Positions 1 through 64,000 of a stretch of DNA of 64,000 nt are shown one piece after another. A program made the position numbers and the translations under genes. Location: the NCBI GenBank assembly GCA_019748195.1, contig JAIEPW010000044.1:1-64000 (forward strand), given 5' to 3'. The stretch's first letter is position 1. Every line of letters begins with the position of its first letter. The notes under the pieces were generated by a model that worked only from the letters and a program-made list of their open reading frames with translations, searched no databases and had not been told where the DNA came from. Source of the DNA: Bryobacteraceae bacterium (GTDB taxonomy: Bacteria; Acidobacteriota; Terriglobia; Bryobacterales; Bryobacteraceae).

Positions 1-744
1 ACCCGCAGTTATTCGAGAGGTTACGCTTCCCAGGGCTACCTTCCCCCCGGAGTGAAGTGGCTGCTGATCGTCAACACCGTCGTCTTTGTTCTCAGTTTCT
101 TCGCCGAGCGGACCCGCTTTCAGGAGCTCTTCGCGTTCCTCGCGCTGATGCCGGCGGCGGTGGTCAAGCTGGGCATGATCTGGCAGCCGGTGACGTACCT
201 GTTCCTGCACGGCAATTTCTTTCACATCCTGTGGAACATGCTCTCGCTGTGGATGTTCGGCGTCGAGCTGGAGAGAAGCTGGGGAACCAAGCGCTTCCTG
301 CAGTACTACTTCTTCTGCGGCGTGGGAGCCGGATTGTGCGTCATCATCGGCAATTACGCCTACGGAACGCCAAACGTCACCACCATCGGCTCCTCGGGCG
401 CGATTTACGGCATCCTGCTGGCGTACGCAGTATTGTTCCCGGATCGCCAGATTCTGTTCAGCTTCCTGTTCCCGATCAAGGTGAAGTACTTCGTGATGAT
501 TATCGGCGCCATCGCCTTCATGAACACCTTCAAAACCACCGGCTCGGGAGTGAGCGATGTGGCGCACCTGGGAGGTCTGGTGCTGGGTTGGCTGTACCTG
601 AAGACTCCGGCTCTTCGAGCCGACCCGCTGGGCAATTTCCGGGCCTGGTATCGGGAGTACCGGATCCGGCGGGCGCGGCGCAAGTTTCAGGTATATTTGC
701 GGAAACACGGCACGGGCCAGGGCCCGGACCGGACGATTCACTAG
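1..744 (+). CDS. Rhomboid family intramembrane serine protease (5' partial)
   Basis: Membrane-embedded serine protease that cleaves transmembrane substrates. The frame is open from base 1, so the GTG at 52 offered by the ORF track is probably an internal valine (PPGVKWLLIV) and the true start is upstream of the window. Counting from base 52, the HGNFFHILWNM segment (about residues 53-63) matches the rhomboid L1/TM2 region, GSSG carries the nucleophile Ser115, and DVAHLGG supplies the catalytic His172, so the dyad is intact. About six hydrophobic segments are visible, and the basic C-terminal tail (RIRRARRKF) is likely cytoplasmic. The physiological substrate cannot be told from sequence. Confidence 0.9.
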   Translation, partial: TRSYSRGYASQGYLPPGVKWLLIVNTVVFVLSFFAERTRFQELFAFLALMPAAVVKLGMIWQPVTYLFLHGNFFHILWNMLSLWMFGVELERSWGTKRFLQYYFFCGVGAGLCVIIGNYAYGTPNVTTIGSSGAIYGILLAYAVLFPDRQILFSFLFPIKVKYFVMIIGAIAFMNTFKTTGSGVSDVAHLGGLVLGWLYLKTPALRADPLGNFRAWYREYRIRRARRKFQVYLRKHGTGQGPDRTIH

Positions 745-799
745 CCCGAAGGCAACCCGTGGGCGGATCGCGTCGTCTAACCCGTTAGTTGCTGATAGG

Positions 800-1963
800 A
801 TGACCAACATGAAACGTGTGCGCGCGCTGCTGATTGTGCTGGTTCCCGTGCTCCTGGGGTGGCTTCTCATCGTGGACCTGCTTCCCGCCCAGCAGGGACC
901 GCGCACCGGAACCTCCGAGACGGTGGCCAAGCCGCGCAAGAAGGGCGCCGGCGACGCTCCCGCGCCCGACGAGGAGCAGCCGAAGATCCCCTCCAAGTTC
1001 GGCAAGAAAAAGGAAGGCGAGCCCGCCCCCGATTCCGTGACGTTCCGCGCCGACGCCCTGACCGTCAACGTGGACGTCGCCGTGCTGGATAACAAAGGCA
1101 ACTTCATACCCGGCCTTCCACGAGGCAACTTCCGCATCCTGGAGGACGGCGTTCCGCAGCAGGTGGTCAGCTTCGACACCAGCGAAGCGCCCATGACCAT
1201 CGCGCTGGTCATCGAGTTCTCGAACCTGTTCCAGAGCATGTGGAGCGAAGGCTGGTTCCAGACACTCACCGCCACTTACGGCTTTGTCGAGACCTTGAAA
1301 CCGGAAGACTACGTGGCGGTGATCGCCTACGACCTGCGATCGGAGATTCTGTCCGACTTCTCGACGGACCGGCGGCAGACCCAGGAGGCGCTGCAGCGCC
1401 TGCGGGTAGCGGCGTTTTCCGAGTCGAACCTCTATGACGCGCTGGTGGACACGGCGGATCGCATGTCCGAGATCGAAGGCCGCAAGGCGATCCTGCTGGT
1501 CTCCAGCGGCATCGATACGTTCAGCAAGCTGACCTTCGACAAGGCTCGCAAGGGACTGCAAACCGCCGGCGTGCCCATCTACTCCGTCGGGTTGCTGCAG
1601 GCTTTGCGCGAGATCATGGACGCTCGCGGCTTCCTGGGGCCGCTGCAGCGGCTCGACTTCCTGCAAGCCGACAACCAGCTACGGACGTTTTCCAAGGAGA
1701 CGGGGGGGCAGGCGTTCTTTCCGCGATTCTATGGCGAGTTTCCCGCCATTTTCCAGCAGATCTCGCAGTCGCTGCGGAACCAGTACTCCATCACCTACCG
1801 GCCGGCGAACCAGACTCGCGACGGCAAGTTCCGCAAGATCAAGGTGGAGCTTGTAAGCCCGGATACGAACGAGCCGCTGCGGGTTGTCGATGAAAAGAAA
1901 AAGCCGATCAAGTACCAGATCATTGCGAAGGCCGGATACACGGCCCCTCGCGAGGTGGAATGA
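800..1963 (+). CDS. VWFA-related secreted protein (acidobacterial type)
   Basis: This is an exported von Willebrand factor A-like domain protein of a type greatly expanded in Acidobacteriota. It has an N-terminal hydrophobic signal or anchor (ALLIVLVPVLLGWLLIVDLL), then a charged low-complexity linker. A beta domain follows (TVNVDVAVLDNKGNFIPGL, ILEDGVPQQV), then a VWA fold starting near residue 130. In the metal-site position the usual DxSxS reads EFSN, so classical MIDAS metal binding is doubtful. It ends with a conserved YSITYRPANQTRDGKFRKIKV segment. The role is probably envelope protein-protein interaction. It is monocistronic, 55 bp after the rhomboid gene. The ATG at 800 is preceded by GATAGGAT. 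Confidence 0.85.
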   Translation: MTNMKRVRALLIVLVPVLLGWLLIVDLLPAQQGPRTGTSETVAKPRKKGAGDAPAPDEEQPKIPSKFGKKKEGEPAPDSVTFRADALTVNVDVAVLDNKGNFIPGLPRGNFRILEDGVPQQVVSFDTSEAPMTIALVIEFSNLFQSMWSEGWFQTLTATYGFVETLKPEDYVAVIAYDLRSEILSDFSTDRRQTQEALQRLRVAAFSESNLYDALVDTADRMSEIEGRKAILLVSSGIDTFSKLTFDKARKGLQTAGVPIYSVGLLQALREIMDARGFLGPLQRLDFLQADNQLRTFSKETGGQAFFPRFYGEFPAIFQQISQSLRNQYSITYRPANQTRDGKFRKIKVELVSPDTNEPLRVVDEKKKPIKYQIIAKAGYTAPREVE

Positions 1964-2020
1964 CCGGTCTCGCGTTCACCGGACCGCAAAAGTCAAGCGC
2001 TCGATTTGCCGCATTCGCAG

Positions 2021-2064
2021 ACGATTAGAAAATCGTTGACACTCCCGTGACGGCTTTGTTACCG
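2021..2064 (+). promoter_or_regulatory. Candidate sigma-70 promoter with dyad over the -35
   Basis: A perfect -35 hexamer TTGACA (2036-2041) is followed after 17-18 bp by a weak -10 (TTACCG or TACCGT, about 2059-2065). The -35 is abutted by a perfect inverted repeat, ACGATT-agaa-AATCGT (2021-2036). It sits 35 bp upstream of the response regulator start. The dyad position suggests an operator, but that is inference. Confidence 0.4.
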
Positions 2065-2098
2065 TCGTCCTGGTTCGCTTCGATTTTCACTCTTGCTT

Positions 2099-2542
2099 AT
2101 GCCGGTGTCTGATGCCAAACAACCCTCCAATATCCTGCTTGTGGACGACAACAAGCATGGCCTGTCCGCCCGTAAAGTCGTCTTACAGGAACTGGGGTAT
2201 CGCACCACCGCGCTGACCTCTCCGTCCGACGCGCTGGAGCAGATTTGCGCGTCCTCGTTCGACCTGTTGATCACGGACTATAAGATGCCGAAAATGGACG
2301 GCATCACGCTGATCGCCGAAGTGCGCAAGCAGAAACCCGGGATGCCGATCATCCTGATCTCCGGCTTTGTGGATTCGCTGGGATTGAACGAGGAATCCAC
2401 CGGCGCCGACGTGGTGATCCAGAAAAGCGCGAATGAGATCACGTTACTGGTTCGCGCGGTCAAGCGGCTGCTCGATCCGAGGATGAAGCGCAAGCCGGCG
2501 GGCCGAGCCCGCGGCGATCAGCCGAATCGCAAGGCGAAATAG
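2099..2542 (+). CDS. Single-domain response regulator (CheY-like receiver)
   Basis: Receiver-only phosphotransfer protein of 147 residues. The acidic pocket is D16-D17 (LLVDDNK), the phosphoacceptor is D60 (LLITDYKMPKMDG), and QKS near residue 108 supplies the conserved lysine. After the receiver comes only a short basic tail (MKRKPAGRARGDQPNRKAK) with no output domain, so it probably acts by protein contact. ATG at 2099 is preferred to the TTG at 2093. The cognate kinase is not in this window. The gene is convergent with, and 1 bp from, the STAS gene; both families belong to signalling circuits, but no functional link is shown. Confidence 0.9.
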   Translation: MPVSDAKQPSNILLVDDNKHGLSARKVVLQELGYRTTALTSPSDALEQICASSFDLLITDYKMPKMDGITLIAEVRKQKPGMPIILISGFVDSLGLNEESTGADVVIQKSANEITLLVRAVKRLLDPRMKRKPAGRARGDQPNRKAK

Positions 2543-2543
2543 C

Positions 2544-2900
2544 TCACGCCAGGCCCTGGCGCGCGTTCTCGACGTTCTCGTAAAACTTGAAAATGGTATC
2601 CAGGCGGGTGACCCGGAAGGCTTCGCGCACGGCGCCGCCCGCACCCACCAGCCGCATCTGCCCGCCGGACTTGCCGATTCGCGAATAGCTGTCGATGAAG
2701 CGTCCAATCCCCGTGGAATCGATGTGATGAATGCCGCTGATATCGAAGATGATGTTCTTCGCCCCCTGGTTCAACAGGTCGGGCACCAGCGTCTGCAGTT
2801 GGGCGCTCTCCTGGCCCAGCATCAGCTTGCCGGAGAGCGTAACCACAGCCGTGGCGGGGGTAATCAGCGCGTGCTGGATGTCCAGGATGGGTGGCTTCAC
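2544..2900 (-). CDS. STAS-domain anti-sigma factor antagonist-like protein
   Basis: SpoIIAA/RsbV-like STAS protein expected to bind an anti-sigma kinase in a phosphorylation-dependent way. With the GTG at 2900 it is 118 residues. The phosphorylatable serine motif D61-S62-T63-G64 (HHIDSTGIG) is intact, and the flanks (VVTLSGKLMLGQE, NIIFDISG) fit the STAS fold. The ORF track extends to a GTG at 2939, but that would overlap the upstream oxidoreductase by 34 bp. The 2900 start avoids this and has an AAGG about 10 bp upstream. It lies directly downstream of the Gfo/Idh gene on the same strand, so it may be co-transcribed with it. Confidence 0.85.
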   Translation of the reverse strand: MKPPILDIQHALITPATAVVTLSGKLMLGQESAQLQTLVPDLLNQGAKNIIFDISGIHHIDSTGIGRFIDSYSRIGKSGGQMRLVGAGGAVREAFRVTRLDTIFKFYENVENARQGLA

Positions 2901-2905
2901 GTGAA

Positions 2906-4267
<1,362 letters not shown>

Positions 4268-4461
4268 GGGTTCTCCTCGAATTATTCTACTCCGAGCTTC
4301 GCCGCGAATTCGCCCGGAGAAGCGGATGGCGGGATGTTGGCGAAGCGCGCCGGGCGATGATCGCGGCGCGCCGCTGTTCGGGGCGCGGCAGGCAGGTGCG
4401 CTGGGTACTGTTCGCGGGCGACTGTACGTGCCGGACCGCTCCCCGACTACAATTGAGGTAC

Positions 4462-5214
4462 ATGCTTCCCGATCTCGAGATCACCTTACGACTGCAAAGC
4501 CTCGACCTCCGCATCGGCGAGCTCGAGAAGGAGGTCGCCTCACTGCCGAAGCATATCGCCGCCATCGAGAAGACGCTGGACTCGCACGTGCGCCGCCTGG
4601 AAGCCGATCAGGCCGCGCTGGCGGCGAATCAGAAGGAGCGCAAGAAGCTGGACGGGGATATCCAGGTGCTGCAGCAGAAGATCTCCAAGTTCCGCGATCA
4701 GATGATGGGGGCCAAGACCAACGAGCAGTACCGTGCGTTCCAGCATGAGATCGATTTCGTCGAGAAGGAGATCCGCAAGGCGGAGGATCGCATTCTGGAG
4801 TTGATGACGCAATCGGAGCCGCTGGAGACCGCTGTCAAGAAAGCCGAGGCCGATCTGAAGGTGGAGAAGGCGCAGGTGGAAGCGGAGAAGGCCAAGGCCC
4901 GCGAGCGCACCGAGATCGACCAGGCGGAAGTGAAGAAGCTGCGGGAGGAGCGGGGCGAGGCCGTCGCGCGGATGGCCAAGCAGGTGCACACGCTTTACGA
5001 ACGCCTGCGGGTGAAGAAGGGCGGGGTGGCGATCGCCGAGGTAACCGAGGGCCGCTGCTCGGCGTGCCAGATGGCCCTGCGTCCCCAGTATTTTCAGGAG
5101 TTGCGGCGATCCGAGAGGGTGATGACCTGCGAGAGCTGCGGGCGCATCATCTTCTACAATCCGCCGGTCAGCTTTGTGGACATGAGCCCGGTTCAGGGCT
5201 CGGCCAAGGGTTGA
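4462..5214 (+). CDS. Coiled-coil zinc-ribbon protein (COG1579 / CT398-like)
   Basis: Cytoplasmic protein of 250 residues with a long antiparallel coiled coil (about residues 5-190, rich in Lys, Glu, Ala and Gln), capped by a C-terminal zinc ribbon built from CSAC and CESC about 28 residues apart. Homologues of this architecture are widespread and have been linked to nucleic-acid or secretion-related partners; the exact role is unsettled. The ORF track begins at 4357, but the ATG at 4462 has a good Shine-Dalgarno (TTGAGGTAC) and begins the conserved MLPDLEITLRLQSLD. Its 3' end overlaps the convergent BNR-protein gene by 22 bp. Confidence 0.85.
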   Translation: MLPDLEITLRLQSLDLRIGELEKEVASLPKHIAAIEKTLDSHVRRLEADQAALAANQKERKKLDGDIQVLQQKISKFRDQMMGAKTNEQYRAFQHEIDFVEKEIRKAEDRILELMTQSEPLETAVKKAEADLKVEKAQVEAEKAKARERTEIDQAEVKKLREERGEAVARMAKQVHTLYERLRVKKGGVAIAEVTEGRCSACQMALRPQYFQELRRSERVMTCESCGRIIFYNPPVSFVDMSPVQGSAKG

Positions 5215-6317
5215 GTCAACTCGGCGGTTTCCACCCGGCGGTCCTTCCAGGCGAACCACAGCTTGCCGTTCCAGGATTTCATTCTGGGGAAGCCGGAGGA
5301 TCGCCCGGCGGGCAGCGTGGCGACGGTCGCCGGCGCGCCGAGTTGCCCGGTCCGAGCGGCGGTTCGGGCGCGCAACTCGAGTTGTTTGTCGTCCTTCCGT
5401 TCCAGCCAGCTCACCACCGCGCCGGTCCGGGTGAGGAGGAGGTCGACGCGGCCTTCCGGATGGCCGCCGTCGATGCGCAGCGGCGGGGAGAAGGTCGCGC
5501 CGGCGTCATCTGAAAACGCGAGCTTCACCGCCTTTTCGCCGCCGGTGTACCAGGCTACGGCCACGCGCTTGCCTTCGGCGGCGATCGCGGGGCCGTTCAC
5601 CGGGCAACCGGGGATCTTCCAGTTATCGGCATGGACCGCGGCGGGGGCGGTCCAGTTGTTGCCCACGCGGCGCACGATCGAGATGTCGCGAATGTCCCGC
5701 GTGTGGTCGCGGTAGACCACCACGGGGCCGGCATCGGTCCAGGCCACGCCGGTCTGGCAGCAACTGCAAACGTCCAGGTCCACGGCGGAATTTGAAACCG
5801 GCGTTCCGTCGGCGCGAAATTCGGCGAAGTGGAGCTTGGTGTCGTGACCGCCGCCGGCGGTCTCCCGCGGAGCGAGGTAGGCCAGCGCGAGCCCGGTGGG
5901 CGACGGCATCATCGACACGAAGCCGGTGTACGCGTTTCGAGCTTGCGGCGCGGGCGCGAAGAACACATTCCAGGTCTTGCCCCCGTCGGCCGAGCGGGCG
6001 ACGCGCAGGTTATAGGAGTATTGCTCGGCGCTGCTCCGCTCCAGCCAGTGCGCCATGAGCGTGCCGTCCGCCAGCTCGACCAGGGAAGGGAAGTCCGCCC
6101 AGTTGACGAACCAGTTCTCGCCGCCGGCGATGGTGGCGGGTTTGGACCAGCCGCCGGGTTCCCGGGTGGCGAAGCGGAGCTCGTGGCGCTTGGGGCCGGT
6201 CTTCTCCACCCAGCTCAGGTAAAGCTTGCTGCCGGAATAGAGGTTGACGGGACCGCTGGCCTCGCCGGCGGGGTTGGGCACCGCGACCAGCGCGGCTGCA
6301 AGCGCGAGGAACCACAT
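5193..6317 (-). CDS. Secreted BNR-repeat (sialidase-fold) protein
   Basis: Exported six-bladed propeller-like protein of about 374 residues. The ATG at 6317 starts a clean signal peptide (MWFLALAAALVAVPNPAGEASG); the longer ORF-track start at 6341 is a TTG. Asp-box-like repeats are visible (RSADGGKTWN, FSDDAGATFS), as in sialidases and other BNR proteins. The Arg triad and Asp/Tyr/Glu set of true sialidases cannot be assigned with confidence, so it may be a non-catalytic or different glycan-active propeller. A CSCC cluster (VDLDVCSCCQTG) could form a disulfide or bind metal. Confidence 0.75.
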   Translation of the reverse strand: MWFLALAAALVAVPNPAGEASGPVNLYSGSKLYLSWVEKTGPKRHELRFATREPGGWSKPATIAGGENWFVNWADFPSLVELADGTLMAHWLERSSAEQYSYNLRVARSADGGKTWNVFFAPAPQARNAYTGFVSMMPSPTGLALAYLAPRETAGGGHDTKLHFAEFRADGTPVSNSAVDLDVCSCCQTGVAWTDAGPVVVYRDHTRDIRDISIVRRVGNNWTAPAAVHADNWKIPGCPVNGPAIAAEGKRVAVAWYTGGEKAVKLAFSDDAGATFSPPLRIDGGHPEGRVDLLLTRTGAVVSWLERKDDKQLELRARTAARTGQLGAPATVATLPAGRSSGFPRMKSWNGKLWFAWKDRRVETAELTQPLAEP

Positions 6318-6344
6318 GTGAACAGGATAGGCGATCCGCAAGAC

Positions 6345-6369
6345 CGGCGCCAGGCGCCACCTGGCGCCG
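6345..6369. repeat. 25-bp GC-rich palindromic repeat, copy 1
   Basis: CGGCGCCAGG-CGCCA-CCTGGCGCCG is a perfect 10-bp inverted repeat with a 5-nt loop. A copy differing at one base lies at 7772-7796 in the same orientation. Together they bracket the two-gene accessory module. It sits upstream of both flanking divergent genes, so a terminator role is unlikely here. Confidence 0.8.
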
Positions 6370-6407
6370 CCGCCCGCCCTGGAGCTAATTCCGGAGAAAT
6401 AGAGGAA

Positions 6408-6424
6408 CTACTTCCAGGAAGTAG
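6408..6424. promoter_or_regulatory. 17-bp perfect palindrome, candidate operator
   Basis: CTACTTCC-A-GGAAGTAG is a perfect dyad 45 bp upstream of the TTGACA box of the Cys-rich gene. This is a plausible upstream activator site for a dimeric regulator. No regulator gene is adjacent. Confidence 0.4.
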
Positions 6425-6469
6425 CCGTGTAATCTGTCGAACAGTGCAAGGAAATACCCACTTTCGTTC

Positions 6470-6498
6470 TTGACAGTGAAGTGGCTTAGCCGCATACT
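6470..6498 (+). promoter_or_regulatory. Sigma-70-like promoter of the Cys-rich gene module
   Basis: A perfect TTGACA (6470-6475), a 17-bp spacer and CATACT (6493-6498, 4 of 6 to consensus). The start codon at 6538 follows with AGAGGAGG as ribosome-binding site. The expression signals are therefore intact although the gene they serve is frameshifted. Confidence 0.5.
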
Positions 6499-6537
6499 GC
6501 AGGCTGTAATGCCTGAGCACCAGAGGAGGTTCGTCCC

Positions 6538-6832
6538 ATGAACCGATTCGGTTGTTTGATGATTCGCGGGTGTGCGACACTGCCGCTCGCTTTGCTCTCG
6601 TCCTCCGTTGCTTCAGCACAGTAGCCGCGCAATCTTCTGCGACGATTGCCGGAAGAGCAATGGCATGGCTTGGTCCTATCATGAACGCCGAGACACCAAC
6701 TCATGCCCATGGAGTTGTCAATGTCAGTGGGTTTACCGCGGTACGAATCGAGGCTTCCCGTGCCCGCCACAGGGAACGGATTCGTTCGCGCACTTCTGCA
6801 ACGCCGGGTTCTGCCCATGCGATCTATTTTGA
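6538..6832 (+). pseudogene. Secreted Cys-rich small protein, interrupted by a 1-nt frameshift
   Basis: ATG 6538 with a strong ribosome-binding site (AGAGGAGG) encodes a complete signal peptide ending LLSSSVASAQ, then meets a TAG at 6622-6624. Skipping the T at 6622 opens the +1 frame, which continues SRAIFCDDCRKSNGM and ends at 6832. The joined product would be 97 residues, with a mature part of about 69 carrying nine cysteines in CDDC, CPWSCQC, PCPP and CNAGFCPC groups. The signal peptide ends precisely where the Cys-rich frame can take over. This argues for one original gene broken by a single base, a sequencing error, or programmed frameshifting. I do not recognise the family. The next gene starts 25 bp downstream. 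Confidence 0.6.
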
Positions 6833-6857
6833 GGAACAAAGAAGCAAAGCGGGTTAT

Positions 6858-7745
6858 ATGAAACGGCTGCAGATCAACCCAAAGTGGACGATCGCCGTGC
6901 TGGTCGCGATTACTATTCCGGCCGTAGCTGTGTACAGTTACGACTTCCTGCAAGAGCAGGACGTTCTCACGAAATTTGATAAGGCCTATCAGGCAACGCC
7001 TGTCCTAGAGAACGGATTTACACTGATCACCGTGATGAGCTTCCAACACGCTTCCGGAGGTCCGGCGGCGATGGTAGAGCGTCGCACGCTGGCCGTTCGG
7101 GGCACCGAGCGAGTGGAGCTGACCGAAAATTTTGAGAATCACCGGGGCACCCCGAACTCTGAGGCGCCTGTTTCATCACTGAAGCGCTTAAGCCTCGCAA
7201 AAGGTAGGCTTGTGCTGGAGCGTCCCCTCCTCGGTGTCTCTCATACCATGGACATTCCGAATTATCACCATTACCTGAGCGGCCGGATGGACCCGGCTTC
7301 GGATTGCATGACAACGCTTTCCGGGGTGAAGCAGGATTCATACTTCAAGGTCGGGGTGGGGACCTTCGAGGGCTTCCAGTCCATCACCTTCCAGCCTGTG
7401 AATCGCCCCGGTTCCACGTTCACGCAAGTGCCTGCTCTAGGTTGCGCGGAAGTGAGCAACGATGCCGATTCGGGCCCGGGCGGAAAATCGTGGAACCGAG
7501 TGGAGAGCTTTCAGCGGACCGTCGATCCGCGATTCTTTGTGCCGCGCCAGGACTTCCGGGAGGTTGATTACCTAGAGGGCGAGCGGTTGGCGCTGGCGCA
7601 CAAGGGGAGAGCGTACTGGTCCCGCCAGGGGGCGGACGAGGCGGCGATCACGGGGGAGGTACAGAAGGCTCTGCAGGAGTTCGACAAGCAGCCGCCGCCG
7701 CTCATGCAAAGCCATTATCTACGGCACAAGGCCAAGTCGCGGTAG
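6858..7745 (+). CDS. Membrane-anchored protein of unknown function
   Basis: 295 residues from ATG 6858; the ORF-track start at 6552 runs through the Cys-rich gene in another frame and is not credible. One N-terminal transmembrane segment (WTIAVLVAITIPAVAVYSYDF) anchors a soluble, probably periplasmic domain of about 265 residues without a motif I recognise. It contains two cysteines (SDCMTTL and LGCAEV) that could pair. It lies 25 bp after the Cys-rich gene and is probably co-transcribed with it. The pair is bracketed by the two palindromic repeats, suggesting a transferred or mobile two-gene unit. Confidence 0.65.
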   Translation: MKRLQINPKWTIAVLVAITIPAVAVYSYDFLQEQDVLTKFDKAYQATPVLENGFTLITVMSFQHASGGPAAMVERRTLAVRGTERVELTENFENHRGTPNSEAPVSSLKRLSLAKGRLVLERPLLGVSHTMDIPNYHHYLSGRMDPASDCMTTLSGVKQDSYFKVGVGTFEGFQSITFQPVNRPGSTFTQVPALGCAEVSNDADSGPGGKSWNRVESFQRTVDPRFFVPRQDFREVDYLEGERLALAHKGRAYWSRQGADEAAITGEVQKALQEFDKQPPPLMQSHYLRHKAKSR

Positions 7746-7771
7746 CGCCCAAACGTGGGCCGCCGAAAGGT

Positions 7772-7796
7772 CGGCGCCAGGCGCCACCCGGCGCCG
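7772..7796. repeat. 25-bp GC-rich palindromic repeat, copy 2
   Basis: CGGCGCCAGG-CGCCA-CCCGGCGCCG, identical to copy 1 (6345-6369) in 24 of 25 positions and in the same orientation. The single change breaks one stem pair. It lies 26 bp after the stop of the membrane-anchored gene, where as RNA it could also slow or end transcription. Confidence 0.8.
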
Positions 7797-7870
7797 GATC
7801 CCCCGAACGACATGCAGCTACCGGGCAAGCGATTTTGGAACGCGACCACCAATCCTGCGAAGATGATGGC

Positions 7871-8509
7871 TTGAGCATCGCGTTTACGGCGGTTGCGTTC
7901 GTCTCGCCGCTGCTGGCACAGGTAACCGAGACCCAGCACGCCGCCGAGGCGGCGTTCCCGCTGTCGCGAAAGGTCGAGCTCACCCTTCACACGCGCGTCC
8001 GAACGCAACCGAACGGCCTTGGCTTGTACCAGGGCCGTGTCGGTCCGATTCTGGAGATCGACTTGGCGCCGCGCCTCACCGCGATCGGCGGCTACTATTA
8101 CACCGTCCAGTCGGACCAGGAAGAGGACATTCGCGGCACGCACCGCTTTTTCGGGGGCCTGAAAGGGGCGGCACTCGAGACCAGAATGGTCGAAGCCGAG
8201 CTTCGCAGCCTGATCGAGCGGTTTGACAGCTCGGGTCCCGGATTCAACCGCTACCGCCACCGCCTGCGACTCACAACCCCGGCGAAGGTGGCGCCGTACG
8301 CCGGAGTAGAGCTCTTTCACGACGCCGGCGGCTGGCGTTCCACCCGCTACTCCGGCGGCATCCGGTGGGCGACCAGCGGCCGGTTTGAGCTGGATTTCGG
8401 CTATTTCTTCGAGAATCGCAGGAACTTGCTGGGACCGGACCGGCACATGGTGACCACCAGCTTCCACTTCCGGCGACGCCCCGGCAAGCGTCCGGACCCG
8501 GATTTCTAG
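7871..8509 (+). CDS. Probable outer-membrane beta-barrel protein (DUF2490-like)
   Basis: About 212 residues. Alternating hydrophobic and polar strands ending in aromatic residues fill the sequence (KVELTLHTRVRT, AIGGYYYTVQS, FNRYRHRLRLTT, FELDFGYFFEN), closing with MVTTSFHFRRR, as in small outer-membrane barrels of the DUF2490 type. The start is uncertain. The track uses a TTG at 7835, but the hydrophobic signal-like stretch SIAFTAVAFVSPLLAQ begins right after the TTG at 7871. Both lack a strong ribosome-binding site. It is monocistronic, and its role (pore or structural) is unknown. Confidence 0.6.
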   Translation: MSIAFTAVAFVSPLLAQVTETQHAAEAAFPLSRKVELTLHTRVRTQPNGLGLYQGRVGPILEIDLAPRLTAIGGYYYTVQSDQEEDIRGTHRFFGGLKGAALETRMVEAELRSLIERFDSSGPGFNRYRHRLRLTTPAKVAPYAGVELFHDAGGWRSTRYSGGIRWATSGRFELDFGYFFENRRNLLGPDRHMVTTSFHFRRRPGKRPDPDF

Positions 8510-8666
8510 CTTGCGGAACCAACAATTCCGTAAACGGCGTAGAACGAAACGGGGCTGACAGTCAGGGGTCTCCTGAGTCCTACCTAAGCAATTCCCCGGA
8601 CGGACAAACCTCCGCCTTCCCAGTACTATCGACGTATCAAGTTTTCACGTTGATCCCCACAGATGG

Positions 8667-8691
8667 GGGGAACTCTACAAAAGAGTGCCCC
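8667..8691 (+). promoter_or_regulatory. Hairpin in the 5' leader of the astacin gene
   Basis: GGGG-A-ACTCT-acaaa-AGAGT-G-CCCC can fold into a 9-bp stem with one A-G mismatch, 44 bp before the GTG start. No known riboswitch signature is visible, and the rest of the 225-bp gap shows nothing clear. A role in mRNA stability or translation is possible but unproven. Confidence 0.3.
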
Positions 8692-8734
8692 GGCCCAGCC
8701 GGTAGACGTGTGTCGATTGATAAGGAGAGTACTG

Positions 8735-10732
8735 GTGAAACGCTACTTGCTGCTTCTGATGGCTGCTGTTGTAGCCGTTCCAGCGCAGGACCTGAAGGGT
8801 CCCGAAAGCGGAAAGCTGAGTTCCGCCCCGTTGTACAAAGCCTCTGGTGAAGGCCGGGAATCCGCGGAAGGAAGAGTGCGAAGTCTGGATGTGAATCAGA
8901 CCGAGCTGCCTGCCTATGAGACGGCGCCGGACGGAACTTCCTATAGTTTTTTCCGGGTTGCCAGTGAGGGCGCGGCCGGGCTGCGGCTGCGATTTGAGAA
9001 CGTTCGCCTGCCGGAAGGCGCGCGTTTCTTCGTTTACGGAATCGATGAAAACGGGCGCGCGACTCAGGTTCGCGGACCCTTTGTGAATGGCGGCCCTCAT
9101 GGAGAGGGCTCGTTCTGGTCCCTGCCGGTGGGCGGGGCGGAAGCAATTATTGAAATTCATGTGAACGGGCCGGGTCTGGAGACGTTGCCCTTCGACTTGC
9201 GCGAAGTCGGGCATTTGGACACGGTGAGCGAGCAGGACCTGGGGCCGGAGCCGGTTGTGGAATCGGGGGGCACGGAAGTGCGCAACTCGATGTGGCGCGG
9301 CGTCCCGATCACGCACGATGTGCGGGGCGGCGTGGCGGTGCTCGAGGGCGACATGATCCTGGGACCCGCCGATGAGCTGGAACCCGCTTCCGAAGAAGCG
9401 ATCAAGAACCGGGCGAAAGACGGCGTCGCGATCGACGGCTCCACCTATCGCTGGCCCGGCGGCCTGATTCCTTACGCCATCAGCTCCACGATGCCGAACC
9501 AGCAGCGGGTAATTGACGCCGTCAACCATTGGAATACGCAACTGGCGGGATACATCCGGCTGACGCCGCGCACCAGCGAATCGGCCTATGTCCTGTTCCA
9601 GACCGGCAGCGGCTGCTCGTCCTATGTGGGACGCATCGGCGGCGCGCAAGCCGTGACGTTGGCGGACGGATGCTCCACCGGCAACGCGATCCATGAGATC
9701 GGGCACGCGGTCGGCCTCTTCCACGAGCACACGCGGGAAGACCGGAACAGCTTCGTCCGGGTGCTGACGGAGAACATCTCTCCCACAGCTTCGTTCAATT
9801 TCGCGCAGCAGATTTCCAACGCCAGCGACATCGGGACCTATGACTACAACTCGGTGATGCACTACCCGGCGTTTGCCTTCTCGGTCAACGGGCTGCCGAC
9901 GATCGAGACCATTCCTCCGGGAATCCCGATCGGCCAGCGGTCCGGCCTGTCGGCGGGCGACATCGCTTCCGTGAAGAAGATCTATGGAGGAACCACTACA
10001 CCTCCGGCTCCCCCGGCCACGGTAAACGTAACGGTGGCGTCCAACCCGGCGGGCATGACGCTGGTGGTGGACGGCGTGAGCGTGGTTGCGCCGCGAACGT
10101 TCGCGTGGGTTCCGGGCTCCACCCATACGCTCTCCGCCCCGAACGTGAGCGGAACCAACTCCAAGACGGTGTTCACGGGCTGGAGCAACGGCGGGGCACA
10201 GACGCACACGTACACCACTCCGTCGAGCAACGCCACGGTGCTGGCGCAGTACTCGGTGCAATACAAAGTTTCGGCCGCGCCCAACGGCACCGGGCGGGTA
10301 ACGCAGACGCCTCTGACGGCGGACGGGTTCTATGCTCTGAATTCCTCGGTGGGCCTCTCGGCGATTCCCGAAGCGGGCTCCTGCTTCGTATCCTGGAGCG
10401 GCGTCACCGCGTCCACCAGCCCGAACTTGAACCTGACCGTCAATCAGCCTTACAGCCTGACGGCGAACTTCCAGACCGGCGCGGTGACACTGTCGGCCAC
10501 CGGCGCCACGGTGACTCATCTCGGCGGGCGCGTCAACATCGGCGTATCGAGCAGCTTCGGATGCGGCTGGACGGCGCGCAGCAACGTGAACTGGATCAGC
10601 GTGAGCCCGGCTTCGGGAAGCGCGACCGGGGTGGTGACTCTGACGGTGGACCGTAATCGTTGGAAAGCCTCGCGGACCGGCGTGGTGACCATCGGAACGC
10701 AGTCGGTGACGGTCACGCAGCTAAGCCGCTGA
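8735..10732 (+). CDS. Secreted astacin-family (M12A) metalloprotease with BACON tail
   Basis: Zinc endopeptidase, 665 residues from GTG 8735, which has AAGGAGAG upstream and begins the signal peptide VKRYLLLLMAAVVAVPAQ. The track's 8663 start adds an implausible leader. After a propeptide-like region of about 230 residues, the astacin domain shows HEIGHAVGLFHEHTREDRN (zinc ligands plus the extended astacin signature) and the Met-turn region NSVMHYPAF. Two repeat-like beta domains follow (GWSNGG, SWSGV), similar to divergent InlB B-repeats. A C-terminal BACON domain follows (WISVSPASGSATGVVTLTV ... VTVTQ), likely for carbohydrate or mucin adhesion. It ends in an intrinsic terminator. Confidence 0.92.
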   Translation: MKRYLLLLMAAVVAVPAQDLKGPESGKLSSAPLYKASGEGRESAEGRVRSLDVNQTELPAYETAPDGTSYSFFRVASEGAAGLRLRFENVRLPEGARFFVYGIDENGRATQVRGPFVNGGPHGEGSFWSLPVGGAEAIIEIHVNGPGLETLPFDLREVGHLDTVSEQDLGPEPVVESGGTEVRNSMWRGVPITHDVRGGVAVLEGDMILGPADELEPASEEAIKNRAKDGVAIDGSTYRWPGGLIPYAISSTMPNQQRVIDAVNHWNTQLAGYIRLTPRTSESAYVLFQTGSGCSSYVGRIGGAQAVTLADGCSTGNAIHEIGHAVGLFHEHTREDRNSFVRVLTENISPTASFNFAQQISNASDIGTYDYNSVMHYPAFAFSVNGLPTIETIPPGIPIGQRSGLSAGDIASVKKIYGGTTTPPAPPATVNVTVASNPAGMTLVVDGVSVVAPRTFAWVPGSTHTLSAPNVSGTNSKTVFTGWSNGGAQTHTYTTPSSNATVLAQYSVQYKVSAAPNGTGRVTQTPLTADGFYALNSSVGLSAIPEAGSCFVSWSGVTASTSPNLNLTVNQPYSLTANFQTGAVTLSATGATVTHLGGRVNIGVSSSFGCGWTARSNVNWISVSPASGSATGVVTLTVDRNRWKASRTGVVTIGTQSVTVTQLSR

Positions 10733-10755
10733 ACAGCAACTCCTCCGGTGCGGCC

Positions 10756-10795
10756 AAGAGCGGGGATGCCCGAAAGGCGTTCCCGCTCTTTCTTC
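10756..10795 (+). terminator. Rho-independent terminator of the astacin gene
   Basis: A 9-bp stem AAGAGCGGG / CCCGCTCTT (10756-10764 and 10782-10790), with an inner GCC-cgaaa-GGC stem, followed by TTTCTTC. It begins 23 bp after the astacin stop and overlaps the end of the convergent EEP gene. Confidence 0.75.
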
Positions 10796-11501
10796 ATGTC
10801 TCGCGCTTGAACCGGAACTCCGCCACCAGCGGCAGGTGATCGGAAGCGATCAGCGTACTCCTGGTCAGGAAGAACGACGCCCGCTCCGCGTCCAGGTGCC
10901 AGTCGAAATAGATGTGATCGAGGTGGAGGACCGGGAACACCGCGGGGTAGGTCCTCAGCCGGTTGAGGTGTACACGCAAGTCGGTCTGGTGAAACTCCGT
11001 GCGCAAGGCCTGCGTTACGGCGCCGCGGGTCCATTCATTGAAATCGCCCAGAACCACCCTGGCTCCGGAAATGTCGATGGCCTTCAGGACGGCCTGATCC
11101 ACCAGCTTCTGCGCCTGGCGGCGGCGTTCCAGGAATGCCGTTCCCAGGTGCAGGTTGAAGATGTGGAGCAGGCGCTTGCCTACCCGCACATCGGTTCTCA
11201 GGCAGCCTCTTTCCTCGAATCCGGGCACTGTCAGGTCATAAAAGAGCGTCTGTTCGAACGGCCGCCGGCTTAAGGTGACATTGCCGTAGCCATGCCCCGC
11301 GTGCTTGCGGGTGGCGCCGAACACGTAGCGGTAATCGAGCTTGCGGGCGATGATCTCGGCCTGCGGTTCCAGGACCTCCTGCAGGCACACGAACTGGGCG
11401 TCGATGGCTCCCAGAATGGCCGCGATGCGCTCCGGGCGGACGCGCCCGTCCAAGCCCCGGCACTTGTGGACGTTGTAGGTCGCGATCCGGAACAGTTTCA
11501 T
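10794..11501 (-). CDS. Endonuclease/exonuclease/phosphatase (EEP) family hydrolase
   Basis: Metal-dependent phosphoesterase of the DNase I / AP-endonuclease-like fold, 235 residues and no signal peptide. The active-site series is complete: TYNVHK (Asn), QEV (metal-binding Glu), GDFNEW (Asp/Asn), LDHIYF (Asp) and SDHLPLVAEF (catalytic Asp-His). It follows the phospholipase D-like gene by 6 bp on the same strand. Such EEP/PLD pairs are common in bacteria and suggest phospholipid or phosphodiester processing, but the substrate is not readable here. Confidence 0.88.
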   Translation of the reverse strand: MKLFRIATYNVHKCRGLDGRVRPERIAAILGAIDAQFVCLQEVLEPQAEIIARKLDYRYVFGATRKHAGHGYGNVTLSRRPFEQTLFYDLTVPGFEERGCLRTDVRVGKRLLHIFNLHLGTAFLERRRQAQKLVDQAVLKAIDISGARVVLGDFNEWTRGAVTQALRTEFHQTDLRVHLNRLRTYPAVFPVLHLDHIYFDWHLDAERASFFLTRSTLIASDHLPLVAEFRFKRET

Positions 11502-11507
11502 GCCCGG

Positions 11508-12947
11508 TCAGACCTGATCTTGAATCAGGGAGGCAAACATTTCCTGGCTGATGCACCAGAGCCCGCGCCGGGACCACTGATCCCGGTCGATCTTGCGGCA
11601 GCGCTGCAGGTCTTCCAGGAAGATCTGGCGGGCCTCCTCGACCAGCCCCGGATCATAGAAGCAATGGCTGGTCTCGTCGTTGAGGGCAAGAGAACGGTTG
11701 TCGAAGTTGGCGCTGCCGATGGTGGCCCAGACGCCGTCCACCACCATGGTTTTCTGGTGCATCATGGTGGGCACGTACTCGTAGACTTCCACGCCGGCGT
11801 CCATCAGCTTGCCGTAAAGCCGGATGCTGTTCTGGCGCGCCCACCAGGTATCGCAGTGATCGCCGGAGAGCATCAGCTTGACATCCACTCCGCGGCGCGT
11901 GGCCTCGCCCAGCATTTCGATGACGGGGCGGGAAGGGATGAAGTAGGGGTTGGCGATGAACAGGTACTTGCGGGCGCAGTTCAGCGCGAGCATGTACATG
12001 GTTCCGGCGGCGGCCGCGCCGCCGGCGGGCGAGCTCAAAATGGTCTGCACGGCCACTTCGCCGGTGGAGATCGGAACCGGGAAAAAGGCGGACCCGGTGA
12101 CCAGCTCCCCGGTGTTCACCAGCCAGTTCTGGGCGAATCCGGTCTGCAGATGCTGCGCCGCCGGACCCTCCACGCGGATCATGACGTCGCGCCATTCCTT
12201 GCTATTGCGCGCGCGGCCGAGCCATTGATCGGCGATGCCGGCGCCTCCCGAGAACGCCACCCGTCCGTCGATGATGATGGACTTGCGGTGCAGCCGGAAA
12301 TTGGCGCGAATCAGGGTGTACCAGCGGATGGGCCGGAACCAGGCGAGCTGGCAGCCGCCCGCCTCCAGGATTTTCAGGTTCTCCTCGCCGATGGTGGAGG
12401 AGCCGATGGCGTCCACCAGCAGCTTGACGGGAACGCCCTCGCGCGCCTTCAAGCTCAACGCCTCGGCGAAGCGATGTCCCACGGCGCCCGACCAGAAGAT
12501 GTACATCTCCATGGTCACGGAGGATTTCGCGCTTTCGATCGCCTCCAGGATGGCGGGATAGAACTCGTCTCCGTTGTTGAAGATCTTCACACTGTTACCG
12601 GGGACGAAGGGCATTCCCGTAAGCCCGGTCATGGTGATCAGGAACTCGGGGGAATCGGCGGCGAAGTCGTGATCCAGGCCGGCCTCGGCCGGATGAAATC
12701 TGGGCTGGGTAAGGGCGAAGATGAAAGCCGCGAATCCGGTGGCGATGCCGGCAATCCAGCGGCCGAAGATCAGCAGCAGAATGGTGAGGGCGGCCCAGGC
12801 CCACCAGGTCCGGATGGAATAGCGCATCCGGTCCCAAGCATCCAGCATGCGCCGCCGCTTGGAAGCGGGAGGCTTGCGGGGGGCCAGGCGGTAAAGTTGG
12901 TGCCGCGGGACGCGCGGCTTCAACCAGCGTCTGGACTCACTTGGCAT
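11508..12947 (-). CDS. Cardiolipin synthase-like phospholipase D family protein
   Basis: PLD-superfamily phosphatidyltransferase, 479 residues. A basic N-terminus is followed by two close membrane segments (WAWAALTILLLIFG and WIAGIATGFAAFIFAL). Two HKD motifs follow: HRKSIIIDGRVAFSGG (about residue 220) and HQKTMVVDGVWATIGSANFDNRS (about 405), both with His, Lys and Asp intact, which is the arrangement of bacterial Cls enzymes joining two phosphatidylglycerols into cardiolipin. ATG 12947 (MPSESRRW) with GAGGG upstream is preferred over 12989. It is upstream of and likely co-transcribed with the EEP gene, and divergent from the PQQ propeller gene. Confidence 0.88.
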   Translation of the reverse strand: MPSESRRWLKPRVPRHQLYRLAPRKPPASKRRRMLDAWDRMRYSIRTWWAWAALTILLLIFGRWIAGIATGFAAFIFALTQPRFHPAEAGLDHDFAADSPEFLITMTGLTGMPFVPGNSVKIFNNGDEFYPAILEAIESAKSSVTMEMYIFWSGAVGHRFAEALSLKAREGVPVKLLVDAIGSSTIGEENLKILEAGGCQLAWFRPIRWYTLIRANFRLHRKSIIIDGRVAFSGGAGIADQWLGRARNSKEWRDVMIRVEGPAAQHLQTGFAQNWLVNTGELVTGSAFFPVPISTGEVAVQTILSSPAGGAAAAGTMYMLALNCARKYLFIANPYFIPSRPVIEMLGEATRRGVDVKLMLSGDHCDTWWARQNSIRLYGKLMDAGVEVYEYVPTMMHQKTMVVDGVWATIGSANFDNRSLALNDETSHCFYDPGLVEEARQIFLEDLQRCRKIDRDQWSRRGLWCISQEMFASLIQDQV

Positions 12948-13066
12948 GCGCGGCCCTCGCAAGCCGCTTCCGATCCTGGAGGACCCCATCCATCCCGATC
13001 GTAGCGGATTTACTCACGGCCCGGTGTGCAGTGAAGGGGGTACGGGTTTCGCCATACTGGAAGGAT

Positions 13067-14509
13067 ATGCCTCAACGACCGTGGTATCGAGGAACGTTCG
13101 GGATGTTTCTCATCGGGGTCCTGCTGCTGGCCGGTGGACTGTACACAGCGATCCAGTTGGGATTCGTCCGCTACGAGATGACGGGCGGCGCCCTGATCCC
13201 TTCGTTCCAAGTAGGCAGCGAGGATGCGCACTACGAAAGGATCGAACGGGCGCGCGCGGAGCAGGCGAAGTCCGCGCCTCCGGCTCCCGTGGAGACAGCC
13301 GCGGCCGCCGCGCCCGTGGCAAACGCCGCGCCGGTAGCCACAGCCGCGGCGGCTTCCTATCCGGCGCCCTACTGGTTCGACTATCGCGGACCGGGGAGGG
13401 ACGGCGTCTATTCCGAGACTCCCATCCTGACGCAATGGCCAGCCGGCGGCCTGGCGCAGGTTTGGAGAACGCCGGTGGGCGGCGGGCATGCCTCGATGAC
13501 GGTCGCCAACGGGAAGGTGTTCACCATCGAGCAGCGGCGGAATCAGGAAGTAGTGGCGGCATACGATCTCGCCACGGGGCGAGAGCTATGGGCCAATTCC
13601 TGGAACGCCCGCTTTTCCGAGTCCATGGGCGGAGACGGTCCGCGGGCGACTCCGGTATGGAACTCGGGCCGCGTGTACGCGCTGGGCGGAGCCGGTGACC
13701 TGTACGCGATCGATGCGGCGAATGGAAAGACGGTGTGGTTCCGCAACGTGCTGACGGACGCGGGCGCGCCGAATCTGCAGTGGGGGACGTCGGCCACGCC
13801 GCTGATTCTGGAGGATCGCGTGATCGCGGTGTCGGGCAGAAGCGTGCTGGCGTACGCGAAGGGGGACGGCGCCATTCTCTGGAAATCGCAGGAGGACGGG
13901 GGCGCTTATGCGGCGCCGGTGCCGGCGACGCTGGCGGGCGTGCGGCAGGTGGTCGCCACCATGGCCAAGCGCGTGATCGGCGTGAATCCCGCGGACGGCA
14001 AGCTGCTTTGGGAGTTCCCCTGGGTGACCGAATATGACGTGAACAGCGCGGAGCCGTTGCTGGTGAGCGAGAACCGGTTTGTGATTTCGTCGGGCTACGA
14101 TCATGGCGCGGCTCTGGTGGAGGTCGCCCGCGGCGGATCCGGGCTGGAGGCCAAGCAGATCTGGTTTTCGAAAGCCATGAAGGCGAAGTTCAACGCTCCG
14201 GTGTTTCATCAGGGGCATGTGTACGGCCTGGATGAGGGCATCCTGGCGTGCATGGACGCGGAAACGGGCAAGCGCAAATGGAAGGGCGGACGGTACGGAT
14301 ACGGGCAGGTGCTGCTGGCGTCGGGACATCTGGTGATCGTCACCGAGGATGGGCGCGTGGCGCTGGTGAAGGCGACCCCGGAATCGCACCAGGAGGTGGC
14401 CTCGTTCCAGGCGTTGGACGGCAAAACCTGGAACAACCCGGCGCTCGCGCACGGCAAGCTGTTGGTGCGGAATCAGACGGAGCTGGCTTGTTACCGCATC
14501 GCGCCCTGA
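13067..14509 (+). CDS. Membrane-anchored PQQ-type beta-propeller protein
   Basis: 480 residues from ATG 13067 with AAGGAT upstream; the track's 12941 start overlaps the divergent PLD gene and is rejected. A single N-terminal membrane segment (FGMFLIGVLLLAGGLYTAIQLGFV) and an Ala/Pro/Val-rich linker of about 60 residues precede a propeller with repeats such as AYDLATGRELWAN, AIDAANGKTVWF and GVNPADGKLLWEF, the hallmark of BamB/PQQ dehydrogenase-like folds. Catalytic PQQ-enzyme residues are not evident, so a scaffolding or sensing role is more likely. The downstream glycosidase gene overlaps its 3' end, implying coupling. Confidence 0.85.
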   Translation: MPQRPWYRGTFGMFLIGVLLLAGGLYTAIQLGFVRYEMTGGALIPSFQVGSEDAHYERIERARAEQAKSAPPAPVETAAAAAPVANAAPVATAAAASYPAPYWFDYRGPGRDGVYSETPILTQWPAGGLAQVWRTPVGGGHASMTVANGKVFTIEQRRNQEVVAAYDLATGRELWANSWNARFSESMGGDGPRATPVWNSGRVYALGGAGDLYAIDAANGKTVWFRNVLTDAGAPNLQWGTSATPLILEDRVIAVSGRSVLAYAKGDGAILWKSQEDGGAYAAPVPATLAGVRQVVATMAKRVIGVNPADGKLLWEFPWVTEYDVNSAEPLLVSENRFVISSGYDHGAALVEVARGGSGLEAKQIWFSKAMKAKFNAPVFHQGHVYGLDEGILACMDAETGKRKWKGGRYGYGQVLLASGHLVIVTEDGRVALVKATPESHQEVASFQALDGKTWNNPALAHGKLLVRNQTELACYRIAP

Positions 14510-15642
14510 TCGCGCTGCTGGCGTGCGGCTCGATCGCGGCGCAGGATCTCGCGCCCTTCGATCGCAGCGAGCCTGTCGCGCCGGGCATCGTGTATCGCGA
14601 ACGGCGGTTCTACCGCGGCGAACTGGGGCCGTTCACGATGCAGATTCTGATGATCGATCCTCGCGAGCCCAGCGTGAACCTGTTGCCCGTCCGGGCTCTG
14701 GATCGCGCGATTGGGAGGGAGCGAACGACCGCCATGGCGGAGCGGTACGGGGCGATCGCGGCGATCAACGGGGGGTTCTTTGTCACGCGAGGGGTGTTTC
14801 TGGGTTCGTCAGCATACCCCTATGCGCTGGAGGGGCAAGTGGTGAGCGGCGGTCCGAGCCGCGCCGCGCTCCTGTTCTGCGAGGAGAAGAAGTTCGTGGA
14901 GGACCTGCGGATCGCCACCGTGAACTTCCAGGGAGCGGTGCGCATGAATGGCGAAAGCTGGCCGCTGCGGGGCGTGAATCAGGAGCGCGCGGAAGGCTCC
15001 CTGATGTTGTACACGGCGCGGATGGGCCCGAGCACGCTGACGGCGGGCGACGGGTACGAAGTGGCGGTGAACGAATCGGGCCGGGTGGTGGAGACCGGCG
15101 CTTCCGATCTCGCGATCCCGCCCGGCGGCAGCGTGATCTCAGGAAGCGGGCCGGCCGCGATCTGGCTGCGCCGCAACGTCCGGCGCTCCAAGCGGGTACG
15201 GGTACAGGCGGCGCTCCGGCAGAAGCCGGAGACCTGCCGGGCGACGGATGTTCTGGGCGCGGGTCCCCGGCTGGTGGAGGCAGGCAAGGTGGTGGCGCCG
15301 GCGAATCCGCGGCATCCGCGCACGGCGGCGGCCCGGAAAGCCGACGGGACGCTGCTGCTGGTGACGCTCGACGGCAGGCAGAAGATCAGCATCGGGATGA
15401 CGCTGGCGGAGCTCGCCGAAGAACTGGTATCGATGGGGGCGATGGAAGCGATCAACCTGGACGGCGGGGGCTCGACCACTATGGTGGTAAAGGGCCGCGT
15501 GCGCAATTCGCCGTCGGACGGCGCCGAGCGCCCGGTGGGCGACGCGGTGCTGGTGTTCAGCGCTCCGGATCGCGAGAGCGCGCAAAGGATACAGGGCTCG
15601 GTGCGGGCGCGGGAGGAAGCGGAGAAGAGCTTGCGGCGGTGA
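14488..15642 (+). CDS. Secreted phosphodiester glycosidase (NAGPA-domain) protein
   Basis: Member of the phosphodiester glycosidase / uncovering-enzyme family, which hydrolyses sugar-phosphodiester bonds; 384 residues. The family motifs are present: AAINGGFF, the RTAAARKADGTLLLVTLDGR strand and INLDGGGSTTMVV. The start is inferred. TTG 14488 opens a signal peptide (LPHRALIALLACGSIAAQ) and overlaps the propeller gene by 22 bp; the 14248 start in the track lies deep inside that gene. The substrate may be a cell-wall or exopolysaccharide phosphodiester. The stop codon abuts the convergent VOC gene's stop (TGATCA). Confidence 0.85.
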   Translation: MLPHRALIALLACGSIAAQDLAPFDRSEPVAPGIVYRERRFYRGELGPFTMQILMIDPREPSVNLLPVRALDRAIGRERTTAMAERYGAIAAINGGFFVTRGVFLGSSAYPYALEGQVVSGGPSRAALLFCEEKKFVEDLRIATVNFQGAVRMNGESWPLRGVNQERAEGSLMLYTARMGPSTLTAGDGYEVAVNESGRVVETGASDLAIPPGGSVISGSGPAAIWLRRNVRRSKRVRVQAALRQKPETCRATDVLGAGPRLVEAGKVVAPANPRHPRTAAARKADGTLLLVTLDGRQKISIGMTLAELAEELVSMGAMEAINLDGGGSTTMVVKGRVRNSPSDGAERPVGDAVLVFSAPDRESAQRIQGSVRAREEAEKSLRR

Positions 15643-16545
15643 TCACGGCCTCGCGGTGTTGTCCTCCAGCACTTCGATCCTGACGAGATCGGGACCTTCG
15701 AGGAACGCATACTTCAGCTTCCCGCCGGCGATGGAGCGTGGCTCGGCGAGCACCTTCACGCCCGCCGCGCGCAATCGATCCAGTGTCTGATCGAGATTCT
15801 CCACGGCGAAGCCAAGGTGATCCAGCGCGTGACCCTGGCTGGATTCGATGGCCGTGCGTCCTTTCCAGACATCGGGGAAGGCGGCCTTGGCGTTGCCGAC
15901 GGGGTAGATGATCAGGTTCACGTCGTCGATCATCATGGAGACGGCGGGAGCGGTCTGGCGTCCGCAGCGGTGGCGGATTTCGCGGGAGATGGGCCCGGAG
16001 CCGCGGCGTTTCAGGCCGAAGTGCTTCATGTACCACTCGGCGGCGGCGATCGGGTCTTCGCTGAGCAGGTGGACGTGCCCGAAGCGGAAGTTGCCGGCGG
16101 CGGTGGTGTTGAGCTCGGTGAGTGCATGGTCCGGTCCGTCGATGTAGGCGAAGAGAAAGCGCCCGTTGCCGCCCTTGCCGTCGCACTGATCGCTGAGGTC
16201 GGTGAGCGGAGTGAAAAACTTCGTGCCCCTGTCAAGTTGCTTCTGATAGGTGTCCTTCATATCGGCGCCGCCGCCCCAGCCGATGTGCCAGATGCCGGAG
16301 GTAATCTCCCACTTGGGCGGCGTCGCGACCTTGGTGAACAGCAGCCAGACGTTGTTGGCGAATACGCCGTCCATCAGGCCGGCGAAGCTGCGCTTCCCGG
16401 CTTCGAGGCGGGAGGTGTAGAAATCGATGGCGGCGGCGGGGTCGGTGGAGTTGAGGTGGACGTGGTGGAATCGCGCCGGGGGCTGGTCCTGCGCTCCGGC
16501 GAGGAGGGGCAGCAGCGCAAGGGCCATGCGGCAAAGGTGAGGCAT
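15643..16545 (-). CDS. Exported VOC (glyoxalase/dioxygenase fold) protein
   Basis: 300 residues with a short signal peptide (MALALLPLLAGAQ, from a possible internal ATG at 16527). It has two consecutive vicinal-oxygen-chelate domains, the first beginning FHHVHLNSTDPAAAIDFYTSRL, the second GHVHLLSEDPIAAAEWYMKHFGL and ending DHLGFAVENLDQTLDRLRAAG. Histidines at strand starts and a C-terminal glutamate (IEVLE) are compatible with a bound divalent metal. VOC proteins include glyoxalases, epimerases and extradiol dioxygenases; the reaction cannot be assigned. Export is unusual for the fold but common in Acidobacteriota paralogues. Confidence 0.8.
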   Translation of the reverse strand: MPHLCRMALALLPLLAGAQDQPPARFHHVHLNSTDPAAAIDFYTSRLEAGKRSFAGLMDGVFANNVWLLFTKVATPPKWEITSGIWHIGWGGGADMKDTYQKQLDRGTKFFTPLTDLSDQCDGKGGNGRFLFAYIDGPDHALTELNTTAAGNFRFGHVHLLSEDPIAAAEWYMKHFGLKRRGSGPISREIRHRCGRQTAPAVSMMIDDVNLIIYPVGNAKAAFPDVWKGRTAIESSQGHALDHLGFAVENLDQTLDRLRAAGVKVLAEPRSIAGGKLKYAFLEGPDLVRIEVLEDNTARP

Positions 16546-16633
16546 AAAGGGATTATAGGCCGAGGCGGTCCGGGGTCTTCCGGCTCGGAACTTCGGCGGG
16601 GCTCCGGAAGCGAGAGCGACAGCAGGCCATCAG

Positions 16634-17878
16634 TCAATGCGCCTCCCGAACAGCCATTCGTCCGTTAACAACGATGGGCCCACTGAGCGTCCGCAGGAAG
16701 GCCGCGATCTGGCGCAGTTCGCGGGCGTTCATCCGAAGGGGCCGCAGTTCGCTCCGGCCGGCGGCCTCGGCGGGAGCGCGGTTGTAGTGATCGAGCACAG
16801 CGTCCAGGGTCGCCAACTGCCCAGCGTTCATGTACGGGGCGCGCTCTGCTACGTTTCTTAGCGAAGGCACTTTGTAGGCGCCAAGCGCATGGTCTCCGGC
16901 CATCATGAACTCTAGCTCGGGGCATCGCCTGGGGGCGTCGCTCCACTGGCTGCGGCAATTGAATTCATCACGCAGGACCGCGGTCGCTCCGGCTAACCGG
17001 CCCTGGTCCATGGTCGCTCCCGGCCGGGCGGGCACGCCGGTATTGTGGAACTCGTTGTTGGTGAAGAGCGGACCATTATGGCACTGCGTGCAGTTCGCCG
17101 GGCCAAGGAACAGGCGGAGGCCGGCGATTTCCTCCTTGGTGAGGATGCCGCGGCCGGAATGTCCGGCGGATACAACGGATACGTATCTGTCGAAGCGCGA
17201 CGGCCCGAACTCGATGCGGCGCTCGTAGGCGGCGATCGCTTTTCCGATGTTGACGAACACTCGTGTGACATCCGTGCGCTGGGTGTCGCTTAGTTTCGCC
17301 CAGGCGGCACGGGCGGGTTCGTCGCCGAGCGGACCCGCCGACGGCGGCACGGCGGAGAGGTCGGGCAGCGGTCCGAACAGCGTTTCATACTCGGCGCGAT
17401 AGTGCGCGGCGATAGCGTGCGCGTATAGTGCTCGCGTGCCTCCGTGCTCCACTTCGCTCTCCAGTGGTCCAAGCGCCTGCGCCCACTGGCTGTCCTTGCG
17501 TCCGTCCCAAAACAGAAACGGGGCGTGCGCGGTCGCCGCTATCGGCATGGTTCGCCGGGATGTCACACCCACGCCCCGGCCAAGCGGGATGCTGTCCTGG
17601 AAGGTACGGTCTGGCTGGTGACACGTGGCGCATGCGACAGCGCTGTTGGCGCTCAACCGCGTGTCAAAGAACAGCCGCTCGCCTAGAGCCGCCGCCCCGC
17701 GATGGCCGGCCACCGCATTCGTCGGATCCGAGGGGATTGGCTCCAGTTCCTCGAGTGAAAGAGACTGTAGCGTCGCAAGTTCCGCTTGTGACCACCGGTC
17801 CGGCGCGGAGTCCGCCCCGGTGAGGAAGGCTGATACCGCAACCAGCGTGGCGCGGATCAGGATGCGATTCTGGGTCAT
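16634..17878 (-). CDS. Periplasmic di-heme cytochrome c peroxidase (CcpA/MauG-like)
   Basis: 414 residues from ATG 17878 (MTQNRILIRATLVAVSAFL, signal peptide); the track's extension to 17965 overlaps the upstream gene. Two c-type heme sites are present: CATCH (about residue 100) and CTQCH (about 275), each in the usual peroxidase context (ERLFFDTRLSANSAVACATC, NCTQCHNGPLFTNNEFHNTG). Members reduce hydrogen peroxide or oxidise protein or copper-peptide substrates (MauG, MbnH). It follows the FixH/YtkA-like gene by 17 bp, so the two are probably an operon for periplasmic redox or metal handling. Confidence 0.88.
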   Translation of the reverse strand: MTQNRILIRATLVAVSAFLTGADSAPDRWSQAELATLQSLSLEELEPIPSDPTNAVAGHRGAAALGERLFFDTRLSANSAVACATCHQPDRTFQDSIPLGRGVGVTSRRTMPIAATAHAPFLFWDGRKDSQWAQALGPLESEVEHGGTRALYAHAIAAHYRAEYETLFGPLPDLSAVPPSAGPLGDEPARAAWAKLSDTQRTDVTRVFVNIGKAIAAYERRIEFGPSRFDRYVSVVSAGHSGRGILTKEEIAGLRLFLGPANCTQCHNGPLFTNNEFHNTGVPARPGATMDQGRLAGATAVLRDEFNCRSQWSDAPRRCPELEFMMAGDHALGAYKVPSLRNVAERAPYMNAGQLATLDAVLDHYNRAPAEAAGRSELRPLRMNARELRQIAAFLRTLSGPIVVNGRMAVREAH

Positions 17879-17895
17879 GCGATGGCTCTGATCTA

Positions 17896-18393
17896 TCAAA
17901 GTCCAAGGTTGAAGGTGATGGTGTCCGCCAGGCCGCCGGCCTCGATGGACACTTTGAACTCCCACCAGCCGCCCATGTTGAAGCGCACGCCCTCGATCTC
18001 ATAGGAGCCCTCGCCGAGGTTACGGGTCACTCGAGGCCGGCTCGGAAGGCCGTGACCGTGCTCCGGCATCCCCCCAGCGATGGTCAGCGACGCGTCAGAG
18101 ACTGGCCGGCCATTGCCGTCCATTACGGTGACGCGGACTGACAGCATCCTCCGGGGCCGGAGTTGGCGATCTGGAGTGAGCGTTGCGACGTACCGGCCGT
18201 GCGCGGAGGCGCGGGGGCCCAGCCCGAATTCGCCAGCGGGCGGCTTTTGTACGCCGGTTCCGCGGATCAGTCGTATGGCGCGGCGGAGCGGATTCGGCAC
18301 CGCGAGGGCGGGCGATACGGCCCCGAGGGCGAGAAGAAGCGTGACCACGCCGCACGTCGTTTTCAGGAGCTTCCCGTGACTGGTTTCGTTCAT
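17896..18393 (-). CDS. FixH/YtkA-like exported protein
   Basis: 165 residues from ATG 18393; the upstream part of the track ORF lies over the AraC gene. The signal peptide is TTCGVVTLLLALGAVSPALA. The mature protein has an Ig-like beta domain (MLSVRVTVMDGNGRPVSDASLTIAGGMPEHGHG ... GVRFNMGGWWEFKVSIEAGG) typical of YtkA/FixH-like proteins, in which the MPEHGHG His/Met cluster could bind copper. It is first in a two-gene operon with the di-heme peroxidase, consistent with copper delivery or periplasmic redox work. The function is inferred from fold and context only. Confidence 0.75.
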   Translation of the reverse strand: MNETSHGKLLKTTCGVVTLLLALGAVSPALAVPNPLRRAIRLIRGTGVQKPPAGEFGLGPRASAHGRYVATLTPDRQLRPRRMLSVRVTVMDGNGRPVSDASLTIAGGMPEHGHGLPSRPRVTRNLGEGSYEIEGVRFNMGGWWEFKVSIEAGGLADTITFNLGL

Positions 18394-18420
18394 GACCCAA
18401 AGTAACGCCGCAAGCCGTGC

Positions 18421-19341
18421 TTGAAATTGAAGGTTCGCACTGAAGTTCTTGAACGAATCAGCTACAGTGGGGGCGAGGAGTATGTGACCGAGACGCAGAG
18501 CCCCGGTGCTTACCGCTGGATAAGCGATCCGCGCTGGTATCTTTGGGAAGGCGGTTTTCTCTTGCTCGCCCGCGCTGAGGGTGTTGTGCCGGCGCACGCG
18601 CATCATGCGATCCAGATAGTCGTCGCACTCGAAGGAGAGGTGTGCGTCGCCGCGCAAGACGGCGAGTGGCGCGGGGGTAGAGGGGTGATTGTGCGGCCGG
18701 ACGCCGTCCACGGGTTCAATTGCAATGGTGCGCTGGGCGCGATGTTGTTCGTCGATCCGGAGTCGGCGGAAGGAACATGGCTGTGCAATTCGCTCACGCG
18801 CGACATCACGATCGTTTCCGGAGCGCGCGTGGAATCCTCCGCCGCCGAGCTACGCAAGTTCATCGACCAACCGTTTGAGAGCTTGGAAATCGGAGCGCTC
18901 ATCCGCCATTGCGTTCGCGCTTTCAGCCCCGGTGCGCCGCCTGCCCGGCGCCTGGACCACAGAGTGACGAAGGTATTGAACGCGATTCGTGACGGCGAGG
19001 ATCTCCACGTTTCGTTAGAGAAAGCGGCGGATATGGTGTTCCTGTCGCCAAGCCGGTTCGCTCACTTGTTCAAGGAACAGGTCGGGCTGCCTTTCAGCCG
19101 CTATGTATTATGGCGGAAGCTGACGCGCGCCATGGCCGCGATTGCATCGGAACGAACCATTTCCGCCGCCGCGCATGCCGCGGATTTCGCCGATGCCGCC
19201 CACCTGACACGGACGTTCTACCAAATGGTGGGTATGGCGCCTTCCGCATTGATGCGAGGCGACCTGGCAAGGCTTGCGTCGCCTTTCAGCTCGTCCGACG
19301 ATCACGTTCCGGGGACCCCCCTGGCCGCGCCGGGAGGTTAG
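18421..19341 (+). CDS. AraC family transcriptional regulator
   Basis: 306-residue regulator with an N-terminal cupin-type sensing domain (HAHHAIQIVVALEGEVCVAA ... RPDAVHGFN) and a C-terminal double helix-turn-helix DNA-binding domain (VSLEKAADMVFLSPSRFAHLFKEQ ... AAHAADFADAAHLTRTFYQMVG). The track start is TTG 18421. GTG 18484 with GAGGAG just upstream is an alternative giving 285 residues. It is divergent from the FixH/peroxidase operon with under 100 bp between starts and upstream of the metallothionein gene, so either may be its target. The ligand is unknown. Confidence 0.88.
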   Translation: MKLKVRTEVLERISYSGGEEYVTETQSPGAYRWISDPRWYLWEGGFLLLARAEGVVPAHAHHAIQIVVALEGEVCVAAQDGEWRGGRGVIVRPDAVHGFNCNGALGAMLFVDPESAEGTWLCNSLTRDITIVSGARVESSAAELRKFIDQPFESLEIGALIRHCVRAFSPGAPPARRLDHRVTKVLNAIRDGEDLHVSLEKAADMVFLSPSRFAHLFKEQVGLPFSRYVLWRKLTRAMAAIASERTISAAAHAADFADAAHLTRTFYQMVGMAPSALMRGDLARLASPFSSSDDHVPGTPLAAPGG

Positions 19342-19450
19342 CCGATTCATCCCGAGACATTAGCTGTTTTGTTCAATCCCGTTCGGGCGCTCGAATGCGA
19401 GACTCGGGTTGTTGGCATCACGCCAACCCAAAACCGAAAAGGAGCTTCAA

Positions 19451-19603
19451 ATGTTGACCAACTCGAAACCATGCAATTGCGCATCGTGCGCTGGCGCAAC
19501 CTGTCAGTGCGGTTGCCAGGACCTCAACCCGAACCGGGCCGCAGGCTGCCCGTGCGGAGAGAAGTGCGAGTGCACTCCGGCATGCCGCTGCCAGGTCTCA
19601 TAA
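19451..19603 (+). CDS. Small Cys-rich metallothionein-like protein
   Basis: 50-residue cytoplasmic protein from ATG 19451 with AAAAGGAGCTTCAA upstream; the 19409 start in the track is less likely. It has twelve cysteines in CNC, CASC, TCQCGC, GCPC, KCEC and ACRC groups, a single histidine-free chain and no signal peptide. This CxC and CxxC density is characteristic of metallothioneins, which chelate Zn, Cd or Cu in thiolate clusters. The central QDLNPNRAAG spacer would separate two clusters of six cysteines. It lies between the AraC regulator and the HemG-like gene. I do not assign it to a named metallothionein family. Confidence 0.8.
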   Translation: MLTNSKPCNCASCAGATCQCGCQDLNPNRAAGCPCGEKCECTPACRCQVS

Positions 19604-19686
19604 GGTGCCTGCCGATGAGCCGGGCAGCGGATTATCTACCACAATCCGGCGCCCGGCTCGCTGATTCATGACCGGGGGAGGTAGCA

Positions 19687-20253
19687 ATGAAACCGGTGTT
19701 GATCGTTTATGCCACGCGGGAGGGACACACGCGGCGGATTGCCGAGCACATCGCGGCAACCATCCGGTCCCGCGGCGCCGAGGCCGAATTGCAACACGCG
19801 GCGGATCTGCCGCCGGAATTCACGCCGGAGGGATACCGGGCGGCGGTACTCGCCGCGTCCGTTCACGCGGGGAAGCATGAAGCGGAGATGGTGGAGTTCG
19901 TGCGCCGCCATCGCGCGGCGCTGGAAGGGATGCGGTCCGTGTTTCTATCGGTGAGCCTTACGGAAGCGGGCGCGGAAGACGCGGCGAGGCCGGCCGGGGA
20001 ACGAGAGAAGGCAGCCGCCGCGGTGCAAGGCATGATCGACGCGTTCTTGAAGGAGACGGGCTGGCATCCGGAGCGGGTGCAGCCGGTGGCGGGCGCGCTC
20101 ATGTACTCGCGCTACAACCTGCTGATGAAGTTGATGATGAAATGGATCGCCAAACGCGAGGGAGCGAGCACGGACACGTCGCGCGATCACGAGTTCACGG
20201 ACTGGGCGGCGCTGGATCGCCTGGCGGATGAAGTGTTGGCCGCTCATTCGTGA
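19687..20253 (+). CDS. hemG: HemG-like flavodoxin-domain protein (protoporphyrinogen oxidase family)
   Basis: 188-residue flavodoxin-fold protein with an FMN-binding loop (VYATREGHTRRIAEHIA) and the HemG-type C-terminal signature GASTDTSRDHEFTDW, which strongly links it to menaquinone-dependent protoporphyrinogen IX dehydrogenase. That enzyme oxidises protoporphyrinogen IX in heme synthesis at the membrane; LLMKLMMKWIAK may be the membrane-associating helix. ATG 19687 has GGGGAGGTAGCA upstream. No other heme genes are nearby. Members can also be general flavodoxin-like oxidoreductases, so the symbol is provisional. Confidence 0.8.
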   Translation: MKPVLIVYATREGHTRRIAEHIAATIRSRGAEAELQHAADLPPEFTPEGYRAAVLAASVHAGKHEAEMVEFVRRHRAALEGMRSVFLSVSLTEAGAEDAARPAGEREKAAAAVQGMIDAFLKETGWHPERVQPVAGALMYSRYNLLMKLMMKWIAKREGASTDTSRDHEFTDWAALDRLADEVLAAHS

Positions 20254-20274
20254 CGGGCATCGAATGGCCAAGCA

Positions 20275-20766
20275 CTAGTCTTCGGGCAGCCGGAAAACCT
20301 TCGCCAGGTACTCGGGCTGCTCCATGCTGAGGTGCGAGGCGAGCAGTTCGTTGACCAGGTTGACGGCCTTGCGGACGGCCGGCTCGATTTCCCCGTCCTT
20401 GGCGCGGAAGCGCAGGGTGAGCGCGCCGGAGCGGTTGGAGACGGTGATGCCGATGCGGCGCGGATCGAGGCGGCGATGCTCGGGGCGTCCGGGCGCGGCG
20501 GCTTCCGTCAGGAAGCGGCGGACGCTCAAGTCCACCGGGGACCCCGGCGGGACTGAGTCGAGCAACTTCTCGAACAGAATCGCCTGGCGACCGGCGTCGA
20601 AGGAGAGCGTGAAGGGCGCGTTCCACAGCCAGTGGAAGCGGAACATCGCCTTCGCGCCCTTGGCGGGCAGTTCGCTGTAGGACCGGAACACGCCGCGCGT
20701 CGCGTAACCCTCCAGGACCTCGCGGACCGCGTCGATGCCGGCGCTGGGCTTCGTCTTCAACTTCAA
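20275..20766 (-). CDS. Conserved-looking small protein coupled to the ThDP enzyme
   Basis: 163 residues. The track shows it as the tail of a long spurious ORF (20275-21648), but only the part after the ThDP gene is free-standing. TTG 20766 overlaps the upstream TGA (TTGA), a classic coupling arrangement. The sequence is soluble and rich in Arg, Leu and Ala with no motif I recognise; the C-terminal half ([29 protein letters not shown]) reads as strand-helix. It is unlikely to be exported, whereas its partner carries a Tat signal. A chaperone or maturation role for the exported enzyme is conceivable but speculative. Confidence 0.6.
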
Positions 20767-22682
20767 TGGCTGTAGGCCATGCAGCCGGGCTCGACCTTGC
20801 CGAGCATGCCGGGGGCGAACTGCTGGGTCCAGAACTCGCGTTTGGCCTGGCAGTTGATCACCGTGGAGACGCGTTCCCTGGCGGCGATCTGGTAGCTGCG
20901 TTTCAGGGCGGGCAGGAAGTCGGCGGGCTTGGTGACATACTCGCCGCGCGCGCCCAGGGACTCGCCGATTTTGTCGTAGCGGAGGTTTTCCTGGAAGAGG
21001 TACATGTGCACCGGCTTGCCCTGGCTCATGATGCCCCAGGCGTTGTTGTTGTAAACGATGAGCACCACCGGCATCTTGTACTTGGCCATGGTCTCGATCT
21101 CCATGCCGGAGTAAGCGAAGCCGGCATCGCCGGTGATGGCGACCACGGGCGCGCCTTTGTAAGGCGCTTGCGGTCCGGCGCCCAACTGAACGGCGGCAGC
21201 CGCGCCGAAGGCGTAGCCGCAATCGGGACCGATGGCGCCGTACTGATACGCGCCGTTGCAAATCTGTCCGGGACGGTGCGCGCGGAGGTAGCGGCGCATG
21301 TAGCGGGCGATGCCGTAGCCGCCGGCGACCACGGTGGTGAGCTCCCTGGCGAGGTCGCCGCGGTACAGGAAGTCGCTGAGTTCCTGCGCCATTACGGCGG
21401 GGTGGACGGCATCGGTGTAGCCCAGTCCGGTTTTGTAGTATTCGGCGTTCTGGTCCTCGAATTTCTTGCGCTCGGCGGCGAGTTCGGCGACCCAGGCTTC
21501 GTGCGTCATCTTCGGGAGCGCGGACGCCAGGGCCTCCAGGGCGGCCTTTTCGCAGCTCACGATGCCGAAGTCGATGGGCCAGTTGCGGCCGATGTCGGAT
21601 GCGTCGGGATCGATGCGGACGTATTTCGCGTCGGGGCTGAAGGCGCATTCGCCTACGTTGGGCATGGAATACTGGCCGATGAAGATCACCAGATCGGCGC
21701 TGGCGAGCGCCCCGGGCGCGGTGGAGGCGGACAGCGGGTGAGCGTCGGAGAAGTGCCCGCGGGAGGGTCCGGATTCGACGACGGCGATCTCCGCCTTTTC
21801 GGCGGCGGCCTTCAGGGCGTCCCAGGCGCGGCTGTAGAACACGCCGGTGGAGGCGACAATGATGGGCCGCTGCGCGGCCTTGATCATGCCGGCGAGGGTC
21901 GCGATGCGTTTGGGATCCGGGTGCGGGCGGGCGTCGGTCTTGTACTTGGCCTTGTCATGGAAGTAGCGGAGCTCGCTTGCGTCCTTGAAGCGGGCGTTGG
22001 AAATCTCGCCGGGAAAATCCAGGTGGACCGGGGAGGGGACGCCGGTCTTCAACTGGCGGAAGGCGTAGGCGGCGTACTCGTAGACGCGCTTGGGATCGAT
22101 GAGGCGCTTGCCGTATTTGCGCATGCCCTCGGTGGTGGGCTGCTGGTAGCAGGTCTGGATGCCCATTTCGCTGTCGTCGTCGGCGATCCGCTTGTTGCTC
22201 GCCAGAACCAGCAGCGGGGTGCGGGCGGCGTTGGCGGCGGCGATGTTCATGATCATGTTGGTGAAGCCGGGACCTTCGGTGCCGGAACACGCCGTGATCT
22301 CGCCGGTGACGCGGGCGAAGCCGTCGGCGGCGGAGCACATGGAGCCTTCGGTGCGGCCTCCGTACGCGGGGATGCCCTCTTCGACGATGGAGTTGATGAT
22401 CTCGTAATTGCCGGGGCAGCAGAACAGGGCGGCGAGGCCTTCATCCTTGCAGACGCGGGCGAAAATCTGCGCGCCGCGCATGGGCCAGTTGGCCGGTTTG
22501 CCGGGAGTGTTGAGGGCGTTGGGGATGGCGTCGGGAACGCGGATGGGGGAGACGCCGGGCTCGGCTTGGGCTTTCGGCGCCGCGCCAAAGGCGGCCGCGG
22601 CCGCGATGGCGGAGGCGTTCAGGAATCCGCGGCGGGACTTCTTGTTTTCTTCGGGATTGGTGGGTTTTTGCTTCTCTTCCAT
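20763..22682 (-). CDS. Tat-exported thiamine-diphosphate-dependent enzyme (acetolactate synthase-like)
   Basis: 639-residue three-domain ThDP enzyme of the acetolactate synthase / oxalyl-CoA decarboxylase superfamily. The N-terminus is a twin-arginine signal ([20 protein letters not shown]). The Pyr domain has the activating glutamate in [19 protein letters not shown]. The central domain contains the [12 protein letters not shown] region. The PP domain shows a ThDP-binding motif [18 protein letters not shown]...NNNAWG, with GDA in place of the usual GDG. ThDP enzymes are normally cytoplasmic, so a Tat leader is notable and fits export after cofactor loading. The substrate is unknown. The 3' end overlaps the downstream small gene. 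Confidence 0.85.
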
Positions 22683-22780
22683 CGTGGCTGCCGTGCCCTC
22701 CGAGGACTCAGGATATCAGCCGCCGGGCGGGTACCGGGCGTAAAGGAACGTAATGGGCGATCCCGATGTAATCTGGTTTT

Positions 22781-23230
22781 GTGCGAGCCGCCGTAACCAT
22801 TCTGATGCTGATGGGGATGCCCGTTGTCGCGGGGGATGCGTTCCCGGACAAACCGGGGAAGAAGACCGTGGAGCGGCTATGCGGCGGTTGCCACGGATTG
22901 AATCTGTTCGCGAACATGCGCAAGACGCGGCAGGCGTGGCACACCAGCGTGCATGACATGGTCAGCCGGGGAATGAACGCCGAGGATGCGGAACTCGAGG
23001 AGATGATCGAGTATCTGGCGCGTTACTTATCGCGGCTGAACGTGAACAAAGCGCAGGCGGCGGAACTGGCGGATGTGCTGGGGCTGACGCCGAAGGAAGG
23101 CGAGGCGATTGTCGCGCATCGCACGAAATCCGGCGAGTTCCAAAGCTTCGAGGAACTGAGCAAGGTTCCGGGATTGGACGCGAAGAAGCTGGCGGCGCAG
23201 CGGGACCGGATCGGCTTCAGCGGCCAGTAG
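22781..23230 (+). CDS. Exported cytochrome c / ComEA-type HhH fusion protein
   Basis: 149 residues from GTG 22781 with a signal peptide (AAVTILMLMGMPVVAGDA). The first half has a c-type heme motif C34-GG-C37-H38 (VERLCGGCHGL) and an AW..SVHDMVSRGM stretch carrying a possible distal Met ligand, as in small monoheme cytochrome domains. The second half (about residues 85-149, NVNKAQAAELADVLGLTPKEGEAIVAHR...SFEELSKVPGLDAKKL) is a ComEA-like helix-hairpin-helix domain, which usually binds DNA. Joining the two in one periplasmic protein is unusual. The gene is monocistronic and divergent from the ThDP operon. Confidence 0.8.
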   Translation: MRAAVTILMLMGMPVVAGDAFPDKPGKKTVERLCGGCHGLNLFANMRKTRQAWHTSVHDMVSRGMNAEDAELEEMIEYLARYLSRLNVNKAQAAELADVLGLTPKEGEAIVAHRTKSGEFQSFEELSKVPGLDAKKLAAQRDRIGFSGQ

Positions 23231-23261
23231 GCGGAGTCGGGACACACTACGGCCTCACCTC

Positions 23262-23292
23262 AGGGGCTCCGGCGTGCTCACCGGAGGCCCCT
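23262..23292. terminator. Hairpin downstream of the cytochrome/HhH gene
   Basis: AGGGGCTCCGG-cgtgctca-CCGGAGGCCCCT forms an 11-bp stem with one bulged G, 32 bp after the stop codon. There is no following T-tract, so it may be a stability or pausing hairpin instead of a full intrinsic terminator. The rest of 23231-23516 shows nothing else except the TonB terminator. Confidence 0.4.
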
Positions 23293-23462
23293 CCGATCGG
23301 CTTCAGACAAAATTCGTTGCGGGATCGATCCCGGCTTAAGAAGCAGGCTGGCCAGCCCGTCGCGCTTCGGCCAATGTTGTATCACAAGGGGAAAACGCCG
23401 GTGGCGCTCACGGGATCAAGGGATTGATAGCAAACGAAATCGAGTCGCGATGGGGGCGTGAC

Positions 23463-23499
23463 CAAAGGAAAAGCGCCGGACCATTGCGGGCCCGGCGCT
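23463..23499 (-). terminator. Rho-independent terminator of the TonB receptor gene
   Basis: On the minus strand an 8-bp perfect stem AGCGCCGG / CCGGCGCT with a 12-nt loop is followed by TTTTCCTTT. It starts 18 bp after the receptor stop codon. Confidence 0.75.
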
Positions 23500-23516
23500 G
23501 AGGATTGCTTCAAGGA

Positions 23517-26500
23517 TCAGAAGTCGAGACGCAGCGCCATCTGCATCACGCGCGCTCCGGACTGATTGGCGGCCCCGGTAACGGTGGCCTGAATGCGTCC
23601 AAAGGTCTGCGGGGTCTGCAGATTGAGCAGCGGGTTGACGAAGTTGACCGTATTCAGGAGATTGTAGGCCTCGGCGCGGAAGGTGACGAAGGTGCGTTCC
23701 CCCACCACGCGGAAGCGCTTGATCACGGAGAGGTCGGTGTTGAAGAAGCCGGGACCGCGGAAGGCATTGCGGCCGGAATTGCCGATGGAGCCGGGGGCCG
23801 GAACGGAGAACATGGCGATCTGTTCCGGAGTGAAGAACCGCACGCCGCCGCCGAACCGCTGGGCGGCCCCGATGTGACGGTCGGTGCCGGAGTAGTTGAC
23901 CAGCGATCCGACGTTCGTCGCGGCCGGGCCGAAGTCGGTCTGATTGGGACCGGTGTAAACACCGGAGGAGATGCTCATGGTGGCGCCGGAGGTCCAGATG
24001 CCGAGGGACCCGATCTCCCAGCCGGCGGCGACGCGATCGAGCCAGTTGGGCATATTGCCGCCGATGAGCTTGCCTTTGCCGATGGGCAGAACGTAGCTGG
24101 CGGACCAGTTGAAGGTGTGGGGGCGGTCCGCGTCGGAGCGGGCGCGAGTGAGGGCGAGGTTGAAGTTATCCAACGGGCCGGTGAATCCGCCGCCGTCGGT
24201 GGAGAGGGTGTCCATGGTCTTGGACCAGGTGTAGTTGGCGGCGAACCGCAAGCTGCCCGCCTGGCGGCGGAGGCTGACCTGGAGGGAGTCGTAGTAGGTG
24301 CGTCCGGCGTTGGTGGTGACGTTCACGTTCTGGAACTGGGGGAAGTTCCTAAGGTAGAAGTCGGACAGGCCCGCGGCGGCGTAGCGGGGGCTGTTGGAGG
24401 TGTCGATGGTGTGCGCCGCGGCTCCGACGCTGCCCTGGCGGACGGGGGTGGCGCCGATGGCGGTGATAGCCGCCTGCGGCGTGCCGAACATGCGGACCAG
24501 CGCGTTGGTGGCGGACGGCGTGGCGGCGGAGCTTGCCTGGAAAGCGCGCAGCTCGTTGAAGTCGTTCAGGAACCCCTGATAAATGCGGGTCTGATTGACG
24601 TTCTGATCGAGGACCTGCTTGATGCCGCGGTTGCCGACGTAACCGACTTCCAGCACCGTGTTTCGCATCAGCTCGCGCTGAACGGTGAAATTCATTTGCA
24701 GCACGTAGGGCGTCCGGAAGTTGGGGTCGAACAGCGACAAGGTGGCGAAGCCGCGGTTGGCCGGAAGGGTCAGAATGGGAGCGCCGGTGGCGGCGGGCAA
24801 CGCCGGGTTGTCGCGCAGGCGGACATCGCTGCCGGCGGTACGGTTCGGGAATACCTGGGTAGCTTGAGCGAAGCCCGGCATATTGGCGTCGGGATCGATG
24901 GAAGTGCCGCCGGTGACGCGGTCGTAGAACATGCCCCAGGAGGCGCGCACGCTGGTTTTTCCGTCCTTGAACGGATCCCAGGCGAAGCCGATGCGGGGAG
25001 CAAAGTTGTTCCAGTCATTGGAAAACCAGGCGTTGCTGCGGCGCACCGTGAGGTCCGAAATCTGGCTGACGGTGTTGATGAGTCCCAGGGACTGCTGGTC
25101 GATGTTGCCCTGCAGCCGGTCGCGTTCGAAGGGCACGCCGAAGAACTCGTAGCGGACGCCCAGGTTTAGGGTGAAGTTGGGGGCGAGCCGCCAGTCATCC
25201 TGGAGGTAGTAGGCGTAGTCGCGGAAGATGAAGTTTCTTACGCGGGGCTGGCCTGGAAGGAAGTTTTCCAGGTCGCTGTTGAAGGTGGTGGCGATGTTGC
25301 TGATGCGCCCGAGCAGGTTGTTGTACATCGCGTCGAAACGCTGGCGGTCGGCGGAGGCGATGACGGCGCCGGTGGGCCCGATGTTGCCGGGCGCCGCGGC
25401 TCCGTTGTCCTGGCCGAGGCTGATGGTAGGCCAGATGTTCGCGTCGGCGGTTTGAAACTGGCGGGTGTAGGCATAGCGGAACCCGGCCTTCAGGCTGTGC
25501 TTGCCGCGCAGGATCGACAGGTTATCGGTGATTTGCTTGACGGGCGAGTTGCGATCCGAACCGAAAGCGATGGGAATGGGATTGGTGTAGAGCGTGGTGG
25601 CGGTGCTGGTGGTCAAGGTGGCCGAGATCAGCGGCTCGCCGGGGAAAAAGTCGCTGCGGACGCGGCCGAAGCGGACGCTGGACTGGGAGAAGCCAGCGAT
25701 GAACTCGTTCACGATCCAGGGCTTGATGGTCCAGTTGCCGCCGGCGGAGAAACCGGAGCGGATGCCGCCCTGGGTGCCGTTGGGCTGACCCGGGAAGGTC
25801 TGCTCGGCATTGTTGAGGGTGTCGGCGGGCGTCAGGGTCTTGAACCAGGAGTAGCGGAAGTACATGCGCAGGGACGCCGCGGGGTTCCAGTCGGTCTTGA
25901 AGGTGTTCTGGTCGCCCTGGGTGCCGGCGGGAGCATTGAATCGATATCCCGCTGTGTTCAAGCCGTCGCCGACGTCGGTATTGTTGGGCAGAGGGGTGAG
26001 GGCGATGAGCCGGGCCACCGTGGGGTCGACGCCGAGACGCCGCGGATCATTGGCGACGATGTCGAAGGAGCGGATATCGGTGGTTCCCGGGGGAGTTTCC
26101 GGGGGCGTCCAGCGGAAGACGCCTCGACGAGCGTCGGCGGTGAGGACGGTGCGGTTGCGGACCACTTCCTGCGCGGTGCGCGAGCCCTGGTAGTTGTAGA
26201 AGAAGAACAGCTTGTCACGGCCGTTAAACAGCTTCGGAATCAGCACCGGACCGCCGAAGGAGCCGCCGAACTGATTCTGAATGAACTTGGGCCGCGGATT
26301 CTCGGGGCCGGCGGCGGACTTGTTGAAGAAGTTGTTGGCGTTCAGGATGGTATTGCGGTGGAACTCGTACAGATTGCCCGAAAAACGGTTGGTTCCGGAG
26401 CGGGTGATCAGCTCGATCTGCCCGCCGGCGCTGCGTCCATGTTCGGCCTTGGCGCCGTTGGTGATGATGCGGAATTCCTCGATGGAGTCCGTGTTGGTGG

Positions 26501-27107
26501 CGTTCAGGGCTAGTCCCAGGCGGGGGTTCACCGCGTCGTTGACGTCAACGCCGTCCAGGGTGCTGTTGTTGGAGCCCTGGCGCATGCCGTTCACGCGGCC
26601 AAAGCTGGGGTCGCCGGGATTGCCGATCTGGACGCCGGGCTGGAAGGTGGCCAAGGCCAGGGGGTTGCGCGCGAGTTGCGGGAGGTTGTCGATGTCGCGC
26701 AGCGTGATGGCGCGCTGCACGGTGGCTTCCGCGGTTTGGACGCGGACCGATCCGGCCTCGACGGTAATGGAGTCGGCGACGGCGCCCACCTCGAGCTTGA
26801 CGTCCTGGCGAATGGTGACGCCGACGTTGAGTTCGATGTTGGTGACAGTGGACTTGCGGAAGCCGCCGGCGGACACGCTGAGCGTATAGATGCCGGGTTG
26901 CAGCACGGGAAAGACGTAGAAGCCCTGCGCGTCGGCATCGACATCCATCTTGACCTGAGTCCGGTTGTTGACGACGGATAACTTCGCGGCGGGAATAACC
27001 GCACCCGAAGAATCCTGAACGGATCCTTCGAGGCGGGCGTTCTGGATCTGCGCGACGACCGGAAGCGCGAGACTCCCGGCGAGAAGGATGGAAAACAAAC
27101 CCCTCAT
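23517..27107 (-). CDS. TonB-dependent receptor with carboxypeptidase-regulatory-like domain
   Basis: 1196-residue outer-membrane transporter or oligosaccharide receptor of the long type typical of Acidobacteriota. ATG 27107 starts the signal peptide [20 protein letters not shown]; the track start at 27149 adds 14 residues before it. An N-terminal Ig-like carboxypeptidase-regulatory domain ([21 protein letters not shown] ... [15 protein letters not shown]) precedes a plug domain ([17 protein letters not shown] ... TLDGVDVND) and a beta-barrel ending LRLDF with a terminal Phe. The likely substrate class is plant-derived oligosaccharides or peptides, but no SusD-like or hydrolase gene is adjacent. 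It has its own terminator. Confidence 0.93.
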
Positions 27108-27328
27108 ATGAACCCCCAAAACGAGACTTCTGGATGGCACCCCCGCCACACCCTGTAAACCAGGCGGAGATCCCCCTCAGATGGCCAGAGCTTATTGCCG
27201 GAGTGTGGCTGGCGCAATTTGAATGGGGTGGAAGTGTGTTTTCGGGTGGCGGTTGGTCCAATTTGCCCGAAGGCTTCCTTGGGGCCGGTTTGCGGCGCCT
27301 TGTTAGACTGATAGAAGCGAAACCCAAC

Positions 27329-28471
27329 ATGGATTTTGAATACACACAGGAGCAAGTTCAGCTCCGGAAAACCGTACGCGAGTTTGCGGAGGCGGAACTG
27401 GCGCCGCACGTCCTGGAATGGGACGAAGCTCAGCAGTTTCCGATGGATGTGATGAAGAAAGCCGGCAAGCTGGGCTTTCTGGGTCCGATTTTTCCGGAGG
27501 AACTGGGAGGAGCGGGGCTGGGCTATATTGAGTACTCGATTATCGTGGAGGAGCTGTCGCGGGTGGACCCTTCCTTTGCGCTGAGCGTCGCCGCGCATGT
27601 TTCCCTGGGCACGAATCACCTGTATGAGTCGGGCACCGAGGAGCAGAGGCAGAGGTACGTGCCGAAGCTGGCGACGGGGGAATGGATCGGCTGCTGGTCA
27701 CTGACGGAGCCGGAAGCGGGTTCGGACGCGGGCGGCACGCGAACCACAGCCGTGCGGCAGGGCGAATGCTGGGTACTGAACGGGGGCAAGACGTTCACCA
27801 CCAATGCGCACGTAGCGGATACCTGCGTGGCGATGGCAGTGACGAACCGGTCAGAATCGCAGCGCGGGATTTCCGCGTTCGTGATCGAGAAGGGAACGCC
27901 GGGATTCCGGGTGGGCAAGAAAGAGAACAAGCTGGGAATGCGGTCCAGCCCGACGGGCGAGGTGCTGTTCGAGGATTGCCGGCTGCCGGCATCGCAGCTT
28001 GTGGGGCGCGAAGGGGAAGGCTTCAAGAATTCGCTGAAGGTGCTGGACGGGGGGCGGATTTCGATCGCCGCGTTGAGCGTGGGCCTGGCGCAGGGGGCCT
28101 ATGAGGCGGGGCTGCGGTATTCGAAGCAGCGCAAGCAGTTCGGGCGTCCGATATCGGAGTTTCAGGCGATCCAGAACAAGCTGGCGGACATGGCTACGAG
28201 CATCGATGCATCGCGATTGATGGTGTACCGGGCGGCGTGGATGAAGGATCAGGGGCAGCCGGTGAACAAGGAATCGGCGATGGCGAAGCTGTTCGCCTCG
28301 GAGGTGGCGGTGCGGGTGGCGGACGACGCGCTGCAGATCCACGGGGGCTACGGATTCATCAAGGATTATCCGGTGGAGAAGTTCTACCGGGACGTGAAGC
28401 TTTGCACGATTGGAGAAGGCACCAGCGAGATCCAGCGGCTCGTGATCGCGCGGCAGTTGCTGAAGAGCTGA
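27329..28471 (+). CDS. Acyl-CoA dehydrogenase
   Basis: FAD-dependent acyl-CoA dehydrogenase, 380 residues from ATG 27329 ([20 protein letters not shown]). The track start at 27134 precedes a region with no similarity to the family. Visible signatures are [15 protein letters not shown] (FAD and substrate binding), [42 protein letters not shown], and the catalytic glutamate in [10 protein letters not shown]. It catalyses alpha,beta-dehydrogenation of a short or branched acyl-CoA. It is the first gene of a linked run with MeaB (1-bp overlap) and methylmalonyl-CoA epimerase. This points to branched-chain amino acid or propionyl-CoA metabolism. Confidence 0.93.
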
Positions 28472-29394
28472 TGGGAGAGCTGGCGGAGAAGGTTCGAGGC
28501 GGAGACATTCGCGCGCTGGCCCGGGCGGCAACGATGGTGGAAAACCGCAAGCCCGGCGCCGAGGAACTGCTGAAGGAGTTGTTCCCGCGGACGGGGCGGG
28601 CTCTGATCCTGGGGGTGACGGGCGCGCCGGGCGCGGGCAAGAGCACGTTCTGCGATCAACTGACGCGCACGCTGCGAGACGCGGGGAAGACGGTGGCGGT
28701 GATCGCGGTGGATCCCTCCAGCCCCTATACCGGCGGCGCGATTTTGGGCGATCGCATCCGGATGCAGCAGCATCACTCGGACGCGGGCGTCTTCATCCGG
28801 TCCATGGCGACGCGAGGGGCTTTGGGCGGGCTGGCGCGGGCGACCACGGATCTGGCGCTGCTGTTCGACGCCGCGGGGCGCGACGTGGTGCTGATCGAGA
28901 CGGTGGGCGTGGGGCAGGATGAAGTGGAGATCGCGCGGCTGGCGGACGTCACGCTGGTGGTGCTGGTGCCCGGCATGGGCGATGATGTGCAGGCGATCAA
29001 GGCCGGGATCATGGAAATCGGCGACGTGTTCGTGATCAACAAGAGCGATCAGCCGGGGGCGGACAAACTGGAGCGCGAGATCAAGGCGTACTTTTCGCTG
29101 TCGCACCGGCCGGACGGCTGGACGCCGCCGATCGTGAAGACGGTGGCGAGCGAGGGGCAGGGAATCGCGGAGGCGCTGGAAGCAGCGCGGCAGTACCAGG
29201 AAACGGGACTGGCGCGGGAGCGATCGGCGGAGCGGTGGAGCCTGCGGCTGCGCGAGATGCTGCGGGAGCGCCTGATCGAACGGCTGCCGGTGGCGGATTT
29301 CGCGGCGGCGGCGGCGGAAGTCGCGGAGCGGCGCCGCGATCCCTACGGAGTGGTGGAAGAATTTCTGGAGAAGATGACGCATGAGCGGGTTTGA
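28471..29394 (+). CDS. meaB: Methylmalonyl-CoA mutase-associated GTPase MeaB
   Basis: G3E-family GTPase (ArgK/MeaB) that protects and reloads the B12-dependent methylmalonyl-CoA mutase; 307 residues from ATG 28471, which shares one base with the dehydrogenase stop. The Walker A is GAPGAGKST. Further motifs are VDPSSPYTGGAILGDRIRM, the ETVGVGQDEVEIARLAD segment and NKSD. The C-terminal helical region mediates dimerisation in the family. The track ORF from 28237 reads through the previous gene out of frame. The mutase itself is not in the window. Its 3' end overlaps the epimerase gene by 14 bp. Confidence 0.93.
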   Translation: MGELAEKVRGGDIRALARAATMVENRKPGAEELLKELFPRTGRALILGVTGAPGAGKSTFCDQLTRTLRDAGKTVAVIAVDPSSPYTGGAILGDRIRMQQHHSDAGVFIRSMATRGALGGLARATTDLALLFDAAGRDVVLIETVGVGQDEVEIARLADVTLVVLVPGMGDDVQAIKAGIMEIGDVFVINKSDQPGADKLEREIKAYFSLSHRPDGWTPPIVKTVASEGQGIAEALEAARQYQETGLARERSAERWSLRLREMLRERLIERLPVADFAAAAAEVAERRRDPYGVVEEFLEKMTHERV

Positions 29395-29782
29395 GATCGA
29401 CCATCTCGGGATCGCGGTGAAGTCCATCGAGCAGGCGCTGAAGTTCTACGAGGGGCAGTTGGGCCTGACGACTTCGATGCGGGAAACGGTGGCGCAAGAG
29501 AAGGTGAACGTGGCGATGCTGCCGCTAAGCGGGCCGCGGATCGAGCTGCTGGAGGCGACCGAACCCGACTCCACGATCGCCAAGTTCATTGAGAAGCGGG
29601 GCGAGGGCCTGCATCACATCGCGGTGAAAGTGCCGGATCTGGAGGCGGCGGTGCGGCGTTTGAAGGAAAGCGGCGCGCGCCTGTTGAATGAGCCGCGCGA
29701 AGGCGCGGGCGGGCACATTTACGTGTTTGTGCATCCGGCGTCGACCGGCGGGGTGCTGCTGGAACTGATCCAAGGACATTAA
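29381..29782 (+). CDS. mce: Methylmalonyl-CoA epimerase
   Basis: VOC-fold enzyme that interconverts (2R)- and (2S)-methylmalonyl-CoA, 133 residues, the family's usual length. Metal ligands are the histidines of IDHLGIAVKS and GLHHIAVKV with the C-terminal LLELI glutamate; the PLSGPRIELLE strand is also typical. The start overlaps meaB by 14 bp, so translation is probably coupled. Together with meaB and the dehydrogenase it forms a propionyl/methylmalonyl-CoA module. The next gene follows after 9 bp. Confidence 0.93.
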   Translation: MSGFEIDHLGIAVKSIEQALKFYEGQLGLTTSMRETVAQEKVNVAMLPLSGPRIELLEATEPDSTIAKFIEKRGEGLHHIAVKVPDLEAAVRRLKESGARLLNEPREGAGGHIYVFVHPASTGGVLLELIQGH

Positions 29783-29791
29783 GGAGAGCAA

Positions 29792-30652
29792 TTGAAGGCG
29801 GAAATCGGAATCATCGGCGGCTCGGGCCTGTACTCGATGCCAGGCTTTGAAGCGCAGCAGGAAGTGGCGGTGGAGACGCCGTGGGGATCGCCGAGCGAAG
29901 TGTACGTGGTAGGCAAGCTGGCGGGGCGCGAGGTCGCGTTTCTGGCGCGGCACGGGCGGGGACATCGCTACTCGCCGAGCGAGCTGAACTTCCGGGCGAA
30001 CATTTTCGGCATGAAAAAGCTGGGCGTGGAGCGAATTCTTTCGTTGAGCGCGGTGGGCTCGCTGAAGGAGGAGCACAAGCCGGGCGATTTCGTGGTGATC
30101 GACCAGTTTATCGACCGGACGATGGGCAGGGCATCTACGTTTTTCGGCGAGGGACTTGTGGCGCACGTGAGCTTCGCGCATCCGGTATGCGAGGATCTGG
30201 CTGATGCCGCCTATGAAGCGTGCCGCGGCGCGGGCGTGACTGCGCGGCGGGGCGGGACCTACGTGTGCATGGAGGGTCCGGCGTTTTCGACGCTGGCGGA
30301 ATCGAAGCTGTACCGGAGCTGGGGCGCGGACGTGATCGGCATGACGAACCTGCAGGAGGCGAAGCTGGCGCGCGAAGCGGAGATCTGCTACACGACCGTG
30401 GCGATGGTGACGGATTACGACTGCTGGCATCCGGATCATGACGCGGTGACGGTGGATCAGATTGTGGCGGTGCTGACCAAGAACGCGGAAAACGCCGCGC
30501 GGGTGGTGGCGAACGCAGTGGCGGCGCTGCCGCCCGGGGCAGCTTGCAAGTGTCATGGCGCGCTGGCGGCGGCGATCCTCACCGATCGCACGCGCATTCC
30601 GGAGGCGACGAAGAAGAAGCTGGAGCCGATTGTTGGAAAGTATCTTTCCTAG
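29792..30652 (+). CDS. mtnP: S-methyl-5'-thioadenosine phosphorylase
   Basis: Purine-nucleoside-phosphorylase family enzyme that splits methylthioadenosine into adenine and methylthioribose-1-phosphate in methionine salvage; 286 residues. TTG 29792 has AAGGAGAGCA upstream. Motifs: GGSGLYSMPGFE (phosphate binding), RHGRGHRYSPSELNFRANI, CMEGPAFSTLAESKLYRSWGADVIGMTNLQEAKLA and TDYDCWH, all as in MtnP. It sits 9 bp after the epimerase gene and overlaps the next gene by 20 bp. It is therefore co-transcribed with the methylmalonyl module, though from a different pathway. Confidence 0.93.
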   Translation: MKAEIGIIGGSGLYSMPGFEAQQEVAVETPWGSPSEVYVVGKLAGREVAFLARHGRGHRYSPSELNFRANIFGMKKLGVERILSLSAVGSLKEEHKPGDFVVIDQFIDRTMGRASTFFGEGLVAHVSFAHPVCEDLADAAYEACRGAGVTARRGGTYVCMEGPAFSTLAESKLYRSWGADVIGMTNLQEAKLAREAEICYTTVAMVTDYDCWHPDHDAVTVDQIVAVLTKNAENAARVVANAVAALPPGAACKCHGALAAAILTDRTRIPEATKKKLEPIVGKYLS

Positions 30653-31799
30653 GCTGCTGGAGCGCTGCCTCGCGTTGGAGGAAGCGCCAGAGGAGTGGAT
30701 CGGCCGGGTGGTGGAGGAGGCGCGGACGCCGGAGGGCAGCCGCGCTTTTTTCGCGCGGGTGATCGAGCCGCTGGCCGATTCCTTCGATCCGGGTCTGGCG
30801 GGCGTGTATCAACGGATGTTCAGGCGGGTGATCGCGCGGGTGGCTCCGGGCGCGGCGCTGCGGGAGCCGTCACCGCCGCCGGAGGTTCCGGGTGAAGCGC
30901 GACGGGTGTTCGTGCTCTCGCGGGTGACCTTGGGCGCGGACGTGGCGATCACCAGCGTGATTCTCGACGGGGCGAAGAAGAGGTTTCCGGAAGCGGAAAT
31001 CCGCCTGGTGGGCGGACGCAAGAGCGCCGAGATGTTCGCCGCCGATCCGCGGATTCAGTTTCTGGAGGCTCCGTACCAGCGGACGGGATTGCTGGAGGAC
31101 CGGCTGGCGGCATCGTTCCAGTTGCGCGAGATGGTGGATCAGCCGGGGAGCATCGTGATCGATCCGGATTCGCGTCTGACGCAGTTGGGGTTGATTCCGG
31201 TCTGCGGGCCGGAGCGGTATTTTCATTTCGAGAGCCGGAGCGCGCCGGGATCGCAGCCGCTGTCGGTGCTGGCCGCGGAGTGGTTCGCGGGAGTGTTCGG
31301 GGTTTCGGGGGCGCGGGCCTTTGTCGCGCCGGTGCCCTCGACGGACCGGCCCGACGTGACGGTGAGCCTGGGTGTGGGCGAGAATCCGGCGAAGGGACTG
31401 GGGCCGGAGTTCGAGCGCGCGATGCTGGAGCTGCTGGAAGGGTCCGCTGTGCTGATCGACGAAGGCGCGGGCGGGGAGGAGGCGGATCGCGCGCGGCGGG
31501 CGATGCTGCCGGGAATGCGGACGTTTCGCGGATCGTTCGCCGATTTCGCGGCGCGGATCGCGAACAGCCGGTTGTACGTGGGTTACGACTCGGCGGGGCA
31601 ACACGCGGCGGCGGCATGCGGCGTTCCGCTGATCACGGTGTTTCAGGGGTTCCCCAACGAGAAGTTCCTGGAGCGGTGGCGTCCATCGGGGCCGGGTGCG
31701 GTGACGGTGGTGCGCGGGGACGCGCCGGATGTGTTGGGAGAAGTGCGATCCGCGATGGCGCGTTATCTCTCGGCTTCGACCAGCACCTCGCCGCAATAG
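30633..31799 (+). CDS. Glycosyltransferase family 9-like (heptosyltransferase-like) protein
   Basis: 388 residues, taking TTG 30633 inside the end of mtnP as start; the 30555 start in the track lies fully within mtnP. After a helical N-terminal region of about 80 residues, the core resembles GT9/ADP-heptosyltransferases: a first Rossmann-like half (RVFVLSRVTLGADVAITSVILDGAKKRFPEAEIRLVGG) and a donor-binding half with YVGYDSAGQHAAAACGVPLITVF, the GT9-like D-S-x-x-x-H pattern. The likely role is lipopolysaccharide or other surface glycan assembly, but acceptor and donor are unknown. Its 3' end overlaps the convergent methyltransferase gene by 37 bp. Confidence 0.72.
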   Translation: MESIFPRLLERCLALEEAPEEWIGRVVEEARTPEGSRAFFARVIEPLADSFDPGLAGVYQRMFRRVIARVAPGAALREPSPPPEVPGEARRVFVLSRVTLGADVAITSVILDGAKKRFPEAEIRLVGGRKSAEMFAADPRIQFLEAPYQRTGLLEDRLAASFQLREMVDQPGSIVIDPDSRLTQLGLIPVCGPERYFHFESRSAPGSQPLSVLAAEWFAGVFGVSGARAFVAPVPSTDRPDVTVSLGVGENPAKGLGPEFERAMLELLEGSAVLIDEGAGGEEADRARRAMLPGMRTFRGSFADFAARIANSRLYVGYDSAGQHAAAACGVPLITVFQGFPNEKFLERWRPSGPGAVTVVRGDAPDVLGEVRSAMARYLSASTSTSPQ

Positions 31800-32578
31800 C
31801 GGCGGAGGCCGGGGAACGCGCCCAGGAGCGCGTCATCCGCCGATTCGAGGATACGCAGGAGGCGGCCAATCAGCGGGTTTTCCAAGCGGCCGCGAAACAG
31901 CCGCTTGGCCATGGCAAGGAAATTCAGCGGGTAAACCTCGACGCGGGCGAAGCGGCCGCGCAGGAGGTCAATTTCGGCGTCGCCCAGCAGGATGTCCTCG
32001 CCCTGTTCCTCGGCTTGTCCGCCGAGCTTCCAGCGCAGGCGGCGGGCGGCGTTCAGCAGGGGGTTGTTGCCGTAGGTTTCGGCCAGGATGAGACGGCCGC
32101 CGGGGCGGATGACGCGAACCAATTCGTCCAGCGCGCCGGGGTATTTGAGGGTGTGGTGGAGGGCGGCGTTGGCGTAGACGAGGTCGAACTCGCCGTCCGG
32201 GAAGCAGGAGAGGTCGCTGGCGTCGCGCGCGCAGCCGCGAACTTCCACCGAGGACGCCGCGGCGCGGCGGAGGCAAAGCTCGATGGCGACGGGGGAGAGG
32301 TCGAGGAAGGTTACGCGCGCACCCTCGCCGGCCATCACCAGGCCCCATTCGCCGGGACCGCAGCCGTAATCGAGCACGTTCCCGCGCGCGAGCGGAAGCT
32401 GGAGGAGGCGGTTGAGGACGGCTTCGTAGAGCTTGCGGCGCTCATGGATCGGATGGGCGGGGTTGTTCAGATCGCGGAGCAGGGAAGCGCGATCGCAGCG
32501 CAAGGCGTGGTCCGGCAGGTCTAGAAACTGGCGGTAGTGACTGTCGTAGAACCGTTGCTCCTGCGCCGCGGTGATCAC
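31763..32578 (-). CDS. Class I SAM-dependent methyltransferase
   Basis: 271-residue methyltransferase from GTG 32578, which shares one base with the fabG stop codon; the track ORF starting at 33259 is a shadow of fabG fused in frame. The SAM-binding motif I is VLDYGCGPGEWGL, followed by a motif II/III region (DASDLSCFPDGEFDLVYANAALHHTLKYP) and post-motif RPGGRLILAETYG. The N-terminus EQRFYDSHYRQF is common in lipid, quinone or polyketide methyltransferases. Coupling to fabG suggests a lipid or aliphatic substrate, by inference only. Confidence 0.85.
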   Translation of the reverse strand: MITAAQEQRFYDSHYRQFLDLPDHALRCDRASLLRDLNNPAHPIHERRKLYEAVLNRLLQLPLARGNVLDYGCGPGEWGLVMAGEGARVTFLDLSPVAIELCLRRAAASSVEVRGCARDASDLSCFPDGEFDLVYANAALHHTLKYPGALDELVRVIRPGGRLILAETYGNNPLLNAARRLRWKLGGQAEEQGEDILLGDAEIDLLRGRFARVEVYPLNFLAMAKRLFRGRLENPLIGRLLRILESADDALLGAFPGLRRYCGEVLVEAER

Positions 32579-33324
32579 TACATGTACAGGCCGCCGTTCA
32601 CGTTCAGGACGTGACCGGTGATGTAGGCCGCTTCCTCGCTGGCCAGGAATCGAACGGCCGCGGCGACATCCTCGGGGGCGCCGAAGCGCTTCAGCGGGAT
32701 GTGGCCGAGCATGTTTTCCTTCACTTCGGCGGAGAGCACGGCGGTCATGTCGGTTTCGATGAAGCCGGGCGCGACGGCGTTCACGGTGATGGAGCGTGAG
32801 GCCATCTCCTGCGCGAGCGCCTTGGTGAGGCCGATGAGGCCGGCCTTGGAGGCGACATAGTTGGCCTGGCCGGGGTTGCCCATTTCGCCGACCACGGAGG
32901 AGATATTGATGATGCGGCCCCAACGCTCCTTCATCATGCCGTGCAGGACCTGCTGGCAGGCGAAGAACGCGCCGCCGAGGTTGGTGTCGAGCACGGACTG
33001 CCAGTCCTCGCGCTTCATGCGCAGCGCCAGGCCGTCCTTGGTAATGGCGGCGTTGTTGACCAGGATGTCGATACGGCCGAATTCCTTGCTGGTTTTCTGG
33101 ATGGCCGCCTGCACGGATTCCTGGGAGGACAAGTCGATCGGGGTGACGAAGGATTGGCGGCCGAGGCCGCGGATCTCCTGCGCAAGCTGCTGGAGCTGGC
33201 TCTCGTTGCGGGCGGCGACGGCGACGTTCGCGCCGGCCCGGGCCAGGGCCAGGGCGCACGCGCGGCCGATGCCGCGGCTCGCGCCCGTAACAAAAGCAAT
33301 CCGTCCTGTCATAAGATCATCCAC
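32578..33324 (-). CDS. fabG: 3-oxoacyl-[ACP] reductase (SDR family)
   Basis: 248-residue classical short-chain dehydrogenase/reductase. The cofactor site is TGASRGIGRA, NNAAITKDGLALRMK matches FabG closely, and the catalytic Ser-Tyr-Lys set is ISSVVGEMGNPGQANYVASK. The C-terminus ITGHVLNVNGGLYM is the FabG ending. It reduces 3-oxoacyl-ACP with NADPH in fatty-acid elongation. ATG 33324 or the internal ATG at 33312 (MTGRIAFVTG) could be the start. It is not in a fab cluster here. The coupled downstream methyltransferase leaves room for a specialised lipid role. Confidence 0.9.
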   Translation of the reverse strand: MDDLMTGRIAFVTGASRGIGRACALALARAGANVAVAARNESQLQQLAQEIRGLGRQSFVTPIDLSSQESVQAAIQKTSKEFGRIDILVNNAAITKDGLALRMKREDWQSVLDTNLGGAFFACQQVLHGMMKERWGRIINISSVVGEMGNPGQANYVASKAGLIGLTKALAQEMASRSITVNAVAPGFIETDMTAVLSAEVKENMLGHIPLKRFGAPEDVAAAVRFLASEEAAYITGHVLNVNGGLYM

Positions 33325-33353
33325 AATGGTAGAACGGAAGTTCGACCATTCGC

Positions 33354-34805
33354 ATGGCCTATACCGACCTTCGCGAGTTCATCAAGACTCTCGAAAAAGA
33401 AAACGAATTGAAGCGGATCTCGCTTGAGGTGGATCCGCGTTTGGAAATCACCGAGTTCGCCGACCGGTCCGTGAAGACGGGGGGGCCGGCGCTGCTCTTT
33501 GAGAACCCCAAGGGATCCCGGATGCCGGTGCTGGTGAACGCGTTCGCCAGCATGAAGAGGATGGAACTGGCGATGCAGGTGGACTCGCTGGAGCTCATCG
33601 CCGCGCGCATTTCCGAGTATCTGCAGATGAGGATGCCGGAAGGGTTCCTGAACAAGCTGAAGATGCTGCCGATTCTGGCGGAAGTGGGCGCGTTTTTCCC
33701 CAAGATCGTGAAGGACGGCCCGTGCAAGGAGGTGATCCGCAAGGACAACTTCTCGCTGAAGGAGCTGCCGGTGCTGCATTGCTGGCCGCAGGACGGCGGA
33801 CCGTTCATCACGCTGCCGATGGTGTTCTCGAAGAATCCGGAGACCGGCAAGCGGAACTGCGGCATGTACCGGATGCAGGTTTATGACGATCGCACGACGG
33901 GGATGCACTGGCAGACGCACAAGCAGGGCGCCGAGCATTACCGGCGGCTTCTGAAGGAAGGGAAAGCGAAGCGGATGGAGGTGGCGGTGGCGATCGGCTG
34001 CGATCCGGCGTCGATGTACTCGGCGATCTTGCCGCTGCCGCCCGATCTGGACGAGATGATGATCGCGGGGTTCCTGCGGTCAAAGCCGGTGGAGATGGTG
34101 AAGTGCGAGACCAATGATGTGGAGGTCCCGGCGAACGCGGAAATCGTGCTGGAAGGCTATGTGGAGCTGGGTGAGCTGAAGACGGAAGGCCCGTTCGGAG
34201 ATCACACCGGGTTCTATTCGCTGGAAGACGAGTATCCGGTGTTTCATGTGGAGTGCATCACGCATCGCAAGAATCCGATTTACGCGACGACCATCGTGGG
34301 TCCGCCGCCGATGGAGGATTTCTACATGGGCAAGGCGGTGGAGCGCATCTTCCTGCCGCTGATGCGGATGCAGTTGCCCGAGATCCGCGACATCTGCATG
34401 CCGCCGGAAGGGGTGTTTCACAACCTGATTCTGGTTTCCATCCGCAAGTCCTACCCGCTGCACGCGCGCAAGGTGATGCACGCGATCTGGGGGCTGGGCC
34501 AGGCCATGTTCTCGAAGGTGATCGTGGTGGTGGACGAGGATGTGGACGTGCAGAATGTGAGCGAGGTGGCCTGGAAGGCGTTGAACAACATCGATCCGCA
34601 GCGGGACATCGAGTTTGTGATGGGTCCGGTGGATTCGCTGGATCACGCGAGCCGGCTGCCGAACTTCGGATCGAAGATGGGCGTGGACGCGACGCGCAAG
34701 TGGAAGGAAGAGGGGTTCGTGCGTCCCTGGCCGGACGTGATCCGGATGCCGCAGGACGTGAAATCGCGGGTGGACGTGCTGTGGAAGAAGGCCGGGCTAA
34801 AATAG
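33354..34805 (+). CDS. ubiD: UbiD family (prenylated-FMN) decarboxylase
   Basis: 483-residue decarboxylase of the UbiD family, which uses prenylated FMN made by UbiX to decarboxylate aromatic or alpha,beta-unsaturated acids. Typical segments are LPVLHCWPQDGGPFITLPMVF, the RMQVYDDRTTGMHWQTHK region, and the active-site stretch EGPFGDHTGFYS carrying the conserved Glu-Arg-Glu network. Because Acidobacteriota use menaquinone, a menaquinone-futalosine or aromatic-acid role is as likely as ubiquinone synthesis. It is divergent from fabG with only 29 bp between starts and 4 bp ahead of gltS. Confidence 0.9.
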   Translation: MAYTDLREFIKTLEKENELKRISLEVDPRLEITEFADRSVKTGGPALLFENPKGSRMPVLVNAFASMKRMELAMQVDSLELIAARISEYLQMRMPEGFLNKLKMLPILAEVGAFFPKIVKDGPCKEVIRKDNFSLKELPVLHCWPQDGGPFITLPMVFSKNPETGKRNCGMYRMQVYDDRTTGMHWQTHKQGAEHYRRLLKEGKAKRMEVAVAIGCDPASMYSAILPLPPDLDEMMIAGFLRSKPVEMVKCETNDVEVPANAEIVLEGYVELGELKTEGPFGDHTGFYSLEDEYPVFHVECITHRKNPIYATTIVGPPPMEDFYMGKAVERIFLPLMRMQLPEIRDICMPPEGVFHNLILVSIRKSYPLHARKVMHAIWGLGQAMFSKVIVVVDEDVDVQNVSEVAWKALNNIDPQRDIEFVMGPVDSLDHASRLPNFGSKMGVDATRKWKEEGFVRPWPDVIRMPQDVKSRVDVLWKKAGLK

Positions 34806-34809
34806 CCCG

Positions 34810-35985
34810 ATGGTCCCCACCTGGAAGTTGAGCGCCGTGCAGGTCCTGGCGCTGTCGGCCGCGGGGGTGGCGATGGGCGCCTGGGTGCAGCGGCGGATTC
34901 CGGTGCTGGGCCGCCTGAACATTCCCGGACCGGTGATCGGGGGGCTGCTGTACGCGTTGGCGGCGCTGCTGCTTCGGGATCGCGTTCTAAATTTCGACAT
35001 GGACGCGAGCCTGCGGGACCTGCTGATCCTGGCGTTTTTCACCACGGTGGGCTGGAATGCGCGAATCAGCCTGCTGCGGGCCGGCGGGAGCGCGGTATTG
35101 CTGGTGCTGGTGGCGGCGCTGCTGGGCGCGCTGGCGCAGGGTGTGCTGGGCATCGCGCTGGCGAAGGTCCTATCGGTGAATCCGCTGCTGGGCGTGCTGA
35201 CGGGACCGGTGACCCTTGCCGGAGGTCCCGCGACGGCGATCGCCTTCGGGCGGACGTTCGAGCAGATGGGATTGGAAAACGCGGTGACCATCGGCGCCGC
35301 GTCGGCGATTTTCGGCATCGTATGCGGGGGATTGCTGGGAGGGCCGCTGGGCGGCTGGCTGATCCGGCGTCATCAGCTCTACTCCTCGGCGGCGGCAGCG
35401 CAGGGAGGGGGAGGTCCGGCGGCGGGCGGGACGGGTCTCCTGATGCCGGCCATTCTGGCGATCGCCGTTTCCATGGGAATCGGTTCGATTCTAAGCGCGG
35501 GGATCGAGAGCATGGGGATCACGCTGCCGGCCTATATCGGCGCGATGATCGTCGCTGCCGTATTCGCGAACCTGGATGAGAAGTTCGGCTGGCCGGGGAT
35601 CGCGCCGGCTCGCGTGAGCGAAGCGGGGGGCGTGGCGCTGTCGCTGTTTATCGTGATGGCGCTGCTGACGCTGCGGCTGTGGGAACTGCAGACGCTGGCC
35701 GGACCGCTGCTGGTGATGCTTGCGGCCCAGGCGCCATTGACGCTGTTGTTGGCCTGGGGGACGTTCCGGCTGATGCGCGGCGGATATGAAGGCGCGGTGA
35801 TCGCGTCCGGTTACACCGGGTTCATGCTGGGGATCACGGCCAACGCGCTGGCGTGCATGGGGGAGCTCCAGTCCAAGTATGGGCCGGCGCCGAAGGCGTT
35901 TCTAACGGTCCCGATTGTTGGCGCGTTCCTGGTGGATTTCACGAACGCGCTGGTGATTACGGTATTGGCGAACCTGCTAAAATAG
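34810..35985 (+). CDS. gltS: Sodium/glutamate symporter GltS-like
   Basis: 391-residue integral membrane transporter with about ten to twelve hydrophobic segments. The GltS/ESS family signatures are visible: LNIPGPVIGGLLYAL near the N-terminus, LLGVLTGPVTLAGGPATAIAFG in the first repeat, and the matching second-repeat region MLGITANALACMGEL. It should import glutamate with sodium. It follows ubiD by 4 bp, and its stop codon overlaps the likely -10 of the tRNA-His promoter. Confidence 0.88.
   Translation: MVPTWKLSAVQVLALSAAGVAMGAWVQRRIPVLGRLNIPGPVIGGLLYALAALLLRDRVLNFDMDASLRDLLILAFFTTVGWNARISLLRAGGSAVLLVLVAALLGALAQGVLGIALAKVLSVNPLLGVLTGPVTLAGGPATAIAFGRTFEQMGLENAVTIGAASAIFGIVCGGLLGGPLGGWLIRRHQLYSSAAAAQGGGGPAAGGTGLLMPAILAIAVSMGIGSILSAGIESMGITLPAYIGAMIVAAVFANLDEKFGWPGIAPARVSEAGGVALSLFIVMALLTLRLWELQTLAGPLLVMLAAQAPLTLLLAWGTFRLMRGGYEGAVIASGYTGFMLGITANALACMGELQSKYGPAPKAFLTVPIVGAFLVDFTNALVITVLANLLK
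35978..35983 (+). promoter_or_regulatory. Likely -10 box of tRNA-His
   Basis: TAAAAT, 5 of 6 to consensus, 17 bp before the mature tRNA and overlapping the gltS stop region. No clear -35 hexamer is visible at the right distance. Confidence 0.4.
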
Positions 35986-35999
35986 GGATGTCCCAACGT

Positions 36000-36076
36000 G
36001 GCGGCCATAGCTCAGCCGGTAGAGCGCTGGATTGTGGTTCCAGATGTCACGGGTTCGAACCCCGTTGGCCGCCCCA
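36000..36076 (+). tRNA. tRNA-His (GTG anticodon)
   Basis: Complete cloverleaf: acceptor GCGGCCA/TGGCCGC (36001-36007, 36066-36072), D-arm GCTC...GAGC, anticodon arm CTGGA-TTGTGGT-TCCAG with anticodon GTG, T-arm ACGGG-TTCGAAC-CCCGT, and encoded CCA at 36074-36076. G at 36000 and discriminator C at 36073 match the extra G-1:C73 pair unique to histidine tRNAs. Confidence 0.97.
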
Positions 36077-36080
36077 ACTT
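36057..36080 (+). repeat. 24-bp direct repeat, copy 1 (tRNA-His 3' end)
   Basis: GAACCCCGTTGGCCGCCCCA plus ACTT, covering the T-arm, acceptor 3' strand and CCA of tRNA-His. It is repeated exactly at 36178-36201. The geometry is that of an attachment site for an integrase that recombines at tRNA 3' ends. Confidence 0.85.
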
Positions 36081-36177
36081 AACCTGTTGATTCTGTTGAG
36101 CTTGCGTTCCGTGTACGAACCGTTGTCCGAATCAGGTGTGACTTGATAGGCTTCGTCGGCCATGATGAAACTCTTCT

Positions 36178-36201
36178 GAACCCCGTTGGCCGCCCCAACT
36201 T
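36178..36201 (+). repeat. 24-bp direct repeat, copy 2 (att-like tRNA-His remnant)
   Basis: Exact copy of 36057-36080, 97 bp downstream, outside any gene and 9 bp before the stop of the minus-strand propeller gene. The sequence between the copies holds no integrase and no convincing ORF. It may be the scar of an element that was lost or shrank. Confidence 0.8.
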
Positions 36202-36210
36202 TTCCGGCCG

Positions 36211-37425
36211 CTACGGCAGGCGATAAGCGGCAATCTGCCGGGTATCCCTCATAAACACGGTTTGTCCCTGAATGGTAGGCGGGGTCCAGGCGACGCCGGT
36301 GAGCACGCTGGTTTTGGCTTCCACCTTCAGCCCGGTCGCGCCCGGCGAGGCGAGCACCAGGTTTCCATCCTCGTCGATCATCAGGAAGCGTTCGCCGATT
36401 GCGACCAGCGCGGAACGAGCCACCTGGCGGTCGCGCCACAGGATCTTGCCAGTGCGAATCTCGATTGCCGCGAAAGGGGTGGGGCCATGGTCGCCGCTGG
36501 AGACGTAGACGATGTCGCCGAGGCGGACTCCGTTGGAGAAATGCACGCGGACCAGGCGATGGGACCATAACTCCCGGGTGGTGAACTGTCCGCCGGCCTC
36601 CAGGATCTGGAAGGCGGCACTCCCGCCGCTGTAGCCGGAGGCGTAGAACACGATGCCTTCCGGATGCCAGATGGGCAGCATCGCATTCACCTTCTGATCA
36701 TTGGTATGCGGGTGGGACCACAGCGTATCCCCGGTGCCGGGGTCGAGAGCGGCGAGCCTGGCGGAGAAGGGAACCAGCATCTGGTCCCGGTTCGCGAAGC
36801 GGATGAGGAGCGGCGTGGCGTAGGAGACGACATCGCTGTGCTTCTTCCACACGACGGAACCGTCACTCTGTTTCAGCGCGGCAACCGCGCCGTCGGGCGC
36901 CCCCGGAAAGACGATCACGGTATCCTTCCAGGCGATGGGGCTGGGCGAGTATCCCGAGTTGCGGATCTTGCCTCCGAAATCCTGGCGGAAGTCCTTGGTC
37001 CAGATGACGTCGCCGTGGGCGGCATTCAGGCACAGCATCCGTCCGGTGACGCCGACGGTGAAGAGGCGGTTGTTGATAAGCAGGGGCGTGGCGCGCGGGC
37101 CCTCGCCGATGTTGCGATCGAACGATTCCATCAAAGGCGCTTCGTAGCCGTGCTCCCAGACGGTCTTGCCGGTGGCGGCGTCCAGCGCGATGACGAACTC
37201 GCGTCCGTCGCGACGGTACATGGTGTACAGCCGGTCTCCGGAGGAGAGAATGGACGAATAGCCGTCGCCCAGATCGCGCTGCCAGACTTTAGCCGGTTCG
37301 TTCCGGGACCACGCCTTGGGACCCTGATCGGCGGGGATCTGGAAGTCGCCTCCTGGACCCCCGAACCGCGTCCAGCCGGCGGCGACGCACACCGGAGGCA
37401 AAAGCAGCAGGACCGCAGACCTCAT
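36211..37425 (-). CDS. Secreted PQQ-type beta-propeller protein
   Basis: 404 residues from ATG 37425, which opens the signal peptide MRSAVLLLLPPVCVAAG; the longer track ORF overlaps the upstream gene. The propeller carries repeats such as ALDAATGKTVWEHG, CLNAAHGDVIWTKDF, ALDPGTGDTLWSHP and EIRTGKILWRD, typical of BamB/quinoprotein folds. No catalytic Asp/Glu and Ca site of a real PQQ alcohol dehydrogenase can be assigned. It lies 2 bp after the YHS-domain gene and is probably co-transcribed with it and the ADOP permease upstream. Confidence 0.85.
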   Translation of the reverse strand: MRSAVLLLLPPVCVAAGWTRFGGPGGDFQIPADQGPKAWSRNEPAKVWQRDLGDGYSSILSSGDRLYTMYRRDGREFVIALDAATGKTVWEHGYEAPLMESFDRNIGEGPRATPLLINNRLFTVGVTGRMLCLNAAHGDVIWTKDFRQDFGGKIRNSGYSPSPIAWKDTVIVFPGAPDGAVAALKQSDGSVVWKKHSDVVSYATPLLIRFANRDQMLVPFSARLAALDPGTGDTLWSHPHTNDQKVNAMLPIWHPEGIVFYASGYSGGSAAFQILEAGGQFTTRELWSHRLVRVHFSNGVRLGDIVYVSSGDHGPTPFAAIEIRTGKILWRDRQVARSALVAIGERFLMIDEDGNLVLASPGATGLKVEAKTSVLTGVAWTPPTIQGQTVFMRDTRQIAAYRLP

Positions 37426-37427
37426 GT

Positions 37428-38423
37428 CTATTTCGCCTGCCCGGCGGGAGGTGCGAAACGTGCTTCGGCTCCGGCCGGGTTCCATTCATACTTCTCGACG
37501 CTCCAGCCGAGCTGGGGAACGGGTTCTCCGTTGAAGAACGCTTCGGCGCGGTGGGGGAGCTTGCGGCCTCCCGTTTCGCGGTAGCCGGAGAAGCGGATCG
37601 CCACCTGGCCGAAGCCGGAGTCGGGCCCGCGGCCGAGGTACTCCAGGCGCGAGATGGCGCCGTCCGCGGCGAGGCCGGCGTGGGTGACGACGTCTCCGGA
37701 CTTGAGCGCAATCCACTCGAGGCCGTCCTTTTGACCGGTGTGGTACATCTCCAAGTCCGGCGCGAGGAGAAGATAAAGCAGGTCATGGCGGATGGCGCGG
37801 TGCGCGGCCTCGGAAAAGGCTGGTTTGCCGCGCAGCACTTTACCCTCGTACACGGAGAAGGAGCCGTCGCGAGCGGTGACCTGGTGCAGGCCGCGGCCTT
37901 GCACCGAGCGCTCCACCGCCAAGCTGCCTCCCGATGAATAAAATCGGCTTTGATCGAGGCGGTGCTCGACCACGATATTGGAGCCGGCGATGCCGGGCCA
38001 AAGCTTACGCGCCCGTGCGATGGTCTCCGGGGTGGGGGTGAAGGCGATCTGTTTCTGTTCGGATTCGAGGTACTTCGCGGAATCGGCGACGAACGCCTTA
38101 TAGCACTGGGAACTTCCCAAGAGATAGATACGGCCGTTGTAAACGTGGTACGACTCCGGCATTCCAATCACCGGAGCTCCCATGCGCGCGCAAGCGCCGT
38201 GCAGTTGGGCGGCGTAGCGGGCGGGCTCCTGACGGAACTTCGCGCGTGTATCCGCCGAGGCGAACTGATAGGTCAGACCCTCGTACTCCTCGGTCCACTC
38301 GGGATTGCCGTCCTGCATCGCGCCCTCCACGAGGCGCACGGGATCGAGACCTTCGATGGCAACGCGACCGGCGGCGGAGGCGAGGCACGCGGATAGAACC
38401 AGTGAAAGGAGCAACTTCGTCAT
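37428..38423 (-). CDS. Exported protein with two YHS-like modules
   Basis: 331 residues with signal peptide KLLLSLVLSACLASAAG. A first YHS-like unit (VAIEGLDPVRLVEG ... LTYQFASADTRAKFRQEPARYAAQL) is followed by a degenerate second one (GMPESYHVYNGRIYLLGSSQCYKAFVADSAKYL). YHS domains are small, often metal-associated modules of periplasmic metal-handling proteins. The C-terminal 180 residues form a beta-rich domain I do not recognise. It sits 1 bp after the ADOP permease stop and 2 bp before the propeller gene, so PadR-ADOP-YHS-propeller is a probable operon. Confidence 0.75.
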   Translation of the reverse strand: MTKLLLSLVLSACLASAAGRVAIEGLDPVRLVEGAMQDGNPEWTEEYEGLTYQFASADTRAKFRQEPARYAAQLHGACARMGAPVIGMPESYHVYNGRIYLLGSSQCYKAFVADSAKYLESEQKQIAFTPTPETIARARKLWPGIAGSNIVVEHRLDQSRFYSSGGSLAVERSVQGRGLHQVTARDGSFSVYEGKVLRGKPAFSEAAHRAIRHDLLYLLLAPDLEMYHTGQKDGLEWIALKSGDVVTHAGLAADGAISRLEYLGRGPDSGFGQVAIRFSGYRETGGRKLPHRAEAFFNGEPVPQLGWSVEKYEWNPAGAEARFAPPAGQAK

Positions 38424-38424
38424 T

Positions 38425-41070
38425 TCAATCTCCTCGTAAGGACTGCAGCGGGTCGACGATGGCGGCGCGCCGCGCGGGAATGACGCAGGCGGCTACCGAG
38501 ACTCCGAGAAGGAGCGCCAGGCAGCCGGCAAGCGTAAGGAAGTCGGTGGGCGCCGTCCGGAACAGGAACGACGAGAGGAAGCGCGAGAATGCCACGGCGC
38601 CGCCCAGTCCGAGGGCGAGCCCGAGGAGCACCATGCGAAGCTCCCCACGCACGACGGTGGCGATTACCTGCGTGGGCCTGGCTCCGAGCGCGATGCGGAT
38701 GCCGATCTCCTTCTTGCGCTGGCCCGCGGAGAGCGCGGCGACTCCGGCGATTCCGGCGACTGTCACCAGCAGGGTCAGCGCCGCCAGCAGAACCAGCAGC
38801 GACGTGGTGAGCTTGGGCGCGGCGAGATTCTCGCTCCGCAGCTCCTCCAGCGTGCGAACGGCGCTGACGGCCTGCTCGGGATTCAAGTCGTAGACCACGC
38901 GCCGCAGGGCGCGTTCCATGGCGTGAGGGTCGCCCGCGGTGCGGACGACGACGAAGATGCCGGCCGGATTCTGGGCGAACGGCAAATACAATTCCTCAGT
39001 CGCCTCGCGATCGAGGCCATAGTTCCTGACGTCGCCGACGACGCCGGCGATGGTGATCCAGTCGCGTCCGTTATTCAGGGAGAGGCGGCGCCCCACGGGG
39101 TCCTGGCCGGGCCAATAGCGAGCGGCGAAGCGCTGATTGATGATCGCCACGCGCGGGGAGTCCGGCGTATCGGCCGGGGTGAAATCCCGTCCGCTGGTGA
39201 TCTTGACACCCAGCGCGGTGAAGAAGCCGGGGCTGGCGACGCTCAGATCGAGCAGCGGCTGCGACTCGGGATTCAGCGTCTGACCCTCGATAAGGAAGGT
39301 CCGGCTGGTGGGCAGCCTTTGGTTCATCGGGACTTTAGCGCCGACGCCGGCGGAGGACACGCCGGGGAGCTGCCGGATGCGGTCCAGCATGGTCTCGAAG
39401 AACTTGCGAAACGCCTCGGCGTCGCGAACATGGCTCCAGTTGGGATTCACGGTCATGCTGAGCACGCGGTCGGTCTCAAAGCCCGCTTCCACCTGAATCA
39501 GGTTCACGAAGCTGCGCAACAGCAATCCGGCGCCGACGAGCAACATCGCGGAGAGACCCACCTGGGCGCAGACCAGGGCGCCGCGAGTGCGCGACCGGGA
39601 TCGTCCGGGGGTGGCAGCCGCGCTGCCCTCACGAGTGGAAGCAGTCAGGTCGGAGGGCGTGCGCCACGCCGGGAGGGCGCAGGCGAACACGGCCGACAAC
39701 ACCGCGGCTCCAAAGGCGAACAACACCACCGTCGAATCCATTTCGATCTGGTAGGCGCGAGGACTGAAGCGGGCGGCGAACTGCGTCAACAGGCCCATGG
39801 TGGCGTAGGCGGCGAGCGCGCCGACCGCCGCGCCCGCGATGGCAATCAGCATTCCTTCCACGACGAACTGTTGCAGCAGGCGGCCGCGAGAGGCGCCGAG
39901 CGCGGAGCGGATCGCGATCTCGCGCTCGCGTTTGAGAGATCGCGAGATCGTCAGGTTGGCGACGTTCGCGCAGGCGATCAACAGCACCAGCCCGGTGGCG
40001 GCGAACAACATCAGGAACGTGGGCCGCGCCGCGCTCGAAAGCTCATCGAGCAGCGGCGTGGAGAGCGTGCCCCACTGTTCGTGCGCCGGGTACACGCCGG
40101 GATTCGACTCCCGCTGCCGGCGCGAGATGGCGGTGAACTCCGCCTGGGCGAGCGCGGGGTCCACGCCGGGTTTCAGTCTGACAAAGACATCCATCAGCCG
40201 CGCACGCCGGTTCTCCCGCAGACCTTGACTGGAGCGCGACTGGCAGGACGAGATCGGCATGTAGACATCCACCTTGGCCGGGTAATCCGGAAGGGGCGGC
40301 AGAACACCGGCAACGGTGTGGACGCGGTCATTCATGCGCAGCTTGCGGCCCACGACCGACGGATCGCCGCCGAAGCTGGACTGGAAATAGTGGTGGCTGA
40401 GAACGATCACCGGATCGGCGCCGGGCTGATCCTCGCCGGGAAGGAAGGTACGCCCGTACAGCGCCTTTACGCCCAGGAACTCGAAGAAGTTCGCGGATAC
40501 GATTCCGGTGGGGACCGTTTCCGGCTCGCCGTTTCCGAGCAGCGTGAAGTTCATCACGTGATGCTCGGCGAGCTCGGCCGCGCTGGCCGACTGCGCGCGC
40601 AACTTCTGCAGTTCCTGAACGGAGTAGCGAAGGCTGGGCCGGTTCTGCCTCTGGTCGAAGTTGCGCAGGATCAGCAGGCGATCGCCGTCCTGGTAGGGCA
40701 GCGGGCGCAGCAGCAGGTGATGGATTACCGTGAACACCGCGATGTTGGCGCCCAGTCCCAGCGCCAGGGTGAGCGCGGCGGCGGCGGTGTAGGCGGGGTT
40801 GCGCGCAAGCTGCCGGAAGGCGATGAACAGGTCGCGCCACAGGCTGTCGATCCACACGATTCCCCAGGCGGCGCGTACTTCCTCGCGCACCGACACGGTG
40901 CTGCCGAACTCCAGGCGCGCCTGGCGCGCCGCTTCTTCCGGCGTCAGGCCCTCGGCGATCTTCTTCTTGGTGAGCTGCTCGACATGAAAGTCGATTTCCT
41001 GGGTCAGCGAGCGCTCGGCGTTCCCGCGTCCCGCCATCCTGCGCAATGTGTACCAGCTTTCCCGCAGCAT
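38425..41070 (-). CDS. ADOP-type MacB/FtsX-like permease
   Basis: 881-residue membrane protein of the acidobacterial duplicated orphan permease group. A soluble N-terminus (EIDFHVEQLTKKKIAEGLTPEEAARQARLEFG) is followed by two MacB-periplasmic-core plus FtsX units: the first membrane helix near FRQLARNPAYTAAAALTLALGLGANIAVF, FtsX helices around TFLMLFAATGLVLLIACANVANL, a second periplasmic core and a final FtsX bundle ending RRAAIVDPLQSLRGD. No ATPase is adjacent, as usual for the group. The transported substrate is unknown. Directly upstream (1 bp) is the PadR gene, the standard pairing. Confidence 0.92.
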   Translation of the reverse strand: MLRESWYTLRRMAGRGNAERSLTQEIDFHVEQLTKKKIAEGLTPEEAARQARLEFGSTVSVREEVRAAWGIVWIDSLWRDLFIAFRQLARNPAYTAAAALTLALGLGANIAVFTVIHHLLLRPLPYQDGDRLLILRNFDQRQNRPSLRYSVQELQKLRAQSASAAELAEHHVMNFTLLGNGEPETVPTGIVSANFFEFLGVKALYGRTFLPGEDQPGADPVIVLSHHYFQSSFGGDPSVVGRKLRMNDRVHTVAGVLPPLPDYPAKVDVYMPISSCQSRSSQGLRENRRARLMDVFVRLKPGVDPALAQAEFTAISRRQRESNPGVYPAHEQWGTLSTPLLDELSSAARPTFLMLFAATGLVLLIACANVANLTISRSLKREREIAIRSALGASRGRLLQQFVVEGMLIAIAGAAVGALAAYATMGLLTQFAARFSPRAYQIEMDSTVVLFAFGAAVLSAVFACALPAWRTPSDLTASTREGSAAATPGRSRSRTRGALVCAQVGLSAMLLVGAGLLLRSFVNLIQVEAGFETDRVLSMTVNPNWSHVRDAEAFRKFFETMLDRIRQLPGVSSAGVGAKVPMNQRLPTSRTFLIEGQTLNPESQPLLDLSVASPGFFTALGVKITSGRDFTPADTPDSPRVAIINQRFAARYWPGQDPVGRRLSLNNGRDWITIAGVVGDVRNYGLDREATEELYLPFAQNPAGIFVVVRTAGDPHAMERALRRVVYDLNPEQAVSAVRTLEELRSENLAAPKLTTSLLVLLAALTLLVTVAGIAGVAALSAGQRKKEIGIRIALGARPTQVIATVVRGELRMVLLGLALGLGGAVAFSRFLSSFLFRTAPTDFLTLAGCLALLLGVSVAACVIPARRAAIVDPLQSLRGD

Positions 41071-41071
41071 G

Positions 41072-41404
41072 TTATTCCGCCTCCAGCACCCGCGCGACGG
41101 CGGCCACGTTTCGCCGCCAGCTGTCCTGCTCCTCGGCGAGCATGTTCCGGCCGAGCCTGGTGAGGCGGTATACCTTTACGGTCCGATTGTTCTCGGCCAC
41201 GCCCGGTTCGGAATCGATCCAGCCCTTGCGCTCCAGCCGGTGCAACGCCGGATAGAGCGATCCCTGGTTGACGGAGAAATGCTCCGCCGAGACCTGCTCG
41301 ATGCGCTGAGCGATCGCCCAGCCATGCATCGGCTGAAGGGAAAGTGCTTTCAGAATCATCAGATCCAGCGTGCCTTGCAGCACTTCGGTTGTGGATTTCC
41401 CCAT
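41072..41404 (-). CDS. PadR family transcriptional regulator
   Basis: 110-residue winged-helix repressor: VLQGTLDLMILKALSLQPMHGWAIAQRIEQVS (helices 1-3), SVNQGSLYPALHRLERKGWI (recognition helix and wing) and a C-terminal dimerisation helix with TRLGRNMLAEEQDSW. PadR proteins typically repress the neighbouring transporter operon until a small ligand binds. It heads the ADOP permease operon and probably autoregulates it. The inducer is not known. Confidence 0.92.
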   Translation of the reverse strand: MGKSTTEVLQGTLDLMILKALSLQPMHGWAIAQRIEQVSAEHFSVNQGSLYPALHRLERKGWIDSEPGVAENNRTVKVYRLTRLGRNMLAEEQDSWRRNVAAVARVLEAE

Positions 41405-41449
41405 CCTTCGAGTTCTCCCGCCGAAATATGTAGACTCCCGACAATTCGA

Positions 41450-41478
41450 AACGTACCGAAAGAATTTATGGATGTCAA
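41450..41478 (-). promoter_or_regulatory. Candidate promoter of the PadR-ADOP operon
   Basis: On the minus strand TTGACA (41473-41478) is followed after 17 bp by TACGTT (41450-41455), a poor -10. It lies 46 bp upstream of the PadR start and also in the short gap after the acylase gene. The -35 match is perfect, but the whole call is weak. Confidence 0.35.
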
Positions 41479-41491
41479 CAATTCGATTGGC

Positions 41492-43558
41492 TCAGGGCAG
41501 GCGTTCGCGCTTTTCCAGATTTGCTTCCACTTCCTGCCGGGTGCGATAGGCGGGCCGGAGCTGATTCCGGCTCAGGAGGGGGAGTTGATCGCCGATGTGC
41601 GGCGAGCCGGGCTGGGAGGCATTCCCGTAGCTCAGAAGGGCGCGGGCGCGAATGGGGCTGGAAAACTCCACCATGGCGACATAGGAATCGCCGTGGCGTG
41701 CCGTGAAGCGTCCATCCGGCGCACGGCGGAAGTTCAAGGTGCGGAAGACGCCCAGCGGTCCGGGGCCTCCGTTGGCAGGCAGGTCGAGTCCGCCGGCGCG
41801 GACGCGGAAGACGTCCCCCCAGGGCACGTCCAGCGCGGTGTACGCCTTCTCCACTTCGGCGGAGGCCTGCGCCAGTGCCGCGACGGCGGCGCCGGGATCG
41901 GCGATGCCGCGCGGGGTGTTGATCGAGTTGGACAGATCCCAGGGGGTGGCGAACATTCCGGCCTGGCCGGGCTCGAAGCGGAGCCTGCCCTCGTTTCCCT
42001 GGGTCCAGGCGCGGACGAAGGCCTCAAAGAGAACCGCGCCCCTGCTTCCCGGCGAGACCGTGCGATCCCAACCCGCCAGCACCTGCGCGGCCCGTTTCGC
42101 TTTTTCGTTCGAGGAGGCCCGCGCGGCGTCGATGAGGTCATGAAGCACGTGCCCGGCGAGTTCCACGCGCGTGGAGTGCTTCATTCCGGTCAGCTCGTCA
42201 AAGCTCAGCTTGCGTGTGCCGCGGAGCAGCCGCAGCGAGCTCTGCGCCCGGAACTGGAAAAACCGGGGCGCCATGTAGCCGGGAAACTTCGCGGGATCCA
42301 GCACGGGCGGCAGCGTGTCCAGCCATGGCGGATCATTGGCGTTTTGCAGCCAGCCAGAGGGCGGATCCACCACCTTGGGGAGGTCCTGGTAGGCGTGCGT
42401 CTCGGTCCACAGGGTTGCGCCGGAGGTCCCGGGCACCACCCATTCCCACGGGTAATTGCCGGGCGGGCGCTTGGGCACGCGGCCGTTGAACAGATGCAGG
42501 ATGCGGCCCCCGCGGTCCGCGTAGATCACGTTGTAAGCGGGGATTTGGAGCCGTTGCAACTGAGTCTCGAATTCCTTCAGGTTGCGCGCCCGCGCCATGG
42601 CCCAATACTGATCCAGCATCCAGGGCTGATCCAGGCCGGCCATGCGCAACGCGATCGCCCTTTCGTTTCTGGTGACGATGACCGGGCCGTGCACGGATCT
42701 GCGAACCACGGTCCGGTCCTCGACGAAGCTTCCATCGGGCTGCTTCACCTTGAGCGTTACCGTCTCGCTCTCGAACGGCGTAACCGCGCCGTTCCAGCGG
42801 TAGCCGCCGCCGGCGAGCTCCAACTCGTACAGATCCATGCTGTCGATGGGGTTAACGGTAGTCATCCAGCCGAGATCGTTGTTGAAACCGAGCCGGATCA
42901 CTGGAATGCCGACCTGGGCGGCGCCGGTGACATCCACGCCGGGCGCCACCAGGTGAGCCTCGTAGTAGGTGGTGGACCCGCCCCATTCCAGGTGTGGATT
43001 GATGAGCAGCATCGCCTTGCCGGATTGCGATCGCGCCGGACCGATGGCCCAGCCGTTCGATCCGTTCCAGTCGCGCTCCACGCGGGACCGCAGGTTGGAC
43101 GGGCCGACGATGCCCATGTGTACGACGCGCAGAGCGTGACGCATCGTGTCCTCGGGCACTGCGGGAAGCACCGCGCGATTCTCGGGCGCGATCGCTTCCG
43201 GATGGGCCTTCGCATAGGCGTTCACGCCGTCCACGTAGGCCTCGATCAGCTTGCGGAATTCAGGCGTCTGGCGGCTCCACCACTGCCCGCCGATGCGCGG
43301 AACGCCGTTGGCGCGGAACCAGCGGTCCTGCTCCAGGTGTTGCGGTCCCCAATACTCGGCGGCGCGGCCTCGAGCCTCGCCGTACAGTTTCAGCAACAGG
43401 TTGGCGTGGCTGTGCATCTGAGCCCAGCCGTAGGCGCGGAACAATTCCGCCGGATTGCCCGCGTAGATGTGGGGCACGCCCCAGCGATCCCACAGGATCT
43501 CAGCCCGCTGCGCGGACAGCGCGCCGCACGCCAGCAACAACGCGAGCATCGTGCGCAT
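41492..43558 (-). CDS. Secreted penicillin acylase family (Ntn) hydrolase
   Basis: 688 residues, signal peptide MRTMLALLLACGALSA. This family is made as a precursor cut into alpha and beta chains, with the beta-chain N-terminal Ser acting as nucleophile. Here the junction is near DWNGSNGWAIGPARSQSGKAMLLINPHLEWG, where the serine of GSNGW is the candidate nucleophile and NPHLEW is the conserved follow-on. The start of the mature chain (ILWDRWGVPHIYAGN) is also family-typical. It hydrolyses amide bonds of acylated amines; possible substrates are acyl-homoserine lactones, beta-lactams or lipopeptides. The propeller gene upstream ends 3 bp before it. Confidence 0.9.
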   Translation of the reverse strand: MRTMLALLLACGALSAQRAEILWDRWGVPHIYAGNPAELFRAYGWAQMHSHANLLLKLYGEARGRAAEYWGPQHLEQDRWFRANGVPRIGGQWWSRQTPEFRKLIEAYVDGVNAYAKAHPEAIAPENRAVLPAVPEDTMRHALRVVHMGIVGPSNLRSRVERDWNGSNGWAIGPARSQSGKAMLLINPHLEWGGSTTYYEAHLVAPGVDVTGAAQVGIPVIRLGFNNDLGWMTTVNPIDSMDLYELELAGGGYRWNGAVTPFESETVTLKVKQPDGSFVEDRTVVRRSVHGPVIVTRNERAIALRMAGLDQPWMLDQYWAMARARNLKEFETQLQRLQIPAYNVIYADRGGRILHLFNGRVPKRPPGNYPWEWVVPGTSGATLWTETHAYQDLPKVVDPPSGWLQNANDPPWLDTLPPVLDPAKFPGYMAPRFFQFRAQSSLRLLRGTRKLSFDELTGMKHSTRVELAGHVLHDLIDAARASSNEKAKRAAQVLAGWDRTVSPGSRGAVLFEAFVRAWTQGNEGRLRFEPGQAGMFATPWDLSNSINTPRGIADPGAAVAALAQASAEVEKAYTALDVPWGDVFRVRAGGLDLPANGGPGPLGVFRTLNFRRAPDGRFTARHGDSYVAMVEFSSPIRARALLSYGNASQPGSPHIGDQLPLLSRNQLRPAYRTRQEVEANLEKRERLP

Positions 43559-43561
43559 GGG

Positions 43562-44812
43562 CTATTTCCCTTTTCGTTGGCCGATGGCGTAAAGATGTTT
43601 GTCCGTTCGCAGGAAAAGCTGGCCCTCGGAGATCGCGATGGAACTCAACGTGTACTCGGCGGAGTTGTTTTCGGCCAGGATCTGGAACTTGGGTCCGGCC
43701 GCGAGCACGGTGGTCAGGCCGTCCTCATTGGTGATGTAGATCTTGCCGTCGGCCAGCACCGGCGAGGCGGAGTAGGCGCCGGGCTTCAGGCGTTCGCCGG
43801 AGTAGACCGCCGCGCCGGTTTTGGCATCCAGGCAGTACGCGATACCGCGATCGTTGATGGAATAAAGGTACTTGCCATCGCTGACCGGCGTCGGCACGTC
43901 CGGACCTTCGTTGAACTGGAAAACGCGGTGAGACTGGGTGACATCGCCGCGGCCGCCGGGCCGGTAAGCCTGCAGCGGGCGAACCCGCGTGGGCGCGTAG
44001 ATGATCCCGTCGTAGAACACGGGCGATGCCACCACGCGGTAGAACGGGTTGTTCTGCGGGTTGAATCCGCCGGCGCGCCACAGCTCCCTGCCGGTGGCGG
44101 GATCATGTCCGGTGAGTACGTCCGCTCCGCTGATGACCAACTCCTCCTTGCCGTTCACCTGGACCATCAACGGGGTGGTGTAGGAGTCGGGCGACTCGGA
44201 GATCGCGGCGGTGGGACGCTCCACCTTCCAAACCGTCTTGCCGGTCCTGGGCTCGATCCGCAGCACGAAGCTCGGGTCGTCCGTCTTCATGCCATGGAGC
44301 ACCTGAACGTAGAGCGCATCGCCGTGCAGCAGCGGGGAAGAGGCGTAACCCCAGTTCAGGCCGAACTTGCCGTATTCCTGCTGGATGTCGCGCGACCACA
44401 ATTCCTTGCCGGCATAATCGAAGGCCTTCAAGACGCCGGTTCCGGTGAGCGCCCAAACGGTCTTGCCGTCCGTCACCGGCGAGGGCGACGACATATTCTG
44501 CTTGCGCATCTTGACGTCGCCGGCCGACAGCATCTTCTTCCAGAGCACGGCCGGACCTTTGCGGTCCACGCTCCACAGCGACAGGTTCCCGTTCTCGGCC
44601 ATGGTCAGGAAGATGCGATCGCCCCAGACGATGGGTGTGGAGCCCGACCACGCGGGCAGCGGCAGCTTCCAGGCAATGTTCTGTCCCTCCGACCATTGCG
44701 TGGGAAGTCCTTTTTCGGAGCTGACCCCGTTGTTATCGGGTCCTCGCCATTGCGGCCAGTTTTCCGCGGAGCAGGCAAAGGCGGCGATCAACAGAAACAC
44801 GGCTGTACGCAT
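43562..44812 (-). CDS. Secreted PQQ-type beta-propeller protein
   Basis: 416 residues with signal peptide RTAVFLLIAAFACSA, then WPQWRGPDNNGVSSEKGLPTQWSEGQNIAWKLPL, the usual opening of planctomycete and acidobacterial PQQ-like propellers. Repeats include AFDYAGKELWSRD, RIEPRTGKTVWKVE and GHDPATGRELWRAGG. It is non-enzymatic as far as can be seen. It is the third such propeller in the window and lies directly upstream of the acylase gene (3-bp gap) on the same strand, suggesting an operon that may also include the FtsX-type permease 12 bp upstream. Confidence 0.87.
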   Translation of the reverse strand: MRTAVFLLIAAFACSAENWPQWRGPDNNGVSSEKGLPTQWSEGQNIAWKLPLPAWSGSTPIVWGDRIFLTMAENGNLSLWSVDRKGPAVLWKKMLSAGDVKMRKQNMSSPSPVTDGKTVWALTGTGVLKAFDYAGKELWSRDIQQEYGKFGLNWGYASSPLLHGDALYVQVLHGMKTDDPSFVLRIEPRTGKTVWKVERPTAAISESPDSYTTPLMVQVNGKEELVISGADVLTGHDPATGRELWRAGGFNPQNNPFYRVVASPVFYDGIIYAPTRVRPLQAYRPGGRGDVTQSHRVFQFNEGPDVPTPVSDGKYLYSINDRGIAYCLDAKTGAAVYSGERLKPGAYSASPVLADGKIYITNEDGLTTVLAAGPKFQILAENNSAEYTLSSIAISEGQLFLRTDKHLYAIGQRKGK

Positions 44813-44824
44813 GACAACCGTATG

Positions 44825-47800
44825 TTACTCCGCGCGCAGGGTCTCCAGCAGGGGCATGCGCACCACGGCGCGCACAGCGGCCAACGACGCGAGCACCGCG
44901 GCTGCGGGAACGGCGAGGATCAGGATGGCCAGCGAGATATCGGGCCGGTGGCCGCCGCGGGACAGGAACGCCGGCAGGATGGCGATGGCGGCGCAAGCAG
45001 CGCCGATCCCGATGCCGCATGCCAGCAGATACAGGTTCTCCGCCAGCACCATCCGGCCGATCGCCCGCCGTTGGAACCCGACCGCTTGCAGCAGCGCGAG
45101 CTCGCGGCGCCTTTCGAGCACGTTGCGCAGCAAAACCGCCGCCAGCCCGAGCGTGCCCAGCAGCAGGCCCAGCCCCCCCAAAGCCTGAAACGTGGACAGA
45201 TACGTGTTCTCCACGCGGTGATAGGCCGCCAGCCTCTCCGGACTGGAAGTGACGTCCAGGCCGTAGTCCTCCAGCGACTCCTCCAGAAGCTTGGAAGCCG
45301 CCGCCGGATCGGACGCGGCGATCAGGAAGGCGCGGAACCCCTGCTGCTCCGGGAAGGCTTTCTTGAAATTGTCCTCGGACACGATCAGCTCGCTCTGGAA
45401 GATGCTGTTGCGGAGCGCAGCCACCACCCGCAGCCGGACCTCCGCGGCCGTGCCCGCGTTCAGCACGATCTCATCGCCCAGCTTCTTGTGCAGGACGTAC
45501 TGGAGCGAATTCGCATCCACCGCCGCGGGGATGGATTCCCCACCGGCGCGGTTGAGAAGGAGCCAGGGGTTTGCTTTCTCCGCGTCGTTCTCCGCGAGGC
45601 TGGAGGCGAAGGAGAACCTTGCGGCATCCAGAAAGCGTTTCGGCGCGCCCAACACGCGGGGGTTACGAGGCTCATACAGGTTCAGGCAGCTTGCATCGTC
45701 GCCGGGACGGAGGCGGAAGGGCACGAACTCGACCTTGCTCCAGTCGCCCGAGGTCAGATTCAGGCTCTCGCGTCCGGACTCCGTATTCAGGTCGAAGAAG
45801 AGGGGGAGCTGCGCTTCGGCCAATAGCGGATACCCGCCGGTGCCGGACCTGGGATCAAGCGGCGATGCCTCCGGCTGCCGGAACGCTTCCAGGGCGACAA
45901 CCAGGAAGGTCGCGGAGGCGATGAGGGCGATCGCCAGAATGCTGCGTCCCGGACGGTAGCCTGCGTTGCGAAATCCCAGGCGGAGCACGCCATGAGCGCC
46001 CACCAGGCTGCCGGACGAGGAGCGGAGGAGATAGAGCAGATACGCCAGCGCGGCCACCAGCAACAGGCTGCCCCCGCCGAAGAACGCGCCCGCATCCGGA
46101 ATCAGGGCCGCCAGACCCAGCGCGATCCCCGTGATGGCGAGCAATCCCGCTGTGACGGCGGTGATCCGCGGGACTCGCAGCTTCCCGGCCGCGACTCCGG
46201 TCTCAGGACGGCTGCCGGTCAGCAGGCCTCGCGGGGTAATGCGGCGCAAGGCGCGCAGCGTCAGAACAATGCACACCAGCGCGACGGCGATGCCCGCGAC
46301 GGCGCCCGAAACAAGCGGAGCGGGCGACACATGGAGCCTCAGCAGCGAGGTCCCCACCGCGCCGCTCCACCAGTGTGTGAGTCCGTAAATGAGAAACTGC
46401 GCGTACCCGATGGCCAGAACGGATCCCGCCGCCGTTCCGGTCAACGCCAGCAGCACGCCTTCGGTCAGGAACAGCCGCCGGACATGAGCCGCGCTGAATC
46501 CCAGAGCCTTCAGCGTGCCGATCTCGCGCAGCCGCTGCTCGATGCCCAGTTGAAAGAACAGCGCGGTCAGCAGCATCGCGGACACAACCAGGAAGAAGCT
46601 GAAGTAGGTGAAGTATTCGCCGAAATCCGTGGAGCCGCGCGATGCGGCCAGACCCTCGCTGCGCGGCTGGAAGTAACCCATGCCCAGGCTGGCCGGATCC
46701 GTCTGGGCCCGCAGCCTGGTCCGGAACGTCTGCAATTGCGCGACCCCCGAAACACGGACCGAAGTCAGCTTGCCGAATCGCGACTGCCACAGTTTCTGGC
46801 CCGCTTCCAACGTCAGGAACGCCTTGGGGGTGGTCCGGTAGCGCTTCCAGTAGTCTTCATCCTTGGGCCGGACTTTTTTCAGGTCCATGGGGAATGGGGG
46901 ATCCCAATCGCCCAGCGTTTCCGCTTCCGTGATGCCGGGGTACTCCGGAGACAGATCGCGATCGGCGGCAAAGCCCGCGATGGGAACGATGGAGTGCAGC
47001 CGGAAGCTCGCCTCGCGGGTCAACAGCGCGCCCGACTCGTCCCACAGATAGTAAGTGATGTGAACGGGATCGCCCACCTTGGCTCCCAGGTCCGCCGCGG
47101 CCCAGGTGTTCAGGACAATGGAGCGGTCGTCGAGACCGGCGGGCAGCAGCCGGCGGTCCATCGCCGTGATCAGCGAATACGGAACGGACGCGCGATCCGT
47201 GCGGATCTCGTTGGCCAGGTAGCTGAATACGCCGTATGCCGGCTGGGCTCCGGCAGCTTTGCGAGTGGCCTCCAGCAGGTCGTCGTTAACCACGGCGCTT
47301 TCGCTCTCCACCGAGATCGCGTCCTGAGCTTCCACGCCGCGCAAGCGGACCCCGACGTCGGCGAGGGTCACGGCCTTGCGCCAGTTCGGGTCGGGGGAAC
47401 CCAGCAGGATGGCGTTGACCTTGCCTGGCTGGCCCAGGTCCTTTTGCAGCCGCTTGAGGGGAAGAAAAGCGGCGAAAACCGATCCCTGCGCGGGCTTCAG
47501 CGAGAATTCGCCCAGTTGTGACGGCGGCAAGACGCGGCCCACGGTGAAGCGGATGGTGCGCGAGGAATCCTCCTTGCGACCATGCAGCGATTCCTTGGCT
47601 ATGGCGGAAGGTTTCTCCAGGCGGACCAGCAGGGCGTCGCCGGACTTCAATCCTAACTCCGCCGCCAGCGCCTCGCTGAGATGCGCTTCGCGATCCGCGG
47701 GCGCTTCGCCGGCAACCTGGTGGAACTTCCAGAATCGATCGTCCACGCCGTACAGCGATACGCCGGTGACGCGGCGCTTGTCCGACCCGTTCACGACGAC

Positions 47801-48058
47801 GCCTTCCAGCGCGACCAACGGCGCCGCGTCCTTTAGTTCCTGCGCCAGCATCTCCCGGAAGAACAAGGCGCTGCTCAGCACCGCGTGAGTTCTGCCGAGC
47901 CTTTGCAGCACCAGCTCGCCCAGCGACGCTCGCACCGATTCGCCCACCAGCAACGCGCCCGAAAGAACGGCAACGGCGGTAGCCACGCCCAGCACCACGG
48001 CGGCGTTGGTCCGCTTGTAATAAGACAGGCTTCGCGCGGCCAGGGAAGGAAGTGTCAT
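44825..48058 (-). CDS. Large FtsX/MacB-type ABC permease
   Basis: 1077 residues from ATG 48058 (MTLPSLAARSLSYYKRTNAAVV); the first 432 codons of the 1509-residue track ORF are a shadow of the divergent ATPase gene. The architecture is TM1, a long periplasmic domain, a first FtsX bundle (YFSFFLVVSAMLLTALFFQLGIEQRLREIGTLKALGFS), a linker bundle, a second periplasmic part and a terminal FtsX bundle ending RMPLLETLRAE. Such duplicated permeases act in lipoprotein release, peptide export or mechanotransmission and need an ATPase. None of the matching LolD/MacB type is adjacent. It starts 42 bp from the divergent Wzt-like ATPase. Confidence 0.88.
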   Translation of the reverse strand: MTLPSLAARSLSYYKRTNAAVVLGVATAVAVLSGALLVGESVRASLGELVLQRLGRTHAVLSSALFFREMLAQELKDAAPLVALEGVVVNGSDKRRVTGVSLYGVDDRFWKFHQVAGEAPADREAHLSEALAAELGLKSGDALLVRLEKPSAIAKESLHGRKEDSSRTIRFTVGRVLPPSQLGEFSLKPAQGSVFAAFLPLKRLQKDLGQPGKVNAILLGSPDPNWRKAVTLADVGVRLRGVEAQDAISVESESAVVNDDLLEATRKAAGAQPAYGVFSYLANEIRTDRASVPYSLITAMDRRLLPAGLDDRSIVLNTWAAADLGAKVGDPVHITYYLWDESGALLTREASFRLHSIVPIAGFAADRDLSPEYPGITEAETLGDWDPPFPMDLKKVRPKDEDYWKRYRTTPKAFLTLEAGQKLWQSRFGKLTSVRVSGVAQLQTFRTRLRAQTDPASLGMGYFQPRSEGLAASRGSTDFGEYFTYFSFFLVVSAMLLTALFFQLGIEQRLREIGTLKALGFSAAHVRRLFLTEGVLLALTGTAAGSVLAIGYAQFLIYGLTHWWSGAVGTSLLRLHVSPAPLVSGAVAGIAVALVCIVLTLRALRRITPRGLLTGSRPETGVAAGKLRVPRITAVTAGLLAITGIALGLAALIPDAGAFFGGGSLLLVAALAYLLYLLRSSSGSLVGAHGVLRLGFRNAGYRPGRSILAIALIASATFLVVALEAFRQPEASPLDPRSGTGGYPLLAEAQLPLFFDLNTESGRESLNLTSGDWSKVEFVPFRLRPGDDASCLNLYEPRNPRVLGAPKRFLDAARFSFASSLAENDAEKANPWLLLNRAGGESIPAAVDANSLQYVLHKKLGDEIVLNAGTAAEVRLRVVAALRNSIFQSELIVSEDNFKKAFPEQQGFRAFLIAASDPAAASKLLEESLEDYGLDVTSSPERLAAYHRVENTYLSTFQALGGLGLLLGTLGLAAVLLRNVLERRRELALLQAVGFQRRAIGRMVLAENLYLLACGIGIGAACAAIAILPAFLSRGGHRPDISLAILILAVPAAAVLASLAAVRAVVRMPLLETLRAE

Positions 48059-48063
48059 CTTTC

Positions 48064-48092
48064 TTGAGTATAGGCTCGGCGATGTTGATACA
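48064..48092 (+). promoter_or_regulatory. Possible promoter for a leaderless ATPase transcript
   Basis: TTGAGT (48064-48069), a 17-bp spacer and GATACA (48087-48092). A start site 7-8 bp further on would fall at or just before the TTG codon at 48101, giving an mRNA with essentially no leader. The boxes are moderate matches. Confidence 0.3.
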
Positions 48093-48100
48093 CTGGGCCT

Positions 48101-49303
48101 TTGCTGCAGGTCCAGAACGTTTCCAAGGTTTACCGCCTTTATCGCCAACCCTCGGATCGCCTGGCGCAACTTCTGCCGTTCGTCTCCAAACCCCAGCCGC
48201 GCGAGTTCTGGGCGCTGCGTAACATCAGCTTCGGCGTGGAGCGCGGAGAAGTGTTCAGCCTGATCGGCCCGAACGGCTCCGGCAAAAGCACGCTGCTGGA
48301 GATCATTTGCGGCATCCTGGCGCCGACGTCCGGACGCGTGCTGAGCGGAGGCCGGATCGCCGCGCTGCTCGAACTCGGCGCGGGCTTCAACCCGGAATTC
48401 AGCGGGCGCGAGAATGTCTTCCTGAATGGAGAAATCCTGGGCATTCCCCGCCGCGATATGGAGATCCTCTTTCCGCGAATCGAGGAGTTCGCGGGCATCG
48501 GAGCGTTCCTGGACCGCCCCGTCAAGGAGTATTCGAGCGGCATGTATGTCCGGCTCGCCTTTGCCACGGCCATCCACGTGGAGCCGGAAATCCTGGTGGT
48601 GGACGAGGCCCTCGCCGTGGGTGACGCGATATTCGCGAATCGCTGCATCCAGAAGTTCGAGGAGCTGAAGAGGAGCGGCGTGACGGTTCTGTTCGTTTCC
48701 CATGACCTCGGATTGGTCAAACGCCTCAGTGACCGCGCCGCCTTTCTTCATAACGGCGAAATGAAAGCGATCGGCGTCCCCAACGACGTGGTGAATCGCT
48801 ACGTCGCGATGGTGCTGGAACGCTCCGAAAACGGCAAGGAACATCCGGCGGAGGCGACCGGCGACGGCGCGTTCCGGCACGGCGACGGCGCGAGCCGCAT
48901 CCTCCACGTCGATCTGCTCGACGCCTCCGGCAATCCCGCGCGATCCATCCGTTCCGGCGACCGCGTCACCGTTCAGATCCGCGCCCGCGCGGCCAGGGAT
49001 CTCGACAATCCAGTGGCCGGCATCCTGATCCGGAACCGCCTTGGGATCGATGTTTTTGGAACGAACTCGAAAATCGAGAAGGTGGAGCCCGGATTCGTCA
49101 GGGCGGGTCAAACTTTTGAGGTCGATTTCACCTTCGATTGCCACCTGACAAGACAGGAATATACACTGACGGTTGCCACGCAGCATCCGGAAGGTTTCAG
49201 CCAGGATTGGCTGGACGGCGCGCTTGCGTTTACCGTGATCGAACCGCGCGACGTGGCAGGCTTGGCGAATCTGAAAACCGAGGTGACCTGGCGGAGTGAA
49301 TAG
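48101..49303 (+). CDS. Polysaccharide-export ABC ATPase (Wzt/TagH-like)
   Basis: 400 residues. The N-terminal ABC domain has Walker A GPNGSGKST, the polysaccharide-exporter-specific N-terminus VYRLYRQPSDRLAQLLPF, signature YSSGMYVRLAFA and Walker B LVVDEALAVGDAIF. The C-terminal 150 residues form a beta-sandwich (RILHVDLLDASGNPARSIRSGDRVTVQIR ... AFTVIE) like the Wzt carbohydrate-binding domain that recognises the O-antigen end before export. No Wzm-type permease is next to it. TTG 48101 is taken as start because VQNVSKVYRLY must be included. The POT transporter gene overlaps its end. Confidence 0.87.
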   Translation: MLQVQNVSKVYRLYRQPSDRLAQLLPFVSKPQPREFWALRNISFGVERGEVFSLIGPNGSGKSTLLEIICGILAPTSGRVLSGGRIAALLELGAGFNPEFSGRENVFLNGEILGIPRRDMEILFPRIEEFAGIGAFLDRPVKEYSSGMYVRLAFATAIHVEPEILVVDEALAVGDAIFANRCIQKFEELKRSGVTVLFVSHDLGLVKRLSDRAAFLHNGEMKAIGVPNDVVNRYVAMVLERSENGKEHPAEATGDGAFRHGDGASRILHVDLLDASGNPARSIRSGDRVTVQIRARAARDLDNPVAGILIRNRLGIDVFGTNSKIEKVEPGFVRAGQTFEVDFTFDCHLTRQEYTLTVATQHPEGFSQDWLDGALAFTVIEPRDVAGLANLKTEVTWRSE

Positions 49304-50765
49304 CGACCGGAGTTTCTTTGGGCATCCGCGCGGCCTGGCGACGCTCTTCTTCACCGAGATGTGGGAGCGCTTCAGCTATTACGGAATGCGAGCCCTGCTG
49401 ATCCTGTTCATGACGGCGACCGTCGCCACAGGCGGTCTCGGTTTCGACACCGCCACGGCGGGCATCGTCTATGGCCTCTATACGTCGTCGGTTTACCTGT
49501 TAAGCCTTCCCGGGGGCTGGCTGGCGGATCAGTTCCTGGGGCTTCGCCGCGCCGTGCTGTACGGCGGCATCCTGATCATGCTCGGGCAATTCACCCTCGC
49601 CATTCCCACCATGGAAGCGTTCTACGGCGGCCTGGCATTGATCGTGTTCGGCACCGGACTCCTGAAGCCGAACGTCAGCGCGATTGTCGGGCAGCTCTAT
49701 GGGCCGGAAGACCAACGGCGCGACGCGGGGTTCTCCATCTTCTATATGGGGATCAACCTCGGCGCTTTCATCGCTCCGCTGGCCTGCGGGTGGGTGGGAC
49801 AACGGATCAACTACCGGTGGGGCTTTATGCTCGCCGGGTTCGGCATGGCGTTGGGCTTGATCCAGTACTCACTGGGCGGCAAGCACCTGGGCGATGCGGG
49901 CCTGCATCCCGCCAGGGCGGAGGATCCGGGCGATCTCGCGCGCAGGAAGAGGCAATTGGCGTGGGGCACGGCCGCCGTGCTCACGCTCCTCGGAGTGCCC
50001 GTCCTGCTGGCATGGACCGGCTCCATCACCGTCACGGCCGCGGCTTTGGGTGATTGGTTCGGCGTACTCCTGATCCTGCTGGTCATCGGCGTGTTCGCCG
50101 CGCTCATCGGATCGAAAAGCTTCACCAGCGTGGAGCGGCGGCGATTCATGGCGATCGGCTTCCTGTTCCTCGCCTCGACATTGTTCTGGTCCGCCTTCGA
50201 GCAGGCCGGATCGACGCTGAACCTCTTCGCCGAACGCAGCACCGAAAACAGCCTTTTCGGTTTCGACTATCCCTCCAGTTGGTATCAATCGCTGAACTCT
50301 CTGTTCCTGATTTCGTTCGCGCCCTTGTTCGCATGGCTTTGGGTCCGCCTGGGTTCGCGCGAGCCTTCCAGCCCCGCGAAGTTCTCCTGGGGTTTGATTT
50401 TCGTCGGGCTCGGATTCGCGCTGGCGGCGGTCGCTGCCGCTCTTGCCACCGGCGGAGTGAAAGCCGGGCCCGGGTGGCTTTGGGGTGTGTATTGGCTTCA
50501 TACCCTGGGCGAATTGAGCCTCAGCCCGGTGGGCCTCAGCGCGATGACCAAGCTTGCGCCGGCGCGAGTGACAGGATTGATGATGGGCGTCTGGTTCGTC
50601 TCCATTTCCGCGGGCAATTACATCGGAGGCCGCGTCGCGGCTGTTTACGATCAATTCTCCACGGAAACGCTGTTCTTCATGGTCGCGGCGTTTGCGATCG
50701 GCGCCGGCCTGGTGCTCGCGTTGCTGGTGAAACCGATTCGATCCCTCATGGGAGGTGTGAAGTGA
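49296..50765 (+). CDS. POT family proton-dependent oligopeptide transporter
   Basis: 489-residue MFS transporter for di- and tripeptides. Signatures: TEMWERFSYYGMRALLILFM (PTR2 motif, with the proton-coupling ExxER-type start), FYMGINLGAFIAPL and FEQAGSTLNLFAERSTE. About 14 membrane helices are present. GTG 49296 overlaps the ATPase stop by 8 bp and the stop overlaps the peptidase start, so the transporter and the downstream M24 peptidase are almost certainly expressed together: peptides are imported, then hydrolysed. Confidence 0.92.
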   Translation: MNSDRSFFGHPRGLATLFFTEMWERFSYYGMRALLILFMTATVATGGLGFDTATAGIVYGLYTSSVYLLSLPGGWLADQFLGLRRAVLYGGILIMLGQFTLAIPTMEAFYGGLALIVFGTGLLKPNVSAIVGQLYGPEDQRRDAGFSIFYMGINLGAFIAPLACGWVGQRINYRWGFMLAGFGMALGLIQYSLGGKHLGDAGLHPARAEDPGDLARRKRQLAWGTAAVLTLLGVPVLLAWTGSITVTAAALGDWFGVLLILLVIGVFAALIGSKSFTSVERRRFMAIGFLFLASTLFWSAFEQAGSTLNLFAERSTENSLFGFDYPSSWYQSLNSLFLISFAPLFAWLWVRLGSREPSSPAKFSWGLIFVGLGFALAAVAAALATGGVKAGPGWLWGVYWLHTLGELSLSPVGLSAMTKLAPARVTGLMMGVWFVSISAGNYIGGRVAAVYDQFSTETLFFMVAAFAIGAGLVLALLVKPIRSLMGGVK

Positions 50766-51931
50766 ATCTGGCGGAAATACAGGAAAAGCTGCTGGCCGAA
50801 CACCTCCACGGCTGGTTGTTTTTTGATCACCATCAGCGTGATCCGCTGGCCTACCGCGTGCTGGGACTTCCCACCGGCATTGTCGCCACCCGGCGCTGGT
50901 ACTACTTCATTCCCGCCTCGGGCGAGCCTCGCGGCCTGGTTCACAGAATCGAGCCCCATTCTCTCGATGCCGTGCCCGGCGAGAAATTCCCGTACGCCGG
51001 CTGGAGCGCCCAGCTCGACGGTTTGCGGCGCGTCCTGGGAGGGGCCCGGCGGGTTGCCATGCAGTACTCGCCGATGTGCGCCATCCCGTACGTCTCCATG
51101 GTGGACGCCGGAACCATCGAACTGGTTCGCAGTCTCGGCGTGGAGATTGTCAGTTCGGCGAATCTCATCCAGTATTTCGAGGCGCGGTGGAGCGAAGAGC
51201 AGCTCGCCATGCATCTGGAGGCTGGGCGGCGTGTCGATCGAATTCGCGCGGCGGCGTTTCGCCGCATCGGCGAAAAGCATCGCGAAGGCTCTCCTGTTAC
51301 GGAATACGAGATTCAGCAGTTTATCCGGTCCGAATTCGCCGCCCAAGGAATGATTACCGATCACGGACCCATCGTCGCGGTGAACGCCAACGCCTCCGAT
51401 CCGCATTACGAGCCCAGCGCGGAACGTCACTCGCCGATCCGTCCGGGCGATGCTGTCTTGATCGACCTCTGGGCGAAGCTCGATCGCCCGGATGCGGTCT
51501 ACTATGACGTGACCTGGGATGGCTTCTGCGGCGCGCAGCCGCCTTCCGGGCTGGTGAACATCTTTGAGATCGTGCGCGACGCCCGCGATGCCGCGGTGGC
51601 GCGTGTTCGCCGGGCGATCGCGGCTGGGCAATCGCTCCAGGGATTCGAGGTGGACGACGCGGCTCGTGGATTCATCCGGGAAAGAGGCTTCGCCGACTTC
51701 TTCTTCCACCGCACCGGTCATAGTATCGGGCCCGATGTTCACGGAACCGGCGCGAACATGGACAACCTCGAGACGCACGATGAACGCGCCGTGATCGCGG
51801 GCACATGCTTCTCGGTGGAGCCGGGAATCTACTTGCCTGAGTTCGGAATCCGGTCAGAAGTCAACGTTTACGTGGAGCACTCAGACGCTCGTGTCACCGG
51901 TGAAGTCCAGGATGCCCTCATTCTTGTTTGA
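50762..51931 (+). CDS. M24 family Xaa-Pro aminopeptidase-like metallopeptidase
   Basis: 389 residues from GTG 50762, whose GTGA overlaps the transporter stop; the long track ORF from 50054 is a shadow of that transporter. The N-terminal creatinase-like domain precedes a pita-bread fold with all five metal ligands: Asp in VLIDLWAK, Asp in VYYDVTWDG, His in HRTGHSIGPDVHGTG, Glu in SVEPGIYL and Glu in IRSEVNVYV. It removes N-terminal residues before proline from peptides in the cytoplasm and pairs logically with the POT importer. The DGFCGAQPPSG insert is slightly unusual. Confidence 0.92.
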   Translation: MNLAEIQEKLLAEHLHGWLFFDHHQRDPLAYRVLGLPTGIVATRRWYYFIPASGEPRGLVHRIEPHSLDAVPGEKFPYAGWSAQLDGLRRVLGGARRVAMQYSPMCAIPYVSMVDAGTIELVRSLGVEIVSSANLIQYFEARWSEEQLAMHLEAGRRVDRIRAAAFRRIGEKHREGSPVTEYEIQQFIRSEFAAQGMITDHGPIVAVNANASDPHYEPSAERHSPIRPGDAVLIDLWAKLDRPDAVYYDVTWDGFCGAQPPSGLVNIFEIVRDARDAAVARVRRAIAAGQSLQGFEVDDAARGFIRERGFADFFFHRTGHSIGPDVHGTGANMDNLETHDERAVIAGTCFSVEPGIYLPEFGIRSEVNVYVEHSDARVTGEVQDALILV

Positions 51932-53510
51932 GCGCCGGCTCACCGCGATTCTGTTCCTGGCGCCGGGGCTCACGGCGGGCATCGCGTCTCATGCGGACCG
52001 CGGGGGAATCGTCGAGATACGCCTGGATGACGGTCGCGCGGAAGTGGAGTTCGTCAGCGAAACGGCGTTCCGGCTCACCAGAGGTTGGGGTCCCGCGCCG
52101 TTGCAGCGTGCTCCCGTCCCACATCAGCCCGTGAAATACCGCGTTACCGGGGCCGCCTCCGAGCTGCGTATCGAATCGGATTCGATTGTGGTCGCGTTCG
52201 ACAAGGATACCTTCCGGATGTCCGTTCGCGACCTGAAGGGCGCCGCGATCCTCCGCGAGTCCAAGGCCGCCGGCCGCTTCGGAGATCGCGTTCGTCTGGA
52301 GATTCAGGCCGCCCCGTCGGACCGTTTCTTCGGATTCGGCTGGAACCGGCAGCCCGGAATTCAACTCCGAGGAAGACAGGGCACATCCACCCGCCCCTTC
52401 TTCTTCTCCAGCGCGGGCTACGGGATCTATTTACGCGGCGTGGCCAGCGCTCGGTACGATTTCCGGAACCTCGCGTTCTCTCTTGTCGAAGCCGTTTCTC
52501 CGACGCTGGACGTGCTGATCTATCACGGTCCAACACCCAAGGAGATCCTGCAGGAACATGCGAGCTTCAGTCGCGCCGACGAGCCGCTCAGCGGCAGTAG
52601 CCTCCAGGTGCTCGCGGTGAACGGACTTCCTCGCCTTGCCGAAGCGATGCCGCCGGTGTCCGATCTGAAAACGCTTACGGATCAATTGAATCAGGAATCG
52701 CTCAGCGGTGTCCGCTATCCCGCCGTGGATCTGAACTCGTTCGCGTCTTGGCCCGATCCCCAACGGCGGCGCGCGCTCCAGGTCGCGGCGATCCTGCCGC
52801 TTCTGTACGATTCGCGAAACGCGCGTCCGGTGGTTCCAGGCCGCGGCGCGTTCGTGCCTTACTTGCTCACGTATCTGCGCGAGGCTTACGATCGCGGCTA
52901 CCCGATAATCCACCCGCGCGTATTTCAGTTCTCACGCGACCCGGAAACCGCGCGCGATCCTGATTGGTTCATGGTGGGCGACGAGATCCTGGTTGCGCCG
53001 GTTTTCGACGAAACCGGCAAACGCAGGATCGAGCTGCCGCGCGGAAGCTGGACCGATCTTCGCGGCAACATCCGGTATCGTGGACGGCAGGTTGTGGAGG
53101 TGGACGCACCCGCCGATTACACGCCGCTGCTCGTTCGCAACGGAAGCCTGTTTCCCTTGGCCGTGCAATCCAGAAACGATTTTCTGGAGCTGCACTATTT
53201 CCCCAGCCTCGGCGGCGAGTTCTTCCTTTGGGAGGAGAGCATCGAGGAGAATACGCAGTTTCACGCATCTCCCGTTGGCGAGGAATACCGGCTGGAAATT
53301 GAAACCCGAGTGGACCGCACCTACGAGTGGATTGTTCACCACGTTGCCAAGCCAGTTTCCGTAAAGGATGAGCGCCTTGCGTTCCCGGAGGCCCGCGCGA
53401 TTACCGAATTGCGCCCAGGTCGCTGGTTCTACGACGCCGCTCGCCGGAATCTGCACGTGATGCTCGAAGCCGCCAAGGGCTCGGACCGCATCGTCAACAT
53501 TACTTTCTAG
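51912..53510 (+). CDS. GH31-like protein lacking the catalytic barrel core
   Basis: 532 residues from ATG 51912, overlapping the peptidase gene by 20 bp, with a signal-like N-terminus (RRLTAILFLAPGLTAGIAS). The first 210 residues match the GH31 N-terminal beta-sandwich (RFFGFGWNRQPGIQLRGRQGT, LDVLIYHGPTPKEIL). The last 230 match the GH31 end (YLLTYLREAYDRGYPIIHPRVF, DWFMVGDEILVAPVFDETGKR, ELPRGSWTDL). In between only about 100 residues replace the usual TIM-barrel portion of 300 or more, and no DMNE-type nucleophile or acid/base motif is seen. It is probably a non-hydrolytic remnant or carbohydrate-binding derivative. Its stop shares CTAG with the convergent tail gene. Confidence 0.75.
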   Translation: MPSFLFERRLTAILFLAPGLTAGIASHADRGGIVEIRLDDGRAEVEFVSETAFRLTRGWGPAPLQRAPVPHQPVKYRVTGAASELRIESDSIVVAFDKDTFRMSVRDLKGAAILRESKAAGRFGDRVRLEIQAAPSDRFFGFGWNRQPGIQLRGRQGTSTRPFFFSSAGYGIYLRGVASARYDFRNLAFSLVEAVSPTLDVLIYHGPTPKEILQEHASFSRADEPLSGSSLQVLAVNGLPRLAEAMPPVSDLKTLTDQLNQESLSGVRYPAVDLNSFASWPDPQRRRALQVAAILPLLYDSRNARPVVPGRGAFVPYLLTYLREAYDRGYPIIHPRVFQFSRDPETARDPDWFMVGDEILVAPVFDETGKRRIELPRGSWTDLRGNIRYRGRQVVEVDAPADYTPLLVRNGSLFPLAVQSRNDFLELHYFPSLGGEFFLWEESIEENTQFHASPVGEEYRLEIETRVDRTYEWIVHHVAKPVSVKDERLAFPEARAITELRPGRWFYDAARRNLHVMLEAAKGSDRIVNITF

Positions 53511-56308
53511 CCCAGGAACCCGCTCCATCGGGAGCCGCGGGACAAGGGCAGCGGATATCCGATCAGGCAAAGCTGGTCGAGCGCCCACAACACTACCGAT
53601 TCCATGCCTTTGCCCTCCGCGATCCGAGCTTCCTTCAGCGACGGCGCGGTTACGTCCATGATCCCCACCAGGTGGCTCCTTTGACTCGCCGGGAATCCGA
53701 GGCCCGCGCCGAACTCCGTTGTCCCTTCAGCGGCGTTCAAGTCCCGGTTGAACGTGAATCCGAAGCTCTCCGTTTTCAGGCACTGCAGGTTGGCGGGATT
53801 CCAATTGGAAGCGTAGTTGATGCTCTGGTTGAACGCGGTCTGATTCACGTCGGTCGGATACAGGACCTCGAAGCGGCACGCCGGGTGCGCCGCCCGGACA
53901 TATCCGATCACGGCGCTGGTGTACTCCTCCACCTGCTCCCGCAGAAACGCGACCTCCTCGGGATACGCAGCGGGATTTACATCGTGCGACGTGATGATCG
54001 CCATCGGCCGTCCGTATCGTGCCTGGAACGCCGACTTTGTGTACGCGTCGTAGAACGGCATCCCCGAATAAACTCGGGTAAGGCCGTCGTTCGCGAAATA
54101 CCACCATTGGACCTCGCCCAATTGCAGGTACGGCTGTATGCCGCCCTCCAGCATCAAGTCCGCCATTTCGCGATAGACCTCGCGCCAGAACAGGCGGCTG
54201 GTTGGATTGAACGCGGTTTGTACGGCCGGTGTCGGCAACAGGATCGGATCGCCCGCGGGTCCGCGCTGCACCAGGTCCGTGCCTGGCGAGAGATCCCCGT
54301 GCTGCAGCTCCAGGCTGAACGAGGCCGTGCAGTCAATACCCGCCTGGTGAAGCGCCGCGAAGTACGCCCGGCTCCAGTCCCGGCAAGCACGATTTAGTCT
54401 CGGAGTGCTGGACCGGTCCGTCACCCAGATTCCATCAACGCCGCCATGCAGGTTGGGATCGGCGCTGACGGTGAAGTTCGGATCCGTCGTGGAACCCGCA
54501 AGCGTGATCAGATTCCCCTCGGCGCCCCTGGCACGCGCGTGAATCGTCAACGTGGACCCGGCAACGCTCGCCCACATGCCCGTGTATCCGCGATTGATCT
54601 CGAGTGAGAACGCCAGCGCCACCGTTTCCGAGGTGTCCCCCACGTGATGCAGGTGCGAGAGCACCGTCGCGCTGCCGGCGGGCGCCCCGGCACGGTCGAT
54701 CGTAATGCTGGTGGTCCGGCTCGGGTCCGGGTTTCCCGAAAAAACGATGGACCCGGATGCGTACTGATGATCGAGCATCGCCAGTTCGTAGAACCACAGC
54801 GCGCCGACGTAGTAATTGGCCCGCCCGGTGAATCCCAGCGTCTTCATCCACCATGCCGTGCGTTCCGGCGCGACGCTGATCGAGTGGTCCGTGTCCCAAT
54901 CGGTCGCGAGCGTCATCCGAGGCTCCTCCGGGAATGCCGGAAGCGACTCCGACGGCGCCGCTGCTTCCAGGAAGTCGAAGTAGCACTTCTCACCGGCTTG
55001 CCCCGCGTGTGCGATGGTCACCACATGCTCTCCCGCCGGAAGCACTCCCACCAATCGCCGCTGCAAAAGGTCTTCACCCGGAAGATGCGTGCCTATTTCT
55101 TTCGGCGGGCCGCCGTCCACGGTCGCCAGCAGCCGGGCCCCGCGGATCGACGGGCTGGCGAATCCCAGGGACCTCGTGCCCAGGTACAGCGTATGTGCCA
55201 CCGGCATCCGGTACATCACCGAAACCTGCGATCCCGGAGTATCGCTCACACGGATGCTGCCACCCGAGTAGTTCCCGCGCTCCACGCTCCACGTTCCCGA
55301 GTAACCGCACCGAGCATCATCGTCCTCGATCCGCTCGCTGCCCGGGCCCGCGATCGTATACCGCCTTCCCGTACCCGTTACCGTCCAATTCGTGATGGAC
55401 ACCGCGAACTCGGAACGCGCGAACGCCCCGCTCTGCAGGTCCGCGGCGTAGGTCCACCGCATCTTCCGGATTCGATTCGTGGGCGCCGGCAAGCCGGTGC
55501 GAAAATCGGTAAGGCTGGAGAAATCCAAGGTCACCCGCCATTTCGTTGGCGACGTTCCCCCCGAGAATCGCTTCCACCCGGCATCCCAGCTCGCGGTGGC
55601 GCCGGACGCATATGTGTATACACCAATGCGATTTCCGTTCGTCCCGGCTTGATCCAGAGCCACGCTCCCCGGACACTTGCCCGGCGCGGCCGCCCGCGGA
55701 ACACCTCGATACTCCAATCGAATCGTACTCCCGATTCGAGTGGCCGAAACTCCATGCTCCGCCGTGCCGCTGTTCACGCTTAGCTCGATGGCCAACGCCG
55801 CATCCGCCAGCCCGTTCGTCTCTCCGAATTGGTACGTATGGTGGCGGCCCAGGAACTCCAGCCCAACCCAGTCTCCCGCCGTCGCCGTCCCGCTCAGCGT
55901 GAACTCCACCGAGGCATTCTGATAGCTCCCCTCGATCGGCGCCGCGTGTTCTCTCAGGCACACCAGATACGGTTCAGCCAGCGGCTGATCTGAGTCCCAG
56001 ATGCGAAGCGCATGCCACTCTACGGTCGGATACACGTCCGAGTCCATCGGGATGCAGTTGCTTCGCGCCTCATCGTAGGTCAGCACGAAGCGGCTCAAGT
56101 CGCCATCCGGCAGGTAGCGCATCAGCGGATGCTCGAAGACATTGTCCTGATTCCACTCGATGACGCACCAGTCGGACTGGCTGCGCCATGTTCCGGTAAC
56201 CTGAAAGCCGCTTGGCGATGCCTGGCTCATCGCCGCGATCGCCGACGGACGTTGGAAGTAACACTGCAGGTCCCGGTCCGGCCTCAGCTTCTCTAACGTT
56301 TCTGGCAT
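53507..56308 (-). CDS. Tail tip/fibre protein with TIM-barrel-like domain
   Basis: 933 residues, last gene of the tail module. The N-terminal 450 residues are beta-rich and adhesin-like (FTLSGTATAGDWVGLEFLG; EKCYFDFLEA). From about residue 470 the sequence turns to alternating helices and strands resembling a glycoside-hydrolase-like barrel (TLATDWDTDHSISVAPERT, WWMKTLGFTGRANYYVGALWFYELA, GGIQPYLQLGEVQWWYF, SFGFTFNRDLNAAEG). TIM-barrel-like domains are known in gene-transfer-agent and siphovirus tip proteins, where they may bind or cut surface glycans. It is separated from the hub gene by 2 bp. The capsule or wall target is unknown. Confidence 0.65.
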   Translation of the reverse strand: MPETLEKLRPDRDLQCYFQRPSAIAAMSQASPSGFQVTGTWRSQSDWCVIEWNQDNVFEHPLMRYLPDGDLSRFVLTYDEARSNCIPMDSDVYPTVEWHALRIWDSDQPLAEPYLVCLREHAAPIEGSYQNASVEFTLSGTATAGDWVGLEFLGRHHTYQFGETNGLADAALAIELSVNSGTAEHGVSATRIGSTIRLEYRGVPRAAAPGKCPGSVALDQAGTNGNRIGVYTYASGATASWDAGWKRFSGGTSPTKWRVTLDFSSLTDFRTGLPAPTNRIRKMRWTYAADLQSGAFARSEFAVSITNWTVTGTGRRYTIAGPGSERIEDDDARCGYSGTWSVERGNYSGGSIRVSDTPGSQVSVMYRMPVAHTLYLGTRSLGFASPSIRGARLLATVDGGPPKEIGTHLPGEDLLQRRLVGVLPAGEHVVTIAHAGQAGEKCYFDFLEAAAPSESLPAFPEEPRMTLATDWDTDHSISVAPERTAWWMKTLGFTGRANYYVGALWFYELAMLDHQYASGSIVFSGNPDPSRTTSITIDRAGAPAGSATVLSHLHHVGDTSETVALAFSLEINRGYTGMWASVAGSTLTIHARARGAEGNLITLAGSTTDPNFTVSADPNLHGGVDGIWVTDRSSTPRLNRACRDWSRAYFAALHQAGIDCTASFSLELQHGDLSPGTDLVQRGPAGDPILLPTPAVQTAFNPTSRLFWREVYREMADLMLEGGIQPYLQLGEVQWWYFANDGLTRVYSGMPFYDAYTKSAFQARYGRPMAIITSHDVNPAAYPEEVAFLREQVEEYTSAVIGYVRAAHPACRFEVLYPTDVNQTAFNQSINYASNWNPANLQCLKTESFGFTFNRDLNAAEGTTEFGAGLGFPASQRSHLVGIMDVTAPSLKEARIAEGKGMESVVLWALDQLCLIGYPLPLSRGSRWSGFLG

Positions 56309-56310
56309 GG

Positions 56311-59300
56311 CTACCTTCGCAGCGTGACCGTCAGATCCCGGCCGGGCATCGTGTTGGTTCCGGCGGGCACTGCCACGATATCCAGGCTCAACGGAACGCC
56401 GGTCGCCAACGGGGCCAGGCCGAATCCGTCAATTACGTTCGAGATCAGATTGCCCGCCGCAATGGTTAGATCGCAAACCAGGCTTGCTCCCTGGCGCAAT
56501 CGAAGTTGCACGTTCCCTCCTGTCGGCGCCTCTCGCACCCGTGCGAAGACGTCGCGAACCGCGTGGGTGGCTTCCACCTCGATCGCCGGCGCTGCATCGT
56601 TCTGCATCGCCAGGTAGCCTTCGATCGTCATGCTCAACTGCCCGCCGGAGAGCGTTCGCAGCCCGGCATCCGTCGTGCCGGTGAAGCTCGACCTCGCTAC
56701 CGCGCTGTTCCCGAAACGGTTCGTCACGAAAAAATCCGCCGCGCCGATCCGAACGTCCGGTATCGTCAGCGGAAACGTGAACGACCCGCTTGCCTGGCTC
56801 CCGAAAAAGCTCCGCAGGAAGGGTACGATGAAGGTTCGTTTCTCCAGCCGGTACACCTTCGTTCCCGCGCCATGACTGGCGGCGATGCTGCCGTGCGACG
56901 CCCGCGACACCGTGCATCCCGAACTCCCCAGGTCCACGGAGTCCACTCGCAGGATCTCGCCTCCGATCTGCAGCAGATCTCCGCTGTTGACCGGCGCTCC
57001 CGCGCTCAGCACGATCCCCTGCTCCGTAGGGTTGATTGCTTGCGCCAGGCCAATCGGGCTGGGACTTGCGATCTCGTTCCAGACATACAGCGTCAGGGTC
57101 CCGCCGGAAATCGAGGTTGTATTCGCCAGGCTGCTGAAACCGACGCCTTGCAACTCCACGCCTCCCTGGCCGAACGTATGCAGCCCGAAGAACGGCTCGG
57201 GGGGTACATCGCTGTCGCCCTGCGCCAGCGAGATCTGCCAGCGGCTAACCGGCGCCGTCTCCGCGCCGCTTTCCTCGTTACGTGCGTTGGCCGACCTCCC
57301 CATCACCTGCAGCACGGCCCCCGTCCGAGCTGGAAACTCGAATTCGGCGCTGTCCGTTTCCGTGATCGCGCCGAACCGCCAGCTCGACTCCGCGACAACG
57401 AACTCGCTAGTCGCGTCTGGCTCTACCACCCAGGGCGGTGTCACCGTCAAGGTGGTTCCGCTGTTCCCGGTCACTTGCCGTTCTTGGCCGCGCCCCCTGC
57501 CCGAAACAACGCGCACCACCTGACCCGCGTAGTTCCCGGGAAGCATGTTCAGGCTGACGTTTCCGATCGAATTCGGCCCATGCAAACCCGCCCCCGCCGG
57601 AGGCTGCAATTCGAACCTCCAGTAGAAGTTCGCATGGTGATAACTCATGTCGGGCGGCGGCGTCGCGTTCAGCGTCTGCCCGCCGGCATCTTCGAATTCA
57701 GCCGCAAGCGGCATGTCGCTCGCGATCCGCAAGAGTTGCGTCGGCGAGGGTCCCCGGTAGACACGGAATGCAACCGCTCCACCCGGAAAACCCAACCTGG
57801 TCAGCCGCACGCGGTTCGTGTTTGTTCCGCCCCCCAGCGCTGCCTTTGCGGTAAACGACAAGGGCCCTTCCCGCCCCTCCCCATCCACTCCGCTCACCGC
57901 GTAGTACAGCACCTGATTGCCCGCCAGGCCGCCGCCCAGCGTCTCCACTTCCGGGCTTAGCCCGATCAGGGGCACGCCCGCGCGCGACTCTGAACTCCGG
58001 GCAGGCGGCGCGAACCGGACCTTCAGCCTGCCGGACTCTTCAGGACCCCCGCCGGCCGTCTCCGCGATATCGAAATCGCTTCCGCCGTCGGCTCGGATCA
58101 TCGTACCCACCAATGGTCGCGGAATCTGAGTGCCCGAAGGCCTTTCTCTCCGCCCTCCGGCGTAGCCGACCCCGGTTCCTGTGTACCAGTCGTCCGAGTG
58201 CCATTGCGCGGTGATCCGCGCACGCTCGTAATTATGGAACGGCTCGATCCTCGTCACCCGGAAGGGCGCCCGGTTCAGACCCTCCTTGCCGTACGTCACC
58301 GTGATCAGATCCCCGGGCGAGATCCCAAAACCGCGGTACGTCGTTTCCAGTTCCACAAACGTATTTCCGAGGATCGCCTTGTCAAGCTGCAGCCTCAAGA
58401 TCCGTGCCGCCTGGTCGAAATTCGGCAGCCCGAGCGCCGCCACCGGCGCCGCCACCTCATGCCCCACCGCGTCGATATCGTCCATCGCCGCCAGGGACAG
58501 GCTGTCCTGCTGGTACTCGTTGAATTCGTTCTGAAACTCTACGCTCAGCCGGTTCGGACTGTCGCCGCCGGATCGGGACCACAGCCGGATGAGTGGCGCG
58601 CCGCTCTCACTCCGCAAAATGCCCGAGATCGGAGCCTGATCGCTGAACTCATACGCGGGCCACCCGCCGTTTAACGGCTCTGCCGCGTTGCTCCCGCCCG
58701 GCTTGACAGCGTGCTGTGCCGCGATTGGCCCTTCCACGCGAAGTCGCAGCTTCCCTCCCGGTGCAGGATGCAACAGCAAGTTCGATCCCGCGCGGATTCC
58801 CTTCACGATCTCCGCCGCGGGACGCCGCTTGCGAATCACCACATTGCACTGATATCGCGGCGTTGTCGCCGGGTTCCCATTCAGATCCGTTACCGGAATC
58901 AGTTCGCCGCAATACTGCGCCGCCGCGGAGAAGCTTGCCAGATCGATATCTTCCCGCTTCCATCCGCTCCGCAGCAGTACGTCCAGCAGAACCCATGCCG
59001 GGTTGTTCGTGAACGAAGCCCCCGCCGGCAGCCCCCCCGCGTCGAACCGCTCCAGCTTCATTCCCCGAACCAGCACTTCGATCTTCGGCAGCTTCTTCCC
59101 ATTGCTGATCCGGTTGGGAGTCACTACGCTCAACATCGCCATGCTTCCGTAGGGATCGCCTGCATCCTCCTCACCCGTTCCGGCGAAGTTCGGATTGAAA
59201 GCTCCGGTCCGTGCTCCCGCCGTGATCAGTTCGTACCAGCCGGTCGGCGTCATGTCCGCCCCGGGAACGCCTTGCGGTATCTCGACGTCCTCGACGACGA

Positions 59301-60225
59301 CCTTCACCACGCCGTCGATCTCGCCCATCCCCAACAAGACCTCTACACGCGTCAGATTGCCGTCATTCCGGGCGAATACAACGGGTGGCCGGTACCACGC
59401 CGTCCCGTAAACCAGCGGAACAAAGTCGTTGTATCTCGCTTCGTTCTCCGTCACCGCGGACGCTTGCCAATCGCGGTCTCCGTGACTTCGAACCTGTATC
59501 GTCGCCGGCACGAACTCCACGCCGCCGAACCGGCGCGTCACCCGCAGAAGCTGATCCCGGTCGAACATCCCCCTGGCGATGCACGCTGTCCTCGTGTAAT
59601 CACACGACACGAACGCAACCCCGCCGTTCAGGTTCCCGGCTCCCCCTTCCAGATCCGCCGAGTATCCGCACCGGTACAGCGCGGAATGCCGCCCCTTGGA
59701 TGCTCCATCCCGCGCCTCCACACGTTCCGCGGCGTCTGACGGAAACTGCCACGGGCAGCGCCGCTGGATTCTCACCTCCGGCAGCCCCACGCGCTGCAGC
59801 GCGAGCCTCCCGTAAAAACTGACCGTTGCCGCGGCCTCCGCGATCTCCTCGCATCCCGCGGCAACCCCGCGATAAATCAGCTCCGCGTCCGACGCTGCTG
59901 CGCCCGCCTCGACGTCCCAGAAAAGGAAGCGCAGCGTCAGCTTCGCGCCCTTCCAGCCGATGCTTCTCTCAATCTGGGAAACGCGGGAATCCACGTTCGA
60001 CAAGCGCACCCGCACCGTCGACATCGAATCCAGCCCTTCGTCCGAGGAAAGCCTCAGGTCCAGAACGTTGTGCTTCACTACCCGCGGCTCATAAGCGTTC
60101 CCCTCGAACGTCAAACGGTGCGTGCTGAATCGCTCCACCGTTCCGTCTCGTAACGCCGCCTCAAACAGCAACAGCGGAGCCGAGTTCGATACGGCTTGCT
60201 GCTTCATTTCATCGATTGTCGGCAT
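56311..60225 (-). CDS. Phage/GTA-like tail hub (baseplate) protein
   Basis: 1304 residues. The N-terminal 200 residues resemble the tail hub domain of GTA/DUF2163-type proteins (FEAALRDGTVERFSTHRLTFEG ... LRLSSDEGLDSMSTVRVRLSNVD). A large central part follows, with ISGILRSESGAPLIRLWSRSG and FGISPGDLITVTYG, typical of phage tail tip and host-specificity proteins. The C-terminal third has fibronectin-III-like and beta repeats (YYAVSGVDGEGREGPLSFTAKA). Clusters of cysteines (RRCPW, YRCGYS, SCDYTRTACIARG) near residues 155-215 may bind metal; iron-sulfur or zinc sites occur in some GTA hubs. It lies between the distal-tail and tip genes with 2-bp gaps. Confidence 0.75.
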   Translation of the reverse strand: MPTIDEMKQQAVSNSAPLLLFEAALRDGTVERFSTHRLTFEGNAYEPRVVKHNVLDLRLSSDEGLDSMSTVRVRLSNVDSRVSQIERSIGWKGAKLTLRFLFWDVEAGAAASDAELIYRGVAAGCEEIAEAAATVSFYGRLALQRVGLPEVRIQRRCPWQFPSDAAERVEARDGASKGRHSALYRCGYSADLEGGAGNLNGGVAFVSCDYTRTACIARGMFDRDQLLRVTRRFGGVEFVPATIQVRSHGDRDWQASAVTENEARYNDFVPLVYGTAWYRPPVVFARNDGNLTRVEVLLGMGEIDGVVKVVVEDVEIPQGVPGADMTPTGWYELITAGARTGAFNPNFAGTGEEDAGDPYGSMAMLSVVTPNRISNGKKLPKIEVLVRGMKLERFDAGGLPAGASFTNNPAWVLLDVLLRSGWKREDIDLASFSAAAQYCGELIPVTDLNGNPATTPRYQCNVVIRKRRPAAEIVKGIRAGSNLLLHPAPGGKLRLRVEGPIAAQHAVKPGGSNAAEPLNGGWPAYEFSDQAPISGILRSESGAPLIRLWSRSGGDSPNRLSVEFQNEFNEYQQDSLSLAAMDDIDAVGHEVAAPVAALGLPNFDQAARILRLQLDKAILGNTFVELETTYRGFGISPGDLITVTYGKEGLNRAPFRVTRIEPFHNYERARITAQWHSDDWYTGTGVGYAGGRRERPSGTQIPRPLVGTMIRADGGSDFDIAETAGGGPEESGRLKVRFAPPARSSESRAGVPLIGLSPEVETLGGGLAGNQVLYYAVSGVDGEGREGPLSFTAKAALGGGTNTNRVRLTRLGFPGGAVAFRVYRGPSPTQLLRIASDMPLAAEFEDAGGQTLNATPPPDMSYHHANFYWRFELQPPAGAGLHGPNSIGNVSLNMLPGNYAGQVVRVVSGRGRGQERQVTGNSGTTLTVTPPWVVEPDATSEFVVAESSWRFGAITETDSAEFEFPARTGAVLQVMGRSANARNEESGAETAPVSRWQISLAQGDSDVPPEPFFGLHTFGQGGVELQGVGFSSLANTTSISGGTLTLYVWNEIASPSPIGLAQAINPTEQGIVLSAGAPVNSGDLLQIGGEILRVDSVDLGSSGCTVSRASHGSIAASHGAGTKVYRLEKRTFIVPFLRSFFGSQASGSFTFPLTIPDVRIGAADFFVTNRFGNSAVARSSFTGTTDAGLRTLSGGQLSMTIEGYLAMQNDAAPAIEVEATHAVRDVFARVREAPTGGNVQLRLRQGASLVCDLTIAAGNLISNVIDGFGLAPLATGVPLSLDIVAVPAGTNTMPGRDLTVTLRR

Positions 60226-60227
60226 GC

Positions 60228-61028
60228 TTACCTTTCGGAAACGCTGATCAGTCGCAGTCGAGCTTCATGCTCTCCGGCTCTTGCCGATCGCATGCTCAAC
60301 GAATCTGAAGCGAACCTCGTTTGCGAGTACACCCCGCCCCGATCCGCCGTTCGTTGATATGCCGACGGCTCAGCTTGCGCTTCCACCTGCGCTCCCCAGA
60401 TCACGACCGATCCTCCAGGGTCCAGGCGGGCTTCAAAATCCACTTCATCGCCGCTCACGCCCGCTCGTCCGCTCCAGTAGCATCGCCGCCAGACGCTGCT
60501 CGTCTCCATCCAGCGCCCGTTTTCCGCCGTGCCGCTCCGGCACCCGATCCAAACCCGGCTTCCACCGTCCGAACGCGCGAACAACGAAAAGCAGTAATGG
60601 AACGCCGCGGGCGCCGCCAGACGCTGCCGGATCCCCTGCGCCGCCTGACCTGTGTTCGTGATCCGGCTCGCCGCGGTCCCGCCGATCGCATCTGACAGCC
60701 CCGCTGTGACCTGCGACAGCGGATCCCTCGTCCAATACGCGCTGGCAAAATCCTCACTCGACGAGAGCAGGTTCCCCAGAGGATCGAGGAACGTGAACGT
60801 CTTCAGTCTGCCCCTCACCGACCGGAACAAAGTCTCGATCGCCCCCCATTCCTCCCCCGTCAAGCCGCGCAGCGGCAGCTCCCACTCGATCTCGGCAAAA
60901 TCGCCATCGCGGTAGGAACTCCGAAACCCCTCCGGACTTTCATGCGTCACGGCGCGCCGTCGCACCACCTTTTCCAGCGGAAATTGACCGGCTGCGCCCT
61001 CCCTCAGTTGTGGAAACACGAGCATCAC
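60228..61028 (-). CDS. Distal tail protein paralogue with inserted beta domain
   Basis: 266 residues (GTG 61028 or ATG 61025). Residues 1-90 (FPQLREGAAGQFPLEK ... WELPLRGLTGEEWGAIETLFRSVRGRLKTFTFLDPLGN) and the last 35 (YSQTRFASDSLSM ... HEARLRLISVSER) align with the neighbouring 119-residue distal tail protein. Between them is an insertion of about 130 residues (SAYWTRDPLSQVTAGLSDAIGG ... GSVVIWGAQVEAQAEPSAYQRT) resembling the lectin-like modules of phage spike or fibre proteins. It is a DUF2460-like ring component connecting tube and hub, with a possible glycan-binding side domain. Confidence 0.7.
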   Translation of the reverse strand: MMLVFPQLREGAAGQFPLEKVVRRRAVTHESPEGFRSSYRDGDFAEIEWELPLRGLTGEEWGAIETLFRSVRGRLKTFTFLDPLGNLLSSSEDFASAYWTRDPLSQVTAGLSDAIGGTAASRITNTGQAAQGIRQRLAAPAAFHYCFSLFARSDGGSRVWIGCRSGTAENGRWMETSSVWRRCYWSGRAGVSGDEVDFEARLDPGGSVVIWGAQVEAQAEPSAYQRTADRGGVYSQTRFASDSLSMRSARAGEHEARLRLISVSER

Positions 61029-61388
61029 TTACACTCGCCTTTCTTCGATCACAAGACGTGCTTCCGTCCGGCCTTCGCCCGTCGCGAGTATCGCCAGCGA
61101 ATCCGCCGCGAATCCGCACTGCGGATACTCCACCCCGCTCCATGGATCCGTAAACGAGAACGTCCCGTGCGCTCCTCCGCGATCGCGGAACAGGTCCACG
61201 ATCGCCCCGCGCTCGGACTCGCTCAGCAGCCGGAACTCAATCTCCCATCGCTTCAGCTCCGCGCCGCCCTCTACGAACCTCTGTTCGCTGCCGTCGACAA
61301 ACCGGAACACCTGCGTCTGGAACCGCAGCGTCCGCGTGGCCGGATATTGCGCCACCGCCCCAGTCTTCAACCTCGGGAAGCTCGGCAT
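61029..61388 (-). CDS. Distal tail protein (DUF2460-like)
   Basis: 119-residue compact beta protein: FPRLKTGAVAQYPATRTLRFQTQVFRF ... WEIEFRLLSESERGAIVDLFRDRGGAHGTFSFTDPWSGVEYPQC. The pattern (short strand-rich N-terminus, ERxxIxxLFxxxxGxxxxFxFxDP) is that of GTA/siphovirus distal tail proteins that form the hexameric ring at the tube end. It is tandemly related to the next gene. The position directly after the tape-measure-like gene and before the hub is the expected one. Confidence 0.72.
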   Translation of the reverse strand: MPSFPRLKTGAVAQYPATRTLRFQTQVFRFVDGSEQRFVEGGAELKRWEIEFRLLSESERGAIVDLFRDRGGAHGTFSFTDPWSGVEYPQCGFAADSLAILATGEGRTEARLVIEERRV

Positions 61389-61389
61389 C

Positions 61390-61968
61390 CTAGATCTCCC
61401 TCACCACATCGCTCAGCACGCCGCTGTTCAACATCGCCTCCCGAACCGCCTGGGCGATGTCATGACTGCGATCCAGAAAGGACCGGCTGTCCATCGCCTG
61501 CACGTTCACCGTGATCTGCGGGGCGCCCGCGCCGCCGCCGATCTCCCGCAATCGGCCGCCTTGCCCCTCGGAGATCTGCACCAGCCGCTCGCGGTCCGCG
61601 CTTCGATACCCCGCTTCCGTCTCCACCCGCGCCGGCCGCGAATACAGCATCAACGCCGGCATGTCGTCTTTCTCCCTGTCCCCGCCTCCAAAGAGACCTG
61701 CCAGACCGCTGACCAGCGGGCCGATGCCGAATAGGCTCCCCAGGCCCACTGCGATCGCCCTGCCCACGCCGCCCTCGGCCGGCCCGGATTTCTCTCGCTG
61801 CCCTGTGGGCCGGAAAACTCTCGAGCTCTGCCTCTTCTGCGACTCCCTCGTCGAACTCACCCACGCCTGCTCTGCCTGCCTCGGCAGCCAGTCAGCGAGT
61901 GTATGACCCGTGCCCGCGCCCGCCGCCAGTCTCGCCATCAATTCCGCGATCCGCTCTCGCTCGCTCAT
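61390..61968 (-). CDS. Very short tape-measure-like tail protein
   Basis: 192 residues from ATG 61968, which has GGAGGGACGGA upstream; the 62031 start in the track is less good. A soluble helical N-terminus (MSERERIAELMARLAAG), a Gly/Leu-rich hydrophobic segment (IAVGLGSLFGIGPLVSGLAGLFGGG) and a C-terminal ITVNVQAMDSRSFLDRSHDIAQAVREAML match the ends of phage tape-measure proteins. Most of those have over 600 residues. Tail length scales with tape-measure length, so a tail here would be very short, as in gene transfer agents. It overlaps the chaperone extension ORF by 77 bp. Confidence 0.6.
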   Translation of the reverse strand: MSERERIAELMARLAAGAGTGHTLADWLPRQAEQAWVSSTRESQKRQSSRVFRPTGQREKSGPAEGGVGRAIAVGLGSLFGIGPLVSGLAGLFGGGDREKDDMPALMLYSRPARVETEAGYRSADRERLVQISEGQGGRLREIGGGAGAPQITVNVQAMDSRSFLDRSHDIAQAVREAMLNSGVLSDVVREI

Positions 61969-62314
61969 TCCGTCCCTCCGCTTCCGCCTCTCGGTCCAAA
62001 ACCAGGAACGCCTCTGCCTCTCGCGCCGCAACTTCGTCCCAGTCCTTTCTCCCCCAGCCCCGGCATGCGTAGGCCTCCAGCAACCGCAAACTCTCCGGTG
62101 TGATCAGCGAGCGGGGGCACTCCTCAACCCCCAAGGACCCCCGCGCCCACACAACCTTCCGTGGCTCCGAAGCCGCCGCTCCCGTGAACCCGCACCGCCG
62201 TTCCCTCTCGAGTCCGTTCCGCCTGCACGTGTCGCACCTCCACCCGGCCTCGCCCGATCGATGGAAATGGAAGGCGACCCTCAGTTTTTTCGTTCTTCCT
62301 CGCTTAATCCGCAC
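61892..62314 (-). CDS. Tail assembly chaperone -1 frame extension (T part)
   Basis: This ORF overlaps the chaperone gene in the -1 frame and has no convincing start of its own; GTG 62314 is the best, while the track uses 62446. If ribosomes slip at 62284-62290 it is read as a 130-residue C-terminal extension starting LRVAFHFHRSGEAG, giving a 257-residue fusion, as lambda G and G-T. The extension has a CDTC...RCGF group and ECPRSLITPESLRLLEAYACRGW, typical of phage chaperone extensions that contact the tape measure. It lies exactly between chaperone and tape measure. Confidence 0.6.
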   Translation of the reverse strand: MRIKRGRTKKLRVAFHFHRSGEAGWRCDTCRRNGLERERRCGFTGAAASEPRKVVWARGSLGVEECPRSLITPESLRLLEAYACRGWGRKDWDEVAAREAEAFLVLDREAEAEGRNERARADRGIDGETGGGRGHGSYTR

Positions 62315-62664
62315 TCCATGCGAATCCGCTCCAACGCCTCCCCGCACAGATCCTCGGGCCCTCCCGCGATCAGCCGCTGCGGCGATGCCTCCTCGCCGTC
62401 GATCCTCAATCCCCGAACCTCCAGCAGCCCCCACTCCAGGTAACAACGCCGGATCTCCTGCTCGATCACCGCCTGCTCCGCCCGGTCCTGTTCGCCTGCC
62501 TCCACGAACTCCAGCCGGCGGCCGATTTCGCGTACGCGTTTCATCAGATCCAGCCGCCGGTTGACGCTCATCCTCGCCACCCGCAGATACACTCCGGGAT
62601 ACCGCGCCGATTCGAATTCCACTACGCTTTCGTACTCAGCCGAACGCGACATACAGTTCGTCAT
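62281..62664 (-). CDS. Tail assembly chaperone (G-like)
   Basis: 127 residues from ATG 62664, preceded by AGGGGAGCGGGA and overlapping the tail tube stop by 29 bp. The start of the longer track ORF (62727) lies within the tube gene. The fold is mostly helical after an N-terminal beta part (ESVVEFESARYPGVYLRVARMSVNRRLDLMKRVREIGRR), as in siphovirus tail chaperones. It ends ECGLSEEERKN-stop, and the last codons CGA-AAA-AAC contain the heptamer A-AAA-AAC in the zero frame. It prevents premature tape-measure aggregation in known systems. Confidence 0.7.
   Translation of the reverse strand: MTNCMSRSAEYESVVEFESARYPGVYLRVARMSVNRRLDLMKRVREIGRRLEFVEAGEQDRAEQAVIEQEIRRCYLEWGLLEVRGLRIDGEEASPQRLIAGGPEDLCGEALERIRMECGLSEEERKN
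62284..62290 (-). promoter_or_regulatory. -1 programmed frameshift slippery heptamer A-AAA-AAC
   Basis: Fits X-XXY-YYZ in phase with the chaperone frame, immediately before its TGA. A purine-rich GAGGAAGA lies a few bases upstream, like the Shine-Dalgarno-type stimulator of dnaX. The shifted frame opens directly into the overlapping extension ORF. Confidence 0.65.
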
Positions 62665-63805
62665 TCCCGCTCCCCTGCGCCCGGCTGCCGCCGAACTTCC
62701 AGCCCAGCCGCGTCTCCCGATCGTCAAACTCCGGAACTTCCGGCACCAAGGCCGGCATGTACACCCCGAACAACTGATTCGCCTGCTGCCCGAGCTGGAT
62801 CATCGCCCCCACCGGAGACCGCTGCCTCGCCGCCTGATACAACTCCTTCGTCGCCGCATCGTCCCGCTCGAAAATGCTGAACTCCAGCTCCACTCTCCGC
62901 TCGCCGCCCACGATGCACTGCGCGAAATCGCTGCCGAACTCCCGCGCCCTTAGATCCAGCCCGTTGTCCAGTCTCACGCGCGCCCCCGTCAGCGTGTAAA
63001 ACCGCGAAGGCCCGGATCCCAGCCACACCTGTCCCAGATGACCTGGCACGATCGAGTAGTCGAATCCCGCCGCCTCGGGCTCCGCCGGATAATTGCTCAG
63101 CCCCGCCTGACCGCCCTCGAAACTCACGCTGTCCAGCAGATCCTTGGCTGGACCCTCGAAACTGAACTCGTGAAAGTCATCGTTCACCCGGATCTCCGCC
63201 CGGTTCATCGCCGCCCCGCACAGCAACCTTTGCACCGCACCCGCCGGCGACCAGTAGTCGTAAACGCTCAATCCCTTCAACTCCGTCGCCAGCCCGTACG
63301 TTACCGTCCGGCCGGCGGCATCCCCCGCCGAAACCGGGAAGCTGAACGGCGCGTTTACCACCACGCTCACCGCGCTCGGGATCGCCGCCGCGAACCGCAT
63401 CTCCCCCCGGATCTCGATCGCTTGTCCGGCTTCCAGCCCGTGCGCCGCCGAGAAAGTCACCAGCGATCCCGCGCTCCCGCTCACCGTTCCTCCCGCGAAC
63501 ACTCGCGCGTTTCCGCCCATCGCCGCCTCGAACAGCGCGCCCTCGCTCGGCTGCGCGGCTTGCGGCGCCCAGCTCGTCAGATAGGTGCTCAGCCGGAACT
63601 CCGTTCGCCGCCGGACTCCCGCCGGCAATCCGGCGAATGTCCGGCTGCCCGTCTTATCGCGCCGCCCCCGCGTCTCCGCGAATTGCCGCGGCGCGAACTC
63701 CACCGCCGGAATCCGGTTCGCCCCCGTTATCGCTGCCGCCGTACCGTAGCTGCTTTCCAACGCGGCGTAGAGCCGGTTGTCGTTGGATGACACATAACAC
63801 GCCAT
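62636..63805 (-). CDS. Major tail tube protein
   Basis: 389 residues with AGAGGAGG upstream of ATG 63805. The N-terminus (RLYAALESSYGTAAAITGANRIPAVEFAP) and C-terminus (FDDRETRLGWKFGGSRAQGSGNDELYVAFG) are characteristic of siphovirus and GTA-like tube proteins. The middle holds an added beta module (GSLVTFSAAHGLEAGQAIEIRGE ... PFSFPVSAGDAAGRTVTYG), like the Ig-type decorations on some tubes. It is about twice the length of a minimal tube protein. It lies between the terminator-like gene and the chaperone, the canonical order. Confidence 0.72.
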   Translation of the reverse strand: MACYVSSNDNRLYAALESSYGTAAAITGANRIPAVEFAPRQFAETRGRRDKTGSRTFAGLPAGVRRRTEFRLSTYLTSWAPQAAQPSEGALFEAAMGGNARVFAGGTVSGSAGSLVTFSAAHGLEAGQAIEIRGEMRFAAAIPSAVSVVVNAPFSFPVSAGDAAGRTVTYGLATELKGLSVYDYWSPAGAVQRLLCGAAMNRAEIRVNDDFHEFSFEGPAKDLLDSVSFEGGQAGLSNYPAEPEAAGFDYSIVPGHLGQVWLGSGPSRFYTLTGARVRLDNGLDLRAREFGSDFAQCIVGGERRVELEFSIFERDDAATKELYQAARQRSPVGAMIQLGQQANQLFGVYMPALVPEVPEFDDRETRLGWKFGGSRAQGSGNDELYVAFG

Positions 63806-63818
63806 CGTCTGCCTCCTC

Positions 63819-64000
63819 TCAATCCGAGCTCATGTCCACATCGAAGATCACCTTCGCGCTCTGCACGAAGTTCCGTCCGCCGTGCTTCACCGGCTGATAG
63901 ATCACCTCATACCCTCCGGTGTGATACATCCCCTGCCCCCACGCGCCCCGAGCCTTCTCCAGCACCGCGGTGATCGCGTCCACATGAGCCTCGATCTTCT
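63819..64000 (-). CDS. Tail terminator-like protein (5' end beyond the window)
   Basis: Minus-strand frame open to the window edge, missed by the track because it has no start here. The last 59 residues read KIEAHVDAITAVLEKARGAWG...VIYQPVKHGGRNFVQSAKVIFDVDMSSD. The position directly upstream of the tube gene (13 bp) and the closing FVQSAKVIFDVDM strand fit tail terminator or head-tail joining proteins. Too little sequence is visible for more than a tentative call. Confidence 0.5.
   Translation of the reverse strand, partial: KIEAHVDAITAVLEKARGAWGQGMYHTGGYEVIYQPVKHGGRNFVQSAKVIFDVDMSSD

Follow-up and report, generated by a model that had tools for sequence, protein, structure and literature searches.

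The closest described counterpart of the locus analysed here is the G/G-T frameshift of phage lambda, which uses the slippery sequence G-GGA-AAG. Frameshifting in E. coli dnaX is stimulated by an upstream Shine-Dalgarno (SD) sequence together with a hairpin. The lambda frameshift and its equivalents in other long-tailed phages were described by Xu, Hendrix and Duda in 2004, as summarized in a review (PMC5009743). According to the same review, the dnaX heptamer is A-AAA-AAG, and A-AAA-AAC, one of the most slip-prone heptamers on mammalian ribosomes, is a poor one relative to A-AAA-AAG in E. coli (PMC5009743).

We analysed a 64,000-nt stretch of DNA from a Bryobacteraceae bacterium (contig JAIEPW010000044.1, positions 1 to 64,000; hereafter, the window). 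Two overlapping ORFs lie between the genes for the tail tube and the tape measure, the downstream one in the −1 frame (Table 1). The upstream, chaperone-position ORF starts at an ATG behind GGGGAGCGGGA and ends GAG GAA GAA CGA AAA AAC TGA. From the last C of the heptamer, the −1 frame reads CTG AGG GTC GCC TTC... for 130 codons, with its stop at 61892-61894, and the predicted fusion of chaperone and extension has 257 aa. A first-pass annotation, made from this sequence alone, had described a chaperone ORF ending CGA-AAA-AAC-TGA with the heptamer A-AAA-AAC in X-XXY-YYZ phase, a −1 frame open for 130 codons that gives a 257-residue fusion, and CDTC and ECPRSLITPESL motifs in the extension. We see the same end and phase on the minus strand (62290-62284), find the same lengths, and find both motifs in the window sequence of the extension. 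The best explanation, in which we have high confidence, is a −1 frameshift that is stimulated by a pseudoknot and yields products of 127 and 257 aa, in a mostly vertically inherited and probably domesticated cluster of particle genes.

Table 1. Positions in the window of the frameshift signal and the surrounding tail genes.
Feature	Position	Strand	Evidence
Zero-frame ORF (“G”) of 127 aa at the tail assembly chaperone position	62281..62664	-	ORF, start; profile matches in 194/237 family genomes
Slippery heptamer A-AAA-AAC, X-XXY-YYZ phase	62284..62290	-	Conserved in 72/79 homologues; six have AAAAAAT, one has lost it
Zero-frame stop TGA, immediately 3ʹ of heptamer	62281..62283	-	Stop there in 66/79 homologues
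−1 frame extension (“T” part), 130 aa	61892..62284	-	Alignments, pN/pS, AlphaFold2 model
5-nt spacer, heptamer to stem 1	62279..62283	-	Ungapped in 66-sequence alignment
Stem 1, 5ʹ arm GUCGCCUUCCA	62268..62278	-	Covariation
Stem 1, 3ʹ arm UGGAGG-U-GCGAC, one bulged U	62231..62242	-	Covariation
Stem 2, 5ʹ arm, within stem 1 loop	62244..62252	-	Covariation in 5/9 pairs; 15 inferred double changes
Stem 2, 3ʹ arm	62209..62217	-	Covariation in alignment; 7/9 pairs in window sequence
GAGGAAGA, proposed SD-like stimulator, unsupported	62294..62301	-	Anti-SD pairing weaker than synonymous null, 79 loci
Probable tail tube protein	62636..63805	-	phrog_290 tail, E 1.8e-6; collinear in 17 genera
Short tape-measure-position protein, 192 aa	61390..61968	-	phrog_3779 tape measure, E 0.0045
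DUF2460 distal tail protein	61029..61388	-	PF09343, E 2.4e-8
Second, divergent DUF2460-like protein	60228..61028	-	PF09343, E 0.054 only; collinear
Central tail fibre J-like protein	56311..60225	-	phrog_1101, E 1.9e-21; phrog_31, E 3e-21; PF13550
TIM-barrel tail protein that ends the cluster; relative of non-contractile tail sheath protein	53507..56308	-	PF23845, E 2.5e-19

We gathered 79 homologous loci by protein search, without requiring a slippery site. A protein search gave chaperone matches in 34 of 61 relatives. The heptamer is A-AAA-AAC in 72 of these loci, A-AAA-AAT in six and G-AGA-AAC in one, whereas the codon usage of these ORFs would lead us to expect an R-K-N end spelled (N)NA-AAA-AAC in ~4% of loci. 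The seventh base is always C or T, and AAG is never used. The residue preceding Lys varies (Arg, Glu, Ala, Gln and Ile, with codons CGA, AGA, GAA, GCA, CAA and ATA), yet its codon ends in A in all 78 loci that keep the slippery run, a pattern that suggests selection on the base and not on the amino acid. Even highly diverged members (genus g261, E about 1e-12) retain both the slippery site and the extension. The sole homologue without the run (L004, GAGAAAC at 1860-1866) has an intact extension and pseudoknot; its genome has 7% contamination. The zero-frame stop is not essential, because 13 of the 79 homologues have none at the heptamer and run on, and we reject the stop codon as a required part of the signal. 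Loci that came from a DNA pattern search were left out of the heptamer statistics, since the pattern itself fixes the heptamer.

Could the break between chaperone and extension be a sequencing error or the mark of a decayed prophage? The region is phage-like and belongs to a fragmented draft genome, whose other copy (contig C154) is broken at a contig end. This reading is refuted by the conservation of the frame break, which recurs in 79 loci of different genomes, and by the purifying selection that the close pairs we tested show in both frames; the chance that it is correct is negligible. For eight close pairs, pN/pS of the extension is 0.17–0.21 in the −1 frame, which is like the chaperone's own value of 0.17; the two remaining frames give 1.3 and 2.3.

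A second alternative keeps the extension as a real coding sequence and dispenses with frameshifting: it would be a separate gene with an internal start, which might, for instance, be translationally coupled to the stop of the chaperone. An in-frame GTG does lie 30 nt upstream of the extension in the window, and some relatives have similar GTGs. However, the window GTG is without a convincing ribosome-binding site and its position is not common to all homologues. Of the 79 loci, 28 lack any ATG, GTG or TTG from the preceding −1-frame stop to codon 15 of the extension, and that stop is in some loci just 9 nt upstream of the extension. The homologues that do have start codons share no universally conserved one, and the codon behind the heptamer may be CTG, CTA, CTC or CTT, so that there is no conserved CTG start either. 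Furthermore, an internal start leaves the conservation of A-AAA-AAC and of the pseudoknot unexplained. We consider it very improbable. The first-pass annotation, which had seen no good start for the extension, had suggested aligning homologues, and had reasoned that homologues without the slippery run, or with a separate start codon and ribosome-binding site for the extension, would speak against a frameshift. The heptamer, its phase, the extension and the missing starts are all conserved among the homologues, and we found no refutation of this kind. The programmed −1 frameshift that it had placed at the G/T position of an acidobacterial tail module is strongly supported by these comparisons.

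The extension has four cysteines (C17, C20, C31 and C56, counted from its first Leu) that are invariant in 58 sequences with identity down to 22%. Its AlphaFold2 model is confident (pLDDT 86.8). We found no relative of the model in the PDB, and the extension matched no known protein family. It is probably a metal-binding domain, and the metal may be zinc.

Downstream of the heptamer we found a conserved H-type RNA pseudoknot with stems of 11 and 9 pairs. In the consensus, stem 1 consists of GUCGC-CUUCCA paired with UGGAAG-U-GCGAC, which gives 11 pairs and one bulge. Stem 2 is formed by a 9-nt stretch of the loop, CCAGGCCGG, that is complementary to CCGGCCUGG 3ʹ of stem 1; the window sequence has mismatches at 62244/62217 and 62248/62213. 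In an ungapped alignment of 66 sequences, 89.8% of paired cells are complementary as compared with 84.5% in shuffles, and the covariation score is 0.200, which none of 500 shuffles reached, as compared with 0.131. The score falls to ≤0.077 when the partner is slid by 1–3 columns. Since conservation of the protein could mimic covariation, we shuffled synonymous codons within alignment columns as a null; both stems exceed it (z 5.4 for stem 1 and 4.8 for stem 2). On a protein-based tree we infer 29 pair-preserving double changes, of which 14 fall in stem 1 and 15 in stem 2; slid partners gave 0–4. In close pairs, the synonymous differences over the pseudoknot are half those in the remaining extension. 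RNAalifold recovers stem 1 unaided. The single-sequence fold of stem 1 is unexceptional (z −1.4), and the support for the pseudoknot is comparative. A search of Rfam for a known RNA family gave nothing credible, with one chance match (E 2.1). Judged by the compared sequences, the heptamer, its phase, the extension and the pseudoknot are established, and the claim of frameshifting is as strong as such a comparison allows.

The first-pass annotation had looked for the stimulator on the other side of the heptamer, in an upstream GAGGAAGA. That proposal finds no support: over the 79 loci, the 18 nt before the site pair with the anti-SD at an average of −4.65 kcal/mol, compared with a synonymous expectation of −5.40 kcal/mol, and 100 of 100 simulations gave stronger pairing. 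GAGGAAGA reflects the Glu-rich end of the protein. On the comparative evidence, the stimulator is the conserved 3ʹ pseudoknot and not GAGGAAGA.

An alternative explanation for the six-A run in the conserved motif is transcriptional slippage, in which RNA polymerase slips on the run, the mRNA gains a base, and the fusion is read in frame. However, six A is short for transcriptional slippage, the seventh base is always C or T, and the X-XXY-YYZ phase is fixed. The pseudoknot, 3ʹ of the heptamer at the customary distance, is in keeping with slippage of the ribosome. We regard slippage of the polymerase as quite improbable.

How would a pseudoknot-stimulated frameshift work at this site? We propose that the majority of ribosomes terminate at the TGA behind A-AAA-AAC and produce the 127-aa protein. 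A minority would be stalled by the pseudoknot, whose stem 1 begins after the 5-nt spacer, while the heptamer occupies the P and A sites; these ribosomes would slip back by one base and continue in the −1 frame to give the 257-aa fusion with the four-cysteine domain. We infer both the ribosomal slip itself and its rate. By analogy with lambda gpG and gpGT, the 127-aa form may coat the tape measure, and the 257-aa form may recruit the tail tube protein. The genome has tRNA-Lys with a UUU and with a CUU anticodon. The CUU tRNA would be expected to hold AAG, and AAC together with a pseudoknot may be the workable combination in this host.

The name of tail assembly chaperone, given in the first-pass annotation, is supported by position and architecture, but neither the chaperone-position protein nor the extension has a significant match to a Pfam or PHROG chaperone family. 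The AlphaFold2 model of the chaperone-position protein has a pLDDT of 89.7, and its best phage match in the PDB, the HK97 chaperone 2ob9, is weak (E 1.9, TM 0.42/0.49). The identity and function of the 127-aa protein as a chaperone rest on position and architecture. The tape-measure-position protein has a median length of about 210 aa in the family, as compared with 862–963 aa in related prophages. This is a likeness to RcGTA, the tape measure of which is short as well.

Prophage regions in two other acidobacterial families (L069 and L070) encode a homologous Cys domain that lies in the −1 frame relative to the ORF before it. In L069 (4455-4743), the slippery sequence is A-AAA-AAC, and a tape measure of 963 aa directly follows the Cys domain; in L070 (reverse complement, 5172-5637), the sequence is A-AAA-AAA, and the next tape measure ORF is 929 aa long. 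The genome of the window itself has a second tail cluster (L068; contig C154, 222001-234889, at the contig end) with the same gene order, a Cys-domain extension, a TIM-barrel tail protein and a tape-measure-position gene of 862 aa. This arrangement in relatives, with a long tape measure behind the Cys domain, supports the reading of the upstream ORF as a tail chaperone.

Three other features of the second tail cluster were seen. Its junction is CAG-GGG-GAA in place of A-AAA-AAC. At the contig end, its chaperone lies in pieces on opposite strands, which may reflect an assembly error. Long proteins terminate both tail clusters (53507-56308 in the window and 1-3092 in L068).

The frameshift site lies in a cluster (L031) of ~16 kb that extends from 53507 in the window to about 70100 on the contig (C149), where there is a candidate for the small terminase. 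The cluster encodes TerL, a portal, a scaffold, a P22-like coat, three head-tail proteins, the tube and the chaperone/extension, followed at the tail end by the short tape measure, two DUF2460-type proteins, the J-like protein and the TIM-barrel tail protein. Gene order is identical in all 17 genera examined. With the chaperone profile we found matches in 194 of the 237 genomes of the family, in nearly every case a single one per genome, and in 68 of its 76 genera; the chaperone is nearly absent elsewhere in the phylum (396-genome sample). Distances for the element and for RpoB are correlated (Mantel r 0.71, p 0.0002), and the two trees have 7 of 14 splits in common, where chance would give 0.4; some deep branches are in supported conflict. 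In our reading, the cluster derives from a phage, encodes a short-tailed particle and is mostly vertically inherited in one acidobacterial family (the Bryobacterales/Solibacter group). It is probably domesticated like a gene transfer agent (GTA), a claim that is much less certain than the frameshift.

Instead of a GTA, the locus could be an ordinary prophage that is still active, or a tailocin. All of its genes are phage-type, the head and tail modules are complete, and related contigs have been collected in IMG/VR. The flanking genes, too, are common to few genera only, and the chromosomal site mostly differs between genera; a single site in all genera was considered and mostly does not hold. 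Against a prophage, the element is single-copy in nearly all 194 genomes, its tree is congruent with that of RpoB, and neither the chaperone nor the extension matched any of 50,697 phage records. Furthermore, the copy studied here lies between genes for an aminotransferase and a GH31 enzyme, and no integrase or replication genes were among those called in the cluster. The presence of head genes argues against a tailocin. We take the prophage or tailocin explanation to be a serious one, with a probability somewhat below one half. That the locus is a family-wide GTA, unrelated to RcGTA, whose tail assembly has been under a pseudoknot-dependent −1 frameshift since the ancestor of the family has, in our estimate, an even chance.

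The DNA pattern of the frameshift signal matches >100 short IMG/VR contigs (≤23 kb) and >100 named genomes, essentially all of which are titled Bryobacterales, Solibacter or other Acidobacteriota. The cultured Acidobacteriaceae bacterium KBS 96 is one of the carriers. Many of the IMG/VR contigs with the signal (L237-L316 included) may be fragments of bacterial chromosomes that contain the element, and not viruses.

What is the significance of this signal? It combines, in bacteria, a pseudoknot well supported by covariation with a heptamer that works poorly on the ribosomes of E. coli, and thereby offers a natural opportunity to test the response of other bacterial ribosomes to signals of the viral type. 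Ordinary gene callers are unable to connect the extension with its gene, and recognizing the frameshift would correct the annotation in about 200 genomes. The locus also points to a family-wide, mostly vertical particle cluster in soil bacteria, which would make GTA activity in Acidobacteriota directly testable. In the open-access literature we found neither a GTA reported from Acidobacteriota nor a tail-chaperone frameshift reported to have a pseudoknot.

Several described systems share parts of this arrangement. As in the −1 signals of eukaryotic viruses (PMC5009743), there is an X-XXY-YYZ heptamer, a spacer of similar length and an H-type pseudoknot, but the host here is bacterial and the gene is a tail gene, and the likeness does not imply common origin. 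The Listeria phage PSA also has a stimulatory pseudoknot in a structural gene, although its shift is +1, at a proline codon of the capsid gene (PMC5009743). E. coli dnaX has a −1 slippery heptamer with a run of A; in contrast, AAG is never used here, tRNA-Lys with CUU and with UUU are both present, and no SD signal was seen. RcGTA and other GTAs (PMC11841831) are likewise compact, single-copy head-tail clusters with vertical inheritance. Unlike RcGTA, the putative particle cluster described here has a P22-like coat and J-like and TIM-barrel tail genes. The lambda G/G-T system is similar in that the site lies between the tail tube and tape measure genes, the −1 shift occurs at the end of the upstream ORF, and the extension has no start of its own. 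It differs in that the proteins here could not be linked by sequence to any listed chaperone family, the heptamer is A-AAA-AAC with a conserved pseudoknot, the extension has four cysteines, the tape measure is very short, and the cluster is family-wide and apparently domesticated. G/G-T frameshifting itself is known; what is new is the pseudoknot, the four-cysteine extension and the apparently domesticated setting.
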